A DNA stretch of 64,000 nt from Actinoallomurus soli. Lineage in GTDB: Bacteria; Actinomycetota; Actinomycetes; Streptosporangiales; Streptosporangiaceae. Below the pieces are notes generated by a model. That model worked only from the letters and a program-made list of their open reading frames with translations. It made no database searches and was not told the DNA's origin. Where the stretch lies: the NCBI RefSeq assembly GCF_024055715.1, contig NZ_JAMXMV010000001.1, positions 310,001 to 374,000 of the forward strand, read 5' to 3'. A program made the translations under genes and the position numbers. Below, piece after piece: positions 1-64,000 of the stretch; position 1 is the stretch's first letter; each line of letters starts with the position of its first letter.

Positions 1-308
1 AGCTGGTCCTGATCGAGGGCGAGACGGGCGAGGAGACGCGGATGGATCACCTCGGGGTCGAGGTCGAGCACACCGGCCAGGTCGCGGCCGCGGCCGAGCG
101 CCTCAAGGAGGCCGGCCTGGCGACGGTCGAGGAGGCCGACACGGCCTGCTGCTACGCGGTGCAGGACAAGGTCTGGGTGCGCGGCCCCGGCTCCGAGCCG
201 TGGGAGGTCTACGTCGTCAAGGCCGACGCCGACACCCTCGAGAGGCCCACCGGCTCGACCTGCTGCCTCCCCGCCACCGGCGAGTCCCGGGCCGCCCCCG
301 GCCGCTGA
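1..308 (+). CDS. ArsI/CadI-family glyoxalase-fold protein (3' part)
   Basis: This is the C-terminal part of a vicinal-oxygen-chelate protein; the start lies before the window, and the frame is open from base 3. The residues HLGVEVE, then TACCYAVQDKVWVRGP and PWEVYVVKAD, are typical of the CadI/ArsI family (cadmium-induced protein / C-As lyase), where the CC pair and the E of EPWEVY are metal or organoarsenical ligands. Relatives sit in arsenic or cadmium resistance operons; the rest of any such operon would lie to the left. The family is clear, but the substrate cannot be decided from this fragment. Confidence 0.82.
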   Translation, partial: LVLIEGETGEETRMDHLGVEVEHTGQVAAAAERLKEAGLATVEEADTACCYAVQDKVWVRGPGSEPWEVYVVKADADTLERPTGSTCCLPATGESRAAPGR

Positions 309-354
309 AGGCCGGAGCGCCGGAACCGATCGTCGCCCGGTCCGTGAAACGGAC

Positions 355-390
355 GAGCGCCCCGCCACCGGAACCGGTGGCGGGGCGCTC
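355..390. terminator. Perfect 17-bp hairpin between convergent genes
   Basis: The arms GAGCGCCCCGCCACCGG and CCGGTGGCGGGGCGCTC are exact reverse complements around a central AA. The element lies between the convergent ArsI/CadI and glnA genes and can terminate both. There is no clear T-tract, as is usual at this GC content. Confidence 0.85.
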
Positions 391-407
391 GCTCGGCGTC
401 CGCGGGA

Positions 408-1832
408 TCAGACGTCGTAGTACAGCTCGAACTCGTGCGGGTGCGGGCGGAGCCGGATCGGGTCCAGCTCGTTCTCGCGCTTGTAGGCGATCCACGTCTC
501 GATGAGGTCCGGCGTGAACACGCCGCCCTCGAGGAGGTAGTCGTGGTCGGCCTCGAGCGCGTTCAGGACCGCCTCCAGCGAGCCCGGGACCTGCGGGATG
601 TTGCGCGCCTCCTCGGGCGGCAGCTCGTACAGGTCCTTGTCCACCGGCTCCGCCGGCTCGACCTTGTTCTTGATGCCGTCGAGGCCGGCCATCAGCATGG
701 CCGAGAACGCGAGGTACGGGTTGGCGGACGGGTCCGGAACGCGGAACTCCAGGCGCTTGGCCTTGGGGTTCGACCCGGTGATCGGGATCCGGACGCAGGC
801 CGAGCGGTTCCGCTGGGAGTACACCAGGTTGACCGGCGCCTCGTAGCCCGGGACCAGGCGGTGGAAGGAGTTCACCGTCGGGTTGGTGAAGGCCAGCAGC
901 GACGGGGCGTGCTTGAGCAGGCCGCCGATGTAGTAGCGCGCGGTGTCGGACAGGCCCGCGTAGCCGACCTCGTCGTAGAAGAGCGGCGAGCCGTCCTTCC
1001 ACAGCGACTGGTGGCAGTGCATGCCGGAGCCGTTGTCACCGAAGATCGGCTTGGGCATGAAGGTGACGGTCTTGCCGTGCTGCCGGGCGACGCTCTTGAT
1101 GATGTACTTGTAGAGCATCATCTTGTCGGCCATGGTCAGCAGCGTGTCGAACCTGATGTCGATCTCCGCCTGACCGGCGGTGCCGACCTCGTGGTGCTGC
1201 ATCTCGGTCTCGATGCCGCACTCGATGAGCTGCCGGACCATCTCCGAGCGCAGGTCGGTGAAGTGGTCCATCGGCGGGACCGGGAAGTAGCCGCCCTTGA
1301 ACCGCGGCTTGTACCCGAGGTTGCCGCCGTCCTCCTTGCGGCCGGTGTTCCACGCGCCCTCGATGGAGTCGATGTGGAAGTACGACTCGTGCGCCTTCGT
1401 CTCGAAGCGCACGTCGTCGAAGATGTAGAACTCCGCCTCCGGGCCGAAGAACGCCGTGTCCGCGATGCCGGTGCCGCGCAGGTAGTCCTCCGCCTTGCGG
1501 GCGACGTTGCGCGGGTCGCGGGTGTACGGCTCGCCGGTCAGCGGGTCGTGGACGAAGAAATTGAGGTTCAGCGTCTTGTGCTGGCGGAACGGGTCGACCA
1601 CAGCCGTCGACGGGTCCGGCAGCAGCAGCATGTCCGACTCGTGGATCTCCTGGAACCCACGGATGGACGAACCGTCGAACATCAGCCCGTCGGTGAAGAC
1701 GTTCTCTCCGAAGTTCTCCACCGGGAACGTGAAGTGCTGCGTGGTGCCGGGCAGATCCGTGAACCTGCAATCGACGAACTGCACCCCTTCGTTCCTGATG
1801 AAGTTCAGGACCTCTTCGGCGTTGTTGAACAT
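408..1832 (-). CDS. glnA: Type I glutamine synthetase (GSI-beta)
   Basis: It makes glutamine from glutamate, ammonia and ATP as a cytoplasmic dodecamer. The 474 residues match GSI-beta length. Visible signatures are [11 protein letters not shown] near the N terminus, [10 protein letters not shown], the ATP-site segment [11 protein letters not shown]-like (seen as [14 protein letters not shown]), [10 protein letters not shown], and the adenylylation loop [11 protein letters not shown] with Tyr402. The last indicates control by GlnE adenylylation. The start is backed by AAGGAGG seven to eight bases upstream. A tandem GlnR box lies 50 to 87 bases before the ATG, so nitrogen control at transcription is also expected. 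Next to RDD, DUF4191 and lipA it corresponds to the glnA1 locus of other actinobacteria. Confidence 0.97.
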
Positions 1833-1881
1833 CCAACCTCCTTGGGGCGCTCTAGTGCGGTTAGAACGTTAGGTGCCCGCC

Positions 1882-1919
1882 GTTTCCGACCCGTGTCCCA
1901 TGTGTTTCGCGTGTGTTAC
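1882..1919 (-). promoter_or_regulatory. Tandem GlnR-box operator of glnA
   Basis: Read on the minus strand the site is GTAAC-N6-GAAAC-N6-GACAC-N6-GAAAC, with every spacer exactly 6 bases. This is the two-box GlnR consensus known from Streptomyces nitrogen genes (gTnAC-n6-GaAAc repeated). Only the third half-site departs from it (GACAC for GTnAC). It lies upstream of glnA and also upstream of the divergent RDD gene. Confidence 0.85.
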
Positions 1920-1968
1920 GGCCACCCTGGAACCGTTCGAACGCGGTTCGGCGGATAGCTTTGGGGGT

Positions 1969-2433
1969 ATGACTGAACGTCGGCGCTCGATCGGATCATG
2001 GATCGAAGGAGCTCGCGCGGCAGGCGTGGACCTCGGGTACCCCGGTGAGCGGATGGGTCTCCCGCGCGAGGGGACGGGCTCCGCGGCGGGGTACGGCCGG
2101 CGGCTGGGCGCCCTGGTGATCGACTGGCTGATCGCCCTCGCGGTCGCCGCCGTCCTGGCGGGCGCCCTGCACGTGGGCCCGCAGACCCGCAGTCTCATCA
2201 CGCTGCTCGTGTTCGGCGTGATGGCGTGGCTGCTCATCGGGTCGATCGGGACGACGGTGGGCAAGCGGCTGTGCGGGCTGCGGGTCGTCCGCGTCGACGG
2301 CGGCCCGGTCGGGCCGTTGTGGGCCTTCGTGCGCGCGCTGCTGCTGGTGCTGGTCGTGCCCGCCCTCATCTGGGACCGCGACTACCGCGGCCTGCACGAC
2401 CGCGCCGCGAACAGCGTCGTCGTACGGCTCTGA
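1969..2433 (+). CDS. RDD-family membrane protein
   Basis: This 154-residue protein has an RDD domain: Arg in GYGRRLGALVIDW, then about three hydrophobic segments (roughly residues 48-68, 76-96 and 115-130), and the closing Asp-rich WDRDYRGLHDRAANSVVV. The function of RDD proteins is unknown, and transport or envelope roles are only suggested. The ATG at 1969 is preferred because a GTG at 1873 would place the reading frame through the GlnR box. It is divergent from glnA, an arrangement conserved in mycobacteria. Confidence 0.85.
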   Translation: MTERRRSIGSWIEGARAAGVDLGYPGERMGLPREGTGSAAGYGRRLGALVIDWLIALAVAAVLAGALHVGPQTRSLITLLVFGVMAWLLIGSIGTTVGKRLCGLRVVRVDGGPVGPLWAFVRALLLVLVVPALIWDRDYRGLHDRAANSVVVRL

Positions 2434-2478
2434 GCCGTACCTCTCCGATGCGGGCCCGCCGTCTCCGGGAGGGCCCGC
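2422..2478. terminator. Two hairpins between convergent RDD and DUF4191 genes
   Basis: GTACGGCTC-T-GAGCCGTAC (2422-2440) is a perfect 9-bp palindrome that includes the RDD stop codon. GCGGGCCC (2450-2457) pairs with GGGCCCGC (2471-2478). Together they separate the two converging transcripts. Confidence 0.6.
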
Positions 2479-2482
2479 CACG

Positions 2483-3181
2483 CTAACGGGTGCGGGGCTT
2501 GGGGCCCTTCGGCATCCGGACGCCCTTCGGAATCGGGCCCTTGGGCATCTGCATCGCCTGCGGCAGCGCGTTGAGCCGGTCGATCAGCTCGCTGACCTGC
2601 TCCTTCTTGAGGTTGCGCGGCAGCTTGGTCAGGTGGCGCTGCAGTTTGGCGATCGGGACCTGACCCTCTTCGGAGCCGACCTGGATGTCGTAGATCGGCA
2701 CCTCGGAGGCGGCACGGGAGATGCGCTTCTTCTCGGCGCCGATCAGCTTGCCGACCCGCGACCGCGGACCCTCCGACAGCAGGATCACGCCGGGCGTGCC
2801 GATGACGCGGTGTACGACGTCCATGTTGCGGTTGGCCTGCACGGCGGGGGTGACGACCCAGCGGCCCCGCATGTTCTCCACCAGGGAGGCGGCGGCGCCC
2901 GGCCGGCCCTCCAGCATGGAGTACTGCGTGCGCTGCGCCATCTGACCGAACACGATCATGCCGACCAGGATGGCGACCAGGACGCCCAGCGGGATCAGGT
3001 AGAGCGCCTGACCGAGCAGCAGCCCGAGGACGACGAAGACGACGAGGACGCCGAGGGCGGACGCGAAGACGATCGGCATCGCCTTCGGGTTGGCCTGGTG
3101 GACCAACGAGGCGACCATGCGCAGCTGCTTGACGCGACCGGCGCGCTCGTCCTGCGTGCCTTCCTGGGGCTTCTTTGGCAT
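2483..3181 (-). CDS. DUF4191 membrane protein
   Basis: This 232-residue protein matches the actinobacterial DUF4191 family (Rv2219 type). A charged N terminus is followed by two adjacent transmembrane segments (about residues 37-58 and 60-82), then a cytoplasmic domain containing RGWVVTPAVQANRNMDVVHRVIG-like and VILLSEGP motifs. The tail repeats the pattern MPKGP three times. Function is unknown. It lies in the conserved glnA-RDD-DUF4191-lipA order. Confidence 0.88.
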   Translation of the reverse strand: MPKKPQEGTQDERAGRVKQLRMVASLVHQANPKAMPIVFASALGVLVVFVVLGLLLGQALYLIPLGVLVAILVGMIVFGQMAQRTQYSMLEGRPGAAASLVENMRGRWVVTPAVQANRNMDVVHRVIGTPGVILLSEGPRSRVGKLIGAEKKRISRAASEVPIYDIQVGSEEGQVPIAKLQRHLTKLPRNLKKEQVSELIDRLNALPQAMQMPKGPIPKGVRMPKGPKPRTR

Positions 3182-3273
3182 GGATGGAAGGATACGAGGC
3201 TTCGTGACCCTAGTCGAAAGCGGGCCAGCGAGCCGTTAACAAATTTCGATCCAGCCACAGGGGGTGTAAAGCG

Positions 3274-3303
3274 TTGACATGATCCGGTCCGCCGTCTTAG
3301 CGT
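3274..3303 (+). promoter_or_regulatory. Probable promoter of the C39 peptidase gene
   Basis: TTGACA at 3274-3279 is followed after 18 bases by TAGCGT at 3298-3303, close to the actinobacterial housekeeping pattern. The ATG of the peptidase gene lies 35 bases downstream. Confidence 0.55.
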
Positions 3304-3337
3304 CCCGAAGCAGGTTTCCGCTGCTCTTGGAGTCGTC

Positions 3338-4648
3338 ATGGCGTGGTCCGATGTACGTGCTTCGGTATGGAAGGTTCCGCTTCTTGTGTCAGCTGGTCTC
3401 GCCACCGTGATGGCGACCACGACGCCCGGCTCGGCGGAGGTGACCCCCGCGAACCAGTCCCGCGTCGCCTATCACCAGTGGACGTCGGCGCGCGACTTCG
3501 CCGCCGGCTCCTCCGAGGGGGTGCGCCGGCTGGGATCGGGCGCGCTCACGATCGCCCATCCCGTCGGCACCACCACCTACACGGACCCGTACGGCGCCGG
3601 CACCAAGACCTGGGACTACGCCCGCTGGACCTCACCGAACGTTGCGGTCGGGTTCGGCGCCAGCCAGCTCGTCGCGTCCTGGAACGCCAGCACGCCGCAC
3701 GGCAGCTGGCTGCAGGTGGAGATGCGCGGGCACACCGGCGCGGGCGCCGAGACGAAGTGGTACGTCATGGGCCGCTGGGCGTCCGACGACCCGGGCGAGG
3801 GCGGCGACATCTACCGCACCTCGGTCCCGGGGCAGAAGGACGGCGACGGCAACGTCGACATCGACACCTTCGTCGCCGCGAACTCCCTCACGTCCTACCA
3901 GCTGCGCGTGACGCTCTACCGCCTCCCCGGTGAGCACGTCCGCCCCGTGCTGCGCTCGGTCGGCGCGATGGCCTCGCTCGTGCCGTCCCGTACGACGGTG
4001 CCGGCGAGCCCGCTCGGCGGAGCGGAGGGCATCGAGCTGAAGGTGCCCGCCTACTCCCAGGACATCCACAAGGGGCAGTACCCCCAGTACGACAACGGCG
4101 GCGAGGCGTGGTGCAGCCCGACCTCGACCTCGATGGTCGTCTCGTACTGGAAGCGCGGGCCGTCCAAGAAGGACCTCGCCTGGGTCGACCCGTCCTACGC
4201 CGACCCGCAGGTCGACTACGCCGCCCGTAACGTCTACGACTACAACTACCAGGGCGCGGGCAACTGGCCGTTCAACCCGGCGTACGCCGCCCGCTTCGGC
4301 CTGAACGGCTTCATCACCCGGCTGCGGTCCCTCAACGAGCTGGAGCAGTTCATCAAGGCCGGCATCCCGGTCGTGACCTCGCAGTCGTTCAAGGCCTCGG
4401 ACCTGCCGGGCGCCGGCTACAGCACGAACGGGCACCTGATGGTGGTCGTCGGGTTCACCAAGACCGGCGACCCGATCATCAACGACCCGGCGTCGCCGTC
4501 GGACGCGGCCGTGCGGCACGTCTACCCGCGGGCCAACTTCGAGAACGTCTGGCAGCGCAGCTCGTCCAGCGGAGGCATCGTCTACATCATGTACCCGCCC
4601 GGCCACCGGCTCCCGCCGAACGTCCACGGCGTCGAGAAGAACTGGTGA
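3338..4648 (+). CDS. Secreted C39-like (papain-fold) cysteine peptidase
   Basis: This 436-residue protein has a signal peptide (residues 1-33, cleavage after GSAEV-like region). A long beta-rich N-terminal part (about 40-215) precedes a Peptidase_C39_2 domain (about 230-425). Catalytic residues are visible as Cys259 in EAWCSPTSTSM and His366 in NGHLMVVVGF, followed by INDPAS, which supplies the Asn/Asp. It is probably a secreted protease or hydrolase. It has its own promoter and terminator and sits between DUF4191 and lipA, so it looks inserted into a conserved core cluster. The substrate is unknown. Confidence 0.85.
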   Translation: MAWSDVRASVWKVPLLVSAGLATVMATTTPGSAEVTPANQSRVAYHQWTSARDFAAGSSEGVRRLGSGALTIAHPVGTTTYTDPYGAGTKTWDYARWTSPNVAVGFGASQLVASWNASTPHGSWLQVEMRGHTGAGAETKWYVMGRWASDDPGEGGDIYRTSVPGQKDGDGNVDIDTFVAANSLTSYQLRVTLYRLPGEHVRPVLRSVGAMASLVPSRTTVPASPLGGAEGIELKVPAYSQDIHKGQYPQYDNGGEAWCSPTSTSMVVSYWKRGPSKKDLAWVDPSYADPQVDYAARNVYDYNYQGAGNWPFNPAYAARFGLNGFITRLRSLNELEQFIKAGIPVVTSQSFKASDLPGAGYSTNGHLMVVVGFTKTGDPIINDPASPSDAAVRHVYPRANFENVWQRSSSSGGIVYIMYPPGHRLPPNVHGVEKNW

Positions 4649-4703
4649 CGGCGCTCGCCTGAGACGTACGGTCCCCGAAGAACTTCTGTCCCCCCGGAAG
4701 AGA

Positions 4704-4734
4704 GGAACGCCCCGGCCCGCGGCCGGGGCGTTCC
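4704..4734. terminator. 14-bp hairpin between C39 peptidase and lipA
   Basis: GGAACGCCCCGGCC and GGCCGGGGCGTTCC pair perfectly around CGC. The hairpin is shared by the two convergent genes. Confidence 0.85.
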
Positions 4735-4765
4735 CCTGTGCGCGTGTCAGTCGGCGGTGTGCGTG

Positions 4766-5695
4766 TCAGGCCTGGCGGGCGGTGATGGCCTGCTGGTAGA
4801 GGCGTCCGGCGCGGTAGCTGGAGCGGACCAGGGGTCCGGACATGACTCCGGCGAAGCCGATGGCTTCGGCTTCGGCCTGCAGTTCGATGAATTCTTCGGG
4901 TTTGACCCAGCGTTCGACGGGGTGGTGGCGGGGGGAGGGGCGCAGGTACTGGGTGATGGTGAGCAGTTCGGTCCCGGCTTGGTGCAGGTCGTGCATGGCT
5001 TCGGTGATCTCTTCGCGGGTTTCGCCCATGCCGAGGATGAGGTTGGACTTGGTGACCAGTCCGGCTTGGCGGGCGGCGGTGAGGACGGCGAGGGAGCGTT
5101 CGTAGCGGAAGCCGGGGCGGATGCGTTTGAAGATGCGGGGGACGGTTTCGAGGTTGTGGGCGAGGACTTCGGGGTGTGCGGAGAAGACCTCGGCCAGGAG
5201 GTGGGGGACGTTGTTGAAGTCGGGGATGAGGAGTTCGACGCCGCAGCCGGGGATGGCGGTGTGGATTTGCCGGACGGTTTCGGCGTAGAGCCAGGCGCCG
5301 CCGTCGGGCAGGTCGTCGCGGGCGACGCCGGTGACGGTGGCGTAGCGCAGGCCCATGGTGGCGACGGAGTCGGCGACGCGGCGGGGTTCGTCGGGGTCGT
5401 AGGCGGCGGGTTTGCCGGTGTCGATCTGGCAGAAGTCGCAGCGGCGGGTGCATTGGTCGCCGCCGATGAGGAAGGTGGCTTCGCGGTCTTCCCAGCATTC
5501 GTAGATGTTGGGGCAGCCGGCTTCCTGGCAGACGGTGTGCAGGCCTTCGGTGCGGACCAGGTCGGTGAGTTCGCGGTATTGCGGGCCCATCGACAGCCGG
5601 GTCTTGATCCAGGGCGGTTTGCGCTCGATCGGTGTCGCGGCGTTCCTGGCCTCGACACGCAGCAGCTTCCGGCCCTCAGGGGATACGGCGGTCAC
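4766..5695 (-). CDS. lipA: Lipoyl synthase
   Basis: This radical-SAM enzyme inserts two sulfurs into protein-bound octanoyl groups to form lipoyl-E2. Both iron-sulfur sites are visible: the auxiliary cluster Cys56, Cys61, Cys67 (CX4CX5C) and the SAM cluster Cys82, Cys86, Cys89 (CX3CX2C). The length of 309 residues is normal. It acts with LipB (6.7 kb) and serves the E2 protein encoded at 9.4-10.9 kb. Codon use is odd: 22 of 27 Glu codons are GAA, whereas neighbours use mostly GAG, and the three GAG codons nearest the start (E7, E15, E24) precede the change. A recombination mosaic is possible. Confidence 0.97.
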
Positions 5696-5935
5696 CCGTC
5701 CAGGGTATGTCCGTATTCACCCGTGTTGCGCAAGCCGGTCCCATAGTGGACGATCTTCCGGGAAAAGCGCGGTCGCGACCCGGAACAGTGCCGGCTCCGT
5801 GCTCCACGTCGGCCCGCCGAGGCGCCGGCGGGAGGTTGAGATCGGTGTTTTATCTCGTTCTCACCATACGTAGCTGTCGATCTCTCTAAGGTGACGTGGG
5901 TGTCGCGTGCGGATGATGTATGACGGAGGTCAGGC

Positions 5936-6439
5936 GTGCGAGTGGCCATGACGTACCTCAGGCTTCCGGAGGCCGAGGGCGGAGGCGATCCGGGGGCCCG
6001 CGCCCGCGCGGTGTTCGGCCGCGGTAACTGGCGGGAGAAGCACCCCGTGCTCCCCGTCGCCGGTGCGTGGCAGGCCCTGCACTACCTGCTGACCGGCGAC
6101 CCGTGGGACGGCCCGCACCCGGCCGCGGACGTCGTCTGCGGCGGGCGGCTGCTCACCGAGGACGGCGCCGAGGAACTCGGCGTCGACGTCATCTACCTGA
6201 CCGCCGAGCGGGTCAAGCTGGCCGCCGACCACCTCACCGCGACCGAGTTCGCGCGAATCGCCGGACGCTACGACGCCGAGCGGATGGCCGAACTCGGCGT
6301 CCAGGGCGCGGAGGACTGGGTGGGCGAGCCCGCCGAGGCGATCCGCGACGGTGAACTGCGCGTGGTGTACGAGCGGCTCACCCGTTTCTTCGAGGCCGCC
6401 TCGGCGGAGGGACAGGCCATCTTCAAGGCGATGGGCTGA
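5936..6439 (+). CDS. DUF1877-family protein
   Basis: This 167-residue protein has the DUF1877/YfbM pattern: AWQALHYLLTGDPW in the first third, then CGGRLL, the central YLTAERVKLAADHL, and a C-terminal VVYERLTRFFEAASAEGQAI. The GTG start at 5936 follows GGAGGT five bases upstream. The family is cytoplasmic with no established function. It interrupts the lipA-lipB pair, is divergent from lipA, and is followed at once by a repetitive spacer. Confidence 0.8.
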   Translation: MRVAMTYLRLPEAEGGGDPGARARAVFGRGNWREKHPVLPVAGAWQALHYLLTGDPWDGPHPAADVVCGGRLLTEDGAEELGVDVIYLTAERVKLAADHLTATEFARIAGRYDAERMAELGVQGAEDWVGEPAEAIRDGELRVVYERLTRFFEAASAEGQAIFKAMG

Positions 6440-6521
6440 CCCGACCCCCCGCGCCGACCCAGCCGTGGGCCGACCCGACCCCCGTGCCGACCCGACCCCC
6501 GTGCCGACCCGGCCGTGGGCC
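6438..6521. repeat. A-B-A-A-B array of 16-17-bp degenerate repeats
   Basis: Unit A is GACCCGACCCCCGTGCC (6472-6488 and 6489-6505, with a near copy at 6438-6455). Unit B is GACCCrGCCGTGGGCC (6456-6471 and 6506-6521). Weaker copies trail to about 6600. The rest of the 6440-6673 spacer holds no gene that I can support. Confidence 0.7.
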
Positions 6522-6673
6522 GACCTGCCGAGGAGACGGCCTGACCGCCTGCCGACCCGGCCGTGGACCGGCCGATCCGTGGACCGGCCTGACCCTGCGC
6601 CCACCTGTCCGTGAGCCGACGCGGCCGCGGACCGGGCCGATGGGCCTCCGCCTCAGCGCCTTGGCCCGTGCCG

Positions 6674-7429
6674 TCAGGAGGTGACGGGCCGGCCGAGCAT
6701 CGCGTCGAGCGAACGGTGCGCGGTGCCGGACGCGTCGAGCGCCTCGGCGAGGCGCGCCTCGGTCAGCGCGAGCACCTCCGGCACGGTGACCTCGCGGCCC
6801 AGCTCGGCGGAGAGCGACGTCGTGCCCGCGTCACGGATGCCGCAGGGCACGATCTTGTCGAACCACCCCAGGTCACAGTCGCAGTTGATCTCGAACCCGT
6901 GCATCGTGACGCCGCGCGACACCCGGATGCCGATCGCGCCGACCTTGCGGTCGGGAACGCCGGGCACCCACACTCCGCTGCGGCCCTCCACCCGCTTGGT
7001 GGCCAGGCCCAGGTCGGCGCACGTCGAGATCAGCGCCGCCTCGATGGTGCGGACGTACGCGACGACGTCGACGGGCTCCCGGAGCTTCACGATCGGGTAC
7101 CCGACGAGCTGGCCGGGGCCGTGCCAAGTGATCTTCCCGCCGCGGTCCACGTCGATCACCGGCGCGCCCGGGTCTCCGATCGGGCGGTCGAGCGGCTCCG
7201 TGCGCTTGCCCGCCGTGTAGACCGGCGGATGCTCCAGCAGGAGACACACATCGGGGATCTCGTCGGCGACCCGCCGCTCGTGCAGCCGGCGCTGCAGCTC
7301 CCACGCCTCCTCGTACGGGATCGCCCGCTCGCCGAAGCCGGCGTGGATGAAGACCAGGTCGCCGGTGCCGGTGTTCGCAGGCCGCTCGCCGAGGACGGTG
7401 GTGGATTCTTCGCTGACGCTCACGACCAT
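6674..7429 (-). CDS. lipB: Octanoyl-[ACP]:protein N-octanoyltransferase
   Basis: LipB moves octanoate from ACP to the E2 lipoyl lysine, giving LipA its substrate. The 251-residue product shows [13 protein letters not shown] (101-113), [10 protein letters not shown] with Lys162, and IVPCGI with Cys196; Lys and Cys are the catalytic pair. The ATG at 7429 follows AAGGA nine bases upstream and lies 14 bases after the peptidase E stop. The two are probably co-transcribed. A much longer open frame continues upstream but lies inside peptidase E. Confidence 0.95.
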
Positions 7430-7443
7430 CAGCGTACGTCCTT

Positions 7444-8181
7444 CTAGAACGACGCCAGCAGCCGAGGCTCGATCCGTGTCTCCTTGACCCCACCGGAGCC
7501 GTCCGCGGCGACCTGGTAGGCGCCCTGGCCCTCGACGTACGACACGGCCTGGACGAACTCGGTACCGACGTAGTGCAGCGCGACCGCCTCGTCGGCGGCG
7601 TACCCGTCGGGCAGCTCGCCCTCGGCGACGAGACGCTGCAGCAGCGGCCGCCGCTGCCGGTCGCTGTCGTAGTGGACACCGCAGGAGTAGGGGAGCAGGC
7701 CCAGCCCGTCGGTGAGGGGGCGCAGGTGCGGACCGAAGGAGTCGGTCGTGCCGCCGACGTGCCAGCACAGCGCTCCGGCGCTCTGCCCGCACAGGACGAC
7801 GCCCGTCCGCCAGGCCTCGGCGAACGCGTCGGCGAGGCCGTGCAGGCGCCACAGGGCCAGCAGGTTGGCGACGCTTCCCCCCGAGACGTAGACGAGGTCC
7901 TGGGCCAGCAGGTGCGCCGCCGGGTCCTCGTGGTTCGGCATCGGGAACAGCGCCAGGTGGCTCACCTCGGCGTCGGTCCCGGCGAGCGCGGCGTAGAAAC
8001 GGGCGATCGCGTCGGCGGCGTCGCCGAGCGCGGTCGCGAGATGGCAGACCCGCGGGCGGTCCTGGCCGGTGAGGTCCAGGGCGTACCGGAGAAGGGGGCT
8101 CGGCGTCAGCCCGTAGCGGTCGTTGGGCATGAAGCCGCCACCGCCGATCGCCACGATGTGCGGTTTACCGTCGGTGCTCAT
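7444..8181 (-). CDS. Peptidase E-like S51 family serine peptidase
   Basis: The 245-residue cytoplasmic protein has the S51 fold. It starts with [10 protein letters not shown], has the nucleophile elbow [10 protein letters not shown] with Ser134, and GVHYDSD with His170 as the likely base. S51 members include aspartyl dipeptidase (PepE) and cyanophycinase. This one is of PepE size. It precedes lipB in the same transcript, a placement not expected from the core lipoate cluster. Confidence 0.85.
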
Positions 8182-8365
8182 CTCTCGCTCTCTCCCTCGC
8201 CTCGCGGCCGGATCGTCCCGCGCCGCCGACCGGCCCGTCGCGTCGGGCCGCCCGACCACATCGCCCGCTCGCCCTCCGCGGCGCCCGGCCACTCGTCACG
8301 GTACGGCCCCGGCGCCGGGCCGTGCAGGCGGAGTGGCGCGTTCGTTGCGACTTCCTGGGAGAGAC

Positions 8366-8466
8366 CCGACCGACCTGCCGGCTCTCCCCGACCCGCCGAC
8401 CCCGACCGACCTCCCGGGCTCTCCCCGACCAACCGACCCCGACCGACCTCCCGGGTCCCCGGGCGT
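8366..8466. repeat. Three-copy tandem array of about 36 bp
   Basis: CCGACCGACCT recurs at 8366, 8402 and 8439, each followed by a CCGGGCTCTCCCCGACC-type segment (the third copy diverges after CCCGGG). It fills the end of the 8182-8466 spacer upstream of peptidase E and downstream of the epimerase. No spacers of unique sequence are present, so it is not CRISPR. Confidence 0.7.
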
Positions 8467-9354
8467 TCAGGGGAGGATGCCGGCGAGCGCGGACGCCAGG
8501 TCCGGATGCCGGAAGCCGAAGTTCGCCGCGGTGAGGCGGGCGGGCAGGACGCGCTGGCTCACGAGCACGCCCTCGTCGGCCAGCCCGCCGAGCGCCAGCC
8601 GCAGCGCGAAGGGCGGGACGGCGAACGGGGTCGGCCGGTGCAGCGCGCGGCCGAGGGCGGTGGTGTAGGCGGCGTTGGTGACGGGTTCGGGGGCGGTGAG
8701 GTTCACCGGTCCCTCCAGCGGGCCGCCGATGAGGAAGCGCAGCGCCGCCACCTCGTCGGCGAGGGTGATCCAGCTGAACCACTGGCGGCCGCTGCCGAGG
8801 CGCCCGCCGAGCCCGGCTCGGAACAGGGGGAGCATCCGGCCGAGCGTGCCGCCTTCGCGCGCCAGCACGACGCCCGTACGCGGGATCACGACGCGGATCC
8901 CGGCCTCGGCGGCCGGCGCCGTGGCCGCCTCCCAGTCGCGGCAGACGTCGGCGAGGAAGCCCTCGCCCGGAGGACTGTCCTCGTCGACCGTACGGTCGCC
9001 GGTGCAGCCGTAGTAGCCGACCGCCGAGGAGGAGACCAGGAGCGAGGGCGGGTCGTCCATGGCCGCCAGCGCCCGGCAGAGGGTGCGGGTGCCCTCGATG
9101 CGGCTGTCGCGGATCTCCTGCTTGTAGCAGTCGGTCCAACGGCGATCGCCGATACCCGCTCCGGCGAGGTGGACGACCACGTCGACGCCCTCCAGGGAGG
9201 CCGTGTCCACCTCCCCGAACGGATCCCAGCGGACCTCGTCGTCGGCCGCGGGCCGCCGTCGTACGAGCCTGAGAACGGTAAGGCCCTCGTCGCGCAGCGC
9301 GCGGACGAGGGCCTTACCGATGAGTCCGGTCGAACCGGTGATGGCGATCTGCAC
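8467..9354 (-). CDS. TIGR01777-family SDR epimerase
   Basis: The 295-residue NAD(P)-binding protein begins MQIAITGSTGLIGKAL (Rossmann glycine motif). It has VVHLAGAGIGDRRW, the SSAVGYYG segment with the Tyr of the SDR site, and a C-terminal DUF1731 region ending NFGFRHPDLASALAGIL. It belongs to the SDR39U1 group; the substrate is unknown. Its position next to the E2 gene parallels Rv2216. Confidence 0.88.
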   Translation of the reverse strand: MQIAITGSTGLIGKALVRALRDEGLTVLRLVRRRPAADDEVRWDPFGEVDTASLEGVDVVVHLAGAGIGDRRWTDCYKQEIRDSRIEGTRTLCRALAAMDDPPSLLVSSSAVGYYGCTGDRTVDEDSPPGEGFLADVCRDWEAATAPAAEAGIRVVIPRTGVVLAREGGTLGRMLPLFRAGLGGRLGSGRQWFSWITLADEVAALRFLIGGPLEGPVNLTAPEPVTNAAYTTALGRALHRPTPFAVPPFALRLALGGLADEGVLVSQRVLPARLTAANFGFRHPDLASALAGILP

Positions 9355-9404
9355 GATCGCAGCTTAGTTAGCGGACCGAACGAAAGACGGAGCCGACACA
9401 GACC

Positions 9405-10934
9405 TTAAAGGCCGAGTTCGGCCTCGAAGTTGCCCTCCTCGAGGCGGTTCTTCACCGTGGTGAGGAACCGCGCGGCGTCGGCGCCGTCCACCAGGCGGTG
9501 GTCGTAGGTCAGCGCGAGGTACACGATCGAGCGCACCGCGATGACCTCGCCGAGCTGCGGGTCGTCGATGACCGCGGGACGCTTGACGACCGAACCGGTG
9601 CCGAGCATGCCGACCTGCGGCTGGTTGAGGATCGGCGTGTCGAACAGCGCGCCACGGCTGCCGGTGTTGGTGATCGTGAACGTGCCGCCCGTGACCTCGT
9701 CGGGGCTGACCCGGTTGGTGCGGGTGCGCTCCGCCAGGTCCGCGATCCGCTGGGCCAGGCCGGCGAGGTTGAGCTGACCGGCGTTGTGGATCACCGGCAC
9801 CATGAGGCCCTTCTCGGCGTCCACCGCGATGCCGAGGTTCTCGACGTCGTGGTAGGTCACCTCGTTGGTCTCGGAGTTGATGACGGCGTTGAGCTTCGGG
9901 TGCACCTTGAGCGCCTCGACGGCCGCTTGCGCGAAGAACGGCAGGAAGCTGAGCTTCACGCCCTCCCGCGCCAGGAAGTCGTCCTTGGCGCGCTCACGCA
10001 GCCGCGCGATCTTGGTGACGTCCGCCTCGACGACCGTGGTCAGCTGCGCCGACACCTGCAGCGACTCGACCATGTGCCGGGCGATCGACTGACGGGTGCG
10101 GGACATCTTCTCCGTGGTACCGCGCAGGCGCGACACCTCCGCCGAGACCGGCGCGGCCGGGCGGGCGGCGGGAGCGGCGGGAGCCTGCGCGGCGGCCGGG
10201 GCGGGCTGCGCGGGAGCCGGAGCGGCCTGCGGCGCCGGCTCGGGCGCCGGCTGCGGCGGTGCCTGCTTGGCCCGGGCGGCCTCCAGGACGTCCTGCTTGC
10301 GGATGCGCCCGCCGACGCCGGTGCCCTTGACGGTGGCCAGGTCCACGTCGTGCTCGGCCGCCAGCTTGCGGACGAGCGGCGTGACGTAGGGGCTCTCACC
10401 CGACGGCTGCTCGGCGGCCGTCTCCTGCTGCGGCGCCGGCGCGGGGGCCGGGGCCTCCTGACGCGGCTCGGGCTGCGGCGCCGCGGCGGCCGGCTGCGCG
10501 GCCGGAGCGGGCGGGGCGGCCTGCGGGGCCGGGGCCGGCGGCCAGGACGGCGCGGCCGGCTGCTGCGGCTCGGGCTGCGGGGCCGGGGCGGCCTGCGGGG
10601 CCGGGGCGGCCTGCGGGGCCGGGGCGGCCTGCGGGGCCGGGGCGGGCTCGGGCTGGGCCTGCTCCTGCTGCGGGGCGGCGTCGGCGGTCGCCTCGCCCTC
10701 CTGGGCGATGACGGCCAGCTCCGCGCCGACCTCCACGGTCTCGTCCTCGGCGACGGTGATGCTGCTCAGGACACCCGCGGCCGGCGACGGAATCTCGGTG
10801 TCGACCTTGTCCGTCGACACCTCGAGAAGCGGCTCGTCGGCCTCGACGCGCTCACCCTCCTTCTTGAGCCAGCGGGTGACGGTGCCCTCGGTCACGCTCT
10901 CGCCGAGCTGGGGCATGGTTACGGAGACCGGCAT
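9405..10934 (-). CDS. sucB: 2-oxoacid dehydrogenase E2 (dihydrolipoyllysine acyltransferase)
   Basis: This is the E2 core protein of a 2-oxoacid dehydrogenase complex (pyruvate, or shared pyruvate/2-oxoglutarate as for mycobacterial DlaT). The order is: one lipoyl domain (1-78, Lys43 in STDKVDTE), a long Pro/Ala/Gln linker (about 82-175), an E3/E1-binding domain (about 180-220, [19 protein letters not shown]), a second Pro/Ala linker, then the catalytic domain (about 270-509) with [15 protein letters not shown]. Many actinobacterial homologues have two or three lipoyl domains; only one is present here. E3 lies 49 bases upstream. The RBS is AAGGAG. Confidence 0.93.
10575..10645. repeat. 18-bp in-frame tandem repeat in the E2 linker
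   Basis: CTGCGGGGCCGGGGCGGC is repeated 3.9 times without a break (10575, 10593, 10611, 10629). On the coding strand it encodes repeats of Ala-Pro-Ala-Pro-Gln-Ala. It is likely to vary in copy number between strains. Confidence 0.9.
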
Positions 10935-10983
10935 GGTTCTCAGCGACTCCTTGTGATACGTCGTGTTCTGGGTACGTGCGGGG

Positions 10984-12357
10984 TCAGCCGTGGACGTGCA
11001 GCGGCTTGCCGGCGAGCGCGAGGTGAGCCTCGCCGATCGCCTCGGACTGGGTCGGGTGCGGGTGGATGAGCTGGGCGACCTCGGACGGCAGGGCCTCCCA
11101 GTTGTAGATCAGCTGGCCCTCGGTGATGAGCTCGCCGACGCGGCTGCCGACGATGTGCACGCCCAGCACGGGACCGTCCTTGGCCGCGATCACCTTGACC
11201 TCGCCCTGCGTGCCCAGGATCTTGCTCCGGGGGTTGCCGGCCAGGTCGTAGGTGAACTCGATGATGTCGTGACCGCGCTCGCGGGCCACCGCGGAGGTGA
11301 CGCCCACCGACGCGACCTCGGGCTCGGAGTAGGTGATGCGCGGAACGCCGTCGTAGTCGATCGGCGCCGGGTCCAGACCGCCCAGCCGCTCGGCGACGAG
11401 GATGCCCTCGGCGAAGCCGACGTGCGCCAGCTGGAGCGTCGGGACCAGGTCGCCGACCGCCGAGATGGTCGGGACGTTGGTGCGGCAGTACTGGTCGACC
11501 TTCACGAAGCCGCGCTCGGTCTCGACCCCGACCTCCTCCAGGCCGAGGCCCTCGGAGACCGGGCCGCGGCCCACGGCGACCAGCATGAGGTCGGCGTCGA
11601 GGGTCTTGCCGCCCTGGAGGGTGACGATGACGCCCGACTCGGTGTGCTTGACGCTCTCGAACCGCGCGCCGAGCTCGAACTTGATGCCGCGCTTGCGGAA
11701 GGCCCGCTCCAGCCGCTTGGAGCTGGACTCCTCCTCCAGCGGCAGCAGGTGCGGCAGCGCCTCGACGATCGTCACCTCGGCGCCGAAGGACCGCCACACG
11801 CTCGCGAACTCGACGCCGATGACGCCGCCGCCGAGGACGACCACGGACTGCGGGATCCGGTCGAGCACGAGGGCGTGGTCGCTGGAGATGACGCGCTCGC
11901 CGTCGATCTCCAGACCGGGCAGCGACCGGGGCACCGAGCCGGTGGCCAGCACGATGTGCCGGCCCTCGTACGTGGTGTCGCCGACCTGGACCGTGGTGGG
12001 GCCGGTCAGCCGGCCCTCGCCCTCGACGATCGTGATGCCCTTGGACTTGATCAGCCCGGTCAGGCCCTTCACGGTCGTGCTGACGACCTTGTCCTTGTAG
12101 GCGTGCACGCCCGGCAGGTCGATGCCCTCGAACCGGGCCTTGACCCCGAACGTGGCCGACTCGCGCGTCTGGTCGGCCACCTCGGCCGCGTGCAGCAGCG
12201 CCTTGGTCGGGATGCAGCCGCGGTTGAGGCACGTGCCGCCGAGCTTGTCCTTCTCGATCAGTACGACGCTCAGACCCAGCTCGACCGCCCGCAGGGCGCA
12301 CGCGTATCCGCCGCTGCCGCCACCTAGGACGACGATGTCGTAGGGGCTATTCGACAC
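10984..12357 (-). CDS. lpdA: Dihydrolipoyl dehydrogenase (E3)
   Basis: This FAD enzyme reoxidises dihydrolipoamide. The 457 residues carry the FAD motif [13 protein letters not shown], the redox disulfide Cys43/Cys48 in GGTCLNRGC, the NAD motif [14 protein letters not shown], and the C-terminal HPHPTQSEA with the catalytic His. It is co-directional with the E2 gene downstream, forming an E3-E2 operon. Confidence 0.96.
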
Positions 12358-12611
12358 AGGACGCTCCTTCGATGCCCGCTCGGGCGCCTCCGGCCCGGAG
12401 CGATTTCTTTTCCCGCACGCATCTTTCCACTTCCGGCCGCCGGGCCGGGACAGCGCCTCCCATCGGCCGCCGTCCGCCCGGCGGGACGACGCCTCTCACC
12501 CGCGCCGCCCGCCCGGCCGCCGAGCCGCGCGGGGGACGCGCCGTCCCCGCGCGCGGCCTGCCCGGGCCGCCCGGCGCGCGCCGCGCACCGGGCCTGCCGA
12601 TTCCACGTCGG
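12358..12611. other. Gene-free spacer between lpdA and pepA
   Basis: This is about 250 bases of GC-rich sequence with scattered CGCC/GGGC tracts. It should hold the lpdA promoter on the minus strand, but no convincing -35/-10 pair or hairpin stands out. Confidence 0.5.
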
Positions 12612-14102
12612 TCACAGGGTGCCGGCGGCGACGTCCTCGGCGATCTGGACGAGGGTGCGGACCGCGGATCCGGTGCCGCCCTTCGGGGTGTAGCCGTACG
12701 GCTGTCCCTGGTTGAAGGACGGGCCGGCGATGTCGAGGTGCGCCCAGCGCACGCCGTCCGGCACGAACTCCTTGAGGAAGATCCCGGCGACCAGCATCCC
12801 GCCCCAGCGCTCGCCGCTGATGTTGGCGATGTCGGCGACGGCCGAGTCCAGGCCCTTGCGCAGCTCCTCGGGCAGCGGCATCGGCCAGGCGGACTCGCCG
12901 GCGCGGCCGGCCGCGTCGACGACCTTCTCGCGCACGTCGTCGTCGTTGGCCATGACGCCGGTCGTCCGGGTGCCGAGCGCGACGAGCTGGGCGCCGGTCA
13001 GGGTGGCGACGTCGACGATCAGGTCGGGCTCGTCCTCGCCGGCCCGGACGATCGCGTCGGCCATGACGAGGCGGCCCTCGGCGTCGGTGTTGAGCACCTC
13101 GACGGTCTTGCCGCCGTAGATGGTCAGCACGTCGGAGGGGCGCTGCGCGGTGCCGCTCGGCATGTTCTCCGCGATGGCGAGATAACCGACGACCTTGACC
13201 TTCGGACCGAGCGCGGCGATGGCCTTCAGCGCGCCGAGCACGGCGCCGGCGCCGCCCATGTCGGACTTCATCCAGTCCATGGACTCGCTGGGCTTGAGGG
13301 ACAGGCCGCCGGAGTCGAACGTGATGCCCTTGCCGACGAACGCGACGGTCTTGGTGGCCTCGGGGTGCTCGTAGGCGAGACGGACGAGGCGCGGCGGGTT
13401 GGCCGAGCCCTGGCCGACCCCGACGATCCCGCCGTAACCGCCCTCCACCAGGGCGTGCTCGTCGAGGACCTCGACCGACAGGCCGGCCTCCTCGCCGACC
13501 TCGCGCGCGGCGGCGGCGAGATCCTCCGGGTTCAGGTCGGAGGGCGGGGCGTTGACCAGGTCGCGGACCAGGGAGACGGCCTCGGCGAGCGTACGGGCGC
13601 GGTCGAGGGCGCCCTGGACCACGCCGTTCGTGTCGGCCTCGGTCACCACGGTGATCTCCGCGACCGGGTGCTTGTGACCGTCGCCGGTCCGGTAGTTCAG
13701 GAAGGCGTAGTTGCCGAGCAGCGCGCCGGTGGCGACGGCGGCCACCTCGTCCGCGGTGGCGGCGGGCAGCAGGACCGCGACCGAGCCGGAGCCCGCGAGC
13801 GAGCGCAGCGCGGCACCGGCCGCCCGGCGCAGGGCCTCGGCGTCGTAGGACTCGCCGAGGCCGACGGCCACGACGAGCGGGGCGGCCAGGTTGCCGAACG
13901 TCGGCACCTTGGTGACCTCACCCGGCTTGCCCTCGGCGCCCAATCCGCTCAGCGCGTCGACGAGGCGACCCTGGAAGGCCTCGTCGACCCCTGCGGCACC
14001 GGGCGCCAGGGCCGGCCCGGAGTCGTCGGTCACGACACCGATCACGACGGCGTCGACGTCAAGAGAAGCGGATTGAGCGTTGGCAAGGTGGAGGTTCGTC
14101 AC
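12612..14102 (-). CDS. pepA: Leucyl aminopeptidase (M17)
   Basis: This cytosolic two-metal aminopeptidase has 496 residues. The C-terminal catalytic domain shows GKGITFDSGGLSLKPS, the KSDMGGAG metal-binding region and the family signature NTDAEGRLVMADA. The GTG at 14102 gives VTNLHLANAQ, the usual N terminus. The frame stays open upstream, but that sequence does not resemble the family and no strong RBS marks an alternative. It is adjacent to the lipoate/E2 cluster, as pepB is in mycobacteria. Confidence 0.94.
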   Translation of the reverse strand: MTNLHLANAQSASLDVDAVVIGVVTDDSGPALAPGAAGVDEAFQGRLVDALSGLGAEGKPGEVTKVPTFGNLAAPLVVAVGLGESYDAEALRRAAGAALRSLAGSGSVAVLLPAATADEVAAVATGALLGNYAFLNYRTGDGHKHPVAEITVVTEADTNGVVQGALDRARTLAEAVSLVRDLVNAPPSDLNPEDLAAAAREVGEEAGLSVEVLDEHALVEGGYGGIVGVGQGSANPPRLVRLAYEHPEATKTVAFVGKGITFDSGGLSLKPSESMDWMKSDMGGAGAVLGALKAIAALGPKVKVVGYLAIAENMPSGTAQRPSDVLTIYGGKTVEVLNTDAEGRLVMADAIVRAGEDEPDLIVDVATLTGAQLVALGTRTTGVMANDDDVREKVVDAAGRAGESAWPMPLPEELRKGLDSAVADIANISGERWGGMLVAGIFLKEFVPDGVRWAHLDIAGPSFNQGQPYGYTPKGGTGSAVRTLVQIAEDVAAGTL

Positions 14103-14490
14103 ACAGCCCGATGGTAGTCCTGCCTCGCAGTTCTTTGTTCGAGTCCACGGACTTGGGCGATCTTCGCCGCGCGTCGTCCGGACCTTCGCCCTCGACCGGT
14201 CGATTACGATTCCTCGACTGGCCCCGTCGTCCTGGGACATCCCAGGGCCGTCTCTGGCCGAGGGGAAGCGGGCAGCGGCGGTCGTCCACGGGGACGGCGG
14301 CCCGCGGGACATCACACGCGCCATGGCCAGGGCGCGTTCCGCGACCGGCGCGGGAGCTTCACTCTCGGGACGCTCCCGCGCCTTCTCCGACCCACGCCGT
14401 CCGGTCCCGGCGCGTCGGCCCGTGTCCCTGCGGCCTACGCCGCCGCACCGCGTTCGCCCCGCCGTCCGCCTGCGCTTCGCTCCGCGGCGT
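14103..14490. other. Spacer between pepA and cobS
   Basis: This 388-base stretch has no supportable gene. It contains a palindrome CCTGGGA-CA-TCCCAGG at 14231-14246 of unknown role and the hairpin listed separately at 14347-14382. The pepA promoter should lie near 14110-14160 on the minus strand. Confidence 0.5.
14347..14382 (-). terminator. Possible terminator of the cobalamin operon
   Basis: GGCGCGGGAGC and GCTCCCGCGCC form an 11-bp stem with a 14-base loop, about 110 bases beyond the cobS stop codon. Confidence 0.5.
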
Positions 14491-15273
14491 CTACGCCACC
14501 GCGAGTACGACGATCGCCGTGGTCGCGGACGTCTCCACGAGCGCGCCCAGGACGTCGCCGGTGACGCCGCCCAGGCGCCGTACGGCGTGCCGGAGCAGCG
14601 CGGCGGAGACCAGGAGCCCGGCCGCCACGGCCACCGGGGCGAGGACGGCCGGTCGCGCGCCCCCGGCGAGCAGTCCCACGACCGACGCGGCGGCCGCGAC
14701 GACCGCCGTCGCGGCCGCGGCGTCCCGGCGCCGTACGGTCCCGGCGACCAGGGCGCCCAGGCCCTCCGGGCGGGCGGCGGGGATCGCCGCGCGGCAGGCC
14801 CACGTCACCGCGAGCCGCCCGGTCACGGCCGCGGCGGTCACGGCGACCGCCCGGTGCGGCGCCTGGGCCAGGGCGGCCACCTGGATCAGCAGCGTGAACA
14901 CGAGCGTGATGACCCCGAACGGCCCGATGTCGGACCGCTTCATGACCGCCAGGGCGCCCTCGGCGGGGCGTCCGCTGCCGAGCCCGTCGGCGAGGTCGGC
15001 CAGCCCGTCCAGGTGCAGACCGCGGGTGAGCAGCGCCGTCGTCCCGACCGCCAGGGCGGCGCCGAGCAGCGGTCCGGCGCCGAGCAGGCCCGCGACCGTG
15101 AGCACCACGGCGGCCGCCACGCCGACCAGGAGACCGGCGGCCGGGGCCAGCGTCATCGCCCGCCGAGCGGTCTCCCGGTCCACGCGCCCGCACCGCACCG
15201 GGAACACGGTGAGCAGCGACACGGCGAGGCGGAGTCCCTCCGCGCCGAGGATCCGCTCGTTCTCTTCCCTCAC
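14491..15273 (-). CDS. cobS: Adenosylcobinamide-GDP ribazoletransferase
   Basis: This membrane enzyme joins adenosylcobinamide-GDP with alpha-ribazole (phosphate) at the end of cobalamin assembly. The 260-residue product begins with LRLAVSLLTVFPV. It carries the family HLDGLADLADGLG acidic motif (about residue 80), then RSDIGPFGVI, and about six hydrophobic segments. The GTG start at 15273 follows GGAGGA. It closes the riboswitch-controlled operon. cobT is not present here. Confidence 0.93.
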   Translation of the reverse strand: MREENERILGAEGLRLAVSLLTVFPVRCGRVDRETARRAMTLAPAAGLLVGVAAAVVLTVAGLLGAGPLLGAALAVGTTALLTRGLHLDGLADLADGLGSGRPAEGALAVMKRSDIGPFGVITLVFTLLIQVAALAQAPHRAVAVTAAAVTGRLAVTWACRAAIPAARPEGLGALVAGTVRRRDAAAATAVVAAAASVVGLLAGGARPAVLAPVAVAAGLLVSAALLRHAVRRLGGVTGDVLGALVETSATTAIVVLAVA

Positions 15274-15316
15274 GACGTCCTCCGGGCGTCCTCCGCCGCC
15301 GCGCGCCTCCCGGCGG

Positions 15317-16267
15317 TCACGGCAGGTCGAGGACCCGGCCGGCGACGACCAGTGCGGTCTCCTCCGACTCGGCGGCCAGGCGCTGGTTGAGCCGTCCCAG
15401 AATGTCACGGAAGGCGCGCCCGCTCGCGGTGCCGGGAACGATCGACAGGCCGACCTCGTCGCCGACCGCGACGACGTGGGCCCGCGTGGACCGCCACGCG
15501 TCGACCAGCTCGTCCAGGCGCGGCGTCACCGCCTGGGGACGCTCCCACGCGCCGAGCTCGTCGAACACCGCCGTCAGCCAGGTGCCCATCCCGTCGATGA
15601 GGACGGTGCCCCTCGCGTCGCGCAGGAGGCCGGCCAGGTCGATCGTCTCGGCCGTCTCCCACCAGCGGGGGCGGCGCCGCCGGTGCGCGCTGATCCGGGC
15701 GCGCCACTCCGGGTCGTCCGCGTGCATGATCCCGGTCGCGACGTACGTCACGGCCGGGTGCGCCATGACCCGGAGCTCGGCCTCTCCGGACTTGCCCGAC
15801 CGGGCGCCGCCCAGGATCAGCGACCGCCACGGCCCGGACACGGGGCGGATCCACCGGTCCAGCCGGCGTTCCAGTTCGGCCGGAGAGGCGACGCGGTGGT
15901 CGACGTGGACGGTCTCGATCCGCGTCTCTTCGGTCACCGCTCCGGCGCGCCGGAGCCGCCCCAGGTGCGACGGGTCGCCGATGAGGTCGAGGAGCACGGC
16001 GTCGTACGGCTCGGGGCCGGCCGGCTCGGGGCGGGCGCCCGGCCCGGCCGCGAGCAGGACCCGGTGCCCGCGCGGCGTACGGAGGTCGTATCCGCCGGGC
16101 ACCTCGCGCCGGTCGCACTCCTCCGGCGGGACCCCGTCGAGGAGGACACGGGTCGGCTCGACGCGGAGGCGCGCCGCGCGCATCCGGGTGCAGGAGGAGC
16201 AGCGGCAGCCGGGCTCGGGCCAGCCGCGCGGCCCGGCCGTGCCGAGCAGATCGATCTCCATGGTCAC
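15317..16267 (-). CDS. cobU: CobU-type cobinamide kinase/guanylyltransferase with N-terminal extension
   Basis: CobU phosphorylates adenosylcobinamide and then transfers GMP to it. The P-loop LILGGARSGKS starts near residue 150 and is followed by VTYVATGI, HRRRRP, VLIDGMGTWLT and VGDEVGLSIVP, all CobU signatures. The first 145 residues are extra: DLLGTAGPRGWPEPGCRCSSC resembles the start of PhnP-like metallo-beta-lactamase-fold proteins but lacks their HxHxDH motif. This looks like a degenerate domain. The start GTG overlaps the EcfS stop by 4 bases (GTGA). Confidence 0.9.
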   Translation of the reverse strand: MTMEIDLLGTAGPRGWPEPGCRCSSCTRMRAARLRVEPTRVLLDGVPPEECDRREVPGGYDLRTPRGHRVLLAAGPGARPEPAGPEPYDAVLLDLIGDPSHLGRLRRAGAVTEETRIETVHVDHRVASPAELERRLDRWIRPVSGPWRSLILGGARSGKSGEAELRVMAHPAVTYVATGIMHADDPEWRARISAHRRRRPRWWETAETIDLAGLLRDARGTVLIDGMGTWLTAVFDELGAWERPQAVTPRLDELVDAWRSTRAHVVAVGDEVGLSIVPGTASGRAFRDILGRLNQRLAAESEETALVVAGRVLDLP

Positions 16268-17094
16268 CGCCCCTCGCCCGCCCGGCCGCCGGCCGGGGCC
16301 TCGAACGCCGTCCCGTCACCCGCCGGAGCCTCGAACGCCGCCCGCCGGGCGGCCCGGCGCAGAGCGAGGAGCACCGGGCGGCCGGTGACGGCCACCAGGA
16401 TCGCCGTGAAGATCGCCCGCGGTACGTCGAACCCGAGGGAGGTGGCGAGGTCGAACGCGACGAACCTCCCGAGATTGTCGGCGAGCGGGGCGCCCGGGTG
16501 GAACGAGATCGAGCTCGACATCCCCCCGGCGAAAGGCCACAACCCGAGATTCTGCAGCCAGCCGTAGAGGAACGCGGCGACCGCGCCGTACGCCGCGAGC
16601 ATCGCGATCTCCGCCCGGCCCCGCGGCCGTCGCGGCAGGCACCCGGCGAAGAACCCCACCCACGCCGCGCCGAGGATCTGGTACGGCAGCCAGGGGCCCA
16701 CGCCCGCCGTGATCAGGGCGCTGGCGAACATCGTCACCGACCCCAGCAGGTAGCCGAACCCGCGCCCCAGCACCCGCCCGCCGTGCACGAGCACGAAGAA
16801 CATCGGCTCGAACCCGGCGACGTTCGTGCCGAGCGGCCGGAGCGCCGCGCCGACCGCGCCGAGCACGCCCAGCAGCGCGATCGCCTTCGCGTCGATCCCG
16901 CCCTCGGCGACCTCGGCGAGCGCCACCGCGAGCAGCAGCGGAAGGAGCAGCACGAAGATCCACGGCGCGAAGGTCGACTGGGTGATCCGGGCCCCGGGTG
17001 TGACCAGCAGCGGCCAGCAGAACGCGGTCAGCCCCGCCAGCGACACGAGCACGAGCGCCGTCCCGGACCGCGCCCGCAGCCGGACCGGGTTCAT
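16264..17094 (-). CDS. ECF transporter S component (probable corrinoid)
   Basis: This 276-residue polytopic protein has about six hydrophobic segments and the sequence style of ECF substrate-binding S components, such as LRPLGTNVAGFEPMFFVLVHGGRVLGRGFGYLLG. Cobalamin or cobinamide is the likely ligand because the operon starts with a cobalamin riboswitch and ends with cobU and cobS. The C terminus has a small repeat, AAFEAPAGDGTAFEAPAGG. It overlaps both neighbours by 4 bases. Confidence 0.83.
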   Translation of the reverse strand: MNPVRLRARSGTALVLVSLAGLTAFCWPLLVTPGARITQSTFAPWIFVLLLPLLLAVALAEVAEGGIDAKAIALLGVLGAVGAALRPLGTNVAGFEPMFFVLVHGGRVLGRGFGYLLGSVTMFASALITAGVGPWLPYQILGAAWVGFFAGCLPRRPRGRAEIAMLAAYGAVAAFLYGWLQNLGLWPFAGGMSSSISFHPGAPLADNLGRFVAFDLATSLGFDVPRAIFTAILVAVTGRPVLLALRRAARRAAFEAPAGDGTAFEAPAGGRAGEGR

Positions 17095-18692
17095 GCCAGG
17101 ACCTCACGGGCCTGGTCCACCGTGAGGACCGGCGCCGGAGCGAGGATCTTGCCGACCTGGGGGGCGAACGCCGGCGAGGACACCACCACCTCGGCGGTCG
17201 GCCCGTCGGCGACGATCTCGCCCTCGGCGACGACCACGGTGCGGGTCGCGACCTCGGCGACCAGTTCGACGTCGTGGGTGGCCAGGACGAGCGCGTGCCC
17301 GTCGGCGGCCAGGTCACGGACGATCTCCACCAGGCGTTCCTTGGCGGTGTAGTCGAGGCCGCGCGTCGGCTCGTCCAGCAGGACCAGCGGCGGCCGTCCG
17401 GTCAGGATCACGGCCAGCGCGAGGGACAGCCGCTGCCCCTCCGACAGGTCGCGCGGATGCAGGGCGTCGTCGACGCCGGGCGCGAGGCGCTCGAACAGGG
17501 AGCGGCAGGCTCCGCGCTCCGCCGCCATGTCGCGGTCCGCGGCGGCGCACTCGGCCGCGACCGTCTCGGCGTACAGCAGGTCGGCCGCGTCCTGCGGGAC
17601 CAGGCCGGCGTTCCGGACCATGACGCGCGGCGGCGTCTCGTGCGGCGCCGCGTCGCCGACCCGCACCCGCCCGCCCGCCGGGCGCACGAGGCCGACCAGG
17701 GCGCGCAGCAGCGAGGACTTCCCGGCGCCGTTCCGTCCCATCAGCGCGATCACCTCACCGGAGGCGACGGACAGGTCGACGCCGCGCAGCGCCGGCACCG
17801 GGCCGTACCGGACCTCCAGGCCGCGTACGGACGCGAGCGTCCGCCCGTCGCCGTTCACCGAGGGCGGAGCGGGCGGCGGAGCCACGGCGAGGCGCTCGCG
17901 CAGGGGAGCGGCGGCGCGCCGGGCGTCCCGTACGGACAGGGGCAGCGGCGACCAGCCCGCCAGCCGCCCCAGCCGGACCACGGGCGGCGCCACCGGCGAG
18001 TCCGCCATGATCGCGCCGGTCGGGCCGTACGCGGGCGGCCGCCCGTCGCCGGGCAGCAGCACCATCGTGTCGGCCAGGTGGACGACCCGTTCGAGGCGGT
18101 GCTCGGCGAGGACCACGGTGAGGCCGAGGTCGTGCACGAGCCGCTGCAGCGTGGCCAGGACGTCCTCCGCCCCGACCGGGTCCAGCGCGGACGTCGGCTC
18201 GTCGAGCACGAGGACCTTCGGGTGCGTGGTCAGCACCGAGCCGATCGCGACCCGCTGCGCCTGCCCGCCGGACAGCGTGCCGAGCGGCCGGTCCCGCAAC
18301 CCGGCCAGGCCGAGCAGGTCCAGGGTCTCCTCGACGCGCCGTCGCATGACGTCCGGCGGGACTCCCAGGGACTCCATGCCGTACGCCAGCTCCTCCTCGA
18401 CCACGTCGGAGACGAACCCGGCCCGCGGGTCCTGGCCGACGTAGCCGACGACGTCGGCGAGCTCACGCGGCGGATGATCGCGGGTGTCCCGGCCGGCGAC
18501 GGTCACCCGGCCGGACAGCACGCCGCCGGTGAAGTGGGGGACCAGGCCGTTCACCGCGCGCAGCAGCGTGGACTTGCCCGTGCCGGTACGCCCGGCGACC
18601 AGGCACAGCTCCCCCTCCTCGATCTCCAGGTCGACGTCCGTGAGCACCGGCGTCCCGCCGTAGCGGAAGCCGACCCGCTCGAAACGGATCAT
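17091..18692 (-). CDS. Fused ECF ATPase (EcfA-EcfA')
   Basis: The 533-residue protein contains two ABC ATPase domains. The first (1-250) has AGRTGTGKSTLLR, LSGGQAQRV and VLVLDEPTSALD. The second (about 285-510) has MGRNGAGKSSLLR, a weaker signature DLSEGQRLSLAL and LVLLDEPTRGLD. A single chain supplies both ECF ATPases. The ATG at 18692 overlaps the EcfT stop by 4 bases; longer open frames upstream are inside ecfT. Confidence 0.93.
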   Translation of the reverse strand: MIRFERVGFRYGGTPVLTDVDLEIEEGELCLVAGRTGTGKSTLLRAVNGLVPHFTGGVLSGRVTVAGRDTRDHPPRELADVVGYVGQDPRAGFVSDVVEEELAYGMESLGVPPDVMRRRVEETLDLLGLAGLRDRPLGTLSGGQAQRVAIGSVLTTHPKVLVLDEPTSALDPVGAEDVLATLQRLVHDLGLTVVLAEHRLERVVHLADTMVLLPGDGRPPAYGPTGAIMADSPVAPPVVRLGRLAGWSPLPLSVRDARRAAAPLRERLAVAPPPAPPSVNGDGRTLASVRGLEVRYGPVPALRGVDLSVASGEVIALMGRNGAGKSSLLRALVGLVRPAGGRVRVGDAAPHETPPRVMVRNAGLVPQDAADLLYAETVAAECAAADRDMAAERGACRSLFERLAPGVDDALHPRDLSEGQRLSLALAVILTGRPPLVLLDEPTRGLDYTAKERLVEIVRDLAADGHALVLATHDVELVAEVATRTVVVAEGEIVADGPTAEVVVSSPAFAPQVGKILAPAPVLTVDQAREVLA

Positions 18693-19741
18693 GTCCGGAT
18701 CCTCCGGAGGAGCGCCGGGGCGAGGGCGAGCAACACGCCGGCGGCCGGGAGCGCCGGCAGGCCCGGGGCGGACCCCGGCACGGGCCGCAGGCCCTCGGTG
18801 CCGGCGAGACCGGCGGCGGTCATCGCGGCGGCGGCCAGCACGCCCGATCCGCCCGTGACCCACTCCGGCAGCGCCCACGGATCCGGGCGGTACCGGGTCC
18901 GGGGGGAGCGGCGCCCCCCGAGCCACAGGCCGGCGGCGGCGCAGACCGACCCCGCGAGCAGCATCGGCGTCCCGAGCGCCGCCGGCGCCTGCCCGTCGAG
19001 AAGCCCGTACAGCCCGGCGCACACCGCGAGGAGCCCGCCGAGGACCAGGGCCGCGGTGGCGCGTCGCCGCGTGCGGGGTACGGCCGCGGTACGGCCGTAC
19101 CCGCGCGCGTCCATCGCGGCGGCCAACTGCACCGACCGGTCCAGCGCCCCCTCGAGCACCGGCATGGCGAGCCGCCGCAGGGACCGGATCCCCCGGTCGG
19201 CGCGGCCGCGCAGGCGCTGCGCGTCGCGGACCCGCCGGACGTGCGCGACCGCCTGCGGTGCGAACGTCATCGCCACGACGACCGCGACGCCCACCTCGTA
19301 CAGCGCCCCGGGCACCGACTTGAGCAGCCGGCTCGGCGCGGCCAGCGCGTTCGCCGCGCCGACGCAGACGAGGACGGTGGCGAGCCGCAGCGCGTCGTAC
19401 CCGGCGACGGCCAGGCCCTCGGCGGTCACCGGCCCGCCGACCCGCAGCCCCGCCATCCAGGACGGCAGGGTCACCGACGGCAGCGTGACCAGCGTGGTGC
19501 CCGGCGCCTGCGCCGCGAACACCGCCCCGAACACCAGCCGCACCACGACCACGAAGAGACCGATCCGCAGGAACATCCCGTACGCCCGCGCCCAGGGGTC
19601 GTCGGTCCGGCGCACCGCGACGACCGTCCCGGTCACCGCCCCGACCAGCAGGAGGAGCAGCGGGTCGGTCGTCCGCGTGGCCGCCGTCGCGAGCCCCAGC
19701 GCCCACAGCCACCAGGCCCCGGGATGCAGCCGTCGGTTCAC
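18689..19741 (-). CDS. ECF transporter transmembrane protein EcfT
   Basis: The 350-residue membrane protein has several hydrophobic segments and the coupling-helix region QRLRGRADRG and MDARGYGRT, the two Ala-Arg-Gly-type motifs that contact the ATPases. The GTG at 19741 overlaps the stop of the upstream mini-ORF (GTGA) and has AAGGAGG within the repeat as its ribosome binding site. Confidence 0.9.
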   Translation of the reverse strand: MNRRLHPGAWWLWALGLATAATRTTDPLLLLLVGAVTGTVVAVRRTDDPWARAYGMFLRIGLFVVVVRLVFGAVFAAQAPGTTLVTLPSVTLPSWMAGLRVGGPVTAEGLAVAGYDALRLATVLVCVGAANALAAPSRLLKSVPGALYEVGVAVVVAMTFAPQAVAHVRRVRDAQRLRGRADRGIRSLRRLAMPVLEGALDRSVQLAAAMDARGYGRTAAVPRTRRRATAALVLGGLLAVCAGLYGLLDGQAPAALGTPMLLAGSVCAAAGLWLGGRRSPRTRYRPDPWALPEWVTGGSGVLAAAAMTAAGLAGTEGLRPVPGSAPGLPALPAAGVLLALAPALLRRIRT

Positions 19742-19809
19742 GCGTCCTCCTTCGTCGGAGGAGTGACCAGAGGTGCTGCGTTCTTGGTTCGCTCGCTGCG
19801 CTCGCTCAT
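19738..19809 (-). CDS. Mini-ORF 2 before ecfT (23 aa, identical to mini-ORF 1)
   Basis: It starts MSERSERTKN and ends TPPTKEDA. Its ATG overlaps the TGA of mini-ORF 1 and its TGA overlaps the GTG of ecfT. The preceding copy supplies AAGGAGG at a good distance. Whether the peptide matters or only translational coupling is selected is not known. Confidence 0.55.
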   Translation of the reverse strand: MSERSERTKNAAPLVTPPTKEDA

Positions 19810-19877
19810 GCGTCCTCCTTCGTCGGAGGAGTGACCAGAGGCGCGGCGTTCTTGGTTCGCTCGCTGCGCTCGCTCAT
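19742..19877 (-). repeat. 68-bp tandem duplication carrying mini-ORFs and Shine-Dalgarno sites
   Basis: Two head-to-tail copies (19742-19809 and 19810-19877) differ at only two positions. Read on the minus strand, each starts with ATGAGCGAGCGCAGCGAGCG and ends with AAGGAGGACGC just before the next ATG or GTG. Both differences are synonymous in the Ala-Ala codons of the encoded peptide. Confidence 0.95.
19806..19877 (-). CDS. Mini-ORF 1 after the SCO2322-family gene (23 aa)
   Basis: It encodes the same 23-residue peptide as mini-ORF 2, with GCC GCG in place of GCA GCA. Its ATG overlaps the TGA of the upstream gene (ATGA), so ribosomes finishing that gene could restart here. Confidence 0.55.
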   Translation of the reverse strand: MSERSERTKNAAPLVTPPTKEDA

Positions 19878-20533
19878 CGGCGCGACCGGCGGGCCGCGAC
19901 GAGACCGCCGCCCGCGGCGACGACCACGATCAGGCCGATCCCGGCGTACAACCCGACCGGCGTCCCGGAGTCCTTCTTCTTCTCGGCGGTCGTCTTCGCG
20001 GCCGCGGTCGCCGTCGGGGACGGGGCGATCGGTATGCCGCAGGTGCCGAAGGAGTCGATGGCGCAGATCAGGCCGCTCTTGTCCGCCTGCGGGCTGCCCG
20101 CCGCCGCGAGGACGTCGGAGCCGGTGGCGTTCTCCGGAACGGTCGCGCAGTACCGCTTGGAAGCGCGCGGCACCTGGCCCTTCGGGGCGTCGCCCGCCTC
20201 GCCGTAGTCGATGACGACGGCGACGCGCTTCCTGCCCGCCGGGGTGCCGCTCCCGGGCCCGCAGATCGTGGCGAAGTCCGGCTTGTCGCGGGGCGGGGTC
20301 CCGGTGTTCCCGCTCGACTTCGCGAACCGCCATCCCTCGACCGCGCCGTCCTTGGGATGGGCCTGGGCCGGGCCCGTGCTCGCGAAGGCCCATGTGCCGC
20401 CCTTGGCCTGCCAGTATCCCCAGAACGCCACGCCGTCGGCGTGCGCCTCGGACATGGGCGCGAACACCAGGGCGGAGGCGAGGAGGCCCGCCCCGATCTT
20501 CGTGGCGGGGCGAGCGGCTGCGATCTTCGGCAT
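19874..20533 (-). CDS. SCO2322-family exported protein
   Basis: The 219-residue protein has a signal peptide (about 1-32, ending EAHADG), an extracellular domain starting VAFWGYWQAKGGTWAFASTGPA, and a C-terminal transmembrane helix followed by AARRSRR. This family is found next to ECF transport genes in Streptomyces. A surface role in corrinoid capture or presentation is an inference from context. The start is backed by AGAAAGG and lies directly downstream of the riboswitch. Confidence 0.85.
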   Translation of the reverse strand: MPKIAAARPATKIGAGLLASALVFAPMSEAHADGVAFWGYWQAKGGTWAFASTGPAQAHPKDGAVEGWRFAKSSGNTGTPPRDKPDFATICGPGSGTPAGRKRVAVVIDYGEAGDAPKGQVPRASKRYCATVPENATGSDVLAAAGSPQADKSGLICAIDSFGTCGIPIAPSPTATAAAKTTAEKKKDSGTPVGLYAGIGLIVVVAAGGGLVAARRSRR

Positions 20534-20614
20534 GGGCGCCTTTCTGGGGGCAGGGCGGTCCCCGGTGAAGCGGGCGCACCGAATGCCGCACGCGCCCGGA
20601 CTCCATCCGCAGAC

Positions 20615-20775
20615 CACGACGGAACGACGGAGCCGCTCGCGCCGGCGCGGGCATTCCGGCTCGCCGCCGGGCGGGACGCCCGTACGGCCTACGGTTGCGG
20701 GTCAGCGCCGGACTTGGACCGGCTTCCCCCGCGACGGCGCGTGTGCTGCTGCCGATGAGTTGACCACGGGGCGGT
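20615..20775 (-). promoter_or_regulatory. Cobalamin riboswitch
   Basis: On the minus strand the core GGGGAAGCCGGTCCAAGTCC is followed by GGCGCTGACCCGCAACCGTA, the hallmark of B12 riboswitches. A variant B12 box (GAGCCGGAATGCCCGCGCC) follows near 20655. It precedes the SCO2322-ECF-CobU-CobS operon, so uptake should fall when adenosylcobalamin is ample. The outer limits are approximate. A possible TTGACG -35 lies at 20782-20787. Confidence 0.88.
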
Positions 20776-20916
20776 GAACGGCGTCAAAACGGCCGGTCCC
20801 GGTAACCTGCGGATCATGAGGCGGGTCCGAGCGCGACGCCGACCTCGGAGGTCGCCGCGGCCCGTGGCGGGGGCGGCCCGACGAGCCGGACGATCCGGAC
20901 GGGAATGAGGAGAGCG

Positions 20917-21129
20917 ATGCCCTGGAGCTGGCGGTACGAGAAGTCCGACGGGACGCCGGTGGAGGCCCCCGGCTTCGGCGAGGAGACCTGGACCACCCAG
21001 GCCGACGCGGAGTCCTGGGTGGGGGAGAACTGGCGCGGCCTCCTGGAGGCCGGCGTCGACCAGGTGTCCCTCCTGGAGGACGGGCGGGTGGAGTACGGCC
21101 CGATGAGCCTTCACCCCGAGGCCGGCTGA
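20917..21129 (+). CDS. Conserved small actinobacterial protein
   Basis: The 70-residue protein begins MPWSWRYEKSDGTPV and contains QADAESWVGENWRGLLEAGVDQVSL, a pattern common in small actinobacterial proteins of unknown function. It has no membrane segment or signal peptide. The ATG at 20917 follows AGGAG; an in-frame ATG at 20905 is less likely. It is divergent from the cobalamin operon. Confidence 0.75.
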   Translation: MPWSWRYEKSDGTPVEAPGFGEETWTTQADAESWVGENWRGLLEAGVDQVSLLEDGRVEYGPMSLHPEAG

Positions 21130-21158
21130 GCGCCGAGCCGGCGCGCGGGCGGCGGATT

Positions 21159-21190
21159 CCGCCGGGCTCCCGGTCAGGGAGGCCCGGCGG
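21159..21190. terminator. Hairpin between convergent small gene and aldo/keto reductase
   Basis: CCGCCGGGC-TCCC pairs with GGGA-G-GCCCGGCGG around GGTCA, with one bulged base. Confidence 0.75.
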
Positions 21191-21200
21191 ACGCCGGCGC

Positions 21201-22202
21201 CTACGGGCGGTGCGACGGGCTGACGGTCTTGGCCGGGTCGCGCTCGACGACCGGCGCGAGGATCTCGTCGACGCGCTGCAGCAGGTCGGCCTCGAGCTTG
21301 ACGCCGGCGGCCTTTACGTTGTCCCGCACCTGTTCCGGGCGGGTGGCGCCGATGATCGCCGAGGAGACGTTGGGGTTCTGCAGGACCCAGGCGACGGCGA
21401 GCTGCGCCATCGACAGGCCCGCCTCCTCGGCGAGCGGCTTGAGCCGCTGCACGCGGGTCAGCACCTCGTCGTCCAGGAGCCGCTGGATGAACGCGGCGCC
21501 GCTCTTCTCGTCGGTGGCGCGTGAGCCCGCGGGCGGAGCGGCGCCCGGCTCGTACTTGCCGGTCAGCACGCCCTGGGCGATCGGCGACCAGACGATCTGC
21601 CCGACGCCCTCCTTCTCGCACAGCGGCACGACCTCGGACTCGATGACCCGCCACAGCATGTTGTACTGCGGCTGGTTCGAGACGATCCGGTCCAGGCCCA
21701 TCTCGTCGGCGATCTTCAGCGCCCGGGCGATCTCCTCGGCGCGCCACTCCGACACGCCGATGTAGAGCACCTTGCCCTGGCGTACGAGATCGTCGAACGC
21801 CTTGAGGGTCTCCTCGAGCGGGGTCTCGTGGTCGAACCGGTGCGCCTGGTACAGGTCGACGTAGTCGGTCTGCAGGCGGCGCAGCGAGCCGTGGATCGAC
21901 TCGAAGATGTGCTTGCGGGACAGGCCGCGGTCGTTGGGACCGGAGCCGGTGGGCCAGTAGACCTTGGTGAAGATCTCCAGCGACTCCCGGCGCTGTCCCT
22001 TCAGGGCGCGGCCCAGGACCTCCTCCGCGCGGGTGCCGGCGTAGACGTCCGCCGTGTCGAAGGTGGTGACGCCCTCCTCGAGGGCGGCCTGGACGCACGC
22101 CTTGGCGGCGTCCTCCTCCACCTGGGAGCCGTGCGTGATCCAGTTGCCGTACGAGATTTCGCTGACCATGAGGCCGCTTCGGCCCAAATGACGGAACTCC
22201 AT
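21201..22202 (-). CDS. Aldo/keto reductase
   Basis: This 333-residue TIM-barrel NADPH oxidoreductase resembles the Kv-beta/YghZ group. It begins MEFRHLGRSGLMVSEISYGNW. The catalytic Asp and Tyr lie in TFDTADVYAGTRAEEVLG, Lys in FTKVYW, and His in LYQAHRFDHETPLEETL. The coenzyme site IIGATRPEQVRDN is near the C terminus. The substrate is unknown. Confidence 0.9.
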   Translation of the reverse strand: MEFRHLGRSGLMVSEISYGNWITHGSQVEEDAAKACVQAALEEGVTTFDTADVYAGTRAEEVLGRALKGQRRESLEIFTKVYWPTGSGPNDRGLSRKHIFESIHGSLRRLQTDYVDLYQAHRFDHETPLEETLKAFDDLVRQGKVLYIGVSEWRAEEIARALKIADEMGLDRIVSNQPQYNMLWRVIESEVVPLCEKEGVGQIVWSPIAQGVLTGKYEPGAAPPAGSRATDEKSGAAFIQRLLDDEVLTRVQRLKPLAEEAGLSMAQLAVAWVLQNPNVSSAIIGATRPEQVRDNVKAAGVKLEADLLQRVDEILAPVVERDPAKTVSPSHRP

Positions 22203-22226
22203 GCTCGGAACCCTAAGCGGCGGAGG

Positions 22227-22814
22227 TCAGACCTGGTCCTTTTGACCCGGCTTGAGGCGCGGCTGCGGCATGCGGAACCGGCGGATCTGCATCGACCGGG
22301 TCGCGGTGTAGAAGCCGATGCCGCGGAGGTTGTCGTCGGGGAAGCGCTCCTGGGCGAGCTTCTTCACCCGCCTGCCCAGGTAGATCGACTCGCCGATGAT
22401 CAGGACGAGCATGACCGGCCAGCCGAACTGGTAGACGTACGCCTTGACGGTCATCGGCGCGACCATCGCCAGCAGCAGGATCAGCAGGGTGAGGTACATG
22501 AAGTACTCGCCGAACGTGCGCCGGGAGTCGACGAAGTCGCGGGCGAGCCGGCGGCCCGGCCCCTGGTCGCGTTTGGGCAGGTAGCGGTCGTCGCCGCGGG
22601 CCATGCCCTCCTTGACCTTCTGGCGGTCACGGGCCTGGCGCTCGCGGGCCTGCGCATAGGCCTCCTTGCGCGTCTTGGGCGCGGTGATCGGCTGGCGGTT
22701 GCGCCTCTCCGCCTCGCGGCGCTTGGGCGTGGGGCGGCCCTTCCCTCCCGGTTTGACGATCTCCGGGGTGGCTTCGGGCTCCTGCGTGGCGGTATCGGTA
22801 CGGCGTCGGAACAC
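22227..22814 (-). CDS. DUF3043 membrane protein
   Basis: The 195-residue protein has a long basic N-terminal region (RRREAERRNR-type, PKTRKEAYAQARERQARDRQK), two transmembrane segments (about 103-123 and 129-147), and a basic tail RRFRMPQPRLKPG. The GTG at 22814 gives the usual VFRRR start; the longer frame adds residues not seen in the family. Function is unknown. Confidence 0.85.
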   Translation of the reverse strand: MFRRRTDTATQEPEATPEIVKPGGKGRPTPKRREAERRNRQPITAPKTRKEAYAQARERQARDRQKVKEGMARGDDRYLPKRDQGPGRRLARDFVDSRRTFGEYFMYLTLLILLLAMVAPMTVKAYVYQFGWPVMLVLIIGESIYLGRRVKKLAQERFPDDNLRGIGFYTATRSMQIRRFRMPQPRLKPGQKDQV

Positions 22815-22849
22815 GCAGATCAGCCTACCGGCGCTCGCGGCGAACATAA

Positions 22850-22878
22850 TGACTGTCTTGGACGTTAACGCGTAGGGT
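22850..22878 (+). promoter_or_regulatory. Possible promoter of the psp operon
   Basis: TGACTG at 22850-22855 and TAGGGT at 22873-22878 are 17 bases apart, about 60 bases before pspA. The match to the -35 consensus is only partial. Confidence 0.35.
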
Positions 22879-22936
22879 GGTCAGCGAAACCCCAGCAGCG
22901 TTGTTAGGCACCAGCGGAAGGGACCGGCCACGCGCG

Positions 22937-23752
22937 ATGAGCGTGATGAAGCGTATGTCGATGATCTTCAAGTCCAAGGCCAATAAGGCACTGGATCGGA
23001 TGGAAGATCCTCGCGAGACCCTTGACTATTCCTACCAGCGCCAGCTTGAGATGCTGCAGAAGGTCCGCCGGGGGGTCGCGGACGTCGCGACGTCTCGCAA
23101 GCGACTGGAGCTGCAGATCAACCAGCTCGAGCAGCAGCAGAACAAGCTGACCGAGCAGGGCAAGAAGGCCCTGCAGGTCGGGCGGGAGGACCTCGCCCGC
23201 GAGGCGCTGACCCGCCGGGCGGGTCTGGACAGCCAGCTGAACGACCTGCGCGCGCAGTACCAGCAGCTGCAGGGCGAGGAGGAGAAGCTCACGCTCGCCT
23301 CCCAGCGCCTGCAGGCCAAGGTCGACTCCTTCCGTACGCGCAAGGAGACGATCAAGGCCACCTATACGGCCGCCGAGGCGCAGACCAAGATCAACGAGGC
23401 GTTCTCCGGCATCTCCGAGGAGATGGGCGACGTCGGCCTGGCGATCCAGCGCGCCGAGGAGAAGACCGAGAACATGAAGGCGCGCGCCGGCGCCATCGAC
23501 GAGCTGCTCGCCTCGGGCGCCCTGGAGGACTACTCCGGTCCGCGCGACGACATCCAGGCCGAGCTCGACCGCATGGGCAGCGGCCCGGGCGTCGACCTCG
23601 AGCTCGAGCAGATGAAGGCCGAGCTCGGCATGGGCTCCGCGCCGAAGCAGCTCGACGCCGCGCCGGGCCAGGCGCAGGGCCAGCAGGCCGCCCCCCACCA
23701 GCAGGCCCAGCCGCAGCCCCAGCGGCCGTACCAGCCGGGGGAGGGCCAGTGA
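22937..23752 (+). CDS. pspA: PspA/IM30-family membrane-stress protein
   Basis: This 271-residue, mostly coiled-coil protein has the PspA order: amphipathic N terminus (MSVMKRMSMIFKSKANKAL), the PRETLDYSYQRQ segment, long heptad helices to about residue 215, and a Gln/Pro-rich tail. PspA binds and protects stressed cytoplasmic membrane. It heads an operon with PspAA (4-base overlap), HtpX and PspAB. The start among 22937, 22943 and 22946 is not certain, as no close RBS is seen. Confidence 0.92.
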   Translation: MSVMKRMSMIFKSKANKALDRMEDPRETLDYSYQRQLEMLQKVRRGVADVATSRKRLELQINQLEQQQNKLTEQGKKALQVGREDLAREALTRRAGLDSQLNDLRAQYQQLQGEEEKLTLASQRLQAKVDSFRTRKETIKATYTAAEAQTKINEAFSGISEEMGDVGLAIQRAEEKTENMKARAGAIDELLASGALEDYSGPRDDIQAELDRMGSGPGVDLELEQMKAELGMGSAPKQLDAAPGQAQGQQAAPHQQAQPQPQRPYQPGEGQ

Positions 23753-24027
23753 TCGTCCGGCTGATGGGCGAGGGCCAGCTGAACGTCGCCGACGGCGACC
23801 TGGCCGCCCTGAACGACCTCGACGCCGAGCTCGAGAAGGCCATCGAGTCCGGCGACGAGGAGCAGTTCCGCGGCGCGTTGCACGCGCTGCTCGAGCGGGT
23901 GCGCACGGTGGGCAAGCCACTGCCGCCCGAGGACCTCGAGCCGTCGGACCTGATCCTGCCGCCCGCTGACGCGACGATGGATGAGGTCCGCGCGATGTTG
24001 GGTGACGAAGGACTCATCCCTGACTGA
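23749..24027 (+). CDS. pspAA: PspA-associated protein PspAA
   Basis: This 92-residue acidic cytoplasmic protein begins MIVRLMGEGQLNV and ends MDEVRAMLGDEGLIPD, matching the PspAA domain that accompanies PspA in actinobacteria. The GTG start overlaps the pspA stop (GTGA). The role is inferred from conserved linkage: a partner of PspA in envelope stress. Confidence 0.88.
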   Translation: MIVRLMGEGQLNVADGDLAALNDLDAELEKAIESGDEEQFRGALHALLERVRTVGKPLPPEDLEPSDLILPPADATMDEVRAMLGDEGLIPD

Positions 24028-24096
24028 CCCGTACGGCACAAAGCGGGCCTGTCCGCACGTTCTATCTGAAGAAGCGTCGGACGGGAGGAAGGGGAC

Positions 24097-25026
24097 ATGA
24101 TGGAGCGCTCGCGCTTCGCACCCGACCGAGGGCTCACATCGCGCATGCTGCTGACGATGTTCCTGCTGGGGCTGCTGTACATCGTCTTCGTCGGGTTCTT
24201 CTTCGTGTTCGTGCCACGGCTCTGGCTGGTCGTCCTGGTCATCGCCGTGGCCTTCCTCCTGGCCCAGTACTTCTTCTCCGACCGGCTCGCGCTGTTCGCC
24301 ATGCACGGGCGCGTCGTGTCGGCGGAGGAGGCCCCGGAGCTGCACGGCGTGATCGACCGGATCTGCGCCATGTCCGATATGCCGAAGCCGAAGGTGGCGG
24401 TCGCCGACACCGACGTGCCGAACGCCTTCGCCACCGGACGCAACCAGCAGAACGCCGTGGTCTGCGTCACCACCGGCCTGCTCCGGCGGCTCGACCCCGT
24501 CGAGCTGGAGGCCGTGCTGGCCCACGAGCTGTCCCACGTCGCCCACCGTGACGTCGCGGTGATGACGATCGCGTCGTTCCTCGGCATCCTGGCCGGCCTG
24601 CTCACGCGGTTCGGCCTGGAGTGGGGCCTGTGGGGCGGGTTCAACGACCGCGACCGCAACAACAACGACCAGAGCACCGCGATGGTCCTCCTGGTCGTCA
24701 TCGGCGTCAGCGCCGCGGTCTACGCCATCAGCTTCCTGCTGACCCGCGCCCTGTCGCGCTACCGCGAGCTGTCGGCCGACCGCGCCGCGGCGCTGCTCAC
24801 CGGACGGCCCTCCGCACTGGCGGCCGCGCTCACCAAGGTCACCGGCGAGATGTCCCGCATCCCGACCAAGGACCTGCGGGCCGCCGAGCCGTTCAACGCC
24901 TTCTACTTCGCGCCCGCCTTCAGCAAGGGGATCAGCATCTCGACGCTCTTCTCCACCCACCCGTCGCTGGACCAGCGACTCGAACAGCTCGCCAAGATCT
25001 CCGCCCAGCTCGGCCGGGGAGCCTGA
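24097..25026 (+). CDS. htpX: HtpX-type M48 membrane metalloprotease
   Basis: The 309-residue protease has two N-terminal transmembrane segments (about 18-58), the zinc site HELSHVAHRD with His143, two further transmembrane segments (about 150-170 and 190-212), and the third ligand region SRYRELSADRAAALLTG. It degrades misfolded membrane proteins. The ATG follows GGAGGAAGGGG. Its place between PspAA and PspAB ties it to the same stress response. Confidence 0.93.
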   Translation: MMERSRFAPDRGLTSRMLLTMFLLGLLYIVFVGFFFVFVPRLWLVVLVIAVAFLLAQYFFSDRLALFAMHGRVVSAEEAPELHGVIDRICAMSDMPKPKVAVADTDVPNAFATGRNQQNAVVCVTTGLLRRLDPVELEAVLAHELSHVAHRDVAVMTIASFLGILAGLLTRFGLEWGLWGGFNDRDRNNNDQSTAMVLLVVIGVSAAVYAISFLLTRALSRYRELSADRAAALLTGRPSALAAALTKVTGEMSRIPTKDLRAAEPFNAFYFAPAFSKGISISTLFSTHPSLDQRLEQLAKISAQLGRGA

Positions 25027-25064
25027 CGCGGGCGACACGCCGCTGGTGGACCAGGGAGTCTTAC

Positions 25065-25634
25065 ATGGGGTTCCTCGACACACTGCTGGGCCGGTCGAAG
25101 CCCAAGAAACCCGACCTCGACCGGCTGTTCGCGCTGCCGACCGCGGCCGTGACCCTGGAGGCCGCGGCCGGGCTGACGCCCACGGGCGTGGGCGCCGTCT
25201 GCTTCCGCGCGGCCGAGGGCGCGGCGTTCGCGCAGATCGAGAAGGACGTGCGCGAGCTCCTGGACGCCGGTGAGGGGCCGAAGGTCGAGCTGAGCACCGA
25301 CACGTACGGCTACACCTGGCTGGTCGCCCGGCACCCCGCGACCGACCTCGAAGGCCTCGTCACGGACCTGCACGCGGTCAACGCCGCCCTGGAGTCCGGC
25401 GGATTCGGCCCCCAGCTGCTCTGCTCGCTCGTGGCCTTCACCGGCCCGGACGGCAGGCGCTTCGGCCTCGTCTACCTCTACAAGCGCGGCACCTTCTACC
25501 CCTTCGCCCCGATGCCGGGCGAAAGGCGGGACAACGCTCTGGAACTGCAGGTACGCGGCGCGGTCGGCGCGGACCTGCCCGTCGAGGGCGACCTGAGCCG
25601 GTGGTTCCCGGTATGGGGCGCTCCCGGGCTGTGA
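25065..25634 (+). CDS. pspAB: PspA-associated protein PspAB
   Basis: The 189-residue protein begins MGFLDTLLGRSKPKKPDLDRLFALPTA-like and has CFRAAEGAAF, YGYTWLVARHP and YLYKRGTFYPFAP, matching PspAB. It has no membrane segment. The start has GGGAG upstream. Function is not established beyond linkage with PspA and HtpX. Its stop overlaps the next gene by 4 bases. Confidence 0.88.
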   Translation: MGFLDTLLGRSKPKKPDLDRLFALPTAAVTLEAAAGLTPTGVGAVCFRAAEGAAFAQIEKDVRELLDAGEGPKVELSTDTYGYTWLVARHPATDLEGLVTDLHAVNAALESGGFGPQLLCSLVAFTGPDGRRFGLVYLYKRGTFYPFAPMPGERRDNALELQVRGAVGADLPVEGDLSRWFPVWGAPGL

Positions 25635-26302
25635 CCTTCGTCCTCGAGGCCGTCGGCGTACGCCACGGCGATGCCGTCATCCTCGACGGCATCAGCGTCA
25701 CCCTCCGATCGGGGCACTGCACGGCGATCGCCGGGCCCAGCGGCGCCGGCAAGTCGACGCTGCTGCGCCTGCTCAACCGGATGCTGGAGCCGACCAGCGG
25801 CCGCGTCCTGCTCGACGGCACCCCGCTGCCCGCCCTGGACGTCCTCGCGCTGCGCCGCCGCGTCGGCCTCGTCGCGCAGCAGCCGACCCTGCTCACCGGC
25901 ACGGTCCTGGACGATCTGCGGGTCGGCCGTCCCGGCCTGACGGAGGACGAGGCCCGCTCGCTCCTCGCCGAGATCGGTCTGCCGCCCGCCTTCGCCGAAC
26001 GCCCGACCGCCGGGTTGTCCGGAGGAGAGGCCCAGCGCGTCTGCCTGGCCCGTACGCTGGCGCTCCGCCCCGAGGTCCTCCTCCTCGACGAGCCCACCTC
26101 CGCACTCGACCGCGCCAGCGCCGAGGCCATCGAGCAGGTCGTCAAGGACCTGCGCGCGGCAGGCGGCACCGCCGTCCTCGTCAGCCATGACACCGCGCAG
26201 GCCCGGCGCCTCGCCGACGACGTGATCGTTCTCCGCGCCGGGCGACTGGCCGAACACGGCCCTCCCGACGAGGTGGCCTACCTGCGGACCGCGACCTCGT
26301 GA
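25631..26302 (+). CDS. fetA: FetA-like ABC ATPase
   Basis: This single ABC domain of 223 residues (GTG start overlapping the pspAB stop) has Walker A GPSGAGKSTLLR, the signature LSGGEAQRVCLAR, Walker B VLLLDEPTSALD and the switch His in VLVSHD. It pairs with the FetB/YbbM permease downstream, known in E. coli as an iron exporter important under oxidative stress. An ATG at 25613 is an alternative start. Confidence 0.85.
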   Translation: MTFVLEAVGVRHGDAVILDGISVTLRSGHCTAIAGPSGAGKSTLLRLLNRMLEPTSGRVLLDGTPLPALDVLALRRRVGLVAQQPTLLTGTVLDDLRVGRPGLTEDEARSLLAEIGLPPAFAERPTAGLSGGEAQRVCLARTLALRPEVLLLDEPTSALDRASAEAIEQVVKDLRAAGGTAVLVSHDTAQARRLADDVIVLRAGRLAEHGPPDEVAYLRTATS

Positions 26303-26330
26303 GCGCGCGAGCCAGGGCACGGCTCCGCCG

Positions 26331-26426
26331 GTCGCCCCTGCGGCGGAGGAGGCATCGTGAGTGCGGTCGCCCCTGCGGTGGAGGAGGTCTCGTGAGTGCG
26401 ATCGCTCTTCCTGTGGAGGAGGTCCT
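26331..26426 (+). repeat. 35-bp tandem units with Shine-Dalgarno sites between fetA and fetB
   Basis: Two full units (26357-26391 and 26392-26426) and a partial upstream unit (26331-26356) share GTCGCCCCTGCGG-type starts and GGAGGAGG before each GTGA. Full units begin GTGAGTGCGrTCGC. Each unit supplies a strong ribosome binding site for the next reading frame. Confidence 0.85.
26357..26395 (+). CDS. Mini-ORF A between fetA and fetB (12 aa)
   Basis: It encodes MSAVAPAVEEVS (GTG start) behind GGAGGAGG, and its TGA overlaps the GTG of mini-ORF B. Translation is plausible, but a function for the peptide is unproven. Confidence 0.45.
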   Translation: MSAVAPAVEEVS

Positions 26427-26430
26427 GTGA
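26392..26430 (+). CDS. Mini-ORF B between fetA and fetB (12 aa)
   Basis: It encodes MSAIALPVEEVL (GTG start). Both ends overlap neighbours by GTGA: mini-ORF A upstream and fetB downstream. Confidence 0.45.
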   Translation: MSAIALPVEEVL

Positions 26431-27194
26431 CCCATGAGGTGCACGTCCCGTCATGGCCGGGCGTCGTGGCCTCGCTCGCGCTGGTCGCCGTCGCGCTCGG
26501 GATCGTCGCGCGGGCACGTCTGCGGATCAGCCGTGAACTCGTCGTCGCCGCCGTCCGCGCCGGCGTCCAGCTCATCGCCGTCGGCGCGCTGCTGCTCGCC
26601 ATCTTCAAGTACGCCGGCCTGCCGGGGGCGTTCGCCTGGGCGGCGGTTATGGTGGTGATCGCCGGGCAGGTCGCGGGGCGGCGCGGCTCGGGGGTGCCCC
26701 GGTCGCGGGTGGCCGCCACCGCGGGCCTGGCCGCGGGCGGCGGCACGACGCTGCTCGCCCTCGTCCTGCTCGACGTCATCCCCGCCCAGGCGCGCGTCGT
26801 CGTCCCCGTGGCCGGAATGATCATCGGTGGCTCGATGCAGGCGGCCGGCCTGGCGCTCCGGCGCGTACGGGACGCGGTGACGTCCGGCCGGGCAGCGATC
26901 GAGGCCCGGCTGTCGCTCGGTCTCACCGCCCGCGAGGCGTTCGCGCCGCATACCCGCGACGCGCTCCACACCGCCCTGCTGCCCGTCGTCGACTCGACGA
27001 AGGTCGTCGGCCTGATCACTCTGCCCGGCGCGATGACCGGCCTGATCCTCGGCGGTGTCGACCCGCTCACCGCGATCCGCTATCAGATCGTCGTGATGTA
27101 CATGCTGCTCGCGGCGGCGGCCATCAGCGCGTACGTCACCACCCGCCTCGCGGAGGCCGCCCTCTTCGACGAGGCCCACCGCCTGCGCTGCTAG
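26427..27194 (+). CDS. fetB: FetB/YbbM-family permease (UPF0014)
   Basis: The 255-residue membrane protein has about six to seven hydrophobic segments and the family pattern AARAGVQLIAVGALL-like (VRAGVQLIAVGA), PVAGMIIGGSMQAAGLAL, and VVDSTKVVGLITLPGAMTGLILGG. With FetA it forms a probable iron or metal export ABC system. The GTG start has GGAGGAGG upstream and overlaps mini-ORF B. Linkage to the Psp genes suggests stress control. Confidence 0.87.
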   Translation: MTHEVHVPSWPGVVASLALVAVALGIVARARLRISRELVVAAVRAGVQLIAVGALLLAIFKYAGLPGAFAWAAVMVVIAGQVAGRRGSGVPRSRVAATAGLAAGGGTTLLALVLLDVIPAQARVVVPVAGMIIGGSMQAAGLALRRVRDAVTSGRAAIEARLSLGLTAREAFAPHTRDALHTALLPVVDSTKVVGLITLPGAMTGLILGGVDPLTAIRYQIVVMYMLLAAAAISAYVTTRLAEAALFDEAHRLRC

Positions 27195-27293
27195 GGCCGG
27201 CCCTCGATCGGACGCGCCCGAATCGGCGCGCGAGACGCTGCTAGGGTGGGTTTCAGCCTGAAATCGCTGGTCAAAGCCGAATACGAGGCTTCA

Positions 27294-29630
27294 ATGACGG
27301 TGACCACATTCAGCACCTCCGGGCGGAGATCCACTTCTTGGCTCCCTGCGGAGATGACTACATTCGTCGGGCGTCGGCGCGAGCTGGCCGAAGTGAAACG
27401 CCTGCTGTCGGTGTCTCGCATCGTGACCCTCACCGGACCGGGCGGTGTCGGCAAGAGCCGGCTGGCCCTGCGGGTGGCCGCCGAACTACGACGCGCCTAC
27501 CCGGACGGCGTCTGGCTGGCCGAACTCGCGGAACTGGACAATCCGAAGCTGCTCGCCCAGACGCTGGTCGCCGCGCTGGGAATCACGGCCCGTTCGGTCG
27601 AGCGCCCCGGCGAAGTGCTCGTCGAGCATCTGGCCGGCAAACGGACGCTGGTGATCCTGGACAACTGCGAGCACCTCCTCCAAGAGTGCGGCCTGCTCGC
27701 GCGAACGCTGCTGCGCGAGGTCCCGGAGCTGCACATCCTGGCCACGAGCCTGCAGCCGCTGGGCATCTTCAGCGAGCAGACGTACGTCGTGCCGACGCTG
27801 TCCCTGCCCTGCGACGGAGCGCCGCATGGGACACAGTCCGCGATGTCCGACGCGGTCCGGCTGTTCACGGAGCGGGCCGAGGCGGTGTTGCCCGGATTCG
27901 CCGTCACGGACCGTAATCGTGAGATCGTCGAGCGGATCTGCAGGCGCCTGGACGGGCTCCCGCTCGCCATCGAACTCGCCGTGGTACGGCTGCGCGCCCT
28001 CTCGGTCGAGCAGCTGCTCGACCGGCTCGACGATCGTTTCCGGCTCCTGTCCATGGAGTCGAGAGCCGTCGCGTCGCGACATCAGACGCTCCGCGCGCTG
28101 ATCGACTGGAGTTACGCCCTGTGCACGGAGAAGGAGCGTCTGCTGTGGGCGCGCGTCTCGGTGTTCACCGGCAGCCTGGATCTCGAGGCTGCCGAGGAGG
28201 TCTGCGCCGGGGACGGCATCGGCCGTGGCGAGATCGTCCAGTTGGTGATCGGCCTCGTGGAGAAGTCGGTCCTCGCCCGGGAGGAGGGCCCGGGCGGAGT
28301 TCGGTTCCGGCTGCTGGAGACCATACGGCGGTACGGCCGGGAGCGGCTGGCCGACTCGGGCGAGAAGTCGACGGTCGAACGCCGGTACCGCGACTACTAC
28401 CGGAGAGTCGCCCGCGAGTCGAAGGCGCGGCTGTTCGGCCCGGCGCAGGTGGAGACGCTCAACCGGCTGAGGGTCGAGTATCCGAACCTGCGTTCCGCTC
28501 TGGAGTACTGCTACGCCGAGCGCGCCGGGCTCTGCATCGACATGGCCAGCAACCTGTTGTACCACTGGGTGACCAGCTACCACCTCGGGGAGGGGCGCGA
28601 CTGGCTGGAGCAGGGCCTCGCGGATCCCGGGATCCACGTCGAGATCAGGTCCCGGGCGCTGGCGTCGTGCGGCTGGCTCGCCATCATGCAGGGAGATCCG
28701 GCGTCCGCGACCCGGATGCTCGCCGAGAGCAGAGCCCTCGCCGAGCAGAACGGGCTGGAGCACATCCTCGGTTACGTCGCGTCGTACTCCGGGACGGTCG
28801 CCATGCATCAGGGGGACAGTGAGGCTGCGGTCGGGTTCTACACGGAGGCGGTGACCCGTCACCGCGCCGTCCAGGACCCTCTCGGTGAGGTGCTGGCGCT
28901 CACCCGGCTCGCCCTCGCGTACTCCTCTTTGGACGAGTCCGAGCGCGCCGTCGCCGCCGCCGAAAAGGCCATGGCCATCTGCGACGTCCACGGAGAACGC
29001 TGGCAGCGGGCGTACGCGATGACGGCGCTCGGCATCCAGACCTGGCGTCAGGGCGATCCGCGGCGCGCCGCCTCCCTGGAACGCGAGAGCCTGCGATTCA
29101 ACCGCCTGCTCGGCGACACGCTGGGAATGGGCCTGAACATCGAGGCGCTGGCCTGGATCGCCGCCGGGGAGGGGGACCACGAGCGAGCCGGCCGGCTGCT
29201 GGGCATCCTGGGCAATCTCTGGGAGGGAATCGGCGCGCGGATGCCGGGATACGCCTACCTCGCGATCCACCACGAGGAATGCGTGGCCCGTACGCGTCAG
29301 GGGCTCGGTGAGGAGGCGTTCCGCGCGGCCGTCGAACGGGGTACCCGCCTCTCGGAGGAGGAGGCGCTCGACTACGCCCTCTCGGAGCGGCGGCCGCCTC
29401 CGCCCGCCCCGTCCGCCCCGGCGGTCGGCGACAGATGGACCCCGCTGACCAAGCGGGAGACGGAGATCGCCCGGCTCGTCGCGCGGGGAATGAGCAACAA
29501 GGAGATCGCGGCGTCCCTGGTGATCGCCCAGCGCACCGCCGAAGGCCACGTCGAGCACATCCTCGCCAAGCTCGGCTTCACCTCCCGTACCCAGATCGCC
29601 GCCTGGGTCTCCGAACAGACCCCGCCCTGA
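27294..29630 (+). CDS. Large ATPase regulator with LuxR-type HTH
   Basis: The 778-residue cytoplasmic regulator has an NB-ARC/AAA-like ATPase (about 20-330; Walker A GPGGVGKSRL, Walker B TLVILDNCEHLL, GLPLAIELA), a winged-helix and TPR-like middle (about 340-690), and a C-terminal LuxR HTH with LTKRETEIARLVARGMSNKEI. The pattern matches ATP-dependent actinobacterial regulators lacking the SARP domain. The ATG at 27294 follows GAGG; a GTG at 27246 would add 16 residues. The targets are unknown, and it stands alone between fetB and the toxin-antitoxin pair. Confidence 0.88.
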   Translation: MTVTTFSTSGRRSTSWLPAEMTTFVGRRRELAEVKRLLSVSRIVTLTGPGGVGKSRLALRVAAELRRAYPDGVWLAELAELDNPKLLAQTLVAALGITARSVERPGEVLVEHLAGKRTLVILDNCEHLLQECGLLARTLLREVPELHILATSLQPLGIFSEQTYVVPTLSLPCDGAPHGTQSAMSDAVRLFTERAEAVLPGFAVTDRNREIVERICRRLDGLPLAIELAVVRLRALSVEQLLDRLDDRFRLLSMESRAVASRHQTLRALIDWSYALCTEKERLLWARVSVFTGSLDLEAAEEVCAGDGIGRGEIVQLVIGLVEKSVLAREEGPGGVRFRLLETIRRYGRERLADSGEKSTVERRYRDYYRRVARESKARLFGPAQVETLNRLRVEYPNLRSALEYCYAERAGLCIDMASNLLYHWVTSYHLGEGRDWLEQGLADPGIHVEIRSRALASCGWLAIMQGDPASATRMLAESRALAEQNGLEHILGYVASYSGTVAMHQGDSEAAVGFYTEAVTRHRAVQDPLGEVLALTRLALAYSSLDESERAVAAAEKAMAICDVHGERWQRAYAMTALGIQTWRQGDPRRAASLERESLRFNRLLGDTLGMGLNIEALAWIAAGEGDHERAGRLLGILGNLWEGIGARMPGYAYLAIHHEECVARTRQGLGEEAFRAAVERGTRLSEEEALDYALSERRPPPPAPSAPAVGDRWTPLTKRETEIARLVARGMSNKEIAASLVIAQRTAEGHVEHILAKLGFTSRTQIAAWVSEQTPP

Positions 29631-29653
29631 CAAGCAGCAGGTCGTGGCGGAGA

Positions 29654-29693
29654 TGTACGGGAAGTTGTACACATTCCAAGTACACTCGTGGGC
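29654..29693 (+). promoter_or_regulatory. Operator and leaderless promoter of the Fic toxin-antitoxin pair
   Basis: TGTAC at 29654-29658 and 29666-29670 and GTACA at 29680-29684 form direct and inverted half-sites. TACACT at 29681-29686 is a good -10 only 7 bases before the ATG at 29694, so the transcript is probably leaderless. The inverted pair overlaps this -10, as expected for autorepression. Confidence 0.55.
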
Positions 29694-30032
29694 ATGACGT
29701 CCTTCGCGCTGTCCGTGCATCCGCTGTCCGAGGTGCGCCGGCGTCTCTCCGAGACGGTCGCGCGATTTCGTCGCGAGGGCGCGTCCGCGGAGCCAGTGAT
29801 CTTCGGGTCGCAGCGCAAGCCTGAAGCGGTATTGCTGCCATATGCCGCATATGAGGAATTCGCCGAGTACAAACGTCGGCGTCATGCGCTGGACGCGGCG
29901 GAGGGATCGCTCCGGGCGGAAGGCCTCGCCCCCTCGGCGGAGGCGACCGCCCGCGCGGAGCGCTGGGCTAGGGGTGAGATCAGCGAAGCGGACATGTACG
30001 AGGAGACGCTGCGGCAGTATCGACGTCTGTGA
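29694..30032 (+). CDS. Phd/YefM-like antitoxin with VbhA-like tail
   Basis: The 112-residue protein starts with a Phd/YefM-type DNA-binding fold (about 1-60: SVHPLSEVRRRLSETVARF, then RKPEAVLLPYAAYEEF). The remaining half reads like VbhA, the class I Fic antitoxin: SLRAEG at 72-77 fits the inhibitory [S/T]xxxE[G/N] motif, followed by PSAEA and ERWARGEIS. It overlaps the Fic gene by 4 bases. I infer one protein that both represses the operon and blocks the Fic active site. Confidence 0.8.
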   Translation: MTSFALSVHPLSEVRRRLSETVARFRREGASAEPVIFGSQRKPEAVLLPYAAYEEFAEYKRRRHALDAAEGSLRAEGLAPSAEATARAERWARGEISEADMYEETLRQYRRL

Positions 30033-30616
30033 GTAATGACCCGTACATAGATCCGTCAACCGGCGTCCTTGTCAACAGGCTCGGCATGAATGACCCACGT
30101 GAGCTGTCACAAGCCGAGGCCGACCTCACCTATCTGGCGCTCGCCCGGCTTGAGACGCGATCGCTTTCCGGAGACTACGACCTCGTTCACTTGCGCTCGT
30201 TCCATAAGGCGATCTTCGGCGACGTCTATCCATGGGCCGGCGAGTTAAGAACCGTCGTGATCGCCAAGGGCCACCCGTTCTGCCTCCCTCAGTTCATCGA
30301 GTCCGCCGCGGACCAGATATTCCGCGGCCTGGCCCGCGAGGGCCACCTGAGGCGGCTCCGACGGAGCGTTTTCGTCGAGAGGCTCGCCTTCTACTTGGGA
30401 GAGATCAACGCCGTCCATCCCTTCCGGGAAGGCAACGGCCGGACCCAACGTGCTCTCTTCGGGCAACTCGCCCGAGATGCCAGTTTCCGTGGCAACTGGC
30501 ATCGGCTCGACGCGGACCAGAACACCGCCGCGTCGATCGCGAGGATGCGCGGCGACCCGAAGCCGATGTGCCGGATGCTGGATGAGCTGGTCGAGCCGTT
30601 CGACGGGCTTCGCTGA
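30029..30616 (+). CDS. Fic-domain toxin (probable AMP transferase)
   Basis: The 195-residue protein carries the complete Fic motif HPFREGNGRT with catalytic His130 and the flap YPWAGELRTV. The HPFxEGNGR form indicates an AMP-transferring Fic protein; Doc kinases have HxFxDANKR. It lacks its own obvious inhibitory helix, consistent with inhibition by the upstream antitoxin. The GTG overlaps the antitoxin stop. Confidence 0.9.
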   Translation: MSNDPYIDPSTGVLVNRLGMNDPRELSQAEADLTYLALARLETRSLSGDYDLVHLRSFHKAIFGDVYPWAGELRTVVIAKGHPFCLPQFIESAADQIFRGLAREGHLRRLRRSVFVERLAFYLGEINAVHPFREGNGRTQRALFGQLARDASFRGNWHRLDADQNTAASIARMRGDPKPMCRMLDELVEPFDGLR

Positions 30617-30624
30617 AGCCGGAG

Positions 30625-30663
30625 CACCGGCGGTCGGCGGAAGGGCCGCGGCGACCGCCGGTG
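30625..30663. terminator. 12-bp hairpin between fic and nadA
   Basis: CACCGGCGGTCG and CGACCGCCGGTG pair around a 15-base loop, between two convergent genes. Confidence 0.75.
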
Positions 30664-30680
30664 ATCGGGCGGTGGGGCGG

Positions 30681-31832
30681 CTAGGGGAGCGCGAGCATCT
30701 GGTCGAGGGCCATGCGGGCGTAGTGGGCGGTCTCGGCGTCGACCGTGATCTGGTTGACCACCTCGCCGTGCGCCAGGGACTCCAGCGACCGGACCAGGTG
30801 CGGCAGGTCGATGCGGTTCATCGTCGAGCAGAAGCAGACGGTCTTGTCGAGGAAGACGATCGTCTTGTCGGGGTGGCGGTCGGCGAGGCGCTTCACGAGG
30901 TTCAGCTCCGTGCCGACGGCCCACGCCGAGCCGGCGGGCGCCTCCTCGAGCATCCGGATGATGTACTCCGTCGACCCGATGTGGTCGGCCTCCTTGACGA
31001 CCTCGTGACGGCACTCGGGGTGCACCAGCACGTTGACGCCGGGGATGCGGGCCCGTACGTCGTCGACGGACTCCTTGCTGAACCGTCCGTGCACCGAGCA
31101 GTGCCCGCGCCACAGGATCATCGTGGCGGCGCGCAGTTCGTCCGTGCCGAGACCGCCGTCCGGCCGGTGAGGGTTGTAGACCACGCAGTCGTCGAGCCCC
31201 AGGCCCATCTCGAGCACGGCGGTGTTGCGGCCCAGATGCTGGTCGGGCAGGAACAGCACCTTCGAGCCCTTGGAGAACGCCCACTCGAGGGCGCGGCGCG
31301 CGTTGGAGGACGTGCAGACGGTGCCGCCGTGCCGGCCGACGAACGCCTTGATGTCGGCCGAGGAGTTCATGTACGTGATCGGAACGACGTCGTCGGCGAT
31401 GCCCGCGTCCTCCAGGACCTCCCAGCACTCCTCGACCTGGTCGTAGGTCGCCATGTCGGCCATCGAGCAGCCGGCTGCCAGGTCCGGGAGGACGACGCGC
31501 TGGTCCGCGCCGGTCAGGATGTCGGCGGACTCGGCCATGAAGTGCACGCCGCAGAAGACGACGTACGGCGCCTGCGGCCGGGCCGCGGCCTCCTGGGCGA
31601 GCTTGAACGAGTCGCCCGTGACGTCCGCGAACTGGATGACCTCGTCGCGCTGGTAGTGGTGGCCCAGCACGAACAGCCGCTCGCCGAGGGCCGCCTTGGC
31701 GGCATGGGCCCGCTCGACCAGGGCGGGGTCGGAGGCGGGCGGCAGGTCACCCGGGCAGGAGACACCGCGCTCGCTCGCCGGGTCGGCGCCGCGGCCGAGG
31801 AGCAGCAGGGGGCTGCCGATGTCGATCGTCAC
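30681..31832 (-). CDS. nadA: Quinolinate synthase
   Basis: NadA condenses iminoaspartate with dihydroxyacetone phosphate to quinolinate for NAD synthesis. The 383-residue protein has GHHYQRDEVIQFAD, FCGVHFMAES, LPDLAAGCSMADM, VHPECRHEV and VCFCSTMNRIDL; conserved Cys in GVHF, HPEC and FCS regions hold the [4Fe-4S] cluster. nadB and nadC are not adjacent here, so this is a solitary nadA with its own promoter region. Confidence 0.96.
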   Translation of the reverse strand: MTIDIGSPLLLLGRGADPASERGVSCPGDLPPASDPALVERAHAAKAALGERLFVLGHHYQRDEVIQFADVTGDSFKLAQEAAARPQAPYVVFCGVHFMAESADILTGADQRVVLPDLAAGCSMADMATYDQVEECWEVLEDAGIADDVVPITYMNSSADIKAFVGRHGGTVCTSSNARRALEWAFSKGSKVLFLPDQHLGRNTAVLEMGLGLDDCVVYNPHRPDGGLGTDELRAATMILWRGHCSVHGRFSKESVDDVRARIPGVNVLVHPECRHEVVKEADHIGSTEYIIRMLEEAPAGSAWAVGTELNLVKRLADRHPDKTIVFLDKTVCFCSTMNRIDLPHLVRSLESLAHGEVVNQITVDAETAHYARMALDQMLALP

Positions 31833-31854
31833 TGGGAGGCTCCCTTGGCAGACT

Positions 31855-31873
31855 TATCGTCTCTTTGACGATA
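31855..31873. promoter_or_regulatory. Palindromic operator candidate upstream of nadA
   Basis: TATCGTC-TCTTT-GACGATA is a perfect 7-bp inverted repeat 23 bases before the nadA start codon. The position fits repression of NAD synthesis, but which regulator binds (for example an NrtR or NiaR type) is not shown by the sequence. Confidence 0.5.
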
Positions 31874-32028
31874 CGTCATCGTACGCGCGGGAGGTCAAGT
31901 GGCCGGGAGCGGGCGTGAAAGAACACGCTCATTGGGGAATGCCCCCCGGCAGCGGGTACGTTGTGCGGAGAGGCAAGCGACAACATCACGGCCGCCGCGA
32001 GGCGACCGAGCCAATCGGGAGTCAGCAC

Positions 32029-32382
32029 ATGACGGTTCCAGCCGAGACCGGCACGCAGCAGGGCGTCGTCCTCACGGACGCCGCCGCGGAGAAGGCCAAG
32101 AGCCTGCTCGAGCAGCAGGGCGAAGAAGGTCTCGCGCTGCGCGTGCAGGTCCAGCCGGGTGGGTGCTCGGGCCTGATCTACCAGCTCTACTTCGACGACC
32201 GTGAGGTGGACGGCGACCTCGTCCAGGACTTCAACGGCCTCAACGTCCGTGTCGACCGGATGAGCGTCCCCTACCTCGCCGGTGCCACGATCGACTTCGT
32301 CGACACCATCGAGAAGCAGGGCTTCACGATCGACAACCCGAACGCCAGCGGCTCCTGCGCCTGCGGCGACTCGTTCCACTGA
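32029..32382 (+). CDS. erpA: ErpA/HesB-type iron-sulfur cluster insertion protein
   Basis: The 117-residue A-type carrier delivers [Fe-S] clusters to apoproteins. The three ligand Cys are visible in QPGGCSGLIY and near the C terminus in GSCACGDSF. The ATG at 32029 follows GGGAG. It is divergent from nadA, itself an Fe-S enzyme, and precedes an adenosine kinase-like gene as in mycobacteria (Rv2204c, Rv2202c). Confidence 0.92.
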   Translation: MTVPAETGTQQGVVLTDAAAEKAKSLLEQQGEEGLALRVQVQPGGCSGLIYQLYFDDREVDGDLVQDFNGLNVRVDRMSVPYLAGATIDFVDTIEKQGFTIDNPNASGSCACGDSFH

Positions 32383-32403
32383 GCCTCCAGGGCTGCACGC
32401 GAT

Positions 32404-32440
32404 GATGCCCGTGACCGGGCCTGCCCCGGTCACGGGCATC
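32404..32440 (+). terminator. 16-bp terminator of erpA
   Basis: GATGCCCGTGACCGGG and CCCGGTCACGGGCATC pair perfectly around a 5-base loop just beyond the erpA stop. Confidence 0.85.
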
Positions 32441-32548
32441 CGGCGTGTCAGGACCCGGTGAGGCAGTACCCTTGCCGGGTTTGGAACGCCCTTCGAGACG
32501 GCCCCGCGTTCATGACGAGGCCGCCGAACCGACGAGGAGATCGACGTC

Positions 32549-33514
32549 GTGCGCATCGCTGTAGCCGGCTCCATCGCAACCGACCACCTGATGAGCTTTC
32601 CGGGACGGTTCGCGGACCAGCTCATTCCCGACCAGCTGCACACCGTGTCCCTGTCCTTCCTCGTCGACGCGCTCGAGATCCGGCGCGGCGGCGTGGCGGC
32701 CAACATCTGCTTCGGCATGGGCCTGCTCGGACAACGCCCGATCCTCGTCGGCGCGGTGGGCGACGACTTCGCCGACTACCGGTCCTGGCTGGAGCGGCAC
32801 AACGTCGACACGTCCTCGGTGCACGTGTCCGACCTCCACCACACCGCGCGGTTCCTGTGCACGACCGACCAGGACCACAACCAGATCGCTTCGTTCTACA
32901 CGGGTGCGATGAGCGAGGCCCGCCAGATCGAGCTGCAGCCGATCGTCGAGCGGGTCGGCGGCATCGACCTGGTCCTCATCGGCGCCGACGACCCCGACGC
33001 GATGATCCGTCACACGGAGGAGTGCCGCGCCCGTGGCATCCCCTTCGCGGCGGACCCCTCCCAGCAACTCGCCCGGATGGACGACGTGCGGGAGCTGATC
33101 GACGGCGCAGCGTACCTGTTCACCAACGAGTACGAGGCGTCGCTGTGCGAGCAGAAGACCGGCTGGTCGAGCGAGGAGATCCTGTCCCGCGTCGGCGTCC
33201 GCGTCACCACGCTCGGCCCGAAGGGCGTCCGTATCGACCGCGCCGGTGAGCCGAGCCTGCACGTGGACGCCGCCCCGGAGGTCGTGAAGGTCGAGCCCAC
33301 GGGAGTCGGCGACGCGTTCCGCGCCGGGTTCCTCACGGCGCTCTCCTGGGAGCTGTCCCTCGAACGCGCCGCGCAGACCGGCAACCTCCTCGCCGCGCAC
33401 GCGCTGGAGGTCGCCGGCCCGCAGGAGTACACCCTCCACGGCGAGCGCTTCGTCGAGCGGTTCGCCGACGCGTACGGACCGGACGCCGCCGCCGAGATCG
33501 CCCGGCACATCTGA
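32549..33514 (+). CDS. PfkB-family carbohydrate/adenosine kinase
   Basis: The 321-residue ribokinase-fold enzyme has the substrate-side glycine motif RRGGVAANICFGMGLLG and the C-terminal catalytic motif PTGVGDAFRAGF with the conserved Asp (GVGD in place of the usual GAGD). Sequence style and the place between erpA and ctaC match the mycobacterial adenosine kinase AdoK, but sugar kinases share the fold. The GTG start follows GAGGAG. Confidence 0.85.
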   Translation: MRIAVAGSIATDHLMSFPGRFADQLIPDQLHTVSLSFLVDALEIRRGGVAANICFGMGLLGQRPILVGAVGDDFADYRSWLERHNVDTSSVHVSDLHHTARFLCTTDQDHNQIASFYTGAMSEARQIELQPIVERVGGIDLVLIGADDPDAMIRHTEECRARGIPFAADPSQQLARMDDVRELIDGAAYLFTNEYEASLCEQKTGWSSEEILSRVGVRVTTLGPKGVRIDRAGEPSLHVDAAPEVVKVEPTGVGDAFRAGFLTALSWELSLERAAQTGNLLAAHALEVAGPQEYTLHGERFVERFADAYGPDAAAEIARHI

Positions 33515-33525
33515 CTCCATCCTCC

Positions 33526-33561
33526 GCGCTCGCTCCGCCCCTTCAGGGCCGGAGCGAGCGC
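33526..33561 (+). terminator. Terminator of the kinase gene
   Basis: GCGCTCGCTCCG pairs with CGGAGCGAGCGC around CCCCTTCAGGGC, directly after the stop codon. Confidence 0.75.
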
Positions 33562-33701
33562 TCACCCGTTCAGGCAATCCGAACAGCGACCGCAGCGTCA
33601 GCGGCACGCGCCGCCTGGACTGAGGAGCGCAGCAATCGAAGCAAGCTCGTGCCGCTCCGACCGCCGTGCCTGAGCAACGGCAACCACAAGGTGAGCCGGC
33701 G

Positions 33702-33765
33702 CGCACCGTCTGGACTGAGGAGCGCAGGGAGCGAAGCGACCGGAGCGACGAGGGAAGACGGTGCG
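33702..33765. repeat. 64-bp element with 10-bp terminal inverted repeats
   Basis: CGCACCGTCT (33702-33711) and AGACGGTGCG (33756-33765) bound a segment containing GAGCGCAGGGAGCGAAGC, which is close to the core of the 19.8-kb repeat. A partial relative (CTGGACTGAGGAGCGCAG) lies near 33615. It resembles a small mobile or extragenic palindromic element. Confidence 0.6.
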
Positions 33766-33863
33766 TTGGGCGCCGGCGAACCGCGCCCGCGGAGCGGGCG
33801 CCATCAGACGCGAGGGAAGACGGTGCGTTGGGCGCCGGCGAACCGCGCCCGCGGAGCGGGCGC
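33749..33863. repeat. 53-bp direct repeat with 62-bp period
   Basis: CGAGGGAAGACGGTGCGTTG and the following 33 bases occur at 33749-33801 and again, identically, at 33811-33863. Each copy ends in the hairpin GCGCCCGC-GGA-GCGGGCGC. The 33515-33866 spacer holds only these repeats and the kinase terminator; the hairpins may also terminate the tusA-like gene. Confidence 0.85.
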
Positions 33864-33866
33864 GGT

Positions 33867-34166
33867 TCAATACGTCCGGCGTATGTGGAAGGCCCAGCCG
33901 CGGGGGAGGGTCTCCTCGCGGACGAAGTCCTGGGACTTCATCCGGCACCAGGCGGGGACGTCCGTGCGCGCGGCGACGTCGTCCGCCTGCACCGCGATGA
34001 TCTGGCCGACCGGCACCTCACCGATGCGCTCGGCGAGCATGATGATCGGGATCGGGCACTTGCGGCCCAGCGCATCGATGGTCAGGACCGGCATCGGCCC
34101 GGTGTACGCCGGGGGCGTCGCCTCCCGGGGGACCTCCCGCTCGGCCCGGCGGCGCCTCAGCCCCAT
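33867..34166 (-). CDS. TusA-family sulfur carrier
   Basis: The 99-residue protein has the TusA/SirA-like fold motif DALGRKCPIPIIML with Cys37, the sulfur-accepting residue. It is 13 bases downstream of a cysteine desulfurase gene, so the two probably form a sulfur relay. The N-terminal 24 residues are basic; an internal Met25 could be the true start. The final acceptor of the sulfur is unknown. Confidence 0.88.
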   Translation of the reverse strand: MGLRRRRAEREVPREATPPAYTGPMPVLTIDALGRKCPIPIIMLAERIGEVPVGQIIAVQADDVAARTDVPAWCRMKSQDFVREETLPRGWAFHIRRTY

Positions 34167-34179
34167 CGCATCTCCCTAC

Positions 34180-35316
34180 TCAATGAGTGGTCATCCCCGC
34201 CGTACGGCGGAGCCGGGCCACGGCTCCGGGCAGAACCGCGAGGAAACGGTCGACGTCGGTCGCGCTGGTTCCGCGAGGGAGCGATACCCGGACGTTCCCG
34301 TGGGTAATCACCCCCATCGCCTCCAGGACGTGGCTGGGACGCAGCGTATCGGCCGTACACGAACTGCCGGAAGAGACGGCGAAACCGAGCCGGTCGAGTT
34401 CGGTGAGGAGCGCCTCGCCCTCGACGTACAGGCAGGAGAACGTCACCAGGTGCGGCAGGCGGCGTACGGGGTCGCCGATGACCTCGACGTCCTCGACGAG
34501 CCGGGGAACGCGCTCACGGATCCGGTCGACGAGCGCGGAGAGCCGCGGCCCGTCGCGCTCCATCTCCGCCGCGTACGCCTCCAGGGCCGCCGCGGCGGCG
34601 ACGGCGCCGGGGACGTTCTCGAACCCGGGGACCCGGCGGCCCTCGCGCTCGTCCTCCGGGAGCGGTGACCGCCACCGGGTGTTCTTCCGGATGACGAGCA
34701 CGCCGACACCCGGGGGACCGCCCCACTTGTGCGCGCTGGCGGCCAGCAGCGACCAGCCGGCGGGCACCTCGACCCGGCCGGCGGACTGCGCGGCGTCGAC
34801 GAACAGCGGGACGCGCGCCGCCCGGCAGGCCTCGGCCACCTCCGCGACCGGCTGCAGCGTGCCGACCTCGTGGTTCGCGGACTGCAGGCAGGCCAGTGCC
34901 GTGTCGGGGCGCAGCGCCGCCGCGAACTCCTCCGGGTCGACCCGCCCCGTACGGTCCACGCCGACCGTGGTCACCCTCCCGCCCTCGCGCTCGTGCAGCG
35001 CGGCGGTGTGCAGGACGCTGGAGTGCTCGACGGCGCCGACGACCAGGTGGCGGCCGGTCCGGCGGCGGGCCGACAGCGCGCCCAGCATCGCCAGGTGCAC
35101 CGCCTGGGTGCCGGAGGAGGTGAAGAACGTCTCGTCGGGCCGTACGCCGAACGCCACGGCGACCTTGGCCCGGGCCTGGTCGAGCAGCAGGCGGGCGCGC
35201 CGCGCGCCGCCGTAGAGCCGCTGCGGGTCGGCCCAGCCGCCGTCCAGGGCGGCGACCAGGGCCTCCCGCGCCGCCGGATGCAGGGATTCGGTGGACGCCG
35301 CATCGAAGTAGGCCAC
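34180..35316 (-). CDS. Cysteine desulfurase (class V aminotransferase)
   Basis: The 378-residue PLP enzyme removes sulfur from cysteine. It begins MAYFDAASTESLHPAAREAL, has FTSSGTQAVHLA, ANHEVGTLQPV, the PLP lysine Lys197 in SAHKWGGPPG, and the catalytic Cys loop SSGSSCTAD. The IscS/NifS group is indicated by the H-E-V-G-T-L-Q segment. Pairing with the TusA-like gene suggests tRNA thiolation or cofactor synthesis. Confidence 0.9.
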   Translation of the reverse strand: MAYFDAASTESLHPAAREALVAALDGGWADPQRLYGGARRARLLLDQARAKVAVAFGVRPDETFFTSSGTQAVHLAMLGALSARRRTGRHLVVGAVEHSSVLHTAALHEREGGRVTTVGVDRTGRVDPEEFAAALRPDTALACLQSANHEVGTLQPVAEVAEACRAARVPLFVDAAQSAGRVEVPAGWSLLAASAHKWGGPPGVGVLVIRKNTRWRSPLPEDEREGRRVPGFENVPGAVAAAAALEAYAAEMERDGPRLSALVDRIRERVPRLVEDVEVIGDPVRRLPHLVTFSCLYVEGEALLTELDRLGFAVSSGSSCTADTLRPSHVLEAMGVITHGNVRVSLPRGTSATDVDRFLAVLPGAVARLRRTAGMTTH

Positions 35317-35439
35317 GGAGAAGACACTAATGGGGGTCCCAAGTGGGTGTCCGCGACCCTCACGCTAATGTTTGGTCGACAAGCGTGAACATCGAACTGA
35401 TCGCCCGGAGATTCGGGCTTCATCGTGGGAAGGCAATCC

Positions 35440-36273
35440 GTGAGTCCGACCCGCCGTAGGAAGCGGCACATGCCCGTGCGCCCCGCAGCGCCGAGCCCGC
35501 GGCGACGCATGCTGCAGGGCGCCGCGGTGCTCTCCATGCTGGCCCTCGCCACCACGGCGTGCTCCGGCCAAGGCAAGCGTCTCGGCCTGCCGACGCCGGT
35601 CACCGAGCAGGCCAAGCGCGTCGTGACCCTGTGGCAGGGGTCATGGATCGCGGCGTTCGCCGTCGGTGCGCTCGTGTGGGGGCTGATCATCTGGGCGGTG
35701 CTGTTCCACCGCAAGCGTTCTGACCAGCTGCCGCCGCAGGTCCGGTACAACCTGCCGATCGAGATGCTGTACACCGTCGTGCCGTTCATCATCATCGCGG
35801 TGCTGTTCTACTTCACCGCGCGCGACGAGACGTATCTCAACAAGGTCAGCAAGACGAACGATCCGGGTCAGGTCACGCTCGTCAACGTGACCGCCTTCCA
35901 GTGGAGCTGGCAGTTCGACTACCCGCAGTACCACACCAAGCCGATCGTCGGTCAGCCCACGAGCCCCGACGGCACGAACAAGCCCGTCCTCGTCATCCCG
36001 GTCGGGCAGCGGGTACGCTTCCACCTGGTCTCGACGGACGTCATCCACTCCTTCTGGGTTCCCTCGTTCATCTTCAAGCGGGACATCATCCCCGGTGCCC
36101 GCTCCGGACAGGACTTCGAGGTCACCCCCACCAAGACGGGTACGTTCGAGGGACGCTGCGCTGAGTTCTGTGGCGTGGACCACAGCCGGATGCTCTTCCA
36201 GGTGAAGATCGTCACGCCGCAGGAGTTCCAGCAGTTCATCTCGAGCCATCAGGCGAGCGGGAGCGCTCAGTGA
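35440..36273 (+). CDS. ctaC: Cytochrome c oxidase subunit II
   Basis: The 277-residue lipoprotein-type subunit has a lipobox ending TTAC, two transmembrane helices (about 65-85 and 108-128), and a periplasmic cupredoxin domain with the CuA site [12 protein letters not shown]. It accepts electrons from the bc1 complex. The GTG at 35440 follows GGGAAGG and is preferred to a GTG at 35425. Its stop overlaps ctaD by 4 bases. Confidence 0.95.
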
Positions 36274-37946
36274 CCACGACCATCACTCATTCCACCCCCT
36301 CCGCGCCGGCGTTCCGGCCGCGGCCGAGCAAGGGCCGCGTCATCGTGTCGTGGCTGTCGTCCACGGACCACAAGGTGATCGGGTACATGTACCTGATCAC
36401 GTCGTTCGTGTTCTTCGGCATCGGCGGCATCATGGCGCTGTTCATGCGCAGCGAGCTGGCCAAGCCGGGCCTGCAGATCATGAGCAACGAGCAGTTCAAC
36501 CAGCTGTTCACCATGCACGGCACGGTCATGCTGCTCATGTTCGCGACGCCGCTGTTCGTCGGCTTCGGCAACGTGATCATGCCGCTGCAGATCGGGTCGC
36601 CGGACGTGGCGTTCCCGCGCATGAACATGCTGAGCTTCTACTTCTTCGTGTTCGGCAGCCTGATCACGCTGGCCGGGTTCCTCACCCCCGGCGGCGCCGC
36701 CAGCTTCGGCTGGTACGCCTACACGCCGCTCTCGGACATCGTTCGCTCGCCGGAGATCGGCGGCGACATGTGGATCATGGGCCTGACGCTGTCCGGCCTC
36801 GGCACGATCCTCGGTGGCGTCAACTTCATCACGACGATCTTCTGCATGCGGGCGCCGGGCATGACGATGTTCCGGATGCCGATCTTCACGTGGAACATCC
36901 TGCTGACGTCGATCCTCGTGCTGATGGCGTTCCCGGTGCTCGCCGCGGCGCTGCTGGCGCTGGAGGCCGACCGTAAGCTCGGCGCGCACGTGTTCGACCC
37001 GGCCACCGGCGGAGCGATGCTCTGGCAGCACCTCTTCTGGTTCTTCGGCCACCCAGAGGTCTACATCGTCGCGCTGCCGTTCTTCGGCATCATCACCGAG
37101 ATCCTGCCGGTGTTCAGCCGCAAGCCGGTGTTCGGTTACATCGGTCTGGTCGGCGCGACCATCGCGATCGCGGGTCTGTCCGTGACGGTGTGGGCGCACC
37201 ACATGTTCCCGACGGGCCAGGTGCTGCTGCCGTTCTTCTCGTTCATGACGTTCCTGATCGCGGTCCCGACCGGTGTGAAGTTCTTCAACTGGGTGGGCAC
37301 GATCTGGCGCGGGCACCTGACGTTCGAGACGCCGATGCTCTGGTCGATCGGCTTCCTGGTGACGTTCCTGTTCGGTGGCCTGACCGGCATCATCCTGGCC
37401 TCGCCGCCGCTGGACTTCCAGCTCAACGACTCCTACTTCGTCGTCGCGCACTTCCACTACGTGCTGTTCGGCACCGTGGTCTTCGCGATGTTCGCGGGCT
37501 TCTACTTCTGGTGGCCCAAGATGACGGGGAAGATGCTCAACGAGACCCTCGGGAAGATCCACTTCTGGCTGCTGTTCATCGGCTTCCACACGACCTTCCT
37601 GGTCCAGCACTGGCTCGGCGCGGAGGGCATGCAGCGTCGTGTCCCGGACTACGCCAAGCAGTTCACCTCGCTGAACGTCGTCTCGACCATCGGCGCGTTC
37701 ATCCTCGCCACCTCGATGATCCCGTTCCTGTGGAACGTCTTCATCACGGCGAAGAGCGGCAAGCGGGTCAACGTCGACGACCCGTGGGGCTTCGGCAACT
37801 CGCTCGAGTGGGCGACGTCCTGCCCGCCGCCGCGACACAACTTCACCTCGATTCCGCGGATCCGGTCGGAGCGCCCGGCCTTCGATCTGCACTACCCGCA
37901 CCAGGACCAGGCCGCGGTGACGGCCGGCGCCGGGAAGGAGGACTGA
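36270..37946 (+). CDS. ctaD: Cytochrome c oxidase subunit I
   Basis: This 558-residue haem-copper oxidase core has twelve predicted transmembrane helices. Visible residues include the haem a ligand in [11 protein letters not shown], the CuB/Tyr helix [25 protein letters not shown], and the haem pair region [11 protein letters not shown]. It reduces oxygen and pumps protons. The GTG overlaps the ctaC stop, and ctaF follows after one base. Confidence 0.97.
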
Positions 37947-37947
37947 C

Positions 37948-38343
37948 ATGAAGATCGAGGGTTTCCTGTTCGTCTTCTGTGCCCTGTTCTTCGCGGTGAT
38001 GGACCTGATCTACTGGCTGTGGTCGCACGACCCGACCGGTACGACGGCCCTGGCGCTGACCATCGGCCTGGCGGGCCTCACCGGCTTCTACCTGCTGTTC
38101 ACCGGCCGGCGGATCGACCCGCGGCCGGAGGACGACAAGGACGCCGACATCGCCGAGGGTGCCGGTGAGCTCGGGTTCTTCAGCCCGCACAGCTGGTGGC
38201 CGCTGTTCACGGCGCTCGCCGCCGCGACGGCCGCGCTCGGCGCCGTGTTCGGCTGGTGGCTGATGCTCATCGGGATGCTCGGTGTCATCCTCGCGGCGAT
38301 CGGGTTCGTCTTCGAGTACTACCGGGGTCACTTCTCCCACTGA
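37948..38343 (+). CDS. ctaF: Cytochrome c oxidase subunit IV
   Basis: The 131-residue protein has four hydrophobic helices and begins MKIEGFLFVFCALFFAVMDLIYWLWSHDPTGT-like, as in actinobacterial CtaF. It forms part of the aa3 oxidase in the bc1-aa3 supercomplex. It is translated from the ctaC-ctaD transcript. Confidence 0.93.
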   Translation: MKIEGFLFVFCALFFAVMDLIYWLWSHDPTGTTALALTIGLAGLTGFYLLFTGRRIDPRPEDDKDADIAEGAGELGFFSPHSWWPLFTALAAATAALGAVFGWWLMLIGMLGVILAAIGFVFEYYRGHFSH

Positions 38344-38358
38344 GGCAGACGCACGGAT

Positions 38359-38386
38359 GGCCGGCACCGCGCAAGCGGTGCCGGCC
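38359..38386 (+). terminator. Terminator of ctaC-ctaD-ctaF
   Basis: GGCCGGCACCGC and GCGGTGCCGGCC pair perfectly around the tetraloop GCAA, 15 bases after the stop of ctaF. Confidence 0.85.
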
Positions 38387-38558
38387 TTCGGCGTGTCAGA
38401 GGATGTACGAGAGTCTCGGAGACCCCCGCAGCGGCGCGGCGGGGGAGAGCGTGGCGAGGGGTGACGGCGGCGTCGGGCGGCGTCGCGGAGCGCACGACGA
38501 GGCGTCAGGTGGCGCGGCGGTGGGTGACCGAGCCGTGAGAAGAGAGGGCGGCGCCGTC

Positions 38559-39611
38559 TCAGGCGGCGCGTCGGCGGCGGGTGGCGGCGATCCAGCGGTC
38601 GAGCAGAGCGGTGGCCGCGCCGGAGTCGATGGCCTCCAGCGCCCGGGCGTACGCCGCCGCGAGCGTCTCGGTGAGCGCGTCGGCCGGAGGGGCTCCCTCC
38701 GCCGCGACGAGCGCCGCGGCGGCGTTGAGGCCCACGATGTCGCGCACCGGGCCCCGTTCGCCGCCCAGGACCGCGCGGGCCACCGCGGCGTTGTGCGCGG
38801 CGTCGGCGCCGCGCAGGTCGTCCGGGGTGGCGCGGGGGATGCCGAGGTCGGCCGGGTCGAAGACGGTCTCGGTGGCGGTGCCGTCGCGGACGACCCAGAT
38901 GACGGAGGTGGACGTGGTCGTCAGCTCGTCGAGCCCGTCGTCGCCGCGGAACACGAGCGACGAGCAGCCGCGCTCGGCGAACACCCCGGCGACGATCCCC
39001 GCCATGCGCGGGTGGAAGACCCCGACCGCCTGGGCGGAGGGCCGGGCCGGGTTCGTCAGCGGGCCGAGGAAGTTGAACACGGTCGGCACGCGCAGCTCGG
39101 CGCGCGTCTTCGCGGCGTACTTCAGCGCGGAATGGTAGAGCGGCGCGAAGCAGAAGGTGATCCCGACCTCGTCGGCGACCTCGGCCGTCGCCGCCGGCGG
39201 CAGGTCGATGACGACGCCGAGCTCCTCGAGCACGTCGGCGGCGCCGCAGGACGACGACGCCGCCCGGTTGCCGTGCTTGACCATCCGCGCGCCCGCGGAC
39301 GCGGCGACGATGGCACCCATGGTGGAGACGTTGACCGTGTGCGCGCGGTCGCCACCGGTGCCGACGAGGTCGACGGCGGGCCCGGGCAGGCTGATCGGGC
39401 GAGCGTGCCCGAGCATCCCCTCCGCGAGGCCCGCGACCTCGGCGACGGTCTCGCCCTTGGCCCGCAGCGCGACGGCGAAGCCGGCGATCTGCACGTCCGT
39501 CGCCTGACCGGACATGATCTCGTTCATCGCCCAGGCCGTCTCGTCCGATGACAGCGACTCGCCGTCGATCAGAGCGTTGAGGAGCGCGGGCCACGTCGTG
39601 CGCGGATCCAT
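38559..39611 (-). CDS. trpD: Anthranilate phosphoribosyltransferase
   Basis: TrpD transfers anthranilate to PRPP in tryptophan synthesis. The 350 residues carry [35 protein letters not shown] and [13 protein letters not shown], all diagnostic. It is embedded among the cytochrome genes on the opposite strand, as in mycobacteria, and no other trp gene is near. Confidence 0.96.
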
Positions 39612-39655
39612 GGGTGCCTCTTCGGGGTACGCCGGCGTCCGCGGCGAGCGGACGG

Positions 39656-40075
39656 CTACTGGACGGACAGGCGGGGCTCGGAGTCGCCGACGCGCCCTTC
39701 CAGGCGGCGGCGCATCAGGTCGGCGACGCCCTCGGCCAGCGCGACCGGGTCGATCGGCTGGGAGGCCACGGCGTCGGCACGGGACCAGGTCGCCAGCCAG
39801 CCGTCGTCGCGGCGGGCGATGATGACCATGATCGGCGGGCAGTGGTAGATCTCGTCCTTGGCCTGCCGGCAGATGCCCATGCCGCCGGCCGGACGGGCCT
39901 CGCCGTCGAGGATCGCCACGTCGACGTCGCCCTTGTCGAGGTGGACGAAAACCGCGGGCTCCGTCGCGACCTCGACGAACTCGACCTTCGGCAGGCCGGG
40001 CGCGGGGCGGCGGCCGATCGCGAGCCGCACCTCGTTGCGGGTGTTCGCGTCGTCGCTGTATACGAGGACCTTCAT
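39656..40075 (-). CDS. Receiver-like protein of unknown role
   Basis: The 139-residue protein has a response-regulator-like pattern: [19 protein letters not shown] with the acidic pair, then [15 protein letters not shown] with a possible phospho-acceptor Asp. The usual C-terminal Lys-Pro is replaced by SQPIDP, so phosphorelay chemistry is doubtful. There is no output domain. ATGs at 40093 and 40105 are alternative starts. It lies between trpD and ctaE; function is unknown. Confidence 0.75.
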
Positions 40076-40259
40076 GGTCTCTTCGGTGCTCATCGGCTCA
40101 TCCATGGGTTACGTGGTCACGTGATACGTGCCCGATGCTACCGGGAGATGGCGCGGCGGCGGAGAGGGCCGTCCGCCTCCGGCCCGGCCGACCTGCCGTG
40201 AGGAGGCGAATCGCCTCTACAGGGGGGTCCTGCACGGAGCCCGGGAAGGGGCCGCAATA

Positions 40260-40919
40260 ATGCTGCCCGTGGCAACAGCAACCGCGACAGAAACGGCACC
40301 CCGGTCCCACGCCAACCGGCCCAACCTCGTAAGCGTGGGCACGATCGTGTGGCTGTCGTCTGAGCTCATGTTCTTCGCGGCGCTGTTCGCGATGTACTTC
40401 ACCATCCGGTCGGTGACCAAGGGGGACGGCGGCGCGTGGCCCCAGGCCCACTTGGACATCCCGTACGCCTCGGCCAACACCTTCATCCTGCTGATGTCCA
40501 GTGTGACCTGCCAGATGGGCGTGTTCGCCGCGGAACGGGGGCAGGTCAGGCGCCTGGGGTCGATCTTCAACCTCAAGCGCTGGGGTCTGCGCGAGTGGTA
40601 CGTCCTGTCCTTCCTGATGGGCGCGGTCTTCGTGGCCGGCCAGCTGAATGAGTACCGCAACCTCATTCACGAGGGCACGACGATCTCCAGCAGCGCGTAC
40701 GGCTCGGTCTTCTACCTGACCACGGGCTTCCACGGCCTGCACGTGACCGGTGGACTGATCGCGTTCATCTTCATGCTGGGACGCACGTACGCCGCGAAGC
40801 GCTGGACACATGAGCAGGCGACGAGCGCCATCGTCGTGTCCTACTACTGGCACTTTGTCGATGCGGTCTGGGTGGGGCTGTTCTTCACCATCTACGGGAT
40901 CGACAAGATCTTCACCTGA
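40260..40919 (+). CDS. ctaE: Cytochrome c oxidase subunit III
   Basis: The 219-residue membrane subunit has about five transmembrane helices and the family patterns [33 protein letters not shown] and [15 protein letters not shown]. It starts the ctaE-qcrCAB operon, as in mycobacteria. AAGGGG lies about nine bases before the ATG. The 40106-40259 spacer should hold the promoter. Confidence 0.95.
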
Positions 40920-40940
40920 CCCAGAACGAGGGACTCTTCC

Positions 40941-41753
40941 GTGAAATGGATCACCGCATGGCGACGGCGCCCGTGGGCGGGCTACGCCGTTGTGCTGGCC
41001 GCGCTCGCGATCATCGGCGTCGCCTACGCCGGTGTTTCGCCGCGCACTGACCGGGCACAGGCGGCCGCCGCGGCGGCGTCGGACCAGGACGTGGCCAAGG
41101 GCAAGCAACTGTTCAACCAGGCCTGCTCGAGCTGCCACGGTGCCAACGCCGAGGGTACGAAGAACGCCCCCAGCCTGCTCGGCGTCGGCGCGGCCTCGGT
41201 CGACTTCCAGGTCAGCACCGGGCGGATGCCCGCGATGAACCTCGGCGCGCAGATTCCGCGCAAGAAGCCGGTCTTCAACGAGGAGCAGACCCGCCAGATC
41301 GCCGCGTACATCGCCTCTCTCGGCGGCGGCCCCGCGATTCCGTCGAAGGACCAGGTCGACCCGGCCAACGGCGACGCGGCCATGGGCGGCAAGCTCTTCC
41401 GGGCGAACTGCGCGCAGTGCCACAACTTCGCCGGTTCCGGCGGGGCGCTGACCGGAGGCAAGTACGCCCCGCCGCTGACCAAGGCGACGCCCGAGCAGAT
41501 CTACGAGGCCATGCTCACCGGTCCGCAGGCCATGCCGGTCTTCAACGACACCACGCTGACGCCGGCGCAGAAGCGGGCGATCATCGCGTACGTCACCCAG
41601 ACCCGCAGCGAGCCGAACCCCGGCGGTAACGGTCTCGGCCGGGTCGGCCCCGTGGCCGAGGGCCTGGCCGGCTGGCTGGTCGGACTTGGACTGATCATCA
41701 TCGCGGCGATGTGGATCACCGCCAGGAAGCCCAAGAAGAAGCACAATGTCTGA
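40941..41753 (+). CDS. qcrC: Diheme cytochrome c subunit of the bc1 complex
   Basis: The 270-residue membrane protein has an N-terminal anchor (about 13-32), two haem c sites (C62SSCH66 and C157AQCH161), and a C-terminal transmembrane helix (about 235-258). It passes electrons directly from bc1 to the aa3 oxidase. Its end overlaps the qcrA start by 8 bases. Confidence 0.96.
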   Translation: MKWITAWRRRPWAGYAVVLAALAIIGVAYAGVSPRTDRAQAAAAAASDQDVAKGKQLFNQACSSCHGANAEGTKNAPSLLGVGAASVDFQVSTGRMPAMNLGAQIPRKKPVFNEEQTRQIAAYIASLGGGPAIPSKDQVDPANGDAAMGGKLFRANCAQCHNFAGSGGALTGGKYAPPLTKATPEQIYEAMLTGPQAMPVFNDTTLTPAQKRAIIAYVTQTRSEPNPGGNGLGRVGPVAEGLAGWLVGLGLIIIAAMWITARKPKKKHNV

Positions 41754-42810
41754 GACCAACGAGACCCACGGAGCGTCCTCGGAAGAGGAGCGGGCGCCTA
41801 AGCGCGTCATCGGAACTCCACCGCAGGTGCAGGGCCATGACCTGCTGCCCTCCGACGGGGACGGCGGGGAGAGCAGCGGGTACAAGCTCGACCCGGTGAA
41901 GGCGCGCAAGGCCGAGCGTGCGGCGGCGTTCTTCTTCTTCCTGACCTTCCTCGCGGGCATCGCGTTCATCGTCTTCTACGCCGTCTGGCCCGGCCACGTC
42001 GGCAACGACGACATCGTCCGGGCGATGCACTCGAACTACGCCCTGGGCACCTCGCTCACGGTGATCTTCATCGGCATGGCCGTCGGGATGACGATCTGGG
42101 TCCGTCACCTGATGACGACCAAGGAGATCATCCAGGAGCGGCACGAGCTGGCGTCCCCGGCCGAGGACCGCGAGGTCTTCAACGAGTACTTCCTCCAGGG
42201 CGCCGAGGAGAGCGGCCTCACGAAGCGGCCGCTGCTGCGCCGCTCGCTGCTGCTGGCCTCCGCGCCGCTGGGCCTGCTGCCGATCCTGCTGCTGCGCGAC
42301 CTGGGTCCGCTGCCGGAGAAGAAGCTCCGCCACACGTCGTGGAAGAAGGGCACCAGGCTCGTCGTCGACGGCACCGGCCAGCCGCTGAAGCCGTCCGACT
42401 TCAACTCCCCGGGCGGCATCATCACGGTGATCCCGGAGGGCGCCGAGGACAACCTCGACGAGCTCGCGAAGGCCACGGTGCTGCTGATCAACGTTCCGGA
42501 GGACCAGCTCAAGGTCAAGAAGGGCCGGGAGAACTGGAACGTCGGCGGCATCATCGCCTACTCGAAGATCTGCACGCACGTCGGCTGCCCGGCCGCGCTG
42601 TACGAGCAGACGACGCACCACATCCTGTGCCCGTGCCACCAGTCGACGTTCGACGCGCTCGACGGCGCCAAGGTCATCTTCGGTCCGGCGGCCCGGCCGC
42701 TGCCGCAGCTGCCCCTCGGCGTCGACTCCGAGGGCTACCTCATCGCGACGAGCGACTTCCACGAGCCGGTCGGACCCAGCTTCTGGGAGCGTGGGAGGCC
42801 CAAGGTATGA
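41746..42810 (+). CDS. qcrA: Rieske iron-sulfur subunit
   Basis: The 354-residue protein has the actinobacterial N-terminal extension with three transmembrane segments (about 60-82, 100-122, 165-185). The C-terminal Rieske domain holds the [2Fe-2S] ligands C276-T-H278 and C295-P-C-H298. Its stop TGA overlaps an 18-residue mini-ORF that leads to qcrB. Confidence 0.96.
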   Translation: MSETNETHGASSEEERAPKRVIGTPPQVQGHDLLPSDGDGGESSGYKLDPVKARKAERAAAFFFFLTFLAGIAFIVFYAVWPGHVGNDDIVRAMHSNYALGTSLTVIFIGMAVGMTIWVRHLMTTKEIIQERHELASPAEDREVFNEYFLQGAEESGLTKRPLLRRSLLLASAPLGLLPILLLRDLGPLPEKKLRHTSWKKGTRLVVDGTGQPLKPSDFNSPGGIITVIPEGAEDNLDELAKATVLLINVPEDQLKVKKGRENWNVGGIIAYSKICTHVGCPAALYEQTTHHILCPCHQSTFDALDGAKVIFGPAARPLPQLPLGVDSEGYLIATSDFHEPVGPSFWERGRPKV

Positions 42811-42863
42811 CAACCCTCATCGGCGACCGGTTCGATGAGCGAGGATCGGTGAGCGACCAATGA
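42807..42863 (+). CDS. 18-aa bridging mini-ORF between qcrA and qcrB
   Basis: The frame encodes MTTLIGDRFDERGSVSDQ. Its ATG overlaps the qcrA stop and its TGA overlaps the qcrB start (ATGA at both ends). GGGAGG eight bases upstream is a better ribosome binding site than the one before qcrB. It probably serves translational coupling. Confidence 0.5.
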   Translation: MTTLIGDRFDERGSVSDQ

Positions 42864-44536
42864 CGACGCAAGCACCCCCGAAGGCCGTCGACGGCGCGAT
42901 CGGCTTCCTCGACGAGCGCTTCGGGACCGCGGGATTCCTCCGCGGCAAGATGAAGAAGGTCTTCCCCGACCACTGGTCGTTCATGCTGGGGGAGATCGCG
43001 CTCTACTCGTTCATCATCCTGCTCGCGACCGGGACGTTCCTGACGCTGTGGTTCAAGCCCAGCATGTCCGAGGTCGTGTACAACGGGCACTACACCAAGC
43101 TCGTCGGCGTGCACATGAGCGAGGCGTACAACTCGACGCTCCGCATCAGCTTCGACGTGCGCGGCGGCCTGCTCATGCGGCAGATCCACCACTGGGCGGC
43201 GGTCATGTTCGTGGCCTCGCTCACGGTGCACATGCTGCGCGTCTTCTTCACCGGCGCGTACCGCAAGCCGCGCGAGGTCAACTGGCTGATCGGCCTGGGC
43301 CTGTTCACGCTGGCGCTGCTGGAGGGTCTGTTCGGCTACTCGCTGCCGGACGACCTGCTGTCCGGCACGGGTCTGCGGATCACCCAGGGCGTCATGCAGT
43401 CGATCCCGCTGGTCGGCACGTACCTGTTCTACTTCGCGTTCGGCGGGGACTTCCCCGGCCACGACTTCATCCCGCGTCTGTACACGGTGCACGTCCTGCT
43501 GATCCCCGGCATCCTGCTGGCGCTGGTCGGCGCGCACTTCATGATCCTGTGGCACCAGGGGCACACCCAGTTCCCGGGCAAGAACCGTGCGCAGAAGAAC
43601 GTCATCGGCAAGCCGTTCTACCCGGTGTTCATGATCAAGGCCGGCGCCTTCTTCATGTTCACCTTCGCGGTCATCGCGTTCCTCGGGACGTTCGCCCAGA
43701 TCAACCCGATCTGGCTGTTCGGCCCGTACACGCCAGACTCGATCACGGCGGGTTCGCAGCCGGACTACTACATGGGCTTCCTCGAGGGCGCGCTTCGCAT
43801 CATGCCCAACTGGGAGACCAACCTGTGGGGTCACACGGTCTCGTGGAACGTCCTGGTTCCCGCGCTCGTGCCGCTGGGGCTCATCATGACCGGCGCGGCC
43901 CTGTGGCCGTTCATCGAGCAGTGGGCCACCGGCGACAAGCGGATCCACCACATCGCCGACCGCCCGCGGAACGCCCCGTTCCGTACGGCCGTCGGCATGA
44001 CCGCGGTCACGTTCTACGGTCTGCTGTGGCTGGCCGGCGGTAACGACGTCATCGCCGACAAGTTCCACGTGTCCCTGTACGCGACGACGTGGTTCTTCCG
44101 GTTCGCGATCTTCATCGGTCCGGTGATCGCGTACAACGTGACGAAGCGGATCTGCCTCGGCCTGCAGAAGAAGGACGCCGACATCGTCCACCACGGTGTC
44201 GAGTCCGGCGTCATCATGCGGCTGCCGAACGGCGAGTTCATCGAGGTGCACGAGCCGGCGAGCGACGAGCAGAAGGCCGTGCTCACCGGCAAGGACCCGC
44301 TGCCGGAGCTGGCGATCGAGGCCGAGGACGAGAACGGCATCCCGTCGCCGTCCGCGCGTGGCCCGCTGGGCAAGCTGCGCAAGAACCTCAACCGCGCCTT
44401 CACCGTCGACGACGTCCCGGCGGACGGCCACGACGAGGGGCACGACGACACGAGCCCGCACGCGGAGGAGGAGCTCCAGCCGGGCGGCGTCGAGCCCGGC
44501 GGCACCGGAGGCAGCAGGGCGATCAGCCACCACTGA
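42860..44536 (+). CDS. qcrB: Cytochrome b subunit of the bc1 complex
   Basis: The 558-residue quinol oxidase core has eight or more transmembrane helices. It shows the haem-ligand helices (RQIHHWAAVMFVASLTVHMLR and HVLLIPGILLALVGAHFMI, cut here for length), the lumen motif FGYSLPDDLLSG, and a long hydrophilic C-terminal tail (about 430-558) typical of actinobacteria. It is the site of quinol oxidation. Confidence 0.95.
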   Translation: MTTQAPPKAVDGAIGFLDERFGTAGFLRGKMKKVFPDHWSFMLGEIALYSFIILLATGTFLTLWFKPSMSEVVYNGHYTKLVGVHMSEAYNSTLRISFDVRGGLLMRQIHHWAAVMFVASLTVHMLRVFFTGAYRKPREVNWLIGLGLFTLALLEGLFGYSLPDDLLSGTGLRITQGVMQSIPLVGTYLFYFAFGGDFPGHDFIPRLYTVHVLLIPGILLALVGAHFMILWHQGHTQFPGKNRAQKNVIGKPFYPVFMIKAGAFFMFTFAVIAFLGTFAQINPIWLFGPYTPDSITAGSQPDYYMGFLEGALRIMPNWETNLWGHTVSWNVLVPALVPLGLIMTGAALWPFIEQWATGDKRIHHIADRPRNAPFRTAVGMTAVTFYGLLWLAGGNDVIADKFHVSLYATTWFFRFAIFIGPVIAYNVTKRICLGLQKKDADIVHHGVESGVIMRLPNGEFIEVHEPASDEQKAVLTGKDPLPELAIEAEDENGIPSPSARGPLGKLRKNLNRAFTVDDVPADGHDEGHDDTSPHAEEELQPGGVEPGGTGGSRAISHH

Positions 44537-44556
44537 CGCCTCCGCCCGACGCGAGT

Positions 44557-44590
44557 ACGGCCCGCCACCCGATTACGGGTGGCGGGCCGT
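44557..44590. terminator. 15-bp hairpin between qcrB and the Lrp-like gene
   Basis: ACGGCCCGCCACCCG and CGGGTGGCGGGCCGT pair perfectly around ATTA, between convergent genes. Confidence 0.88.
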
Positions 44591-44644
44591 CGCGTGTTCG
44601 TGGGCAGCGCGAACGCGGCCGGGCTCGGGGACCTGGCGGTCCGG

Positions 44645-44932
44645 TCAGTCCGCGTCGGGCAGGCCGAGGGCGAACGCGGCCTCCAGGTCGTGCTGGGAGT
44701 ACGTGCGGAAGGCGATGTGGGTCTCGGTGTGCGTCACGCCGGCGACCTTGTTCAGGCCGCCGGGGATGACATCCGCGATCTGCTCGTACTGGCGCACGCG
44801 CACCAGCGCGACCAGGTCGAACTCCCCGGTCACGGAGTAGACCTCGCTGACCCCGTCCAGACCGGCGATGATCTCGGCGACCTCCGGGATGCGCGAGACG
44901 TCGGCCTTGATGAGCACGATGGCGGTGATCAC
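44645..44932 (-). CDS. Single-domain Lrp/AsnC ligand-binding protein
   Basis: The 95-residue protein is a stand-alone RAM domain: VITAIVLIKADVSRIPEVAE, GVSEVYSVTGEFDLVALVRV and the closing THTETHIAFRTYS. It lacks the HTH domain of full Lrp regulators, so it may sense amino acids or modify other Lrp proteins. The GTG at 44932 follows AGGAGG. Confidence 0.87.
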   Translation of the reverse strand: MITAIVLIKADVSRIPEVAEIIAGLDGVSEVYSVTGEFDLVALVRVRQYEQIADVIPGGLNKVAGVTHTETHIAFRTYSQHDLEAAFALGLPDAD

Positions 44933-44994
44933 GGAATGCCTCCTGCGTGGGTTGCGCGCGATGTCGGGTCGCCGTCGCAAGACTAGTGGAGGAG

Positions 44995-45744
44995 TCAGTT
45001 CCAGCTGAGGGCGGCCGACTTGCGGGCGACGGTGCCGCGCCGGACGAGCAGGCCGACGATCATCCCGGCGACGAAGCCGTAGATGTGCGCGACGTACGCC
45101 GTCTGGCTCTGGCTGTCGCCGAGGCTGAGCCACTGGAAGACGAAGAACTGCGCGAGCAGCGTCCAGGAGGGCAGCCGGAACGGGAAGATCGACAGGATCA
45201 GCGCGATCGTCCGCGACCGCGGATAGAGGACGAGGTGGGAGCCCAGCACCCCCGCGATCGCCCCCGAGGCACCGACCAGCGGGGTGTCCGAGCCGGGATA
45301 GGTGATCGCGAAGCCGTACGCCGCGATGAAGCCGACCGCGAGGTAGAAGACCAGGAACCGGAGCCGTCCGAGGCGGTCCTCGGTCGCCGCGCCGAAGATG
45401 AACAGGTAGACCATGTTGCCGAGGATGTGGGCGACCCCGCCGTGCAGGAACATCGACGACAGGGCGGACAGCCACGGCCGTTTGTGGAACGGCTTCGGGT
45501 GGCAGGCGTGGTCGATCTCCTCGGGCACCGGGTTCTGCCGGTCGGAGACCAGTTCCTTCGGGACGGCGCCGTACTTCAGCAGGAAGGTCGCCTGCTCGCA
45601 CCTGCGCTGGTCGATCCCCTCCCCGTGGTGGCCGATCGAGGCGATCGGCGACAGCAGGAAGACGACGACGTTCGCGGCGATGAGGAGGTAGGTGACGAGG
45701 GGCGCGCGCCGCGTCGGCTGGTTGTCGTACAGCGGCAGCGCCAC
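44995..45744 (-). CDS. Rhomboid intramembrane serine protease
   Basis: The 249-residue protein has about six transmembrane segments, SMFLHGGVAHILGNMVYLFIFG (cut to its key residues HGG, H and N), the catalytic Ser in VGASGAIAGVLG, and His in AYVAHIYGFVAG. A polar loop containing CHPKPFHKRPW lies between helices 1 and 2. The substrates are unknown. Confidence 0.92.
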   Translation of the reverse strand: MALPLYDNQPTRRAPLVTYLLIAANVVVFLLSPIASIGHHGEGIDQRRCEQATFLLKYGAVPKELVSDRQNPVPEEIDHACHPKPFHKRPWLSALSSMFLHGGVAHILGNMVYLFIFGAATEDRLGRLRFLVFYLAVGFIAAYGFAITYPGSDTPLVGASGAIAGVLGSHLVLYPRSRTIALILSIFPFRLPSWTLLAQFFVFQWLSLGDSQSQTAYVAHIYGFVAGMIVGLLVRRGTVARKSAALSWN

Positions 45745-45752
45745 ACCTGCTC

Positions 45753-47504
45753 CTATTGCATCGGCCGACCGGCGCGGTCAACCTTACGGGAATCGGGCCG
45801 CTGGACGGCGCTCTCGATCCAGTGCCGTACGCTCTCGGCGCCGTGCGGCGGACAGGTCCACGTGCCGTCCACCTCGACCAGGCGCACACCGGGGGAGTCG
45901 AGCCAGCGCAGCACGCATTCCATCTCCTCGGCGGAGGCTCGTGGCGTGGCGCCGACGCCGGGCCGCACGGTCTCGGCGGTGGCCACCAGCGCCTCGACGT
46001 ACGGGACGGGGTGGGCGTTCGGCGGGACGGTGCCGGCGGCGGCCAGGCGCCCGTGGCGCACGACGTGCAGCTCCCAGCCGCCGTCGAAGGCAGGCCGGGC
46101 CGCGACCAACTGCGCGAGCCCGGCCAGGGCGGACAGGCGCTGGCAGCGCGCCGCGCCGCGCACGAACGCGGCCAGCCGGTCGCGCTGCACCGCGGCCTCC
46201 TCGTAGCGCAGCTCACCCGCGAGACGGTCGATGCGGGCACGGGCGGCGGCGACGACCGGGCGGACGTCGCCCTCCAGGATGCGGCGGGCCAGGGACGCGT
46301 GGCGGGAGTAGTCCTCCGGGGCCTGCCGGCCCTCGCAGGGCGCGCCGCAGCGGCCCAGCTCGGCCAGCGCGCAGGTGCCGGCGCGGCGGGTCTCGATGAG
46401 CCGCAGCGTGAGCCGCTGGGTGCACTGGCGCAGGGGGACCGCGTCGTGCACGGCGGCGCGGGCCTCCTCGGCCGTGCGCGTGCTGCCGAACGGGCCGAGA
46501 TAGGTGGCGCCGTCGTCGCGGACCTCCCGGACGATCGACAGCCGGGGGAAGGGCTCGGCGGTGAGCTTCAGCCAGACCGCCCGCTCCGGGTGGCGCGACC
46601 GGCGGTTGTAGCGCGGCTTGTGCGCCGCGATGAGCCGCAGCTCGCGGACCTCCGCCTCGAGAGGGCTCGCGCACACGATCGTGCGGACCCGCTCGGCGAT
46701 CCCGATCATCTCGCGGACGTGACGGCGGGTCTCCGACGCGGTGAAGTAGGAGGTCACGCGGCTGCGCAGCCGCCCGCTCTTGCCGACGTACAGCACCTCG
46801 CCGCGCGCGTCCTCGAAGAGGTAGACGCCCGGCGCGGCGGGCACCCCGTCGGCGAGGTGACGTTTGCTCCGCTGCTCCGGCGTCGGCGCGCGCTGGAAGC
46901 CGGTCAGCTCCTCCAGGGTCTCCACGCCGAACGAACCCGCGCGCTCCAGCAGGCCGTGCAGGACGTCGACGGTGGCGCGGGCGTCGGTGAGCGCGCGGTG
47001 GCAGGGCTCGATGCGGGCGCGGAAGAAGCGGGCGAGGGTGGCGAGCTTGCAGTTGGGGACCTCGTCGCGGGTGAGGACGCGGCGCGCGAGGTCGGCGGTG
47101 TCCACCACCGGCGGCGCGGGCCAGGGACGCTCCTGCGCGGCGCAGGCGGCCTTCAGGAAGCCCATGTCGAACGGCGCGTTGTGCGCGACCAGGACCGCGC
47201 CCCTGGCGAACTCCAGGAACGACGGCAGGACCTCGCCGATGCGGGGGGCCGCCACGACCATCTGCTGCGTGATGCCGGTGATCACCGAGATGAACGGGGG
47301 GATCGTCCTCCCGGGGTCGACGAGGGTGGCGAACTCGCCCACGATCTCGCCGCCGCGCACCTTGACGGCGCCGATCTCGGTGATGGCGTCCTCCTTCGCC
47401 GATCCTCCGGTGGTCTCGAGGTCGACGACGACGAAGGTGACGCCGGCCAGGGGAGTGCCGAGGTCATCGAGGGTGCCCTGCACCGCAGGGCCGACGGAGG
47501 CCAT
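45753..47504 (-). CDS. DEDD exonuclease fused to UvrC-like GIY-YIG domain
   Basis: The 583-residue protein combines an epsilon-type 3'-5' exonuclease (about 20-185: VVDLETTGG, LVAHNAPFDMGFL, HRALTDARATVDVL) with a GIY-YIG nuclease domain (about 215-300: GVYLFEDARGEVLYVGKS) and a UvrC-like Cys-rich segment and UVR-like region. It matches Rv2191 of mycobacteria. A role in DNA repair is likely; it lacks the C-terminal UvrC nuclease half. Confidence 0.92.
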   Translation of the reverse strand: MASVGPAVQGTLDDLGTPLAGVTFVVVDLETTGGSAKEDAITEIGAVKVRGGEIVGEFATLVDPGRTIPPFISVITGITQQMVVAAPRIGEVLPSFLEFARGAVLVAHNAPFDMGFLKAACAAQERPWPAPPVVDTADLARRVLTRDEVPNCKLATLARFFRARIEPCHRALTDARATVDVLHGLLERAGSFGVETLEELTGFQRAPTPEQRSKRHLADGVPAAPGVYLFEDARGEVLYVGKSGRLRSRVTSYFTASETRRHVREMIGIAERVRTIVCASPLEAEVRELRLIAAHKPRYNRRSRHPERAVWLKLTAEPFPRLSIVREVRDDGATYLGPFGSTRTAEEARAAVHDAVPLRQCTQRLTLRLIETRRAGTCALAELGRCGAPCEGRQAPEDYSRHASLARRILEGDVRPVVAAARARIDRLAGELRYEEAAVQRDRLAAFVRGAARCQRLSALAGLAQLVAARPAFDGGWELHVVRHGRLAAAGTVPPNAHPVPYVEALVATAETVRPGVGATPRASAEEMECVLRWLDSPGVRLVEVDGTWTCPPHGAESVRHWIESAVQRPDSRKVDRAGRPMQ

Positions 47505-47566
47505 GGCGGAACGGTACGCGGGAAGACCGACATTCGTTCCGGCGGCCCGGTGCGGGGCTACCTGGC

Positions 47567-47728
47567 GGTAACCGGTATCGGCGTCCGTGACCCGGCGGGG
47601 GCGTCGCGCGATGACCGGTCATCGGCATCGGTCACCCGGCTCGGGCCCAGGGCGCGGTGACCGGTGTCGGCGCCCGTCACCCGGCGCGGGGCCGTCGGTG
47701 GTGACCGGTACGGTGCCGGTCGCCCGGC
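47567..47728. repeat. Four degenerate repeats spaced about 44 bp
   Basis: The pattern GGTrACCGGTrTCGGCrycc followed by GTsACCCGGC occurs at 47567, 47610, 47656 and 47700. Cores are palindromic (CCGGT-ACCGG type). The 47505-47820 spacer between two divergent genes holds these repeats and no gene; the spacing of about four helical turns would place the sites on one face of DNA. Confidence 0.7.
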
Positions 47729-47820
47729 CGCGCGGATACCTCGTGGTATTCGTCGGGGGGATTGCGGACCGCGGGTAGTCGGGGCGTCTACGCTGGGCAG
47801 CGACGGCGACACGGAGCCCG

Positions 47821-49191
47821 GTGCACGCGTCACGGCGCACCGCCCGCGACCATGAGGAGCAGACCATCGACACCGGCCCGGCCGAACACCTCGACCAGCC
47901 GCTCCCCGAAGCGGTCCGGCAGCGCGTCGTCGAGGCGGCCGCGGGCGTCATCGGCGCGCTGCGGCCGGACGAGATTCCGGCGCCGCTCCGGCGGGTGGCC
48001 CGCTTCGAGCCCCGCCGCCGCGCCCGGCTGGCCGCGACCCTGATCGCCGCCCAGCTCGAAGATGACGGTGGGTTCCGCGAGCGCGTCGCCGACGTCGTAC
48101 GGGAGAGCGAGCCGGTGCTGAGCGAGGCGGTCGGCTCGGGCGCGGTGCCGCCCGCCGCCGACCCGGTCACCGTCGCCGCCCTCGCGTACCTGCTGCGCCC
48201 GCCGGGCTGGGCCGAACGCATCGAGACCGCCCGCCGGGAGCTGGAGCGCTCGGCGGCGGCCGCCGAGGAGGCCAAGGTCGTCCGCGAGGTCGCCGAGCTC
48301 CGCGAGCAGATCGCCGCGGCCAAGGCCACCCGGTCGGAGGAGACCGAGAAACTCCGCGCCGAGCTGCGGGAGCTGCGCGCTGAGAACGCCGAGCTGCGCA
48401 AACGGCTGCACGAGGCGCGTGGCAAGGCGAAGCGGGAGCACGCGCGGGCGGAGGAGCTCGACCGGCGGCTGGGGGAGGAGCGCGCGGCGGCCTCCGTCGC
48501 GGCGGCCGGCGCCGAGGCGGAGCTGCGCCGGCTGCGCAGCCGCCTGTCGCACGCCGAGGCGGCCGCGGAGAGCGCCCGGCGCGCCGCCCGCGAGGGCCGC
48601 AACGTCGACGAGGCACGTCTGCGCGTCCTCCTCGACGCTCTCACGGACGCCGCCAAGGGGCTCCGTGACGAGATCGCGCTGCCGCCGGGCATCACCCGGC
48701 CGGCCGACAGCGTGGGCGGCATCACGCCCAGCCGCCCCGGGCACCGTACGCTGCCGGGCCGGGCGCTGGCCGACAGCGACCCCGCGCTCCTCGACCAGCT
48801 GCTCACGCTCCCGCAGGTCCATCTCATCATCGACGGCTACAACGTCACCAAGACCGGGTACGGCGACCTGCCGCTGGCCGACCAGCGGTCGCGCCTCGTC
48901 TCGGGCCTGGGCGTGCTGCACGCGCAGACCAAGGCCGAGGTGACGGTCGTCTTCGACGGCGCGGAGCTGAACGCCCCCGTCGCCGTGCAGGCGCCGCGCG
49001 GGGTGCGCGTGCTGTTCAGCGCGCCCGGCCAGACGGCCGACGAGCTGATCGGCCACCTCGTGCGCGCCGAGCCGAGCGGGCGCGCCGTGGTCGTCATCTC
49101 CTCCGACCAGGAGGTCTGCGACTCGGCCCGGCGGGCCGACGCCCGGCCGGCACCCTCGGCGCTCCTCCTCCGCCGCCTCGGCCGCACCTGA
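47821..49191 (+). CDS. NYN-domain (PIN-like) putative RNase with coiled coil
   Basis: The 456-residue protein has an N-terminal globular region (about 20-130), a long Glu/Arg/Ala coiled coil (about 135-270), and a C-terminal NYN/YacP-like domain (about 330-456) starting HLIIDGYNVTKTGYG with the conserved Asp and Asn, then VTVVFDG and VVISSDQEV. NYN proteins are RNases. The GTG at 47821 follows GGAG. Partners are unknown; it is divergent from the exonuclease fusion. Confidence 0.85.
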   Translation: MHASRRTARDHEEQTIDTGPAEHLDQPLPEAVRQRVVEAAAGVIGALRPDEIPAPLRRVARFEPRRRARLAATLIAAQLEDDGGFRERVADVVRESEPVLSEAVGSGAVPPAADPVTVAALAYLLRPPGWAERIETARRELERSAAAAEEAKVVREVAELREQIAAAKATRSEETEKLRAELRELRAENAELRKRLHEARGKAKREHARAEELDRRLGEERAAASVAAAGAEAELRRLRSRLSHAEAAAESARRAAREGRNVDEARLRVLLDALTDAAKGLRDEIALPPGITRPADSVGGITPSRPGHRTLPGRALADSDPALLDQLLTLPQVHLIIDGYNVTKTGYGDLPLADQRSRLVSGLGVLHAQTKAEVTVVFDGAELNAPVAVQAPRGVRVLFSAPGQTADELIGHLVRAEPSGRAVVVISSDQEVCDSARRADARPAPSALLLRRLGRT

Positions 49192-49200
49192 CCGCCGCCG

Positions 49201-49365
49201 CTTCCGGGTCGTCTGTCGAACGCCGGTCCGCGGGCGCCCTCGGCCGCGGCCTCTTCCGGGTCGCCTGTCGAACGCCGGTCCGGGGACCGCCTCCGGCCGC
49301 CGCCCCTTCCGGGTCACCCGTCGAACGGCGGTCCCGCGGCGCACCCGACCGTCGCCTCTTCCTCG
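49201..49365. repeat. Tandem array of 52-53 bp, 3.1 copies
   Basis: CTTCCGGGTCrycyGTCGAA followed by CGCCGGTCC recurs at 49201, 49253 and 49306, with a stub at 49358. It occupies the spacer after the NYN gene. Conserved halves alternate with more variable GC-rich halves. Confidence 0.85.
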
Positions 49366-49445
49366 TTCCCGCCTGAGATCGCCGAGCGGAATTGTCGGTG
49401 GGTCCTCGTAACGTCTGGCGATGACGACGACACGAGGAGGAATTC

Positions 49446-49637
49446 GTGCTCATCGACTGCGACAAGTGTGAGCTACGCAACGTCGCCTGCGCCGACTGCG
49501 TCGTTCCCACCATGCCCGTGATTCCGGAGTCCGGCCTGGATCTCGGGCCGCTCGAGCGCCGCGCGCTGGGCATTCTCGCCGCGGAGGGCCTGATTCCTCC
49601 TCTGTGGATGACGATCTCCGTTGACCGCGCATCGTGA
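49446..49637 (+). CDS. Small Cys-rich protein (probable zinc binder)
   Basis: The 63-residue protein begins MLIDCDKCELRNVACADC: four Cys in CxxC pairs suggest zinc binding. The second half, LERRALGILAAEGLIPPL, recurs in similar small actinobacterial proteins. The GTG at 49446 has AGGAGG upstream. Function is unknown. Confidence 0.72.
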   Translation: MLIDCDKCELRNVACADCVVPTMPVIPESGLDLGPLERRALGILAAEGLIPPLWMTISVDRAS

Positions 49638-49706
49638 CGAATCACGCGCACGCTGTTGCTTAAATGACGTGAATTGCTGCATTTCCCGGAGAAGCGGTTG
49701 TTACCA

Positions 49707-49731
49707 GCGTGAGACTTGACTAGTCTCACGC
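49707..49731. repeat. 10-bp inverted repeat GCGTGAGACT-TGACT-AGTCTCACGC
   Basis: A perfect palindrome lies between the small Cys-rich gene and the first c-di-AMP riboswitch. It encloses TTGACT, a possible -35, so it could be an operator; it could equally be a terminator for the upstream gene. The remainder of 49638-49805 shows nothing else. Confidence 0.6.
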
Positions 49732-49805
49732 GCTGAGCCGGTCGCTGGTTCGTCGCCCCCCAGGCGACGGCGCCGGCTTCCGCCGAGTCGTCACGTTCGG
49801 TGAGG

Positions 49806-49940
49806 CCGCCCGAGGTTCGGGCCGTACGATCCTCACCGGCACGACGAGCCGGGGAACCAGGTTTCCGGGGTGAATCGGAGCAACGCATGCTCCGTAGGGC
49901 GCCTTCCACGCCCGAATCCGTCAGCTAACCCGGTAGGCGG
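49806..49940 (+). promoter_or_regulatory. c-di-AMP (ydaO/yuaA) riboswitch 1
   Basis: The conserved blocks are present in order: GAGCCGGGGAACCAGGTTTC, CGGGGTGAATC, GTAGGGCGCC, CGAATCCGTCAGCTAACCC and GGTAGGCGG. It ends 16 bases before the first NlpC/P60 gene, so c-di-AMP should switch off the hydrolase, as proposed for rpf and NlpC genes in Streptomyces. The 5' limit is approximate. Confidence 0.9.
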
Positions 49941-49956
49941 ACATTGGGAGAGGGGC

Positions 49957-51027
49957 GTGCCGCGAATCGTGGCAACACAGCGCAGTGCCGACGGTACGGC
50001 CGTCGGACGGCCGACGAGCGGCTGGATCAGCAGCCGGGTGTTGGCCACCCTGTGCGTCGCCGCCTCAGCGGCGCTGGCTCTGCCGGCCGGTACGGCCGAC
50101 GCGAAGCCGAAGCAGACGCTGAGCCAGGCGAAGGCCAAGCTGGCCAAGCTGAACTCACAGGCCGACAAGCAGGACAACGAGTACAACAAGGCCAAGGAGC
50201 AGTGGGCTGCGGCCGACAAGAAAGTGAAGGCGCTGAACGCCTCGGTCAAGCAGCAGCGCCAGTCGTGGGCCTCGCTCCGCGTCCGCGTCGCGCAGATGGC
50301 CGCGTCCGCGTACAAGAACGGCTCGGACGGCACCGACATCCCCACGCTGCTCTCGGCCAAGGACCCCCAGACGGTGCTCGACCAGATGTCGGCCTTCACG
50401 GCGCTGTCGAAGAACCGCTCCACCGAGCTCACCCAGTTCCTCAACGTCTCCCAGCTGCTGCAGCGGCAGCAGGCGCAGGCCCAGCAGGCCGCCGGCGACC
50501 TGGCGCAGAAGAAGAAGGATCTCCTCGCCAAGAAGAAAGGCATCGAGAAGTCCGTCGAGCAGCAGAAGGCCCTGGTCAAGAAGCTGGGCCCGGCGGCGGA
50601 CTCCGGCGGTGGCGGCGGTGACGACAGCGGTCCCGTGGCGAGCAACTGCAGCGGCGGCTACCACGGCTCGGCGACCGGCAAGGCGCGCGTCGTGCTCGAG
50701 TGGGCGTACAGCAAGTGCGGCATCCCCTACCTCTACGGCGGCACCGGCCCGCGGTACGACTGCTCCGGCTTGACGATGAAGGCCTACGCGGCGGCCGGGG
50801 TGAGCATCCCCCGCGTCGTCCCGGACCAGTACAACGCCACGAGCCGGGTGCAGCGAAGCAACCTGTCCCCAGGCGACCTCGTCTTCTTCGACGACCTCGG
50901 GCACGTCGGCATCTACGTCGGCGGCGGCAAGTTCATCCACTCGCCGCACACGGGCTCGTACGTCAAGATCGACAGTCTGAGCAACGTCTGGTACAGCTCG
51001 CACTACGTCGGCGCGGGCGCGCTCTAG
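49957..51027 (+). CDS. Secreted NlpC/P60 peptidoglycan hydrolase 1
   Basis: The 356-residue protein has a signal peptide (about 1-47), a long coiled coil (about 50-215: LSQAKAKLAKLNSQADKQ), a Gly-rich linker, and a C-terminal NlpC/P60 domain (about 240-356) with Cys269 in YDCSGL, His in LGHVGIYVG and His in HSPHTG. It is a probable D,L-endopeptidase of the RipA/Rv2190c type. The GTG follows GGGAGAGG. It is in operon with the next gene. Confidence 0.92.
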   Translation: MPRIVATQRSADGTAVGRPTSGWISSRVLATLCVAASAALALPAGTADAKPKQTLSQAKAKLAKLNSQADKQDNEYNKAKEQWAAADKKVKALNASVKQQRQSWASLRVRVAQMAASAYKNGSDGTDIPTLLSAKDPQTVLDQMSAFTALSKNRSTELTQFLNVSQLLQRQQAQAQQAAGDLAQKKKDLLAKKKGIEKSVEQQKALVKKLGPAADSGGGGGDDSGPVASNCSGGYHGSATGKARVVLEWAYSKCGIPYLYGGTGPRYDCSGLTMKAYAAAGVSIPRVVPDQYNATSRVQRSNLSPGDLVFFDDLGHVGIYVGGGKFIHSPHTGSYVKIDSLSNVWYSSHYVGAGAL

Positions 51028-51060
51028 GGACGGATCATCATGGCCAAGGAGCGTACGAAC

Positions 51061-52038
51061 ATGCCCAGGACCGGCCGTCGGTTCATGACGACCGTGGGGT
51101 TTCTCGCCGTCGCCGGGCTCGCCCTTCCCGCGCTGCCCGCGCACGCCGACCCCGGCGCCTCGCTGAGCGCGGCGAAGAAGCAGCTGGCGCAGCTGAACGA
51201 CAAGGTCGACCAGCTGAGCAACCAGTACAACCAGACCAAGGCCGACTGGAAGGCCGCTCAGAGCCGGGTCAACGCGCTGAGCAAGTCGGTTCAGGCCGAG
51301 CGCAAGACGTTCCAGCAGCTACGGCTGCGGGTCGCGCAACTCGCCGCCGAGGCCTACAAGACCGGGGACAACGGCTCGATCCCGACGCTGGTCGGCTCCA
51401 ACAACCCGGACGCCGTGCTCTCGCAGATGTCGGCGTTCACCGAGCTCGCGCACAACCGTACGGCCGAGTTCCAGCAGTACCTCGCCTCCGCGCAGCGGCT
51501 GGAGCGCGAGCAGGCGCTGCGCGTCCAGGCCGCCCAGCAGCTCGCGGCGAAGAAGAACCAGCTCGACACGCAGCGCAAGCAGGCCAACGCGGCCATCCAG
51601 AAGCAGCTCAAGCTGGTCCACAAGCTCGGCGCGGGTATCGATCCGGGCAGTTCCAAGGAGAACTGCTCGGTCCTGGCGTCGGGCAAGGCCGAGATCGTGC
51701 TGCAGTTCGCCTGCGCCCAGCTCGGCAAGCCGTACGTCTTCGGCGGCGCGGGCCCGAGCACCTGGGACTGCTCCGGCATCACGATGGTCGCCTACCGCAA
51801 GGTGGGCATCAAGCTCAACCACTGGGTGCCGGACCAGTGGGACGCCAGCCGCCGGGTCTCCAAGGCCGACCTGCAGCCCGGTGACCTGGTGTTCTTCCAC
51901 GACCTGGGGCACGTCGGGTTCTACCTGGGCAACGGCAAGTTCCTGCACGCCCCGCACACCGGCGACGTCGTGAAGATCTCCAACCTCAGCGACTCCTGGT
52001 ACGCCTCCACCTTCATGGGCGGCGGCCGGCTGCTCTGA
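51061..52038 (+). CDS. Secreted NlpC/P60 peptidoglycan hydrolase 2
   Basis: The 325-residue paralogue of the preceding gene has the same order: signal peptide (about 1-30, ending PAHAD), coiled coil (about 35-190) and NlpC/P60 domain with Cys237 in WDCSGI, LGHVGFYLG and HAPHTG. The ATG at 51061 follows AAGGAG; an ATG at 51040 is the alternative. It arose probably by tandem duplication and shares riboswitch 1. Confidence 0.92.
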   Translation: MPRTGRRFMTTVGFLAVAGLALPALPAHADPGASLSAAKKQLAQLNDKVDQLSNQYNQTKADWKAAQSRVNALSKSVQAERKTFQQLRLRVAQLAAEAYKTGDNGSIPTLVGSNNPDAVLSQMSAFTELAHNRTAEFQQYLASAQRLEREQALRVQAAQQLAAKKNQLDTQRKQANAAIQKQLKLVHKLGAGIDPGSSKENCSVLASGKAEIVLQFACAQLGKPYVFGGAGPSTWDCSGITMVAYRKVGIKLNHWVPDQWDASRRVSKADLQPGDLVFFHDLGHVGFYLGNGKFLHAPHTGDVVKISNLSDSWYASTFMGGGRLL

Positions 52039-52085
52039 GACCGGCCGGCACGGTCGCCACGCGACCGGACGACAACTGAACAAAG

Positions 52086-52163
52086 GACGCCGACAGGCCG
52101 GGGGGACGGACTCCCGGCCGGCGCATCGAGGCGCGGACCGGATCCGGTCGGCCTGTCGGCGTC
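52086..52163. repeat. 15-bp inverted repeat with 48-base interior
   Basis: GACGCCGACAGGCCG (52086-52100) and CGGCCTGTCGGCGTC (52149-52163) are perfect partners. The interior can fold further. It follows the second NlpC/P60 gene and may be a long terminator or a structured RNA. The rest of the 52039-52516 spacer holds riboswitch 2, and nothing else was recognised in 52164-52351. Confidence 0.7.
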
Positions 52164-52351
52164 AGACCTTTCGAATCTTCCGCACCGATGGTGCGGATCG
52201 CGGCGCACGCCATGTGCCGCTCGGCCGGGGGGCCTCCGTCAGCGGGGCGCGTAGTGGTGCGCGCCGCGTGGGCGTGCCGCTCCCGGTCTGTCAGAGATGC
52301 AGAGAAACGGTCATCACCGAAGTGGCCCGACCGGGCCGACGATGGCCGTGA

Positions 52352-52499
52352 GCGCCTAATCCGTGGGCACACGGAGCCGGGGAACCGAGCGCGCCTGACG
52401 GCGCGGGTCTTCACGGGGGTGAATCGGGGCGCCTGTTCTCCCACAGGTATGCCGTAGGGCGTCTTCCAGCCCGAACCCGACAGCTAACCCGGTAGGCGT
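52352..52499 (+). promoter_or_regulatory. c-di-AMP (ydaO/yuaA) riboswitch 2
   Basis: The blocks GCGCCTAATCCG, GAGCCGGGGAACC, GGGGGTGAATCGGGGC, GTAGGGCGTC, CGAACCCGACAGCTAACCC and GGTAGGCGT are in order. The first and last form the closing stem. A variable-length stem (GCGCGCCTGACGGCGCG region) is longer than in copy 1. It precedes the third NlpC/P60 gene by 17 bases. Confidence 0.92.
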
Positions 52500-52516
52500 A
52501 GTGGAAGGAGAGACCT

Positions 52517-53074
52517 CTGTCTCGCAACCCCTCGACCGCTTCGTCCCTGCGCCTCCGCCTCGCCGGAGGCATGGTCGCCGCGGGTGCGGTCCTCGCACCC
52601 GTCGCCCTGACGGCCACCGCCGCGCACGCCGCGACCCCCCAGACGGCCGTCACCGTCGCCAAGGCGCAGCCGAAGCACAAGTCCTGGAGCCAGCGGCACA
52701 AGGTCGGTCTGAAGGCGGTCGCCATCGCCCGCAAGCAGATCGGCAAGTGGTACCGCTACGGGGGCGCCGGGCCCAAGACGTTCGACTGCTCCGGTCTGGT
52801 GCAGTACTCCTACCGCAAGGCCGGTATCCGGCTGCCGCGTACCGCGGGCCAGCAGCACCGCCACATCAAGCGGCACGTGCGGTGGAAGAACCTCGCGGCG
52901 GGTGACCTGGTGTACTTCAACGGGAACCAGCACACCGGGATCATCTCCAAGGTCGTCGGCCACAAGATCTACATGATTCACGCGTCGCACACGGGCACGC
53001 GGATCAAGCAGGTCCGGATCGACAACAACAGTTACTACCGCCACGCGTTCTATGGCGCCGCCCGCCCCTACTGA
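52517..53074 (+). CDS. Secreted NlpC/P60 hydrolase 3 (probable CTG start)
   Basis: The NlpC/P60 domain has Cys91 in FDCSGLVQYSYRKAG, NQHTGIISKVVG and IHASHTG. From the first ATG (52571) the protein would lack the basic part of its signal peptide and have a poor RBS. A CTG at 52517 lies 6 bases after GGAAGGAG and gives LSRNPSTASSLRLRLAGGMV, a normal signal-peptide start, with cleavage after AAHA. That makes 185 residues. It has no coiled coil, unlike its paralogues. Confidence 0.85.
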   Translation: MSRNPSTASSLRLRLAGGMVAAGAVLAPVALTATAAHAATPQTAVTVAKAQPKHKSWSQRHKVGLKAVAIARKQIGKWYRYGGAGPKTFDCSGLVQYSYRKAGIRLPRTAGQQHRHIKRHVRWKNLAAGDLVYFNGNQHTGIISKVVGHKIYMIHASHTGTRIKQVRIDNNSYYRHAFYGAARPY

Positions 53075-53138
53075 GCCGGGCTGAACGCCGCGCCGGCGCC
53101 GTGATGGCACGCCATCCGGGGCCGAACCGGTTGATCAT

Positions 53139-53170
53139 CGCCGGGGCCGTCCACACGGACGGCCCCGGCG
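53139..53170 (+). terminator. 14-bp terminator after NlpC/P60 gene 3
   Basis: CGCCGGGGCCGTCC and GGACGGCCCCGGCG pair perfectly around ACAC, about 65 bases past the stop codon. Confidence 0.82.
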
Positions 53171-53200
53171 TTCTCAGTTTCGCCCGCTACCATCACGCCC

Positions 53201-54595
53201 ATGTCGTCGGCGGGCACCTGGCAGAGGCGGGTCGCCGCGCTGACCGGAGCGGCGATCGCGCTGCAACTGGTCACCGCGGTCGGCTACGCCACCCTGCACC
53301 GCGAGACGGGGCACGCGGCCGCGTCGCTGCGGAGCGCGACCACGGCGCCCGCCCCCACCCGGGCCGCGGTGGCGTCCCTCCTGCAGCGCCGCTCCCGCGC
53401 CGTCCTCACCCATGACCGCGCCGCCTTCCTCGCCACCGTCGACCCGTCGGCGCAGGCGTTCCGCGCCGGGCAGCAGACGCTGTTCGACAACCTGGCGAAG
53501 GCGCCCCTGGCGGCCTGGCGCGAGTCGCTCGCGGACACGCGTGCCGCCGCGGCCGCCGACGACGGCTGGACGGCGCGGCTGACCCTCACCTACCGGCTCC
53601 GCGGCTTCGACTCGAGAGACGTCGCCTACACGCAGTACCTCACCTTCGAGCGGCACGGGGACACCGGCTGGGTCGTGTCCGGCGACGGCTCTACGCACGG
53701 CCTGCGCGACGACCCGCAGATCTGGGACGGACCGGACCTGACCGTCATCAAAGGCCGGTACAGCCTGGTGCTCGCCGAAGGGAATTCGGGGGTCGGTGAC
53801 GGCTCCCCGGCCGGCGACGGCTCGGCGACCGGGAACGGGACGGGAGCCGGGGACGGCACCGGAGCCGCCGGCGGCGCGGAGACGCGGACCGCCGACCTCC
53901 GCGACATCGCCCGCCGGCTCGACACGGGTGTCGGTCTCGTCTCCAAGGTCGTGGGCGACCACTGGTCACGGCGGGTCGTGGTGCTCGCGCCCGCGACGGA
54001 GCAGCAGGCCGAGGAGCTCGCCGGGGACGTCCGCAACCTCGGCGACATCGCCGCGCTCGCGACCGTCAGCGGCGGCGGCGGAGACCCGGACGGCGGCGCG
54101 GATCGCATCGTCATCAGCCCCACCGCGTTCGGCCGGCTGAACGGGCTCGGCCGGCACGTCGTGCTCACCCACGAGCTCGTCCACGTCGCGATGGGCGGCG
54201 CCCGCGACAGCCGCACTCCGATGTGGCTGGTCGAAGGGCTCGCGGACTACGTCGGCTACAAGGACTCCGGCGTCTCGACGCGCGCGGCGGGGCGCGAGCT
54301 GGCCGGTCTGATCTCCTCCGGCGGCCTGCCGTCGTCGCCGCCCGGCCGCGGCGCGTTCACCGGATCGGGCGAGCGTCTGTCCGCCGCGTACGAGGAGGCG
54401 TGGCTGGCCTGCCGGATGATCGCGGAACGCTACGGTGAGGGCAGGCTGGTGCGGCTCTACCGCACCGCCGAGGCCGAACCCGGCAGCGCCGGAGACCCGC
54501 GGATCGAGGACCGGGCCCTGCGCGCCGTCCTCGGCGTCGATTCGAGCCGGTTCGCCGCACAGTGGCGCGCCTACCTGCGAAAGGAGCTGACGTGA
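53201..54595 (+). CDS. Membrane-anchored HExxH metallopeptidase (peptidase MA-like)
   Basis: The 464-residue protein has an N-terminal membrane anchor (about 10-32), a domain of unknown type (about 50-190), a Gly/Asp/Ser-rich linker (about 195-225), and a gluzincin-like domain with H324ELVH and, 20 residues on, MWLVEGLADYVGY that supplies the Glu ligand. Function is unknown. Its stop overlaps the next protease gene by 4 bases. Confidence 0.82.
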   Translation: MSSAGTWQRRVAALTGAAIALQLVTAVGYATLHRETGHAAASLRSATTAPAPTRAAVASLLQRRSRAVLTHDRAAFLATVDPSAQAFRAGQQTLFDNLAKAPLAAWRESLADTRAAAAADDGWTARLTLTYRLRGFDSRDVAYTQYLTFERHGDTGWVVSGDGSTHGLRDDPQIWDGPDLTVIKGRYSLVLAEGNSGVGDGSPAGDGSATGNGTGAGDGTGAAGGAETRTADLRDIARRLDTGVGLVSKVVGDHWSRRVVVLAPATEQQAEELAGDVRNLGDIAALATVSGGGGDPDGGADRIVISPTAFGRLNGLGRHVVLTHELVHVAMGGARDSRTPMWLVEGLADYVGYKDSGVSTRAAGRELAGLISSGGLPSSPPGRGAFTGSGERLSAAYEEAWLACRMIAERYGEGRLVRLYRTAEAEPGSAGDPRIEDRALRAVLGVDSSRFAAQWRAYLRKELT

Positions 54596-55986
54596 CGGAG
54601 GCCGGGGGCCTGGAGGACGCCGGGCCGCCCCTGCGCGCGGAGGCCGAGCGCCGGCCCGCCACGCGGGTGGGGCCGCACGGGGCGTCCCGCCGCACCGCGG
54701 CCGTCGCCGCCGGGGTCCTGGGCGCGTCGCTGGTCGTCGTGATGGCGGTGGTGACCCCCTGGCACCCGCTGGCCGGAGGCCGGGGCGCCCCGGATCCGGC
54801 GCTGGACTTCACGCGGGATCAGCTCGCCCGCAGCGAGAGCTTCAGCGCCGCGCTGAACGGCCCCGCGTACGGCGGGCTGGTCGCCGGGCTGGTGGTGGTC
54901 CTCGTCCTCGGTCTGACGCCCTGGGGCGCCCGGCTCCTCGGCGCGGCCATCAGGTGGCGGTCCCCTTCGGAGACGAGGCCGCGGCTCTGGCGGCACGGCC
55001 TGCGGCTGCTCGCCGTCGCGGTGGTGCTGTCCGCGCTGACCCAGCTGGTCGCGCTGCCGTTCGGCGCGTGGTCGGAGTCGGTGCTGCGGCGGTACGGCCT
55101 GTCGACCCAAGGCTGGGGCTCGTGGCTCGGCGACCGGCTCACCGGATTCGGCGTGAGCCTGGTGATCTGGGTCGTCGCGCTGCTCGGCCTGCACCTGCTC
55201 ATCCGCCGGTTCCCCCGTCACTGGTGGGCGGGCGCGGCCGTCGGCGGCTTCCTGCTGGTCACCGCGGTCTCATACGCCTACCCGGTGGTCGTGGAGCCGC
55301 TGTTCAACGACTTCACCTCGATGCCCGCCGGGCCGCTGCGCACCGACCTGCTCCGGATGGCGCGCGCGGACGGGGTGCCGGTGCGCGACGTCCTCGTCGC
55401 CGACGCGTCCAAGCGCACGACGGAGCTGAACGCCTACGTCTCGGGGTTCGGCTCGACCCGGCGGATCGTGGTGTACGACACGCTCCTCGCGTCGCAGTCG
55501 CCGCAGGAGGTCGAACTCGTCGTCGCGCACGAACTCGGCCACGCCAAGCGGAACGACGTGCTGACCGGCACCCTCGTCGGCGGGCTGGGGGTCGCGACCG
55601 GCGCCTGCGTCCTCTACCTGGTGATGACCTCGCCGCGCCTGCTGCGCCGGGCCGGGGTCCGGTCGGCGGCCGACCCGCGGTCGACCGCGCTGCTGCTCGC
55701 CGCCGTGACCGTCCTCGCCCAGGCTGCCGGGCCCGTGCAGAACCTCGTCAGCCGCCACATCGAGGCACGGGCCGACGCGCACTCCCTCGCGCTCACCCGG
55801 GACCCGGCGACGTTCATCGCGATGCAGCGGTCGCTCAGCCTCCGCAACCTCGACGACCTGTCCCCGGGGCCGTTCGCCTACGCGCTGTGGAACACCCACC
55901 CCTCCGGGCCGGAGCGCATCGCCATGGGGCGCGCGTGGGCCCGCCTGCACCACGTGCCGGTGCCCCCGGCGAGCGTACGCCCCTGA
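54592..55986 (+). CDS. M48 (Ste24-like) membrane metalloprotease
   Basis: The 464-residue protein has about six to seven transmembrane segments, the M48 zinc site H313ELGHAKRND, and EARADAHSLALTRDP with the third ligand. The N-terminal extracellular-like loop and overall length fit the CAAX/Ste24 branch. GTG overlaps the upstream stop; AAGGAG precedes it. It probably acts in membrane protein quality control with the upstream peptidase. Confidence 0.88.
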   Translation: MTEAGGLEDAGPPLRAEAERRPATRVGPHGASRRTAAVAAGVLGASLVVVMAVVTPWHPLAGGRGAPDPALDFTRDQLARSESFSAALNGPAYGGLVAGLVVVLVLGLTPWGARLLGAAIRWRSPSETRPRLWRHGLRLLAVAVVLSALTQLVALPFGAWSESVLRRYGLSTQGWGSWLGDRLTGFGVSLVIWVVALLGLHLLIRRFPRHWWAGAAVGGFLLVTAVSYAYPVVVEPLFNDFTSMPAGPLRTDLLRMARADGVPVRDVLVADASKRTTELNAYVSGFGSTRRIVVYDTLLASQSPQEVELVVAHELGHAKRNDVLTGTLVGGLGVATGACVLYLVMTSPRLLRRAGVRSAADPRSTALLLAAVTVLAQAAGPVQNLVSRHIEARADAHSLALTRDPATFIAMQRSLSLRNLDDLSPGPFAYALWNTHPSGPERIAMGRAWARLHHVPVPPASVRP

Positions 55987-56010
55987 CCGCGGTCGCGATC
56001 AGGGGCGTAC
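55975..56010. terminator. 12-bp hairpin spanning the M48 stop codon
   Basis: GTACGCCCCTGA and TCAGGGGCGTAC pair around a 12-base loop, between convergent genes. Confidence 0.82.
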
Positions 56011-56028
56011 CCGTGGTGCGGGCGGCGG

Positions 56029-56688
56029 CTACTGCGGGACCGGGCTGGCCTCGACGGTGCGGCGCGCGCCGAACGGCGATCCGACCGGCAGGGAGTACCG
56101 GCCGTCCATCCCGTTGACCACGCCGGCCGCCGAGGTGTACCAGGCGACCGCGGCGGTGAGGACGCCCACCCAGCCGCCGAACTTGATCGTGCCGCTGCTG
56201 TGAGAGAAGTTGCCGATGAACAGGATGATCTCGGTGAGCTCCAGGGTGAGGAACACCCCGAAGACCGCCGCCGTCACCTGCGTGCTCCACAGGAGCATGT
56301 ACGTGTTGAAGATCGCGAAGGCGAGGAGGATCCAGCCGAGGTCGTTCTGGATCAGGTCCTCCGGGTTCGCCTTCGTGGCCGCCGCCGTCGCCGCGGCCGT
56401 GGGCGCGACCCACCGGACGTACAGCCCGAGGCCGATCCAGAACCCGCCGTACGTCGCGAACGCGGTCGCGCCGAAGACGTTGCGGTTGCGGAACTCCCAC
56501 ATGCCGGCCAGCAGCTGGACCAGGCCGCCGTACGCGAACGCGTATCCGAGCCAGGCGTCCGTGCCGTCGGTCCACCCGGCGTTCTTTGCGGAGAGAAGGA
56601 AGGTGGTCAGTGCGAACGCCGCCAGCCCGAGCGGGGCGGGATCGGCTATCGCGGAGACCGGAGTCGGGGGTCGGGGGCTTTCGGTCAT
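56029..56688 (-). CDS. Acetate uptake transporter (GPR1/FUN34/SatP family)
   Basis: The 219-residue protein has six transmembrane segments and the family motif near the start as ADPAPLGLAAFALTTFLLS, plus YGGLVQLLAGMWEFRNRNVFGATAF-like pattern. It is a probable proton-coupled acetate/succinate uptake protein. The ATG at 56688 has GAGGAGGAG upstream; the open frame continues further but without support. Confidence 0.9.
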   Translation of the reverse strand: MTESPRPPTPVSAIADPAPLGLAAFALTTFLLSAKNAGWTDGTDAWLGYAFAYGGLVQLLAGMWEFRNRNVFGATAFATYGGFWIGLGLYVRWVAPTAAATAAATKANPEDLIQNDLGWILLAFAIFNTYMLLWSTQVTAAVFGVFLTLELTEIILFIGNFSHSSGTIKFGGWVGVLTAAVAWYTSAAGVVNGMDGRYSLPVGSPFGARRTVEASPVPQ

Positions 56689-56827
56689 GGGTGGCTCCTC
56701 CTCGTCGTGAAGCTCACCGCCGTACCTCGTCAGGTCCGCTTCGCATGCTTCGCAGGCCGGGCGGGGGCCGGGCGGCCAGGACGCGCGTAACCACATTAAC
56801 TCCCTGTTTCGCTCTGGTCACGGGGCC

Positions 56828-56893
56828 GCGTAAGAGTGATCGTGAAACACGCGCGATCCTGCGTAAGAGGGATCACGGAACACGTGCGATCCT
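56828..56893. repeat. 33-bp tandem repeat upstream of pimB-like gene
   Basis: GCGTAAGAGkGATC begins two gapless copies (56828-56860 and 56861-56893), each ending GCGATCCT and containing CGTG-AAA-CACG or the related CACGGAACACGTG. Lying 8 to 73 bases before the start codon, it may be a double operator. Confidence 0.75.
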
Positions 56894-56900
56894 GGCAGCG

Positions 56901-58028
56901 ATGAGGAAGACGCTCGTCGTGACCAACGACTTCCCGCCCAGGCCGGGCGGCATCCAGGCGTTCGTGCACAACCTGGCGGTCCGCCGGCCGCCGGGCTCCC
57001 TCGTCGTGTACGCCCCCGCGTGGGAGGGCGCCGCCGAGTTCGACGCCGCGCAGCCGTTCCCGGTGGTCCGGCACCCCAGGCCGCTCATGCTCCCGGTCCC
57101 GCCGGTGCTCCGGCGTGCCACCGAGATCGTCCGCGCGGAGGGCTGTGACTCGGTGGTCTTCGGCGCGGCGGCGCCGCTCGGGCTGCTGGCGCCGCGGCTG
57201 CGGCGGGCCGGCGTCGAGCGGTTCGTCGGGATCACGCACGGCCACGAGGCGGGCTGGGCGGCACTGCCCGGGTCGCGGCGGCTGCTGCGCCGCATCGGGG
57301 ACGAGGTCGACGTGCTCACCTACCTGGGGGAGTACACCCGCAGCCGGATGGCCCGCGCGCTGTCGCCCGCGGCGGTGGCGCGGATGCGGCGGCTGGCCCC
57401 CGGCGTCGACGAGACGGTGTTCCATCCCGGAGCCGGGGGAGAGGAGATCCGGGCCCGGCACGGCCTGGCGGACCGCCCGGTCGTCGTCTGCGTCTCCCGC
57501 CTGGTCCCCCGGAAGGGACAGGACGCGCTGATCCGCGCCTGGCCGCGGGTGCGGCGCGTCGTCCCGGACGCCGTCCTCCTGATCGTCGGCGGCGGCCCGT
57601 ACCGCCCGGTGCTCGAACGGCTCCGCGCCGACCTGGGCGTCGCCGACGCCGTGCGCCTGACCGGCACGGTCCCCTGGGAGGAGTTGCCGGCGCACTACGA
57701 CGCCGGCGACGTGTTCGCCATGCCCTGCCGGACCCGCCGTCGCGGCCTCGACGTCGAGGGACTGGGCATCGTGTACCTCGAGGCGTCCGCCACCGGTCTT
57801 CCGGTGGTGGCGGGGGCCTCCGGCGGCGCCCCCGACGCCGTCCTCGACGGCGAGACCGGCGTCGTGGTCGACGGCGACTCGGTCGACGCGGTCGCCGACG
57901 CGGTGATCGGCCTGCTGCGCGACCCGTCCGCGGCTCAGGCGATGGGCAAGCGCGGGCGCTCGTGGGTCGAGCGCGAGTGGCGCTGGGAGGTCCAGGCCGC
58001 CCGCTTCGCCGCCCTCCTGGGCCCCTGA
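56901..58028 (+). CDS. pimB: GT4 glycosyltransferase, PimB'-like mannosyltransferase
   Basis: The 375-residue GT-B enzyme begins with VVTNDFPPRPGGIQAFVHNL (glycine-rich acceptor site), has GITHGHEAGW, the GDP-binding VCVSRLVPRKGQDALIRAWP, and EGLGIVYLEASATGLPVVAG with the E-x7-E motif. It matches the second mannosyltransferase of phosphatidylinositol mannoside synthesis (Rv2188c). No clear RBS precedes the ATG, so the start is less certain. Confidence 0.88.
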   Translation: MRKTLVVTNDFPPRPGGIQAFVHNLAVRRPPGSLVVYAPAWEGAAEFDAAQPFPVVRHPRPLMLPVPPVLRRATEIVRAEGCDSVVFGAAAPLGLLAPRLRRAGVERFVGITHGHEAGWAALPGSRRLLRRIGDEVDVLTYLGEYTRSRMARALSPAAVARMRRLAPGVDETVFHPGAGGEEIRARHGLADRPVVVCVSRLVPRKGQDALIRAWPRVRRVVPDAVLLIVGGGPYRPVLERLRADLGVADAVRLTGTVPWEELPAHYDAGDVFAMPCRTRRRGLDVEGLGIVYLEASATGLPVVAGASGGAPDAVLDGETGVVVDGDSVDAVADAVIGLLRDPSAAQAMGKRGRSWVEREWRWEVQAARFAALLGP

Positions 58029-58106
58029 TCCGGCCGCGCGCGAACGCCGATCAGCAGTACGAGCGCGGACGCGGCTCGGCAGCCGCAGAACGCGCGCGGC
58101 CTCGGG

Positions 58107-58565
58107 TCAGCAGCCGCAGAACGCGCTCGCCACGGGCGCGGTGAGGGGATCGGCGGGCGTGCCGACGCGCCCGGTCGCGGTCTCCACGGTGAACCCCTCG
58201 CGCACCCAGTACTCGTAGCCGCCGATCATCTCCTTCACCCGGTAGCCCAGCCGTGCGAAGGCCAGCGCGGCCCGGGTGGCGCCGTTGCACCCGGGACCCC
58301 AGCAGTAGGTGACGACGGCCGTCCCGGGAGGGATCAGGGCGGGAGCCCGCTCGGCGATCAGCGCGGTCGGCAGGTGCAGGGCGCCGGGAAGGTGGCCCTG
58401 ATCCCACGCCTCGGCGCCGCGGGAGTCGACGACGACCAGGCCGGGAACGCCGGCCTCCAGGTCGGCGTGGACGTCGGACACGTCGGTCTCGAAGGCCAGG
58501 CGGGCGGCGAAGTGGCGGGCGGCCTCCTCGGGGGAGGCGGGCGCGGTGCTGAGAACACTGGACAT
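58107..58565 (-). CDS. Rhodanese-like sulfurtransferase
   Basis: The 152-residue single-domain rhodanese has LVVVDSRGAEAWDQGHLPGALHLP and an active-site loop VTYCWGPGCNGATRAA with the catalytic Cys and a second Cys. The C-terminal residues are AFCGC. The DNA encoding this tail (CAGCCGCAGAACGCGC on the plus strand) is repeated just downstream near 58080, a small duplication. Confidence 0.86.
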   Translation of the reverse strand: MSSVLSTAPASPEEAARHFAARLAFETDVSDVHADLEAGVPGLVVVDSRGAEAWDQGHLPGALHLPTALIAERAPALIPPGTAVVTYCWGPGCNGATRAALAFARLGYRVKEMIGGYEYWVREGFTVETATGRVGTPADPLTAPVASAFCGC

Positions 58566-58861
58566 ACCGCTGATCGTGGCCGACGGCGCCTCCGGCCGGA
58601 CAGCGGCGTGAACGTCACCTACCGCTGGGATTCCGCCATGCGTCGAGGCCCGGTTACGAGGACGCTCGTGTGGTCGGATTCGCCGGTCCCGTCACCCACC
58701 GCTCGCACTTCGCGCGGGTGATGCGCACGTCACCGTCCGCGTACCGCCGGGCCTTCACCACCGAGTCTTGACCGGGACCTGTCGATTGCGGCCGGAAACT
58801 GGCTGCTCTGCTCCCTAGCGTTGGCGACAACGGATCTTCACCGACCACGGAGGAATCGATC

Positions 58862-59371
58862 ATGACGAGTGGCGACACCGCCACCCTCACCGGCGAGCGC
58901 GCGGACCTGCTGGCGGGACTGCGCAAGGCCCGGCACTTCCTGCGGTTCACCGTCCGGGACCTGACCGACGAGCAGGCCGCCCGCCGTACCACGGTCAGCG
59001 AACTGTGCCTCGGCGGCCTGATCAAGCACGTCACCGTGGTCGAGCGCCGGTGGACGGGCTTCATCCTCGACGGGCCCGCCGCCATGGAGGACGACGCCGA
59101 CTGGGAGGCCCTTTTCCGCATGGAGGAGGGGGAGACCCTCGCCGGGCTGCTCGACGCCTACGAGGAGACGGCACGGCGTACGGACGAGCTGCTCGCGACG
59201 CTGCCCGACCTCGACGCCTCCCAGCCGCTCCCCGACAGGCCGTGGTTCGCGCCGGGCGCTCACTGGTCGGCGCGCCAGGTCCTGCTGCACCTGATCAGCG
59301 AGACCGCGCAGCACTCCGGCCACGCCGACATCATCCGCGAGGCCCTCGACGGCGCCAAGACCATGGGCTGA
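58862..59371 (+). CDS. DinB-family (DUF664) protein
   Basis: The 169-residue four-helix protein has metal-ligand His in GGLIKHVTVVERRW and ETAQHSGHADIIRE, as in DinB/mycothiol-dependent enzymes. Many actinobacterial members use mycothiol or bind zinc; the reaction here is unknown. The ATG follows GGAGG. The upstream spacer 58566-58861 shows no gene; a possible TAGCGT -10 lies near 58817. Confidence 0.85.
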   Translation: MTSGDTATLTGERADLLAGLRKARHFLRFTVRDLTDEQAARRTTVSELCLGGLIKHVTVVERRWTGFILDGPAAMEDDADWEALFRMEEGETLAGLLDAYEETARRTDELLATLPDLDASQPLPDRPWFAPGAHWSARQVLLHLISETAQHSGHADIIREALDGAKTMG

Positions 59372-59386
59372 TCCGCGGCGAAAGGA

Positions 59387-59420
59387 CGACCGCCGCCCCG
59401 GAGACCCGGGGCGGCGGTCG
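59387..59420. terminator. 15-bp hairpin between DinB and MFS genes
   Basis: CGACCGCCGCCCCGG and CCGGGGCGGCGGTCG pair perfectly around AGAC, between convergent genes. Confidence 0.9.
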
Positions 59421-59441
59421 CCCGTGACGCGTACGGGGCGG

Positions 59442-60641
59442 TCAGCGGCGGGCGGTCAGGGTGAGCGCCGCGCCCGCGGCGAGCAGGGCCGCGAGGACGT
59501 ACGCCAGCGTGGGCAGGCCGTGCGCGCTCAGCGCCCCGGCGACCTGCGGGCCGACGCTGGCCCCGACGAACAGGATGAAGGTGAACAGGGAGACCGCAGT
59601 GCCCCGCGCGGCGCCGGCGCGGCCGCCGATGGTCTCGATCAGGGCCGGGGCCGTGAGGCCGATGCCGGCGACGAAGACGTTCAGCAGGATCGCCAACCCG
59701 AGGGTGCCCGGGTGGGCCAGTCCGATCAGCGCGGCCGACAGGACGGACAGCGTGAGCGCTCCGGTGGCGCGCCGCGCGCCGGGGACGCGCTGCAGGGCGG
59801 GCGTCACGAAGGGGATCGCGAGGATCGCGGGCAGCGCCGCCGCCCGCAGCGTGAGCAGGGCCGCGGCCCCGCCCGCCGCGCCGGTGAGGGCGAGACCGGT
59901 GTAGAGGGCGACGAACGACCCGAGGACGACCGGGGTCGCCAGGTACAGCGGAACCAGCCGGCGGTCGGCCAGGAGGCCCGGCATGGCGCGGTACGCGTCC
60001 AGCGGAGAGGCCGCCGCGCCGGGACCGCCGGGCAGCATCACCCGCCGCAGCGCGGCGGCGACGAGGGCGAAGGCCACCGCGAACACGGCGAACACCGCAC
60101 GCCAGCCGGCCACCGTCGCGATGCCCTGCGCGGCGAGCTGGCCGAACACCGCGGAGGCGAGGAACGCGCCGATCACAGCGGACAGCAGGGTCGGGCGGTG
60201 CCGTGGCTCGGCGCGCTCGGCGATGTAGGTGAACGCGACGGGGGCGAACGCGGCGGTGGTGACGCCCTGCAGGACCCTCAGGGCGATCGCCGCGCCGAGT
60301 CCGGGGGCCAGGGCCACCAGGGCGGTCGTCACCGCGGTGGCGGAGATGCCCGTCACGATGGTCCGGCGCCGGCCGAACCGGCCCGACAGCGGGCCGAACA
60401 CCAGGAACCCGGCCGCGTACCCGAAGCCGAACGCACTGGCCATCCACGTCAGCGCGGAGGCCGGCGCGTGCCACTCCCGGCCCATCGCGCCCAGCAGGGG
60501 GATCACGCCGTACAACTGGCCGGTGGCCAGCAGGGCCGTCGCCACGAACGTCACCAGGGTCGCCGCGAAGGGCGCGTGCGCGGGCTTCGCTTCCGTGGCG
60601 GAGACCGCCGGTGCACGGCCGGAGAAGATCATCGTCGTCAT
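59442..60641 (-). CDS. MFS transporter (probable drug efflux)
   Basis: The 399-residue protein has 12 predicted transmembrane segments, GYAAGFLVFGPLSGRFGRRR (the MFS A-motif variant), and RVLQGVTTAAFAP. It is divergent from a TetR gene with shared operators, a classic efflux pair. The ATG at 60641 has no RBS but lies 7 bases after a TACTGT -10, indicating a leaderless transcript; an upstream TTG is less likely. Confidence 0.9.
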   Translation of the reverse strand: MTTMIFSGRAPAVSATEAKPAHAPFAATLVTFVATALLATGQLYGVIPLLGAMGREWHAPASALTWMASAFGFGYAAGFLVFGPLSGRFGRRRTIVTGISATAVTTALVALAPGLGAAIALRVLQGVTTAAFAPVAFTYIAERAEPRHRPTLLSAVIGAFLASAVFGQLAAQGIATVAGWRAVFAVFAVAFALVAAALRRVMLPGGPGAAASPLDAYRAMPGLLADRRLVPLYLATPVVLGSFVALYTGLALTGAAGGAAALLTLRAAALPAILAIPFVTPALQRVPGARRATGALTLSVLSAALIGLAHPGTLGLAILLNVFVAGIGLTAPALIETIGGRAGAARGTAVSLFTFILFVGASVGPQVAGALSAHGLPTLAYVLAALLAAGAALTLTARR

Positions 60642-60648
60642 GGCCGGG

Positions 60649-60709
60649 ACAGTAGCCAACCAACTGGTTGGGTGTCAACCAACTAGTTGGATTGAGATTC
60701 GGGTAAGCT
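60649..60709. promoter_or_regulatory. Divergent promoters and double TetR operator
   Basis: For the MFS gene (minus strand) TTGACA (60673-60678) and TACTGT (60649-60654) are 18 bases apart. For tetR (plus strand) TAAGCT (60704-60709) lies 6 bases before the ATG. Two operators, CCAACTGGTTGG (60660-60671) and the perfect palindrome CCAACTAGTTGG (60679-60690), are 19 bases apart. The first sits inside the MFS promoter spacer and the second near the tetR -35 region. Confidence 0.8.
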
Positions 60710-60715
60710 CGTCCC

Positions 60716-61294
60716 ATGCCGAGAGACACCGCCGCCGCCACGAAGGAAGCCCTGCTCAGCGCCGCGCGGGAGGAGTTCGCCGCACACGGGATCGCCGGGG
60801 CGCGGGTCGACCGCATCGCCGAGCGCGCAGGCGTCAACAAGGAGCGCATCTACGGCCACTTCGGCAACAAGGAGAAGCTGTTCGACGCCGTCATGAGCCA
60901 GGTGCTCGACGAGGTCATCGAGATGGTGTCGCGGGACTTCGGCGATCCGGGCGAGTACGTGGCCCGGATGTACGACTACCACCGGGCGCATCCCGACCTG
61001 CTGCGCCTGATGCTGTGGGAGGCCCTGCAGTACGGCGACCAGCGCGACTACGACGACGGCCGGCGCGCCCACTACCGCACGAAGATGGAGAGCCTCGCGA
61101 GCGGCCTCGGCGCCGAGCCGTCGGTCGACGTCGGGCGCACCCTCGTGACCCTGTGCGGTCTGGCCGGCTGGTCGAACGCCGTGCCGCAGATCGCCCGGCT
61201 CGTCCTGGGGCCGGACGCCGACGACCAGGACGCGATGCGCGCCCACCTCATCGACTTCGCCCGCTCGGCCGTCGGCCGTACGACGCCGGCCTGA
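60716..61294 (+). CDS. TetR-family repressor
   Basis: The 192-residue regulator has the TetR HTH at residues 8-54 (KEALLSAAREEFAAHGIAGARVDRIAERAGVNKERIYGHFGNKEKL, given here by its ends) and an all-helical ligand domain with HPDLLRLMLWEALQYGD. It probably represses itself and the divergent MFS gene through the CCAACTrGTTGG sites. The transcript is probably leaderless. Confidence 0.92.
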   Translation: MPRDTAAATKEALLSAAREEFAAHGIAGARVDRIAERAGVNKERIYGHFGNKEKLFDAVMSQVLDEVIEMVSRDFGDPGEYVARMYDYHRAHPDLLRLMLWEALQYGDQRDYDDGRRAHYRTKMESLASGLGAEPSVDVGRTLVTLCGLAGWSNAVPQIARLVLGPDADDQDAMRAHLIDFARSAVGRTTPA

Positions 61295-61318
61295 CCATCC
61301 CCCCGCGCGACCCGGGGG

Positions 61319-63079
61319 TCAGGCGTACAGGGCCTCGATCTCGTCGGCGAAGTCCTTCTCGACGAGGTTCCGCTTGACCTTCAGGGTCGGGGTGAGGTGA
61401 CCGGACTCCTCGGTGAAGTCCACTTCGAGGATCCGGTACTTCTTGATCGCCTCGGCCCGGGACACCGTGGTGTTGGCGTCGGCCACCGCCGCGTCGATCT
61501 CCTTGACGAGGTCCGGGTCCTTGATCAGCTCGGCGGTGGACATGCCCGTCTTGCCGTGCTCTTCCTTCCACGGCTCGAGCGCCTCGGGGTCCAGGGTGAT
61601 CAGGCAGCCGATGAACTTCCGCGCGTCGCCGACCACCATGCACTGGCTGATCAGCGGGTGTGCGCGCAGCCGGTCCTCCAGGGGCGCCGGCGCGACGTTC
61701 TTCCCGCCCGCGGTGACGATGATCTCCTTCTTGCGGCCGGTGATCCGGAGGTACCCGCCCTCGTCGAGCTCGCCCACGTCGCCGGTGTGGAACCAGCCCT
61801 CGTCGAGGGCGCCCTTGGTGGCCTCCTCGTTGTGCCAGTAGCCGGCGAAGACGTTCGGCCCCTTGACGAGCACCTCGCCGTCGTCGCCGATGCGGACCGT
61901 GGTGCCGGGGATCGGCTTGCCGACGGTGCCGATGCGGTTCTCGCTGGGGAGGTTCACCGCCGCCGGGGCGGTCGTCTCCGTGAGGCCGTACCCCTCGAGG
62001 ATCGTGATGCCGACGCCGTCGAAGAAGTGACCGAGCCGCTCGCCGAGCGCCGCGCCGCCCGAGACGGCGTGGGTGACGCGGCCGCCGATCGCGGCGCGCA
62101 GCTTGCCGTACACCAGCTTGTCGAACAGAGCGTGCTTGAGCCGCAGCCCGAGCCCGGGGGAGTCGGCCCGGCTGTAGGCGATCGCGGTGTCCGCCGCGAT
62201 CCGGAAGATCTTGCCCTTGCCGTCGGCGTTGGCCTTCTGCTCGGCGCCGATGTAGACCTTCTCGAAAACGCGGGGCACCGCGAGCAGGAAGGTCGGCTCG
62301 AACGACGCGAGGTCGTCGACGATGTGCGCCATGTCGGCGGTGTGCCCGAGCGTCACGCCGGCCTCGACGCAGCCGACCTGGATGAGCCGCGCGAAGACGT
62401 GGGCGAGCGGCAGGAACAGCAGCGTCGAGCCGCTCTTCAGGCCGAACACCTCCGTCAGCGCGCCCTCGGTGACGTTCCGCGCGGTCGCGAGCAGGTTGGA
62501 GTGGGTGATCTCGCAGCCCTTGGGGCGGCCGGTCGTGCCCGAGGTGTAGATGATCGTGGCCAGGTCCGCGGCGGCCCGCGACTCACGCCGCTCCGTCAGG
62601 TCCTCATCGGAGCCCGCGCCGCTCGGCAGGTCGTCCATCCGCCAGACGTTCGCCAGCTCCGGCAGGCGGTCCCGGACCGTCTCGACCGCCTTGGCGTGCT
62701 CGTCCGTCTCGACGAAGACGCCCTTGGCCCCGGAGTCGCCGACGATCCACTCGATCTGCGAGGCCGAGGACGTCTCGTAGATCGGCACGGTAATGCCGCC
62801 GGCCGCCCAGATGGCGTAGTCGGCGACGGTCCATTCGTACCGGGTGCGGGACATGAGCGCGACGCGGTCGCCCGGCTCGATGCCGGCCGCGACCAGACCC
62901 CTGGCGACCTCGCCGACCGCGTCGGCGAACTCGCGCGCGGTGACGTCCCGCCACCCCGATCCGGACTTGCGCCGGATGACGACGCGATCCGGCTCTTGGG
63001 CGGCCCGGGAGAAGATCGTGTCGGTGAGATTGGCCGAGTCGGCGATCGTCACCTGTGCGGGAACGCTGTACTCGCGCAC
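61319..63079 (-). CDS. fadD15: Long-chain fatty acyl-CoA ligase (FadD15-like)
   Basis: The 586-residue adenylate-forming enzyme activates fatty acids to acyl-CoA. Motifs are IIYTSGTTGRPKGCE (AMP binding), LEGYGLTETTAPAAV, GWFHTGDVGELDEGGYL and ITGRKKEIIVTAGGKNVAP. It ends with LKVKRNLVEKDFADEIEALYA-like residues, the usual end for this bacterial long-chain group. The GTG at 63079 follows GAGGAG. It is near pimB, as in mycobacteria. Confidence 0.94.
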   Translation of the reverse strand: MREYSVPAQVTIADSANLTDTIFSRAAQEPDRVVIRRKSGSGWRDVTAREFADAVGEVARGLVAAGIEPGDRVALMSRTRYEWTVADYAIWAAGGITVPIYETSSASQIEWIVGDSGAKGVFVETDEHAKAVETVRDRLPELANVWRMDDLPSGAGSDEDLTERRESRAAADLATIIYTSGTTGRPKGCEITHSNLLATARNVTEGALTEVFGLKSGSTLLFLPLAHVFARLIQVGCVEAGVTLGHTADMAHIVDDLASFEPTFLLAVPRVFEKVYIGAEQKANADGKGKIFRIAADTAIAYSRADSPGLGLRLKHALFDKLVYGKLRAAIGGRVTHAVSGGAALGERLGHFFDGVGITILEGYGLTETTAPAAVNLPSENRIGTVGKPIPGTTVRIGDDGEVLVKGPNVFAGYWHNEEATKGALDEGWFHTGDVGELDEGGYLRITGRKKEIIVTAGGKNVAPAPLEDRLRAHPLISQCMVVGDARKFIGCLITLDPEALEPWKEEHGKTGMSTAELIKDPDLVKEIDAAVADANTTVSRAEAIKKYRILEVDFTEESGHLTPTLKVKRNLVEKDFADEIEALYA

Positions 63080-63118
63080 GACTACTCCTCAGCTGGTACG
63101 GCGGGCATTCGCACGGAC

Positions 63119-63147
63119 GCTACCGCTTCAAGATACTGGTCGGTAGC
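63119..63147. promoter_or_regulatory. Inverted repeat upstream of the acyl-CoA ligase gene
   Basis: GCTACCG and CGGTAGC flank 15 bases, 40 to 68 bases before the ligase start codon, with TACTGGTCGGTA inside the right part. It could be the site of a TetR-type fatty-acid regulator; none is encoded next to it. The rest of 63080-63372 shows no gene. Confidence 0.45.
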
Positions 63148-63372
63148 CTTCGGCGCGGTGACACGTCTCGCATTTCTTCTTACCACGCGTGTAACGACCG
63201 CGTTGATGCGCGTTCGCGCCCGGTCCCGCGCATGCGATAGGGGAAGGAATCGGTAACGACATCGTCCCTTCGGCGCAAACACGTGCCGGACCGGGGGCGT
63301 CGGCGCACGGGCCGGGCCAGAATACGCCTCACCGCGGGTGTCGCGGCGCCGACGCGGGGGGAGGCGAGGTCG

Positions 63373-64000
63373 TTGCTCGAAGTGGTCGCGATGAACGAGG
63401 TGGACGCCGAGGCCGCCGAGACGGGCGGCGCCGACCGCATCATGGCCGTCGCCGACCGGCAGTCCGGCGGCCTGACCCCGGACCCCAAGACCGTCGCCGC
63501 GATGCGCAAGACGACGTCCCTGCCGATCCGGGTCGTGCTCCGGGCCAAGAGCGGCTTCTGCACGACCGAGCCGGAACTCGGACGGCTCTGCCGGACCGCG
63601 GACGCCCACGCCGACGCCGGAGCCGACGGCTTCGTGTTCGGCTTCCTGCACGCCGACCACACCGTCGACCTGTCCGCGACCGCCCGGCTCGCCGACGCGG
63701 TCCTGCCGTTGCCGTGGACGTTCCACCGTGCGATCGACCACGCCGCCGAGCCGGAGGCCGCCTGGCGCACGCTCCGCCTGCTGCGCGGCCTCGACTCCGT
63801 CCTGTGCGCCGGGGCGGCGGGCGGTGTGGGCGCCGGCATGGAGGCGCTGCTGCGCCGGGCCGCCCGGGACGCGCGCCTCATGCTCGTCGGGGGCGGCCTG
63901 CGGCGCCGGCACGTCCCGGCCCTCGCCGCGGCCGGAGTACGGGCCTTCCAGGTCGGCGACGCCGTACGGCCGGTGGGCGGCGGGCCCCAGGCGCCGGTCG
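63373..64000 (+). CDS. cutC: CutC-family protein (5' part)
   Basis: The frame runs off the window end. From a TTG at 63373 behind GGGGGGAGG and GAGG it reads LLEVVAMNEVDAEAAETGGA, then GGLTPD, the FVFGFLHAD segment and the barrel motif FHRAIDHAAEPEAAW, all CutC features. CutC was linked to copper handling, but its true role is unsettled. Alternative start: ATG at 63391. Confidence 0.85.
   Translation, partial: MLEVVAMNEVDAEAAETGGADRIMAVADRQSGGLTPDPKTVAAMRKTTSLPIRVVLRAKSGFCTTEPELGRLCRTADAHADAGADGFVFGFLHADHTVDLSATARLADAVLPLPWTFHRAIDHAAEPEAAWRTLRLLRGLDSVLCAGAAGGVGAGMEALLRRAARDARLMLVGGGLRRRHVPALAAAGVRAFQVGDAVRPVGGGPQAPV

Follow-up and report, generated by a model that had tools for sequence, protein, structure and literature searches.

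Introduction

Mycobacterial interspersed repetitive units (MIRUs) underlie routine strain typing, and to our knowledge the question of how they move has stayed open. The palindromic elements of Rickettsia are small repeats that lie inside coding regions, where the frame stays open and the insertion is tolerated by the host gene. A passage of PMC12548453, which cites Supply 1997, describes MIRUs as apparently mobile elements that insert at start codons and carry an internal ORF coupled with a -4 spacing, and MIRUs of 77 bp and 53 bp are named in a passage of PMC4213456.

The locus described here is found in Actinoallomurus soli, in a stretch of 64,000 nucleotides which was analysed as a whole and which we call the window. 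All features of the locus are on the minus strand of the window.

Two tandem units between an SCO2322-family gene and ecfT

The gene located 5' of the repeat (19874..20617 in the ORF list) belongs to the SCO2322 family (NCBIfam NF040672, 137 bits against a cut-off of 85), and its stop at 19874 is the TGA inside the first ATGA of the repeat. The gene located 3' of it (18689..19741 in the ORF list, GTG start at 19741) is an ecfT-like gene of the CbiQ family (Pfam PF02361, 34 bits against a cut-off of 25), and the nearest named match of its product is EcfT of A. purpureus with 92% identity. Read from 19877 to 19738, the region between them consists of ATGA, 64 nt, ATGA, 64 nt and GTGA, i.e. 2 x 68 + 4 = 140 bp. 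Unit 1 (19810..19877) and unit 2 (19742..19809) differ at the unit positions 33 and 36 only, where GCC GCG stands against GCA GCA, and both differences are synonymous. According to the translation, mini-ORF 1 (19806..19877 with its stop) and mini-ORF 2 (19738..19809 with its stop) encode the identical product of 23 residues, MSERSERTKNAAPLVTPPTKEDA. The stop of each is the TGA within the next RTGA, and in the terminal GTGA (19738..19741) the stop of mini-ORF 2 overlaps with the start of ecfT. Each unit contains an SD-like AAGGAGG (19814..19820 in unit 1, 19746..19752 in unit 2), the end of which is 4 nt away from the next start. In all these points, namely the coordinates, the two 68-bp copies with their synonymous differences, the start on the previous stop, the end on the next start and the AAGGAGG before the next frame, the initial annotation of the locus was right. 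A search of Rfam gave a single match (E 0.85), which was below its cut-off and outside the units.

A dispersed family of repeats

The 22-nt head pattern of the unit, with up to three mismatches allowed, matched the 9.42-Mb draft genome of A. soli 48 times (25 forward, 23 reverse), while the same pattern written backwards did not match at all. BLAST with one unit gave 50 listed matches in this genome. From 47 regions of the genome, 66 units at 49 sites were obtained, and 58 of these units were used to build a unit model based on sequence alone. With this model 81 matches were found in the own genome, and 85, 163, 29, 10, 46, 27 and 44 in seven other genomes of the genus (E 0.01, best 150 candidates at most scored per genome). 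Thus, all eight genomes of the genus contain matches, from 10 to 163 each. Scans at the level of the family (E 1e-5, best 33 candidates per genome) revealed matches in at least 42 of 150 genomes and at least 22 of 68 genera, and scans at the level of the class (E 1e-4, best 12 candidates per genome) in at least 30 of 394 genomes and at least 17 of 138 genera; both were stricter than the scan of the genus, and these counts are therefore lower bounds. This bears out the proposal, made from the window alone, that an actinobacterium outside the mycobacteria carries a MIRU-like repeat: the suggested search of the whole genome yielded many other, dispersed copies, and these lie at start codons and join the frames on either side. 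No earlier description of the element was found in titles and starts of abstracts of the open-access literature, a scope outside which most subscription papers fall.

Sixty further regions were selected from the places with the highest model scores in three genomes (G001, G002 and G003) and added together with loci of other genomes of the genus, resulting in a total of 178 units at 125 sites. Because of shared descent and of the choice of best-scoring matches, these units do not count as independent events. More than one unit is present at 38 of the 125 sites. The sequence ACCAAGAACGC is common to both units of the window and occurs in no other of the 178, and because of this we regard the tandem in the window as a local duplication. 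The same sequence would suit the view that the whole locus is a plain tandem duplication of intergenic DNA which resembles MIRUs by chance. This view is opposed by the 50 listed BLAST matches, the 81 model matches and the precise empty sites described below; it is ruled out by the dispersed copies, and we give it practically no credit.

Other genera and families contain longer relatives of 77 to 86 bp, which share the head of the unit but not its middle (L238-L252). Two of them (L245 and L246) belong to the family f4, which also includes the MIRU-bearing genus g71. In six genomes outside the genus (L225, L228, L230-L233) a unit precedes what by eye looks like the same gene, with a product starting MTVxPxGRKLLRLEVR; this common position may go back to a single early insertion or may mark a hot spot.

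Placement at gene starts

The surroundings were scored at 124 of the 125 sites, one flank being too short. At 119 of the 124, the best downstream coding frame begins at the end of the unit and on the same strand, while one frame in six would be expected. At 115 sites there is a start codon at the unit end, and the frame behind it has no fewer than 60 codons or runs to the end of the locus; the other four of the 119 have frames below 60 codons (L078, L108) or have lost the start codon (L102, L331), and at five of the 124 sites there is no in-frame gene behind the unit. On the upstream side, the stop of the preceding gene is the TGA of the first RTGA of the unit at 73 of the 124 sites and lies at an offset of 9, corresponding to a 9-bp shorter unit, at four more. 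At the remaining sites the upstream gene does not overlap or is separated by a gap. Thus, the target is a start codon, often but not always one in a stop-start overlap.

Empty and filled sites in related species

In A. purpureus, which we take to be the species of G003, the junction of the window reads CGCCG-ATGA-GACGACGG, and the two genes are joined without a unit. The junction was found in six relatives of the genus, with one unit in G007 and none in G003, G006, G002, G005 and G001; the search in G004 gave no match. The 600-bp stretches flanking the site are 93% and 96% identical in G007, and 74% and 80% identical in G006. Since the unit of G007 is not the closest relative of the units in the window, we do not claim shared descent of the two insertions, and that of G007 may be independent.

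For 16 other sites of the own genome, the joined flanks were searched in G003, G002 and G001, and the returned loci were aligned. A unit-free counterpart, with the join within 18 letters, was obtained for 12 of them (L070, L072, L079, L081, L082, L084, L092, L098, L099, L106, L109 and L112), and for eight of these (L072, L079, L081, L084, L092, L098, L099 and L109) there was not a single extra letter. Other units are present in relatives at the sites L088 and L112 (G003), L087 and L079 (G002), L092 (G001) and L072 (both G002 and G001). In G003 the counterpart of L094 is longer by 69 letters, in which no unit was matched, and for L093 the flank search in the three genomes returned no locus. At the site of L084, G003 carries 41 extra letters (L361), which also lack a unit match and which, judged by eye, run from ATGA to GTGA with an open frame and a length of 2 mod 3; perhaps this is another kind of mini-ORF insert.

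At sites filled in several species the copy number and even the subfamily (A or B, see below) differ between them, suggesting that the same starts were hit repeatedly or that units were exchanged. A comparison of copy number among strains had been suggested in the initial annotation; it was made here across species only, and at this level the number of units at the same sites does differ.

Two further cases illustrate how one gene start can look in different species. In both the own genome (L076:6639-6711) and the more distant G006 (L202), the same large gene carries a 69-bp unit as an in-frame fusion, with 71 of 73 positions identical, and in G002 the gene is preceded by a version with three units. 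Possibly the gene has adopted the fused unit as an N-terminal extension. The other case is an orthologous start with a 69-bp unit and a fused frame in the own genome (L112) and with a 68-bp unit and a stop-start overlap in G003 (L302).

Length, reading frame and peptide

After 22 of the 178 units without RTG at one end had been left out, 156 units with both ends remained. Their lengths are 68 bp (116 units), 69 bp (34), 71 bp (4), 66 bp (1) and 59 bp (1). This corresponds to 121 units of 2 mod 3 and 35 of 0 mod 3, while no unit is of 1 mod 3. Among the 121 units of 2 mod 3, the frame of 118 terminates exactly at the following RTGA (-4), two read past it and one stops early; the latter (L291) is the sole early stop among 68-bp units with RTG at both ends. 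Among the 35 units of 0 mod 3, 32 have a frame that continues into the following unit or gene, and three stop early (L296, L310), where by eye an internal ATG restores the -4 end. The initial annotation had assumed that frame-breaking changes within the unit in related strains would speak against its reading. Across species the length is indeed not fixed, with units of 59, 66, 69 and 71 bp, but a length of 1 mod 3 was not seen in any of the 156, and four of them stop early. The subfamilies are in line with this, since relative to A, subfamily B carries a +1 near column 26 and a -1 near column 41, and its length stays 68.

From outside the genus, 28 loci were inspected, each being the best match shown for its genome, and the head was recognisable in 26. 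Of these, 23 end exactly on DTGA at 68, 71, 77, 80, 83 or 86 bp, all of which are 2 mod 3, and three are open past the unit; at least six of the 26 (the above-mentioned L225, L228 and L230-L233) precede apparently the same gene by eye and are thus not independent. In 58 aligned units the GGNGG of the SD is invariant. The conserved features are the length modulo 3, the open frame, the SD and the pairing of the head.

That the peptide is unchanged at both differing sites of the window had been seen as a hint of selection on the coding sequence or on the SD-bearing tail. For the peptide this found no support: the mini-ORF peptides differ between copies, the +1/-1 pair of indels puts the middle of the peptide into another frame in subfamily B than in A, and the codon positions are about equally variable, the mean column entropy of the middle being 1.15, 1.31 and 1.25 for positions 1, 2 and 3 (82 sites, 68-bp first unit). 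The change of frame and the similar variability of the codon positions weaken the assumption of a peptide function. Between tandem neighbours pN/pS is 0.55 (27 pairs; Nd 52.5/1281.8 sites, Sd 31.5/419.2), a mild constraint which may be explicable by the hairpins; a weak constraint on the peptide is possible. The unit of G007 differs from unit 1 of the window at 14 of 68 positions and in 9 of 23 residues, without any indel (Nd 10/48.7, Sd 4/17.3).

These data also bear on the idea that the units are a gene family for a functional SERSER peptide of 23 residues, which has spread as a small gene. The frame is open in nearly all units with both ends, a SERSER or TERSEG head is recurrent and the pN/pS between tandem neighbours would fit, but a middle read in two frames and the entropies at its three codon positions would not. 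Moreover, the conservation of the head is accompanied by base-pair covariation, the 35 units of 0 mod 3 among the 156 mostly give no free peptide, and a Pfam search with the peptide of the window gave no match. On balance we consider a family of peptide genes very improbable.

Hairpins at the unit ends

The head of the unit corresponds to a hairpin, RTGA-GC-GA-GC-GNA-GC-GA-GC-GA-AY, with a base of the start codon at its foot; it is located at 19855..19877 in unit 1 and at 19787..19809 in unit 2, and is based on a consensus fold and on covariation in 104 distinct heads of the genus. The outermost pair 1-23 (position 1 is the first base of the start codon) is A-T in 52 and G-C in 30 heads, and it is of the Watson-Crick type in 83 heads against 50.6 in shuffles, a value reached by none of 2000 shuffles. 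Similarly, pair 5-19 is C-G in 41 and G-C in 40 heads (82 against 46.1 in shuffles, 0/2000). The value of pair 9-15 was reached by 5 of 2000 shuffles and that of pair 6-18 by 303, and for the pairs 2-22 and 10-14 there was no covariation signal in the same 104 heads. When seven heads from other genera are included, the loop is GNA in 100 of 111 heads and the steps between the pairs are GA/GA in 89 and 101; the seven alone, which are too few for a test, show no significant excess. As relatedness can inflate tests of covariation, pair 1-23 was checked inside the subfamilies A and B apart, and it holds within each (Fisher p 0.009 each, p 5e-5 together). The units of the window, with A at position 1 and C at position 23, do not form this pair and are exceptions to the rule of the family.

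The tail differs between the subfamilies. In subfamily A, to which the window's units belong, it is predicted to fold as TCCTCC-GACGAA-GGAGGN with the SD within the stem; in the window this corresponds to TCCTCC-GACGAA-GGAGGA at 19813..19830 (unit 1) and 19745..19762 (unit 2). The covariation test of this stem was negative, since none of the six pairs tested in 98 distinct tails was above shuffles, and for one of these pairs 33 of the 98 tails carry a mismatch. In subfamily B, an internal Y of the tail forms a pair with the base that opens the next start codon (T-A in 16 and C-G in 12 of 31 distinct tails; 28 against 15.1 in shuffles, reached by none of 1000). The same start-codon pair tested in the tails of type A gave no signal. 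For four units compared with shuffles the folding energies are mostly not unusual (z -2.4 to 0), and therefore we base the claim of structure on covariation. On this basis, hairpins which include bases of start codons are supported by covariation at the head and, in subfamily B, at the tail. The structure may act in mRNA, in single-stranded DNA while the element moves, or in both. GNA loops are unusually stable in DNA. Among the single-stranded DNA structures listed in a passage of PMC5430850 is d(GCGAAGC). In one unit of type B (L107:2047-2118) we observed that GACC near the head can pair with an internal GGTC adjoining the left arm of the tail hairpin; in this fold the two ends of the unit may compete for one stretch.

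Hairpins of this kind raise the question of whether the units are regulatory cassettes in the service of the host, i.e. whether the chain of mini-ORFs is kept because it tunes or enforces the coupling of genes, and not as selfish DNA. The predicted folding of the SD into a hairpin in subfamily A, the inclusion of start codons in the head hairpin and in that of the B-type tail, and the near identity (71/73) of the fused 69-bp unit before the same gene in the own genome and the more distant G006 would be in line with such a role. On the other hand, the sites are empty in close relatives, and at one and the same site the copy number and the subfamily change between species. We hold a host-serving cassette to be rather unlikely, although a common theme among the downstream genes is possible.

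Proposed mechanism and search for a mobilising enzyme

In our opinion it is quite probable that both units of the window are copies of a dispersed, non-autonomous repeat which inserted precisely at the RTGA of gene starts and which relays ribosomes. The reading is built on the existence of the family, its precise insertion, the rules of orientation and frame, and the covariation of the head and the B-type tail, all of which are visible in the genomes compared. Beyond this, ribosomes would use the mini-ORF, the tail hairpin around the SD would make re-initiation depend on them, and the family would still be moving.

According to this model, a copy of the repeat would insert exactly at the RTGA of a gene start, and ribosomes would then be led into the mini-ORF by the former upstream signals of that gene or by the stop codon in front of it. 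As the mini-ORF ends on a TGA overlapping the next RTG, a ribosome finishing there would open any tail hairpin, and the SD of the element itself would allow re-initiation at the original gene. The insertion would be nearly silent because the element relays the ribosome to that gene. In the units of 0 mod 3, about a fifth, the frame mostly runs on into what follows, be it a further unit or the gene, and the ribosome would usually read on. In the window, one copy would have inserted between the SCO2322-family gene and ecfT and then have been duplicated in tandem; tandem arrays with a period of one unit are as expected if slippage occurs between the flanking copies of RTGA.

It is tempting to extend the model to the whole class, and we do so tentatively, as the wider reading is more doubtful than the model itself. 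The elements would be single-strand hairpin elements, the end hairpins of which select start codons and the insertion of which is silent owing to the ribosome relay; they would be moved by some mobilising enzyme, and MIRUs would be one remote or convergent branch. In this extension the end hairpins would pair with the target RTGA, in agreement with the covariation of its first base R, whose partner is an internal Y at the head and a second such Y in the tail of type B.

The searches for an enzyme covered the Y1 transposase (PF01797) and reverse transcriptase, and in the own genome and G001 no mobilising enzyme was found with them. No Y1 transposase was found in six of the eight genomes of the genus, including the own genome and G001. 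It is present in two (G003, and as a remnant in G002), at four loci (L373-L376), of which L373-L375 are IS605-like by eye and L376 gave no listed ORF. Within these loci there are no units (best match E 1.8). Thus, as a present mover in the own genome the Y1 transposase was discarded, and the copies of G003 and G002 look like ordinary IS605 by eye. At L374 in G002, a remnant of an IS605-type tnpA and by eye a tnpB-like frame are about 2 kb away from a unit, with no sign of linkage. Reverse transcriptase was absent from the search results of the own genome (G000), G001 and G002. With respect to the terminal inverted repeats of MITEs of DDE transposons, none shared by the unit ends was seen by eye, though GACC near the head pairs with GGTC in the one fold of type B mentioned above.

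Comparison with MIRUs and other repeats

The family described here is of interest for several reasons. A single genome can contain as many as 163 matches, and close relatives offer both empty and filled sites, so that target choice and the translational hand-over are testable in this genus, which is not known to be harmful. It follows a rule by which the total length keeps the ribosome on track while the peptide changes. Finally, annotators of actinobacterial genomes should be aware that SERSER-like N-termini and peptides of 23 residues can be sequence of the element.

While the palindromic elements of Rickettsia lie within coding regions, the element described here usually sits before a gene, in stop-start coupling. 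REP sequences and the ends of IS200/IS605-type elements (PMC8266576, PMC6006769, PMC3733652) resemble our element in strand-specific hairpins, high copy number and the lack of an own gene, and also in a short tetranucleotide at the foot. REPs are described as extragenic palindromes, whereas our element sits on start codons and carries an open frame. With respect to the end hairpins typical of REP/RAYT systems, its head and its B-type tail covary and its A-type tail does not. Unlike in IS200/IS605 and REP/RAYT systems, a Y1 transposase was not found in six of the eight genomes of the genus, the own genome included.

The closest likeness is that to MIRUs. A MIRU core was found in 12 of the 394 genomes of the class, all of them from the genus g71, which we take to be Mycobacterium, and in this genus the unit model gave no match (E 1e-4, stricter filters, best 12 candidates per genome). 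By eye, MIRUs and our unit have only the GAGCGNAGCGA core and the SD in common; the shared sequence amounts to about 11 bp. In MIRUs this core is next to the SD, and in our element it is at the 5' end; moreover, the tandem spacings of MIRUs include 51, 52 and 55 bp, and not only lengths of 2 mod 3. Of the relation to MIRUs proposed in the initial annotation, sequence homology thus found no support at this depth of search, while the sameness of the design was confirmed. As in the MIRUs described in passages of the cited papers, short repeats at start codons contain a small ORF with a -4 overlap on the next start and an SD near the 3' end and form tandem copies, and the length of 77 bp named in PMC4213456 is also found among units of our element in other families. 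The GAGCGNAGCGA core has the same GC-GNA-GC pairing with GA/GA flanks (by eye). Both kinds of elements occur in many dispersed copies per genome (here 81 model matches in the own genome) and are placed at start codons or stop/start overlaps (here 119/124 and 115/124 sites, with an upstream stop at 73/124). In both, the small ORF has ends that overlap the neighbouring frames (here in 118/156 units), and tandem copies vary in number between genomes (here 38/125 sites have several units, and the number differs between species). In summary, the element appears to work like a MIRU: it is MIRU-like by design, with about 11 bp of shared sequence.
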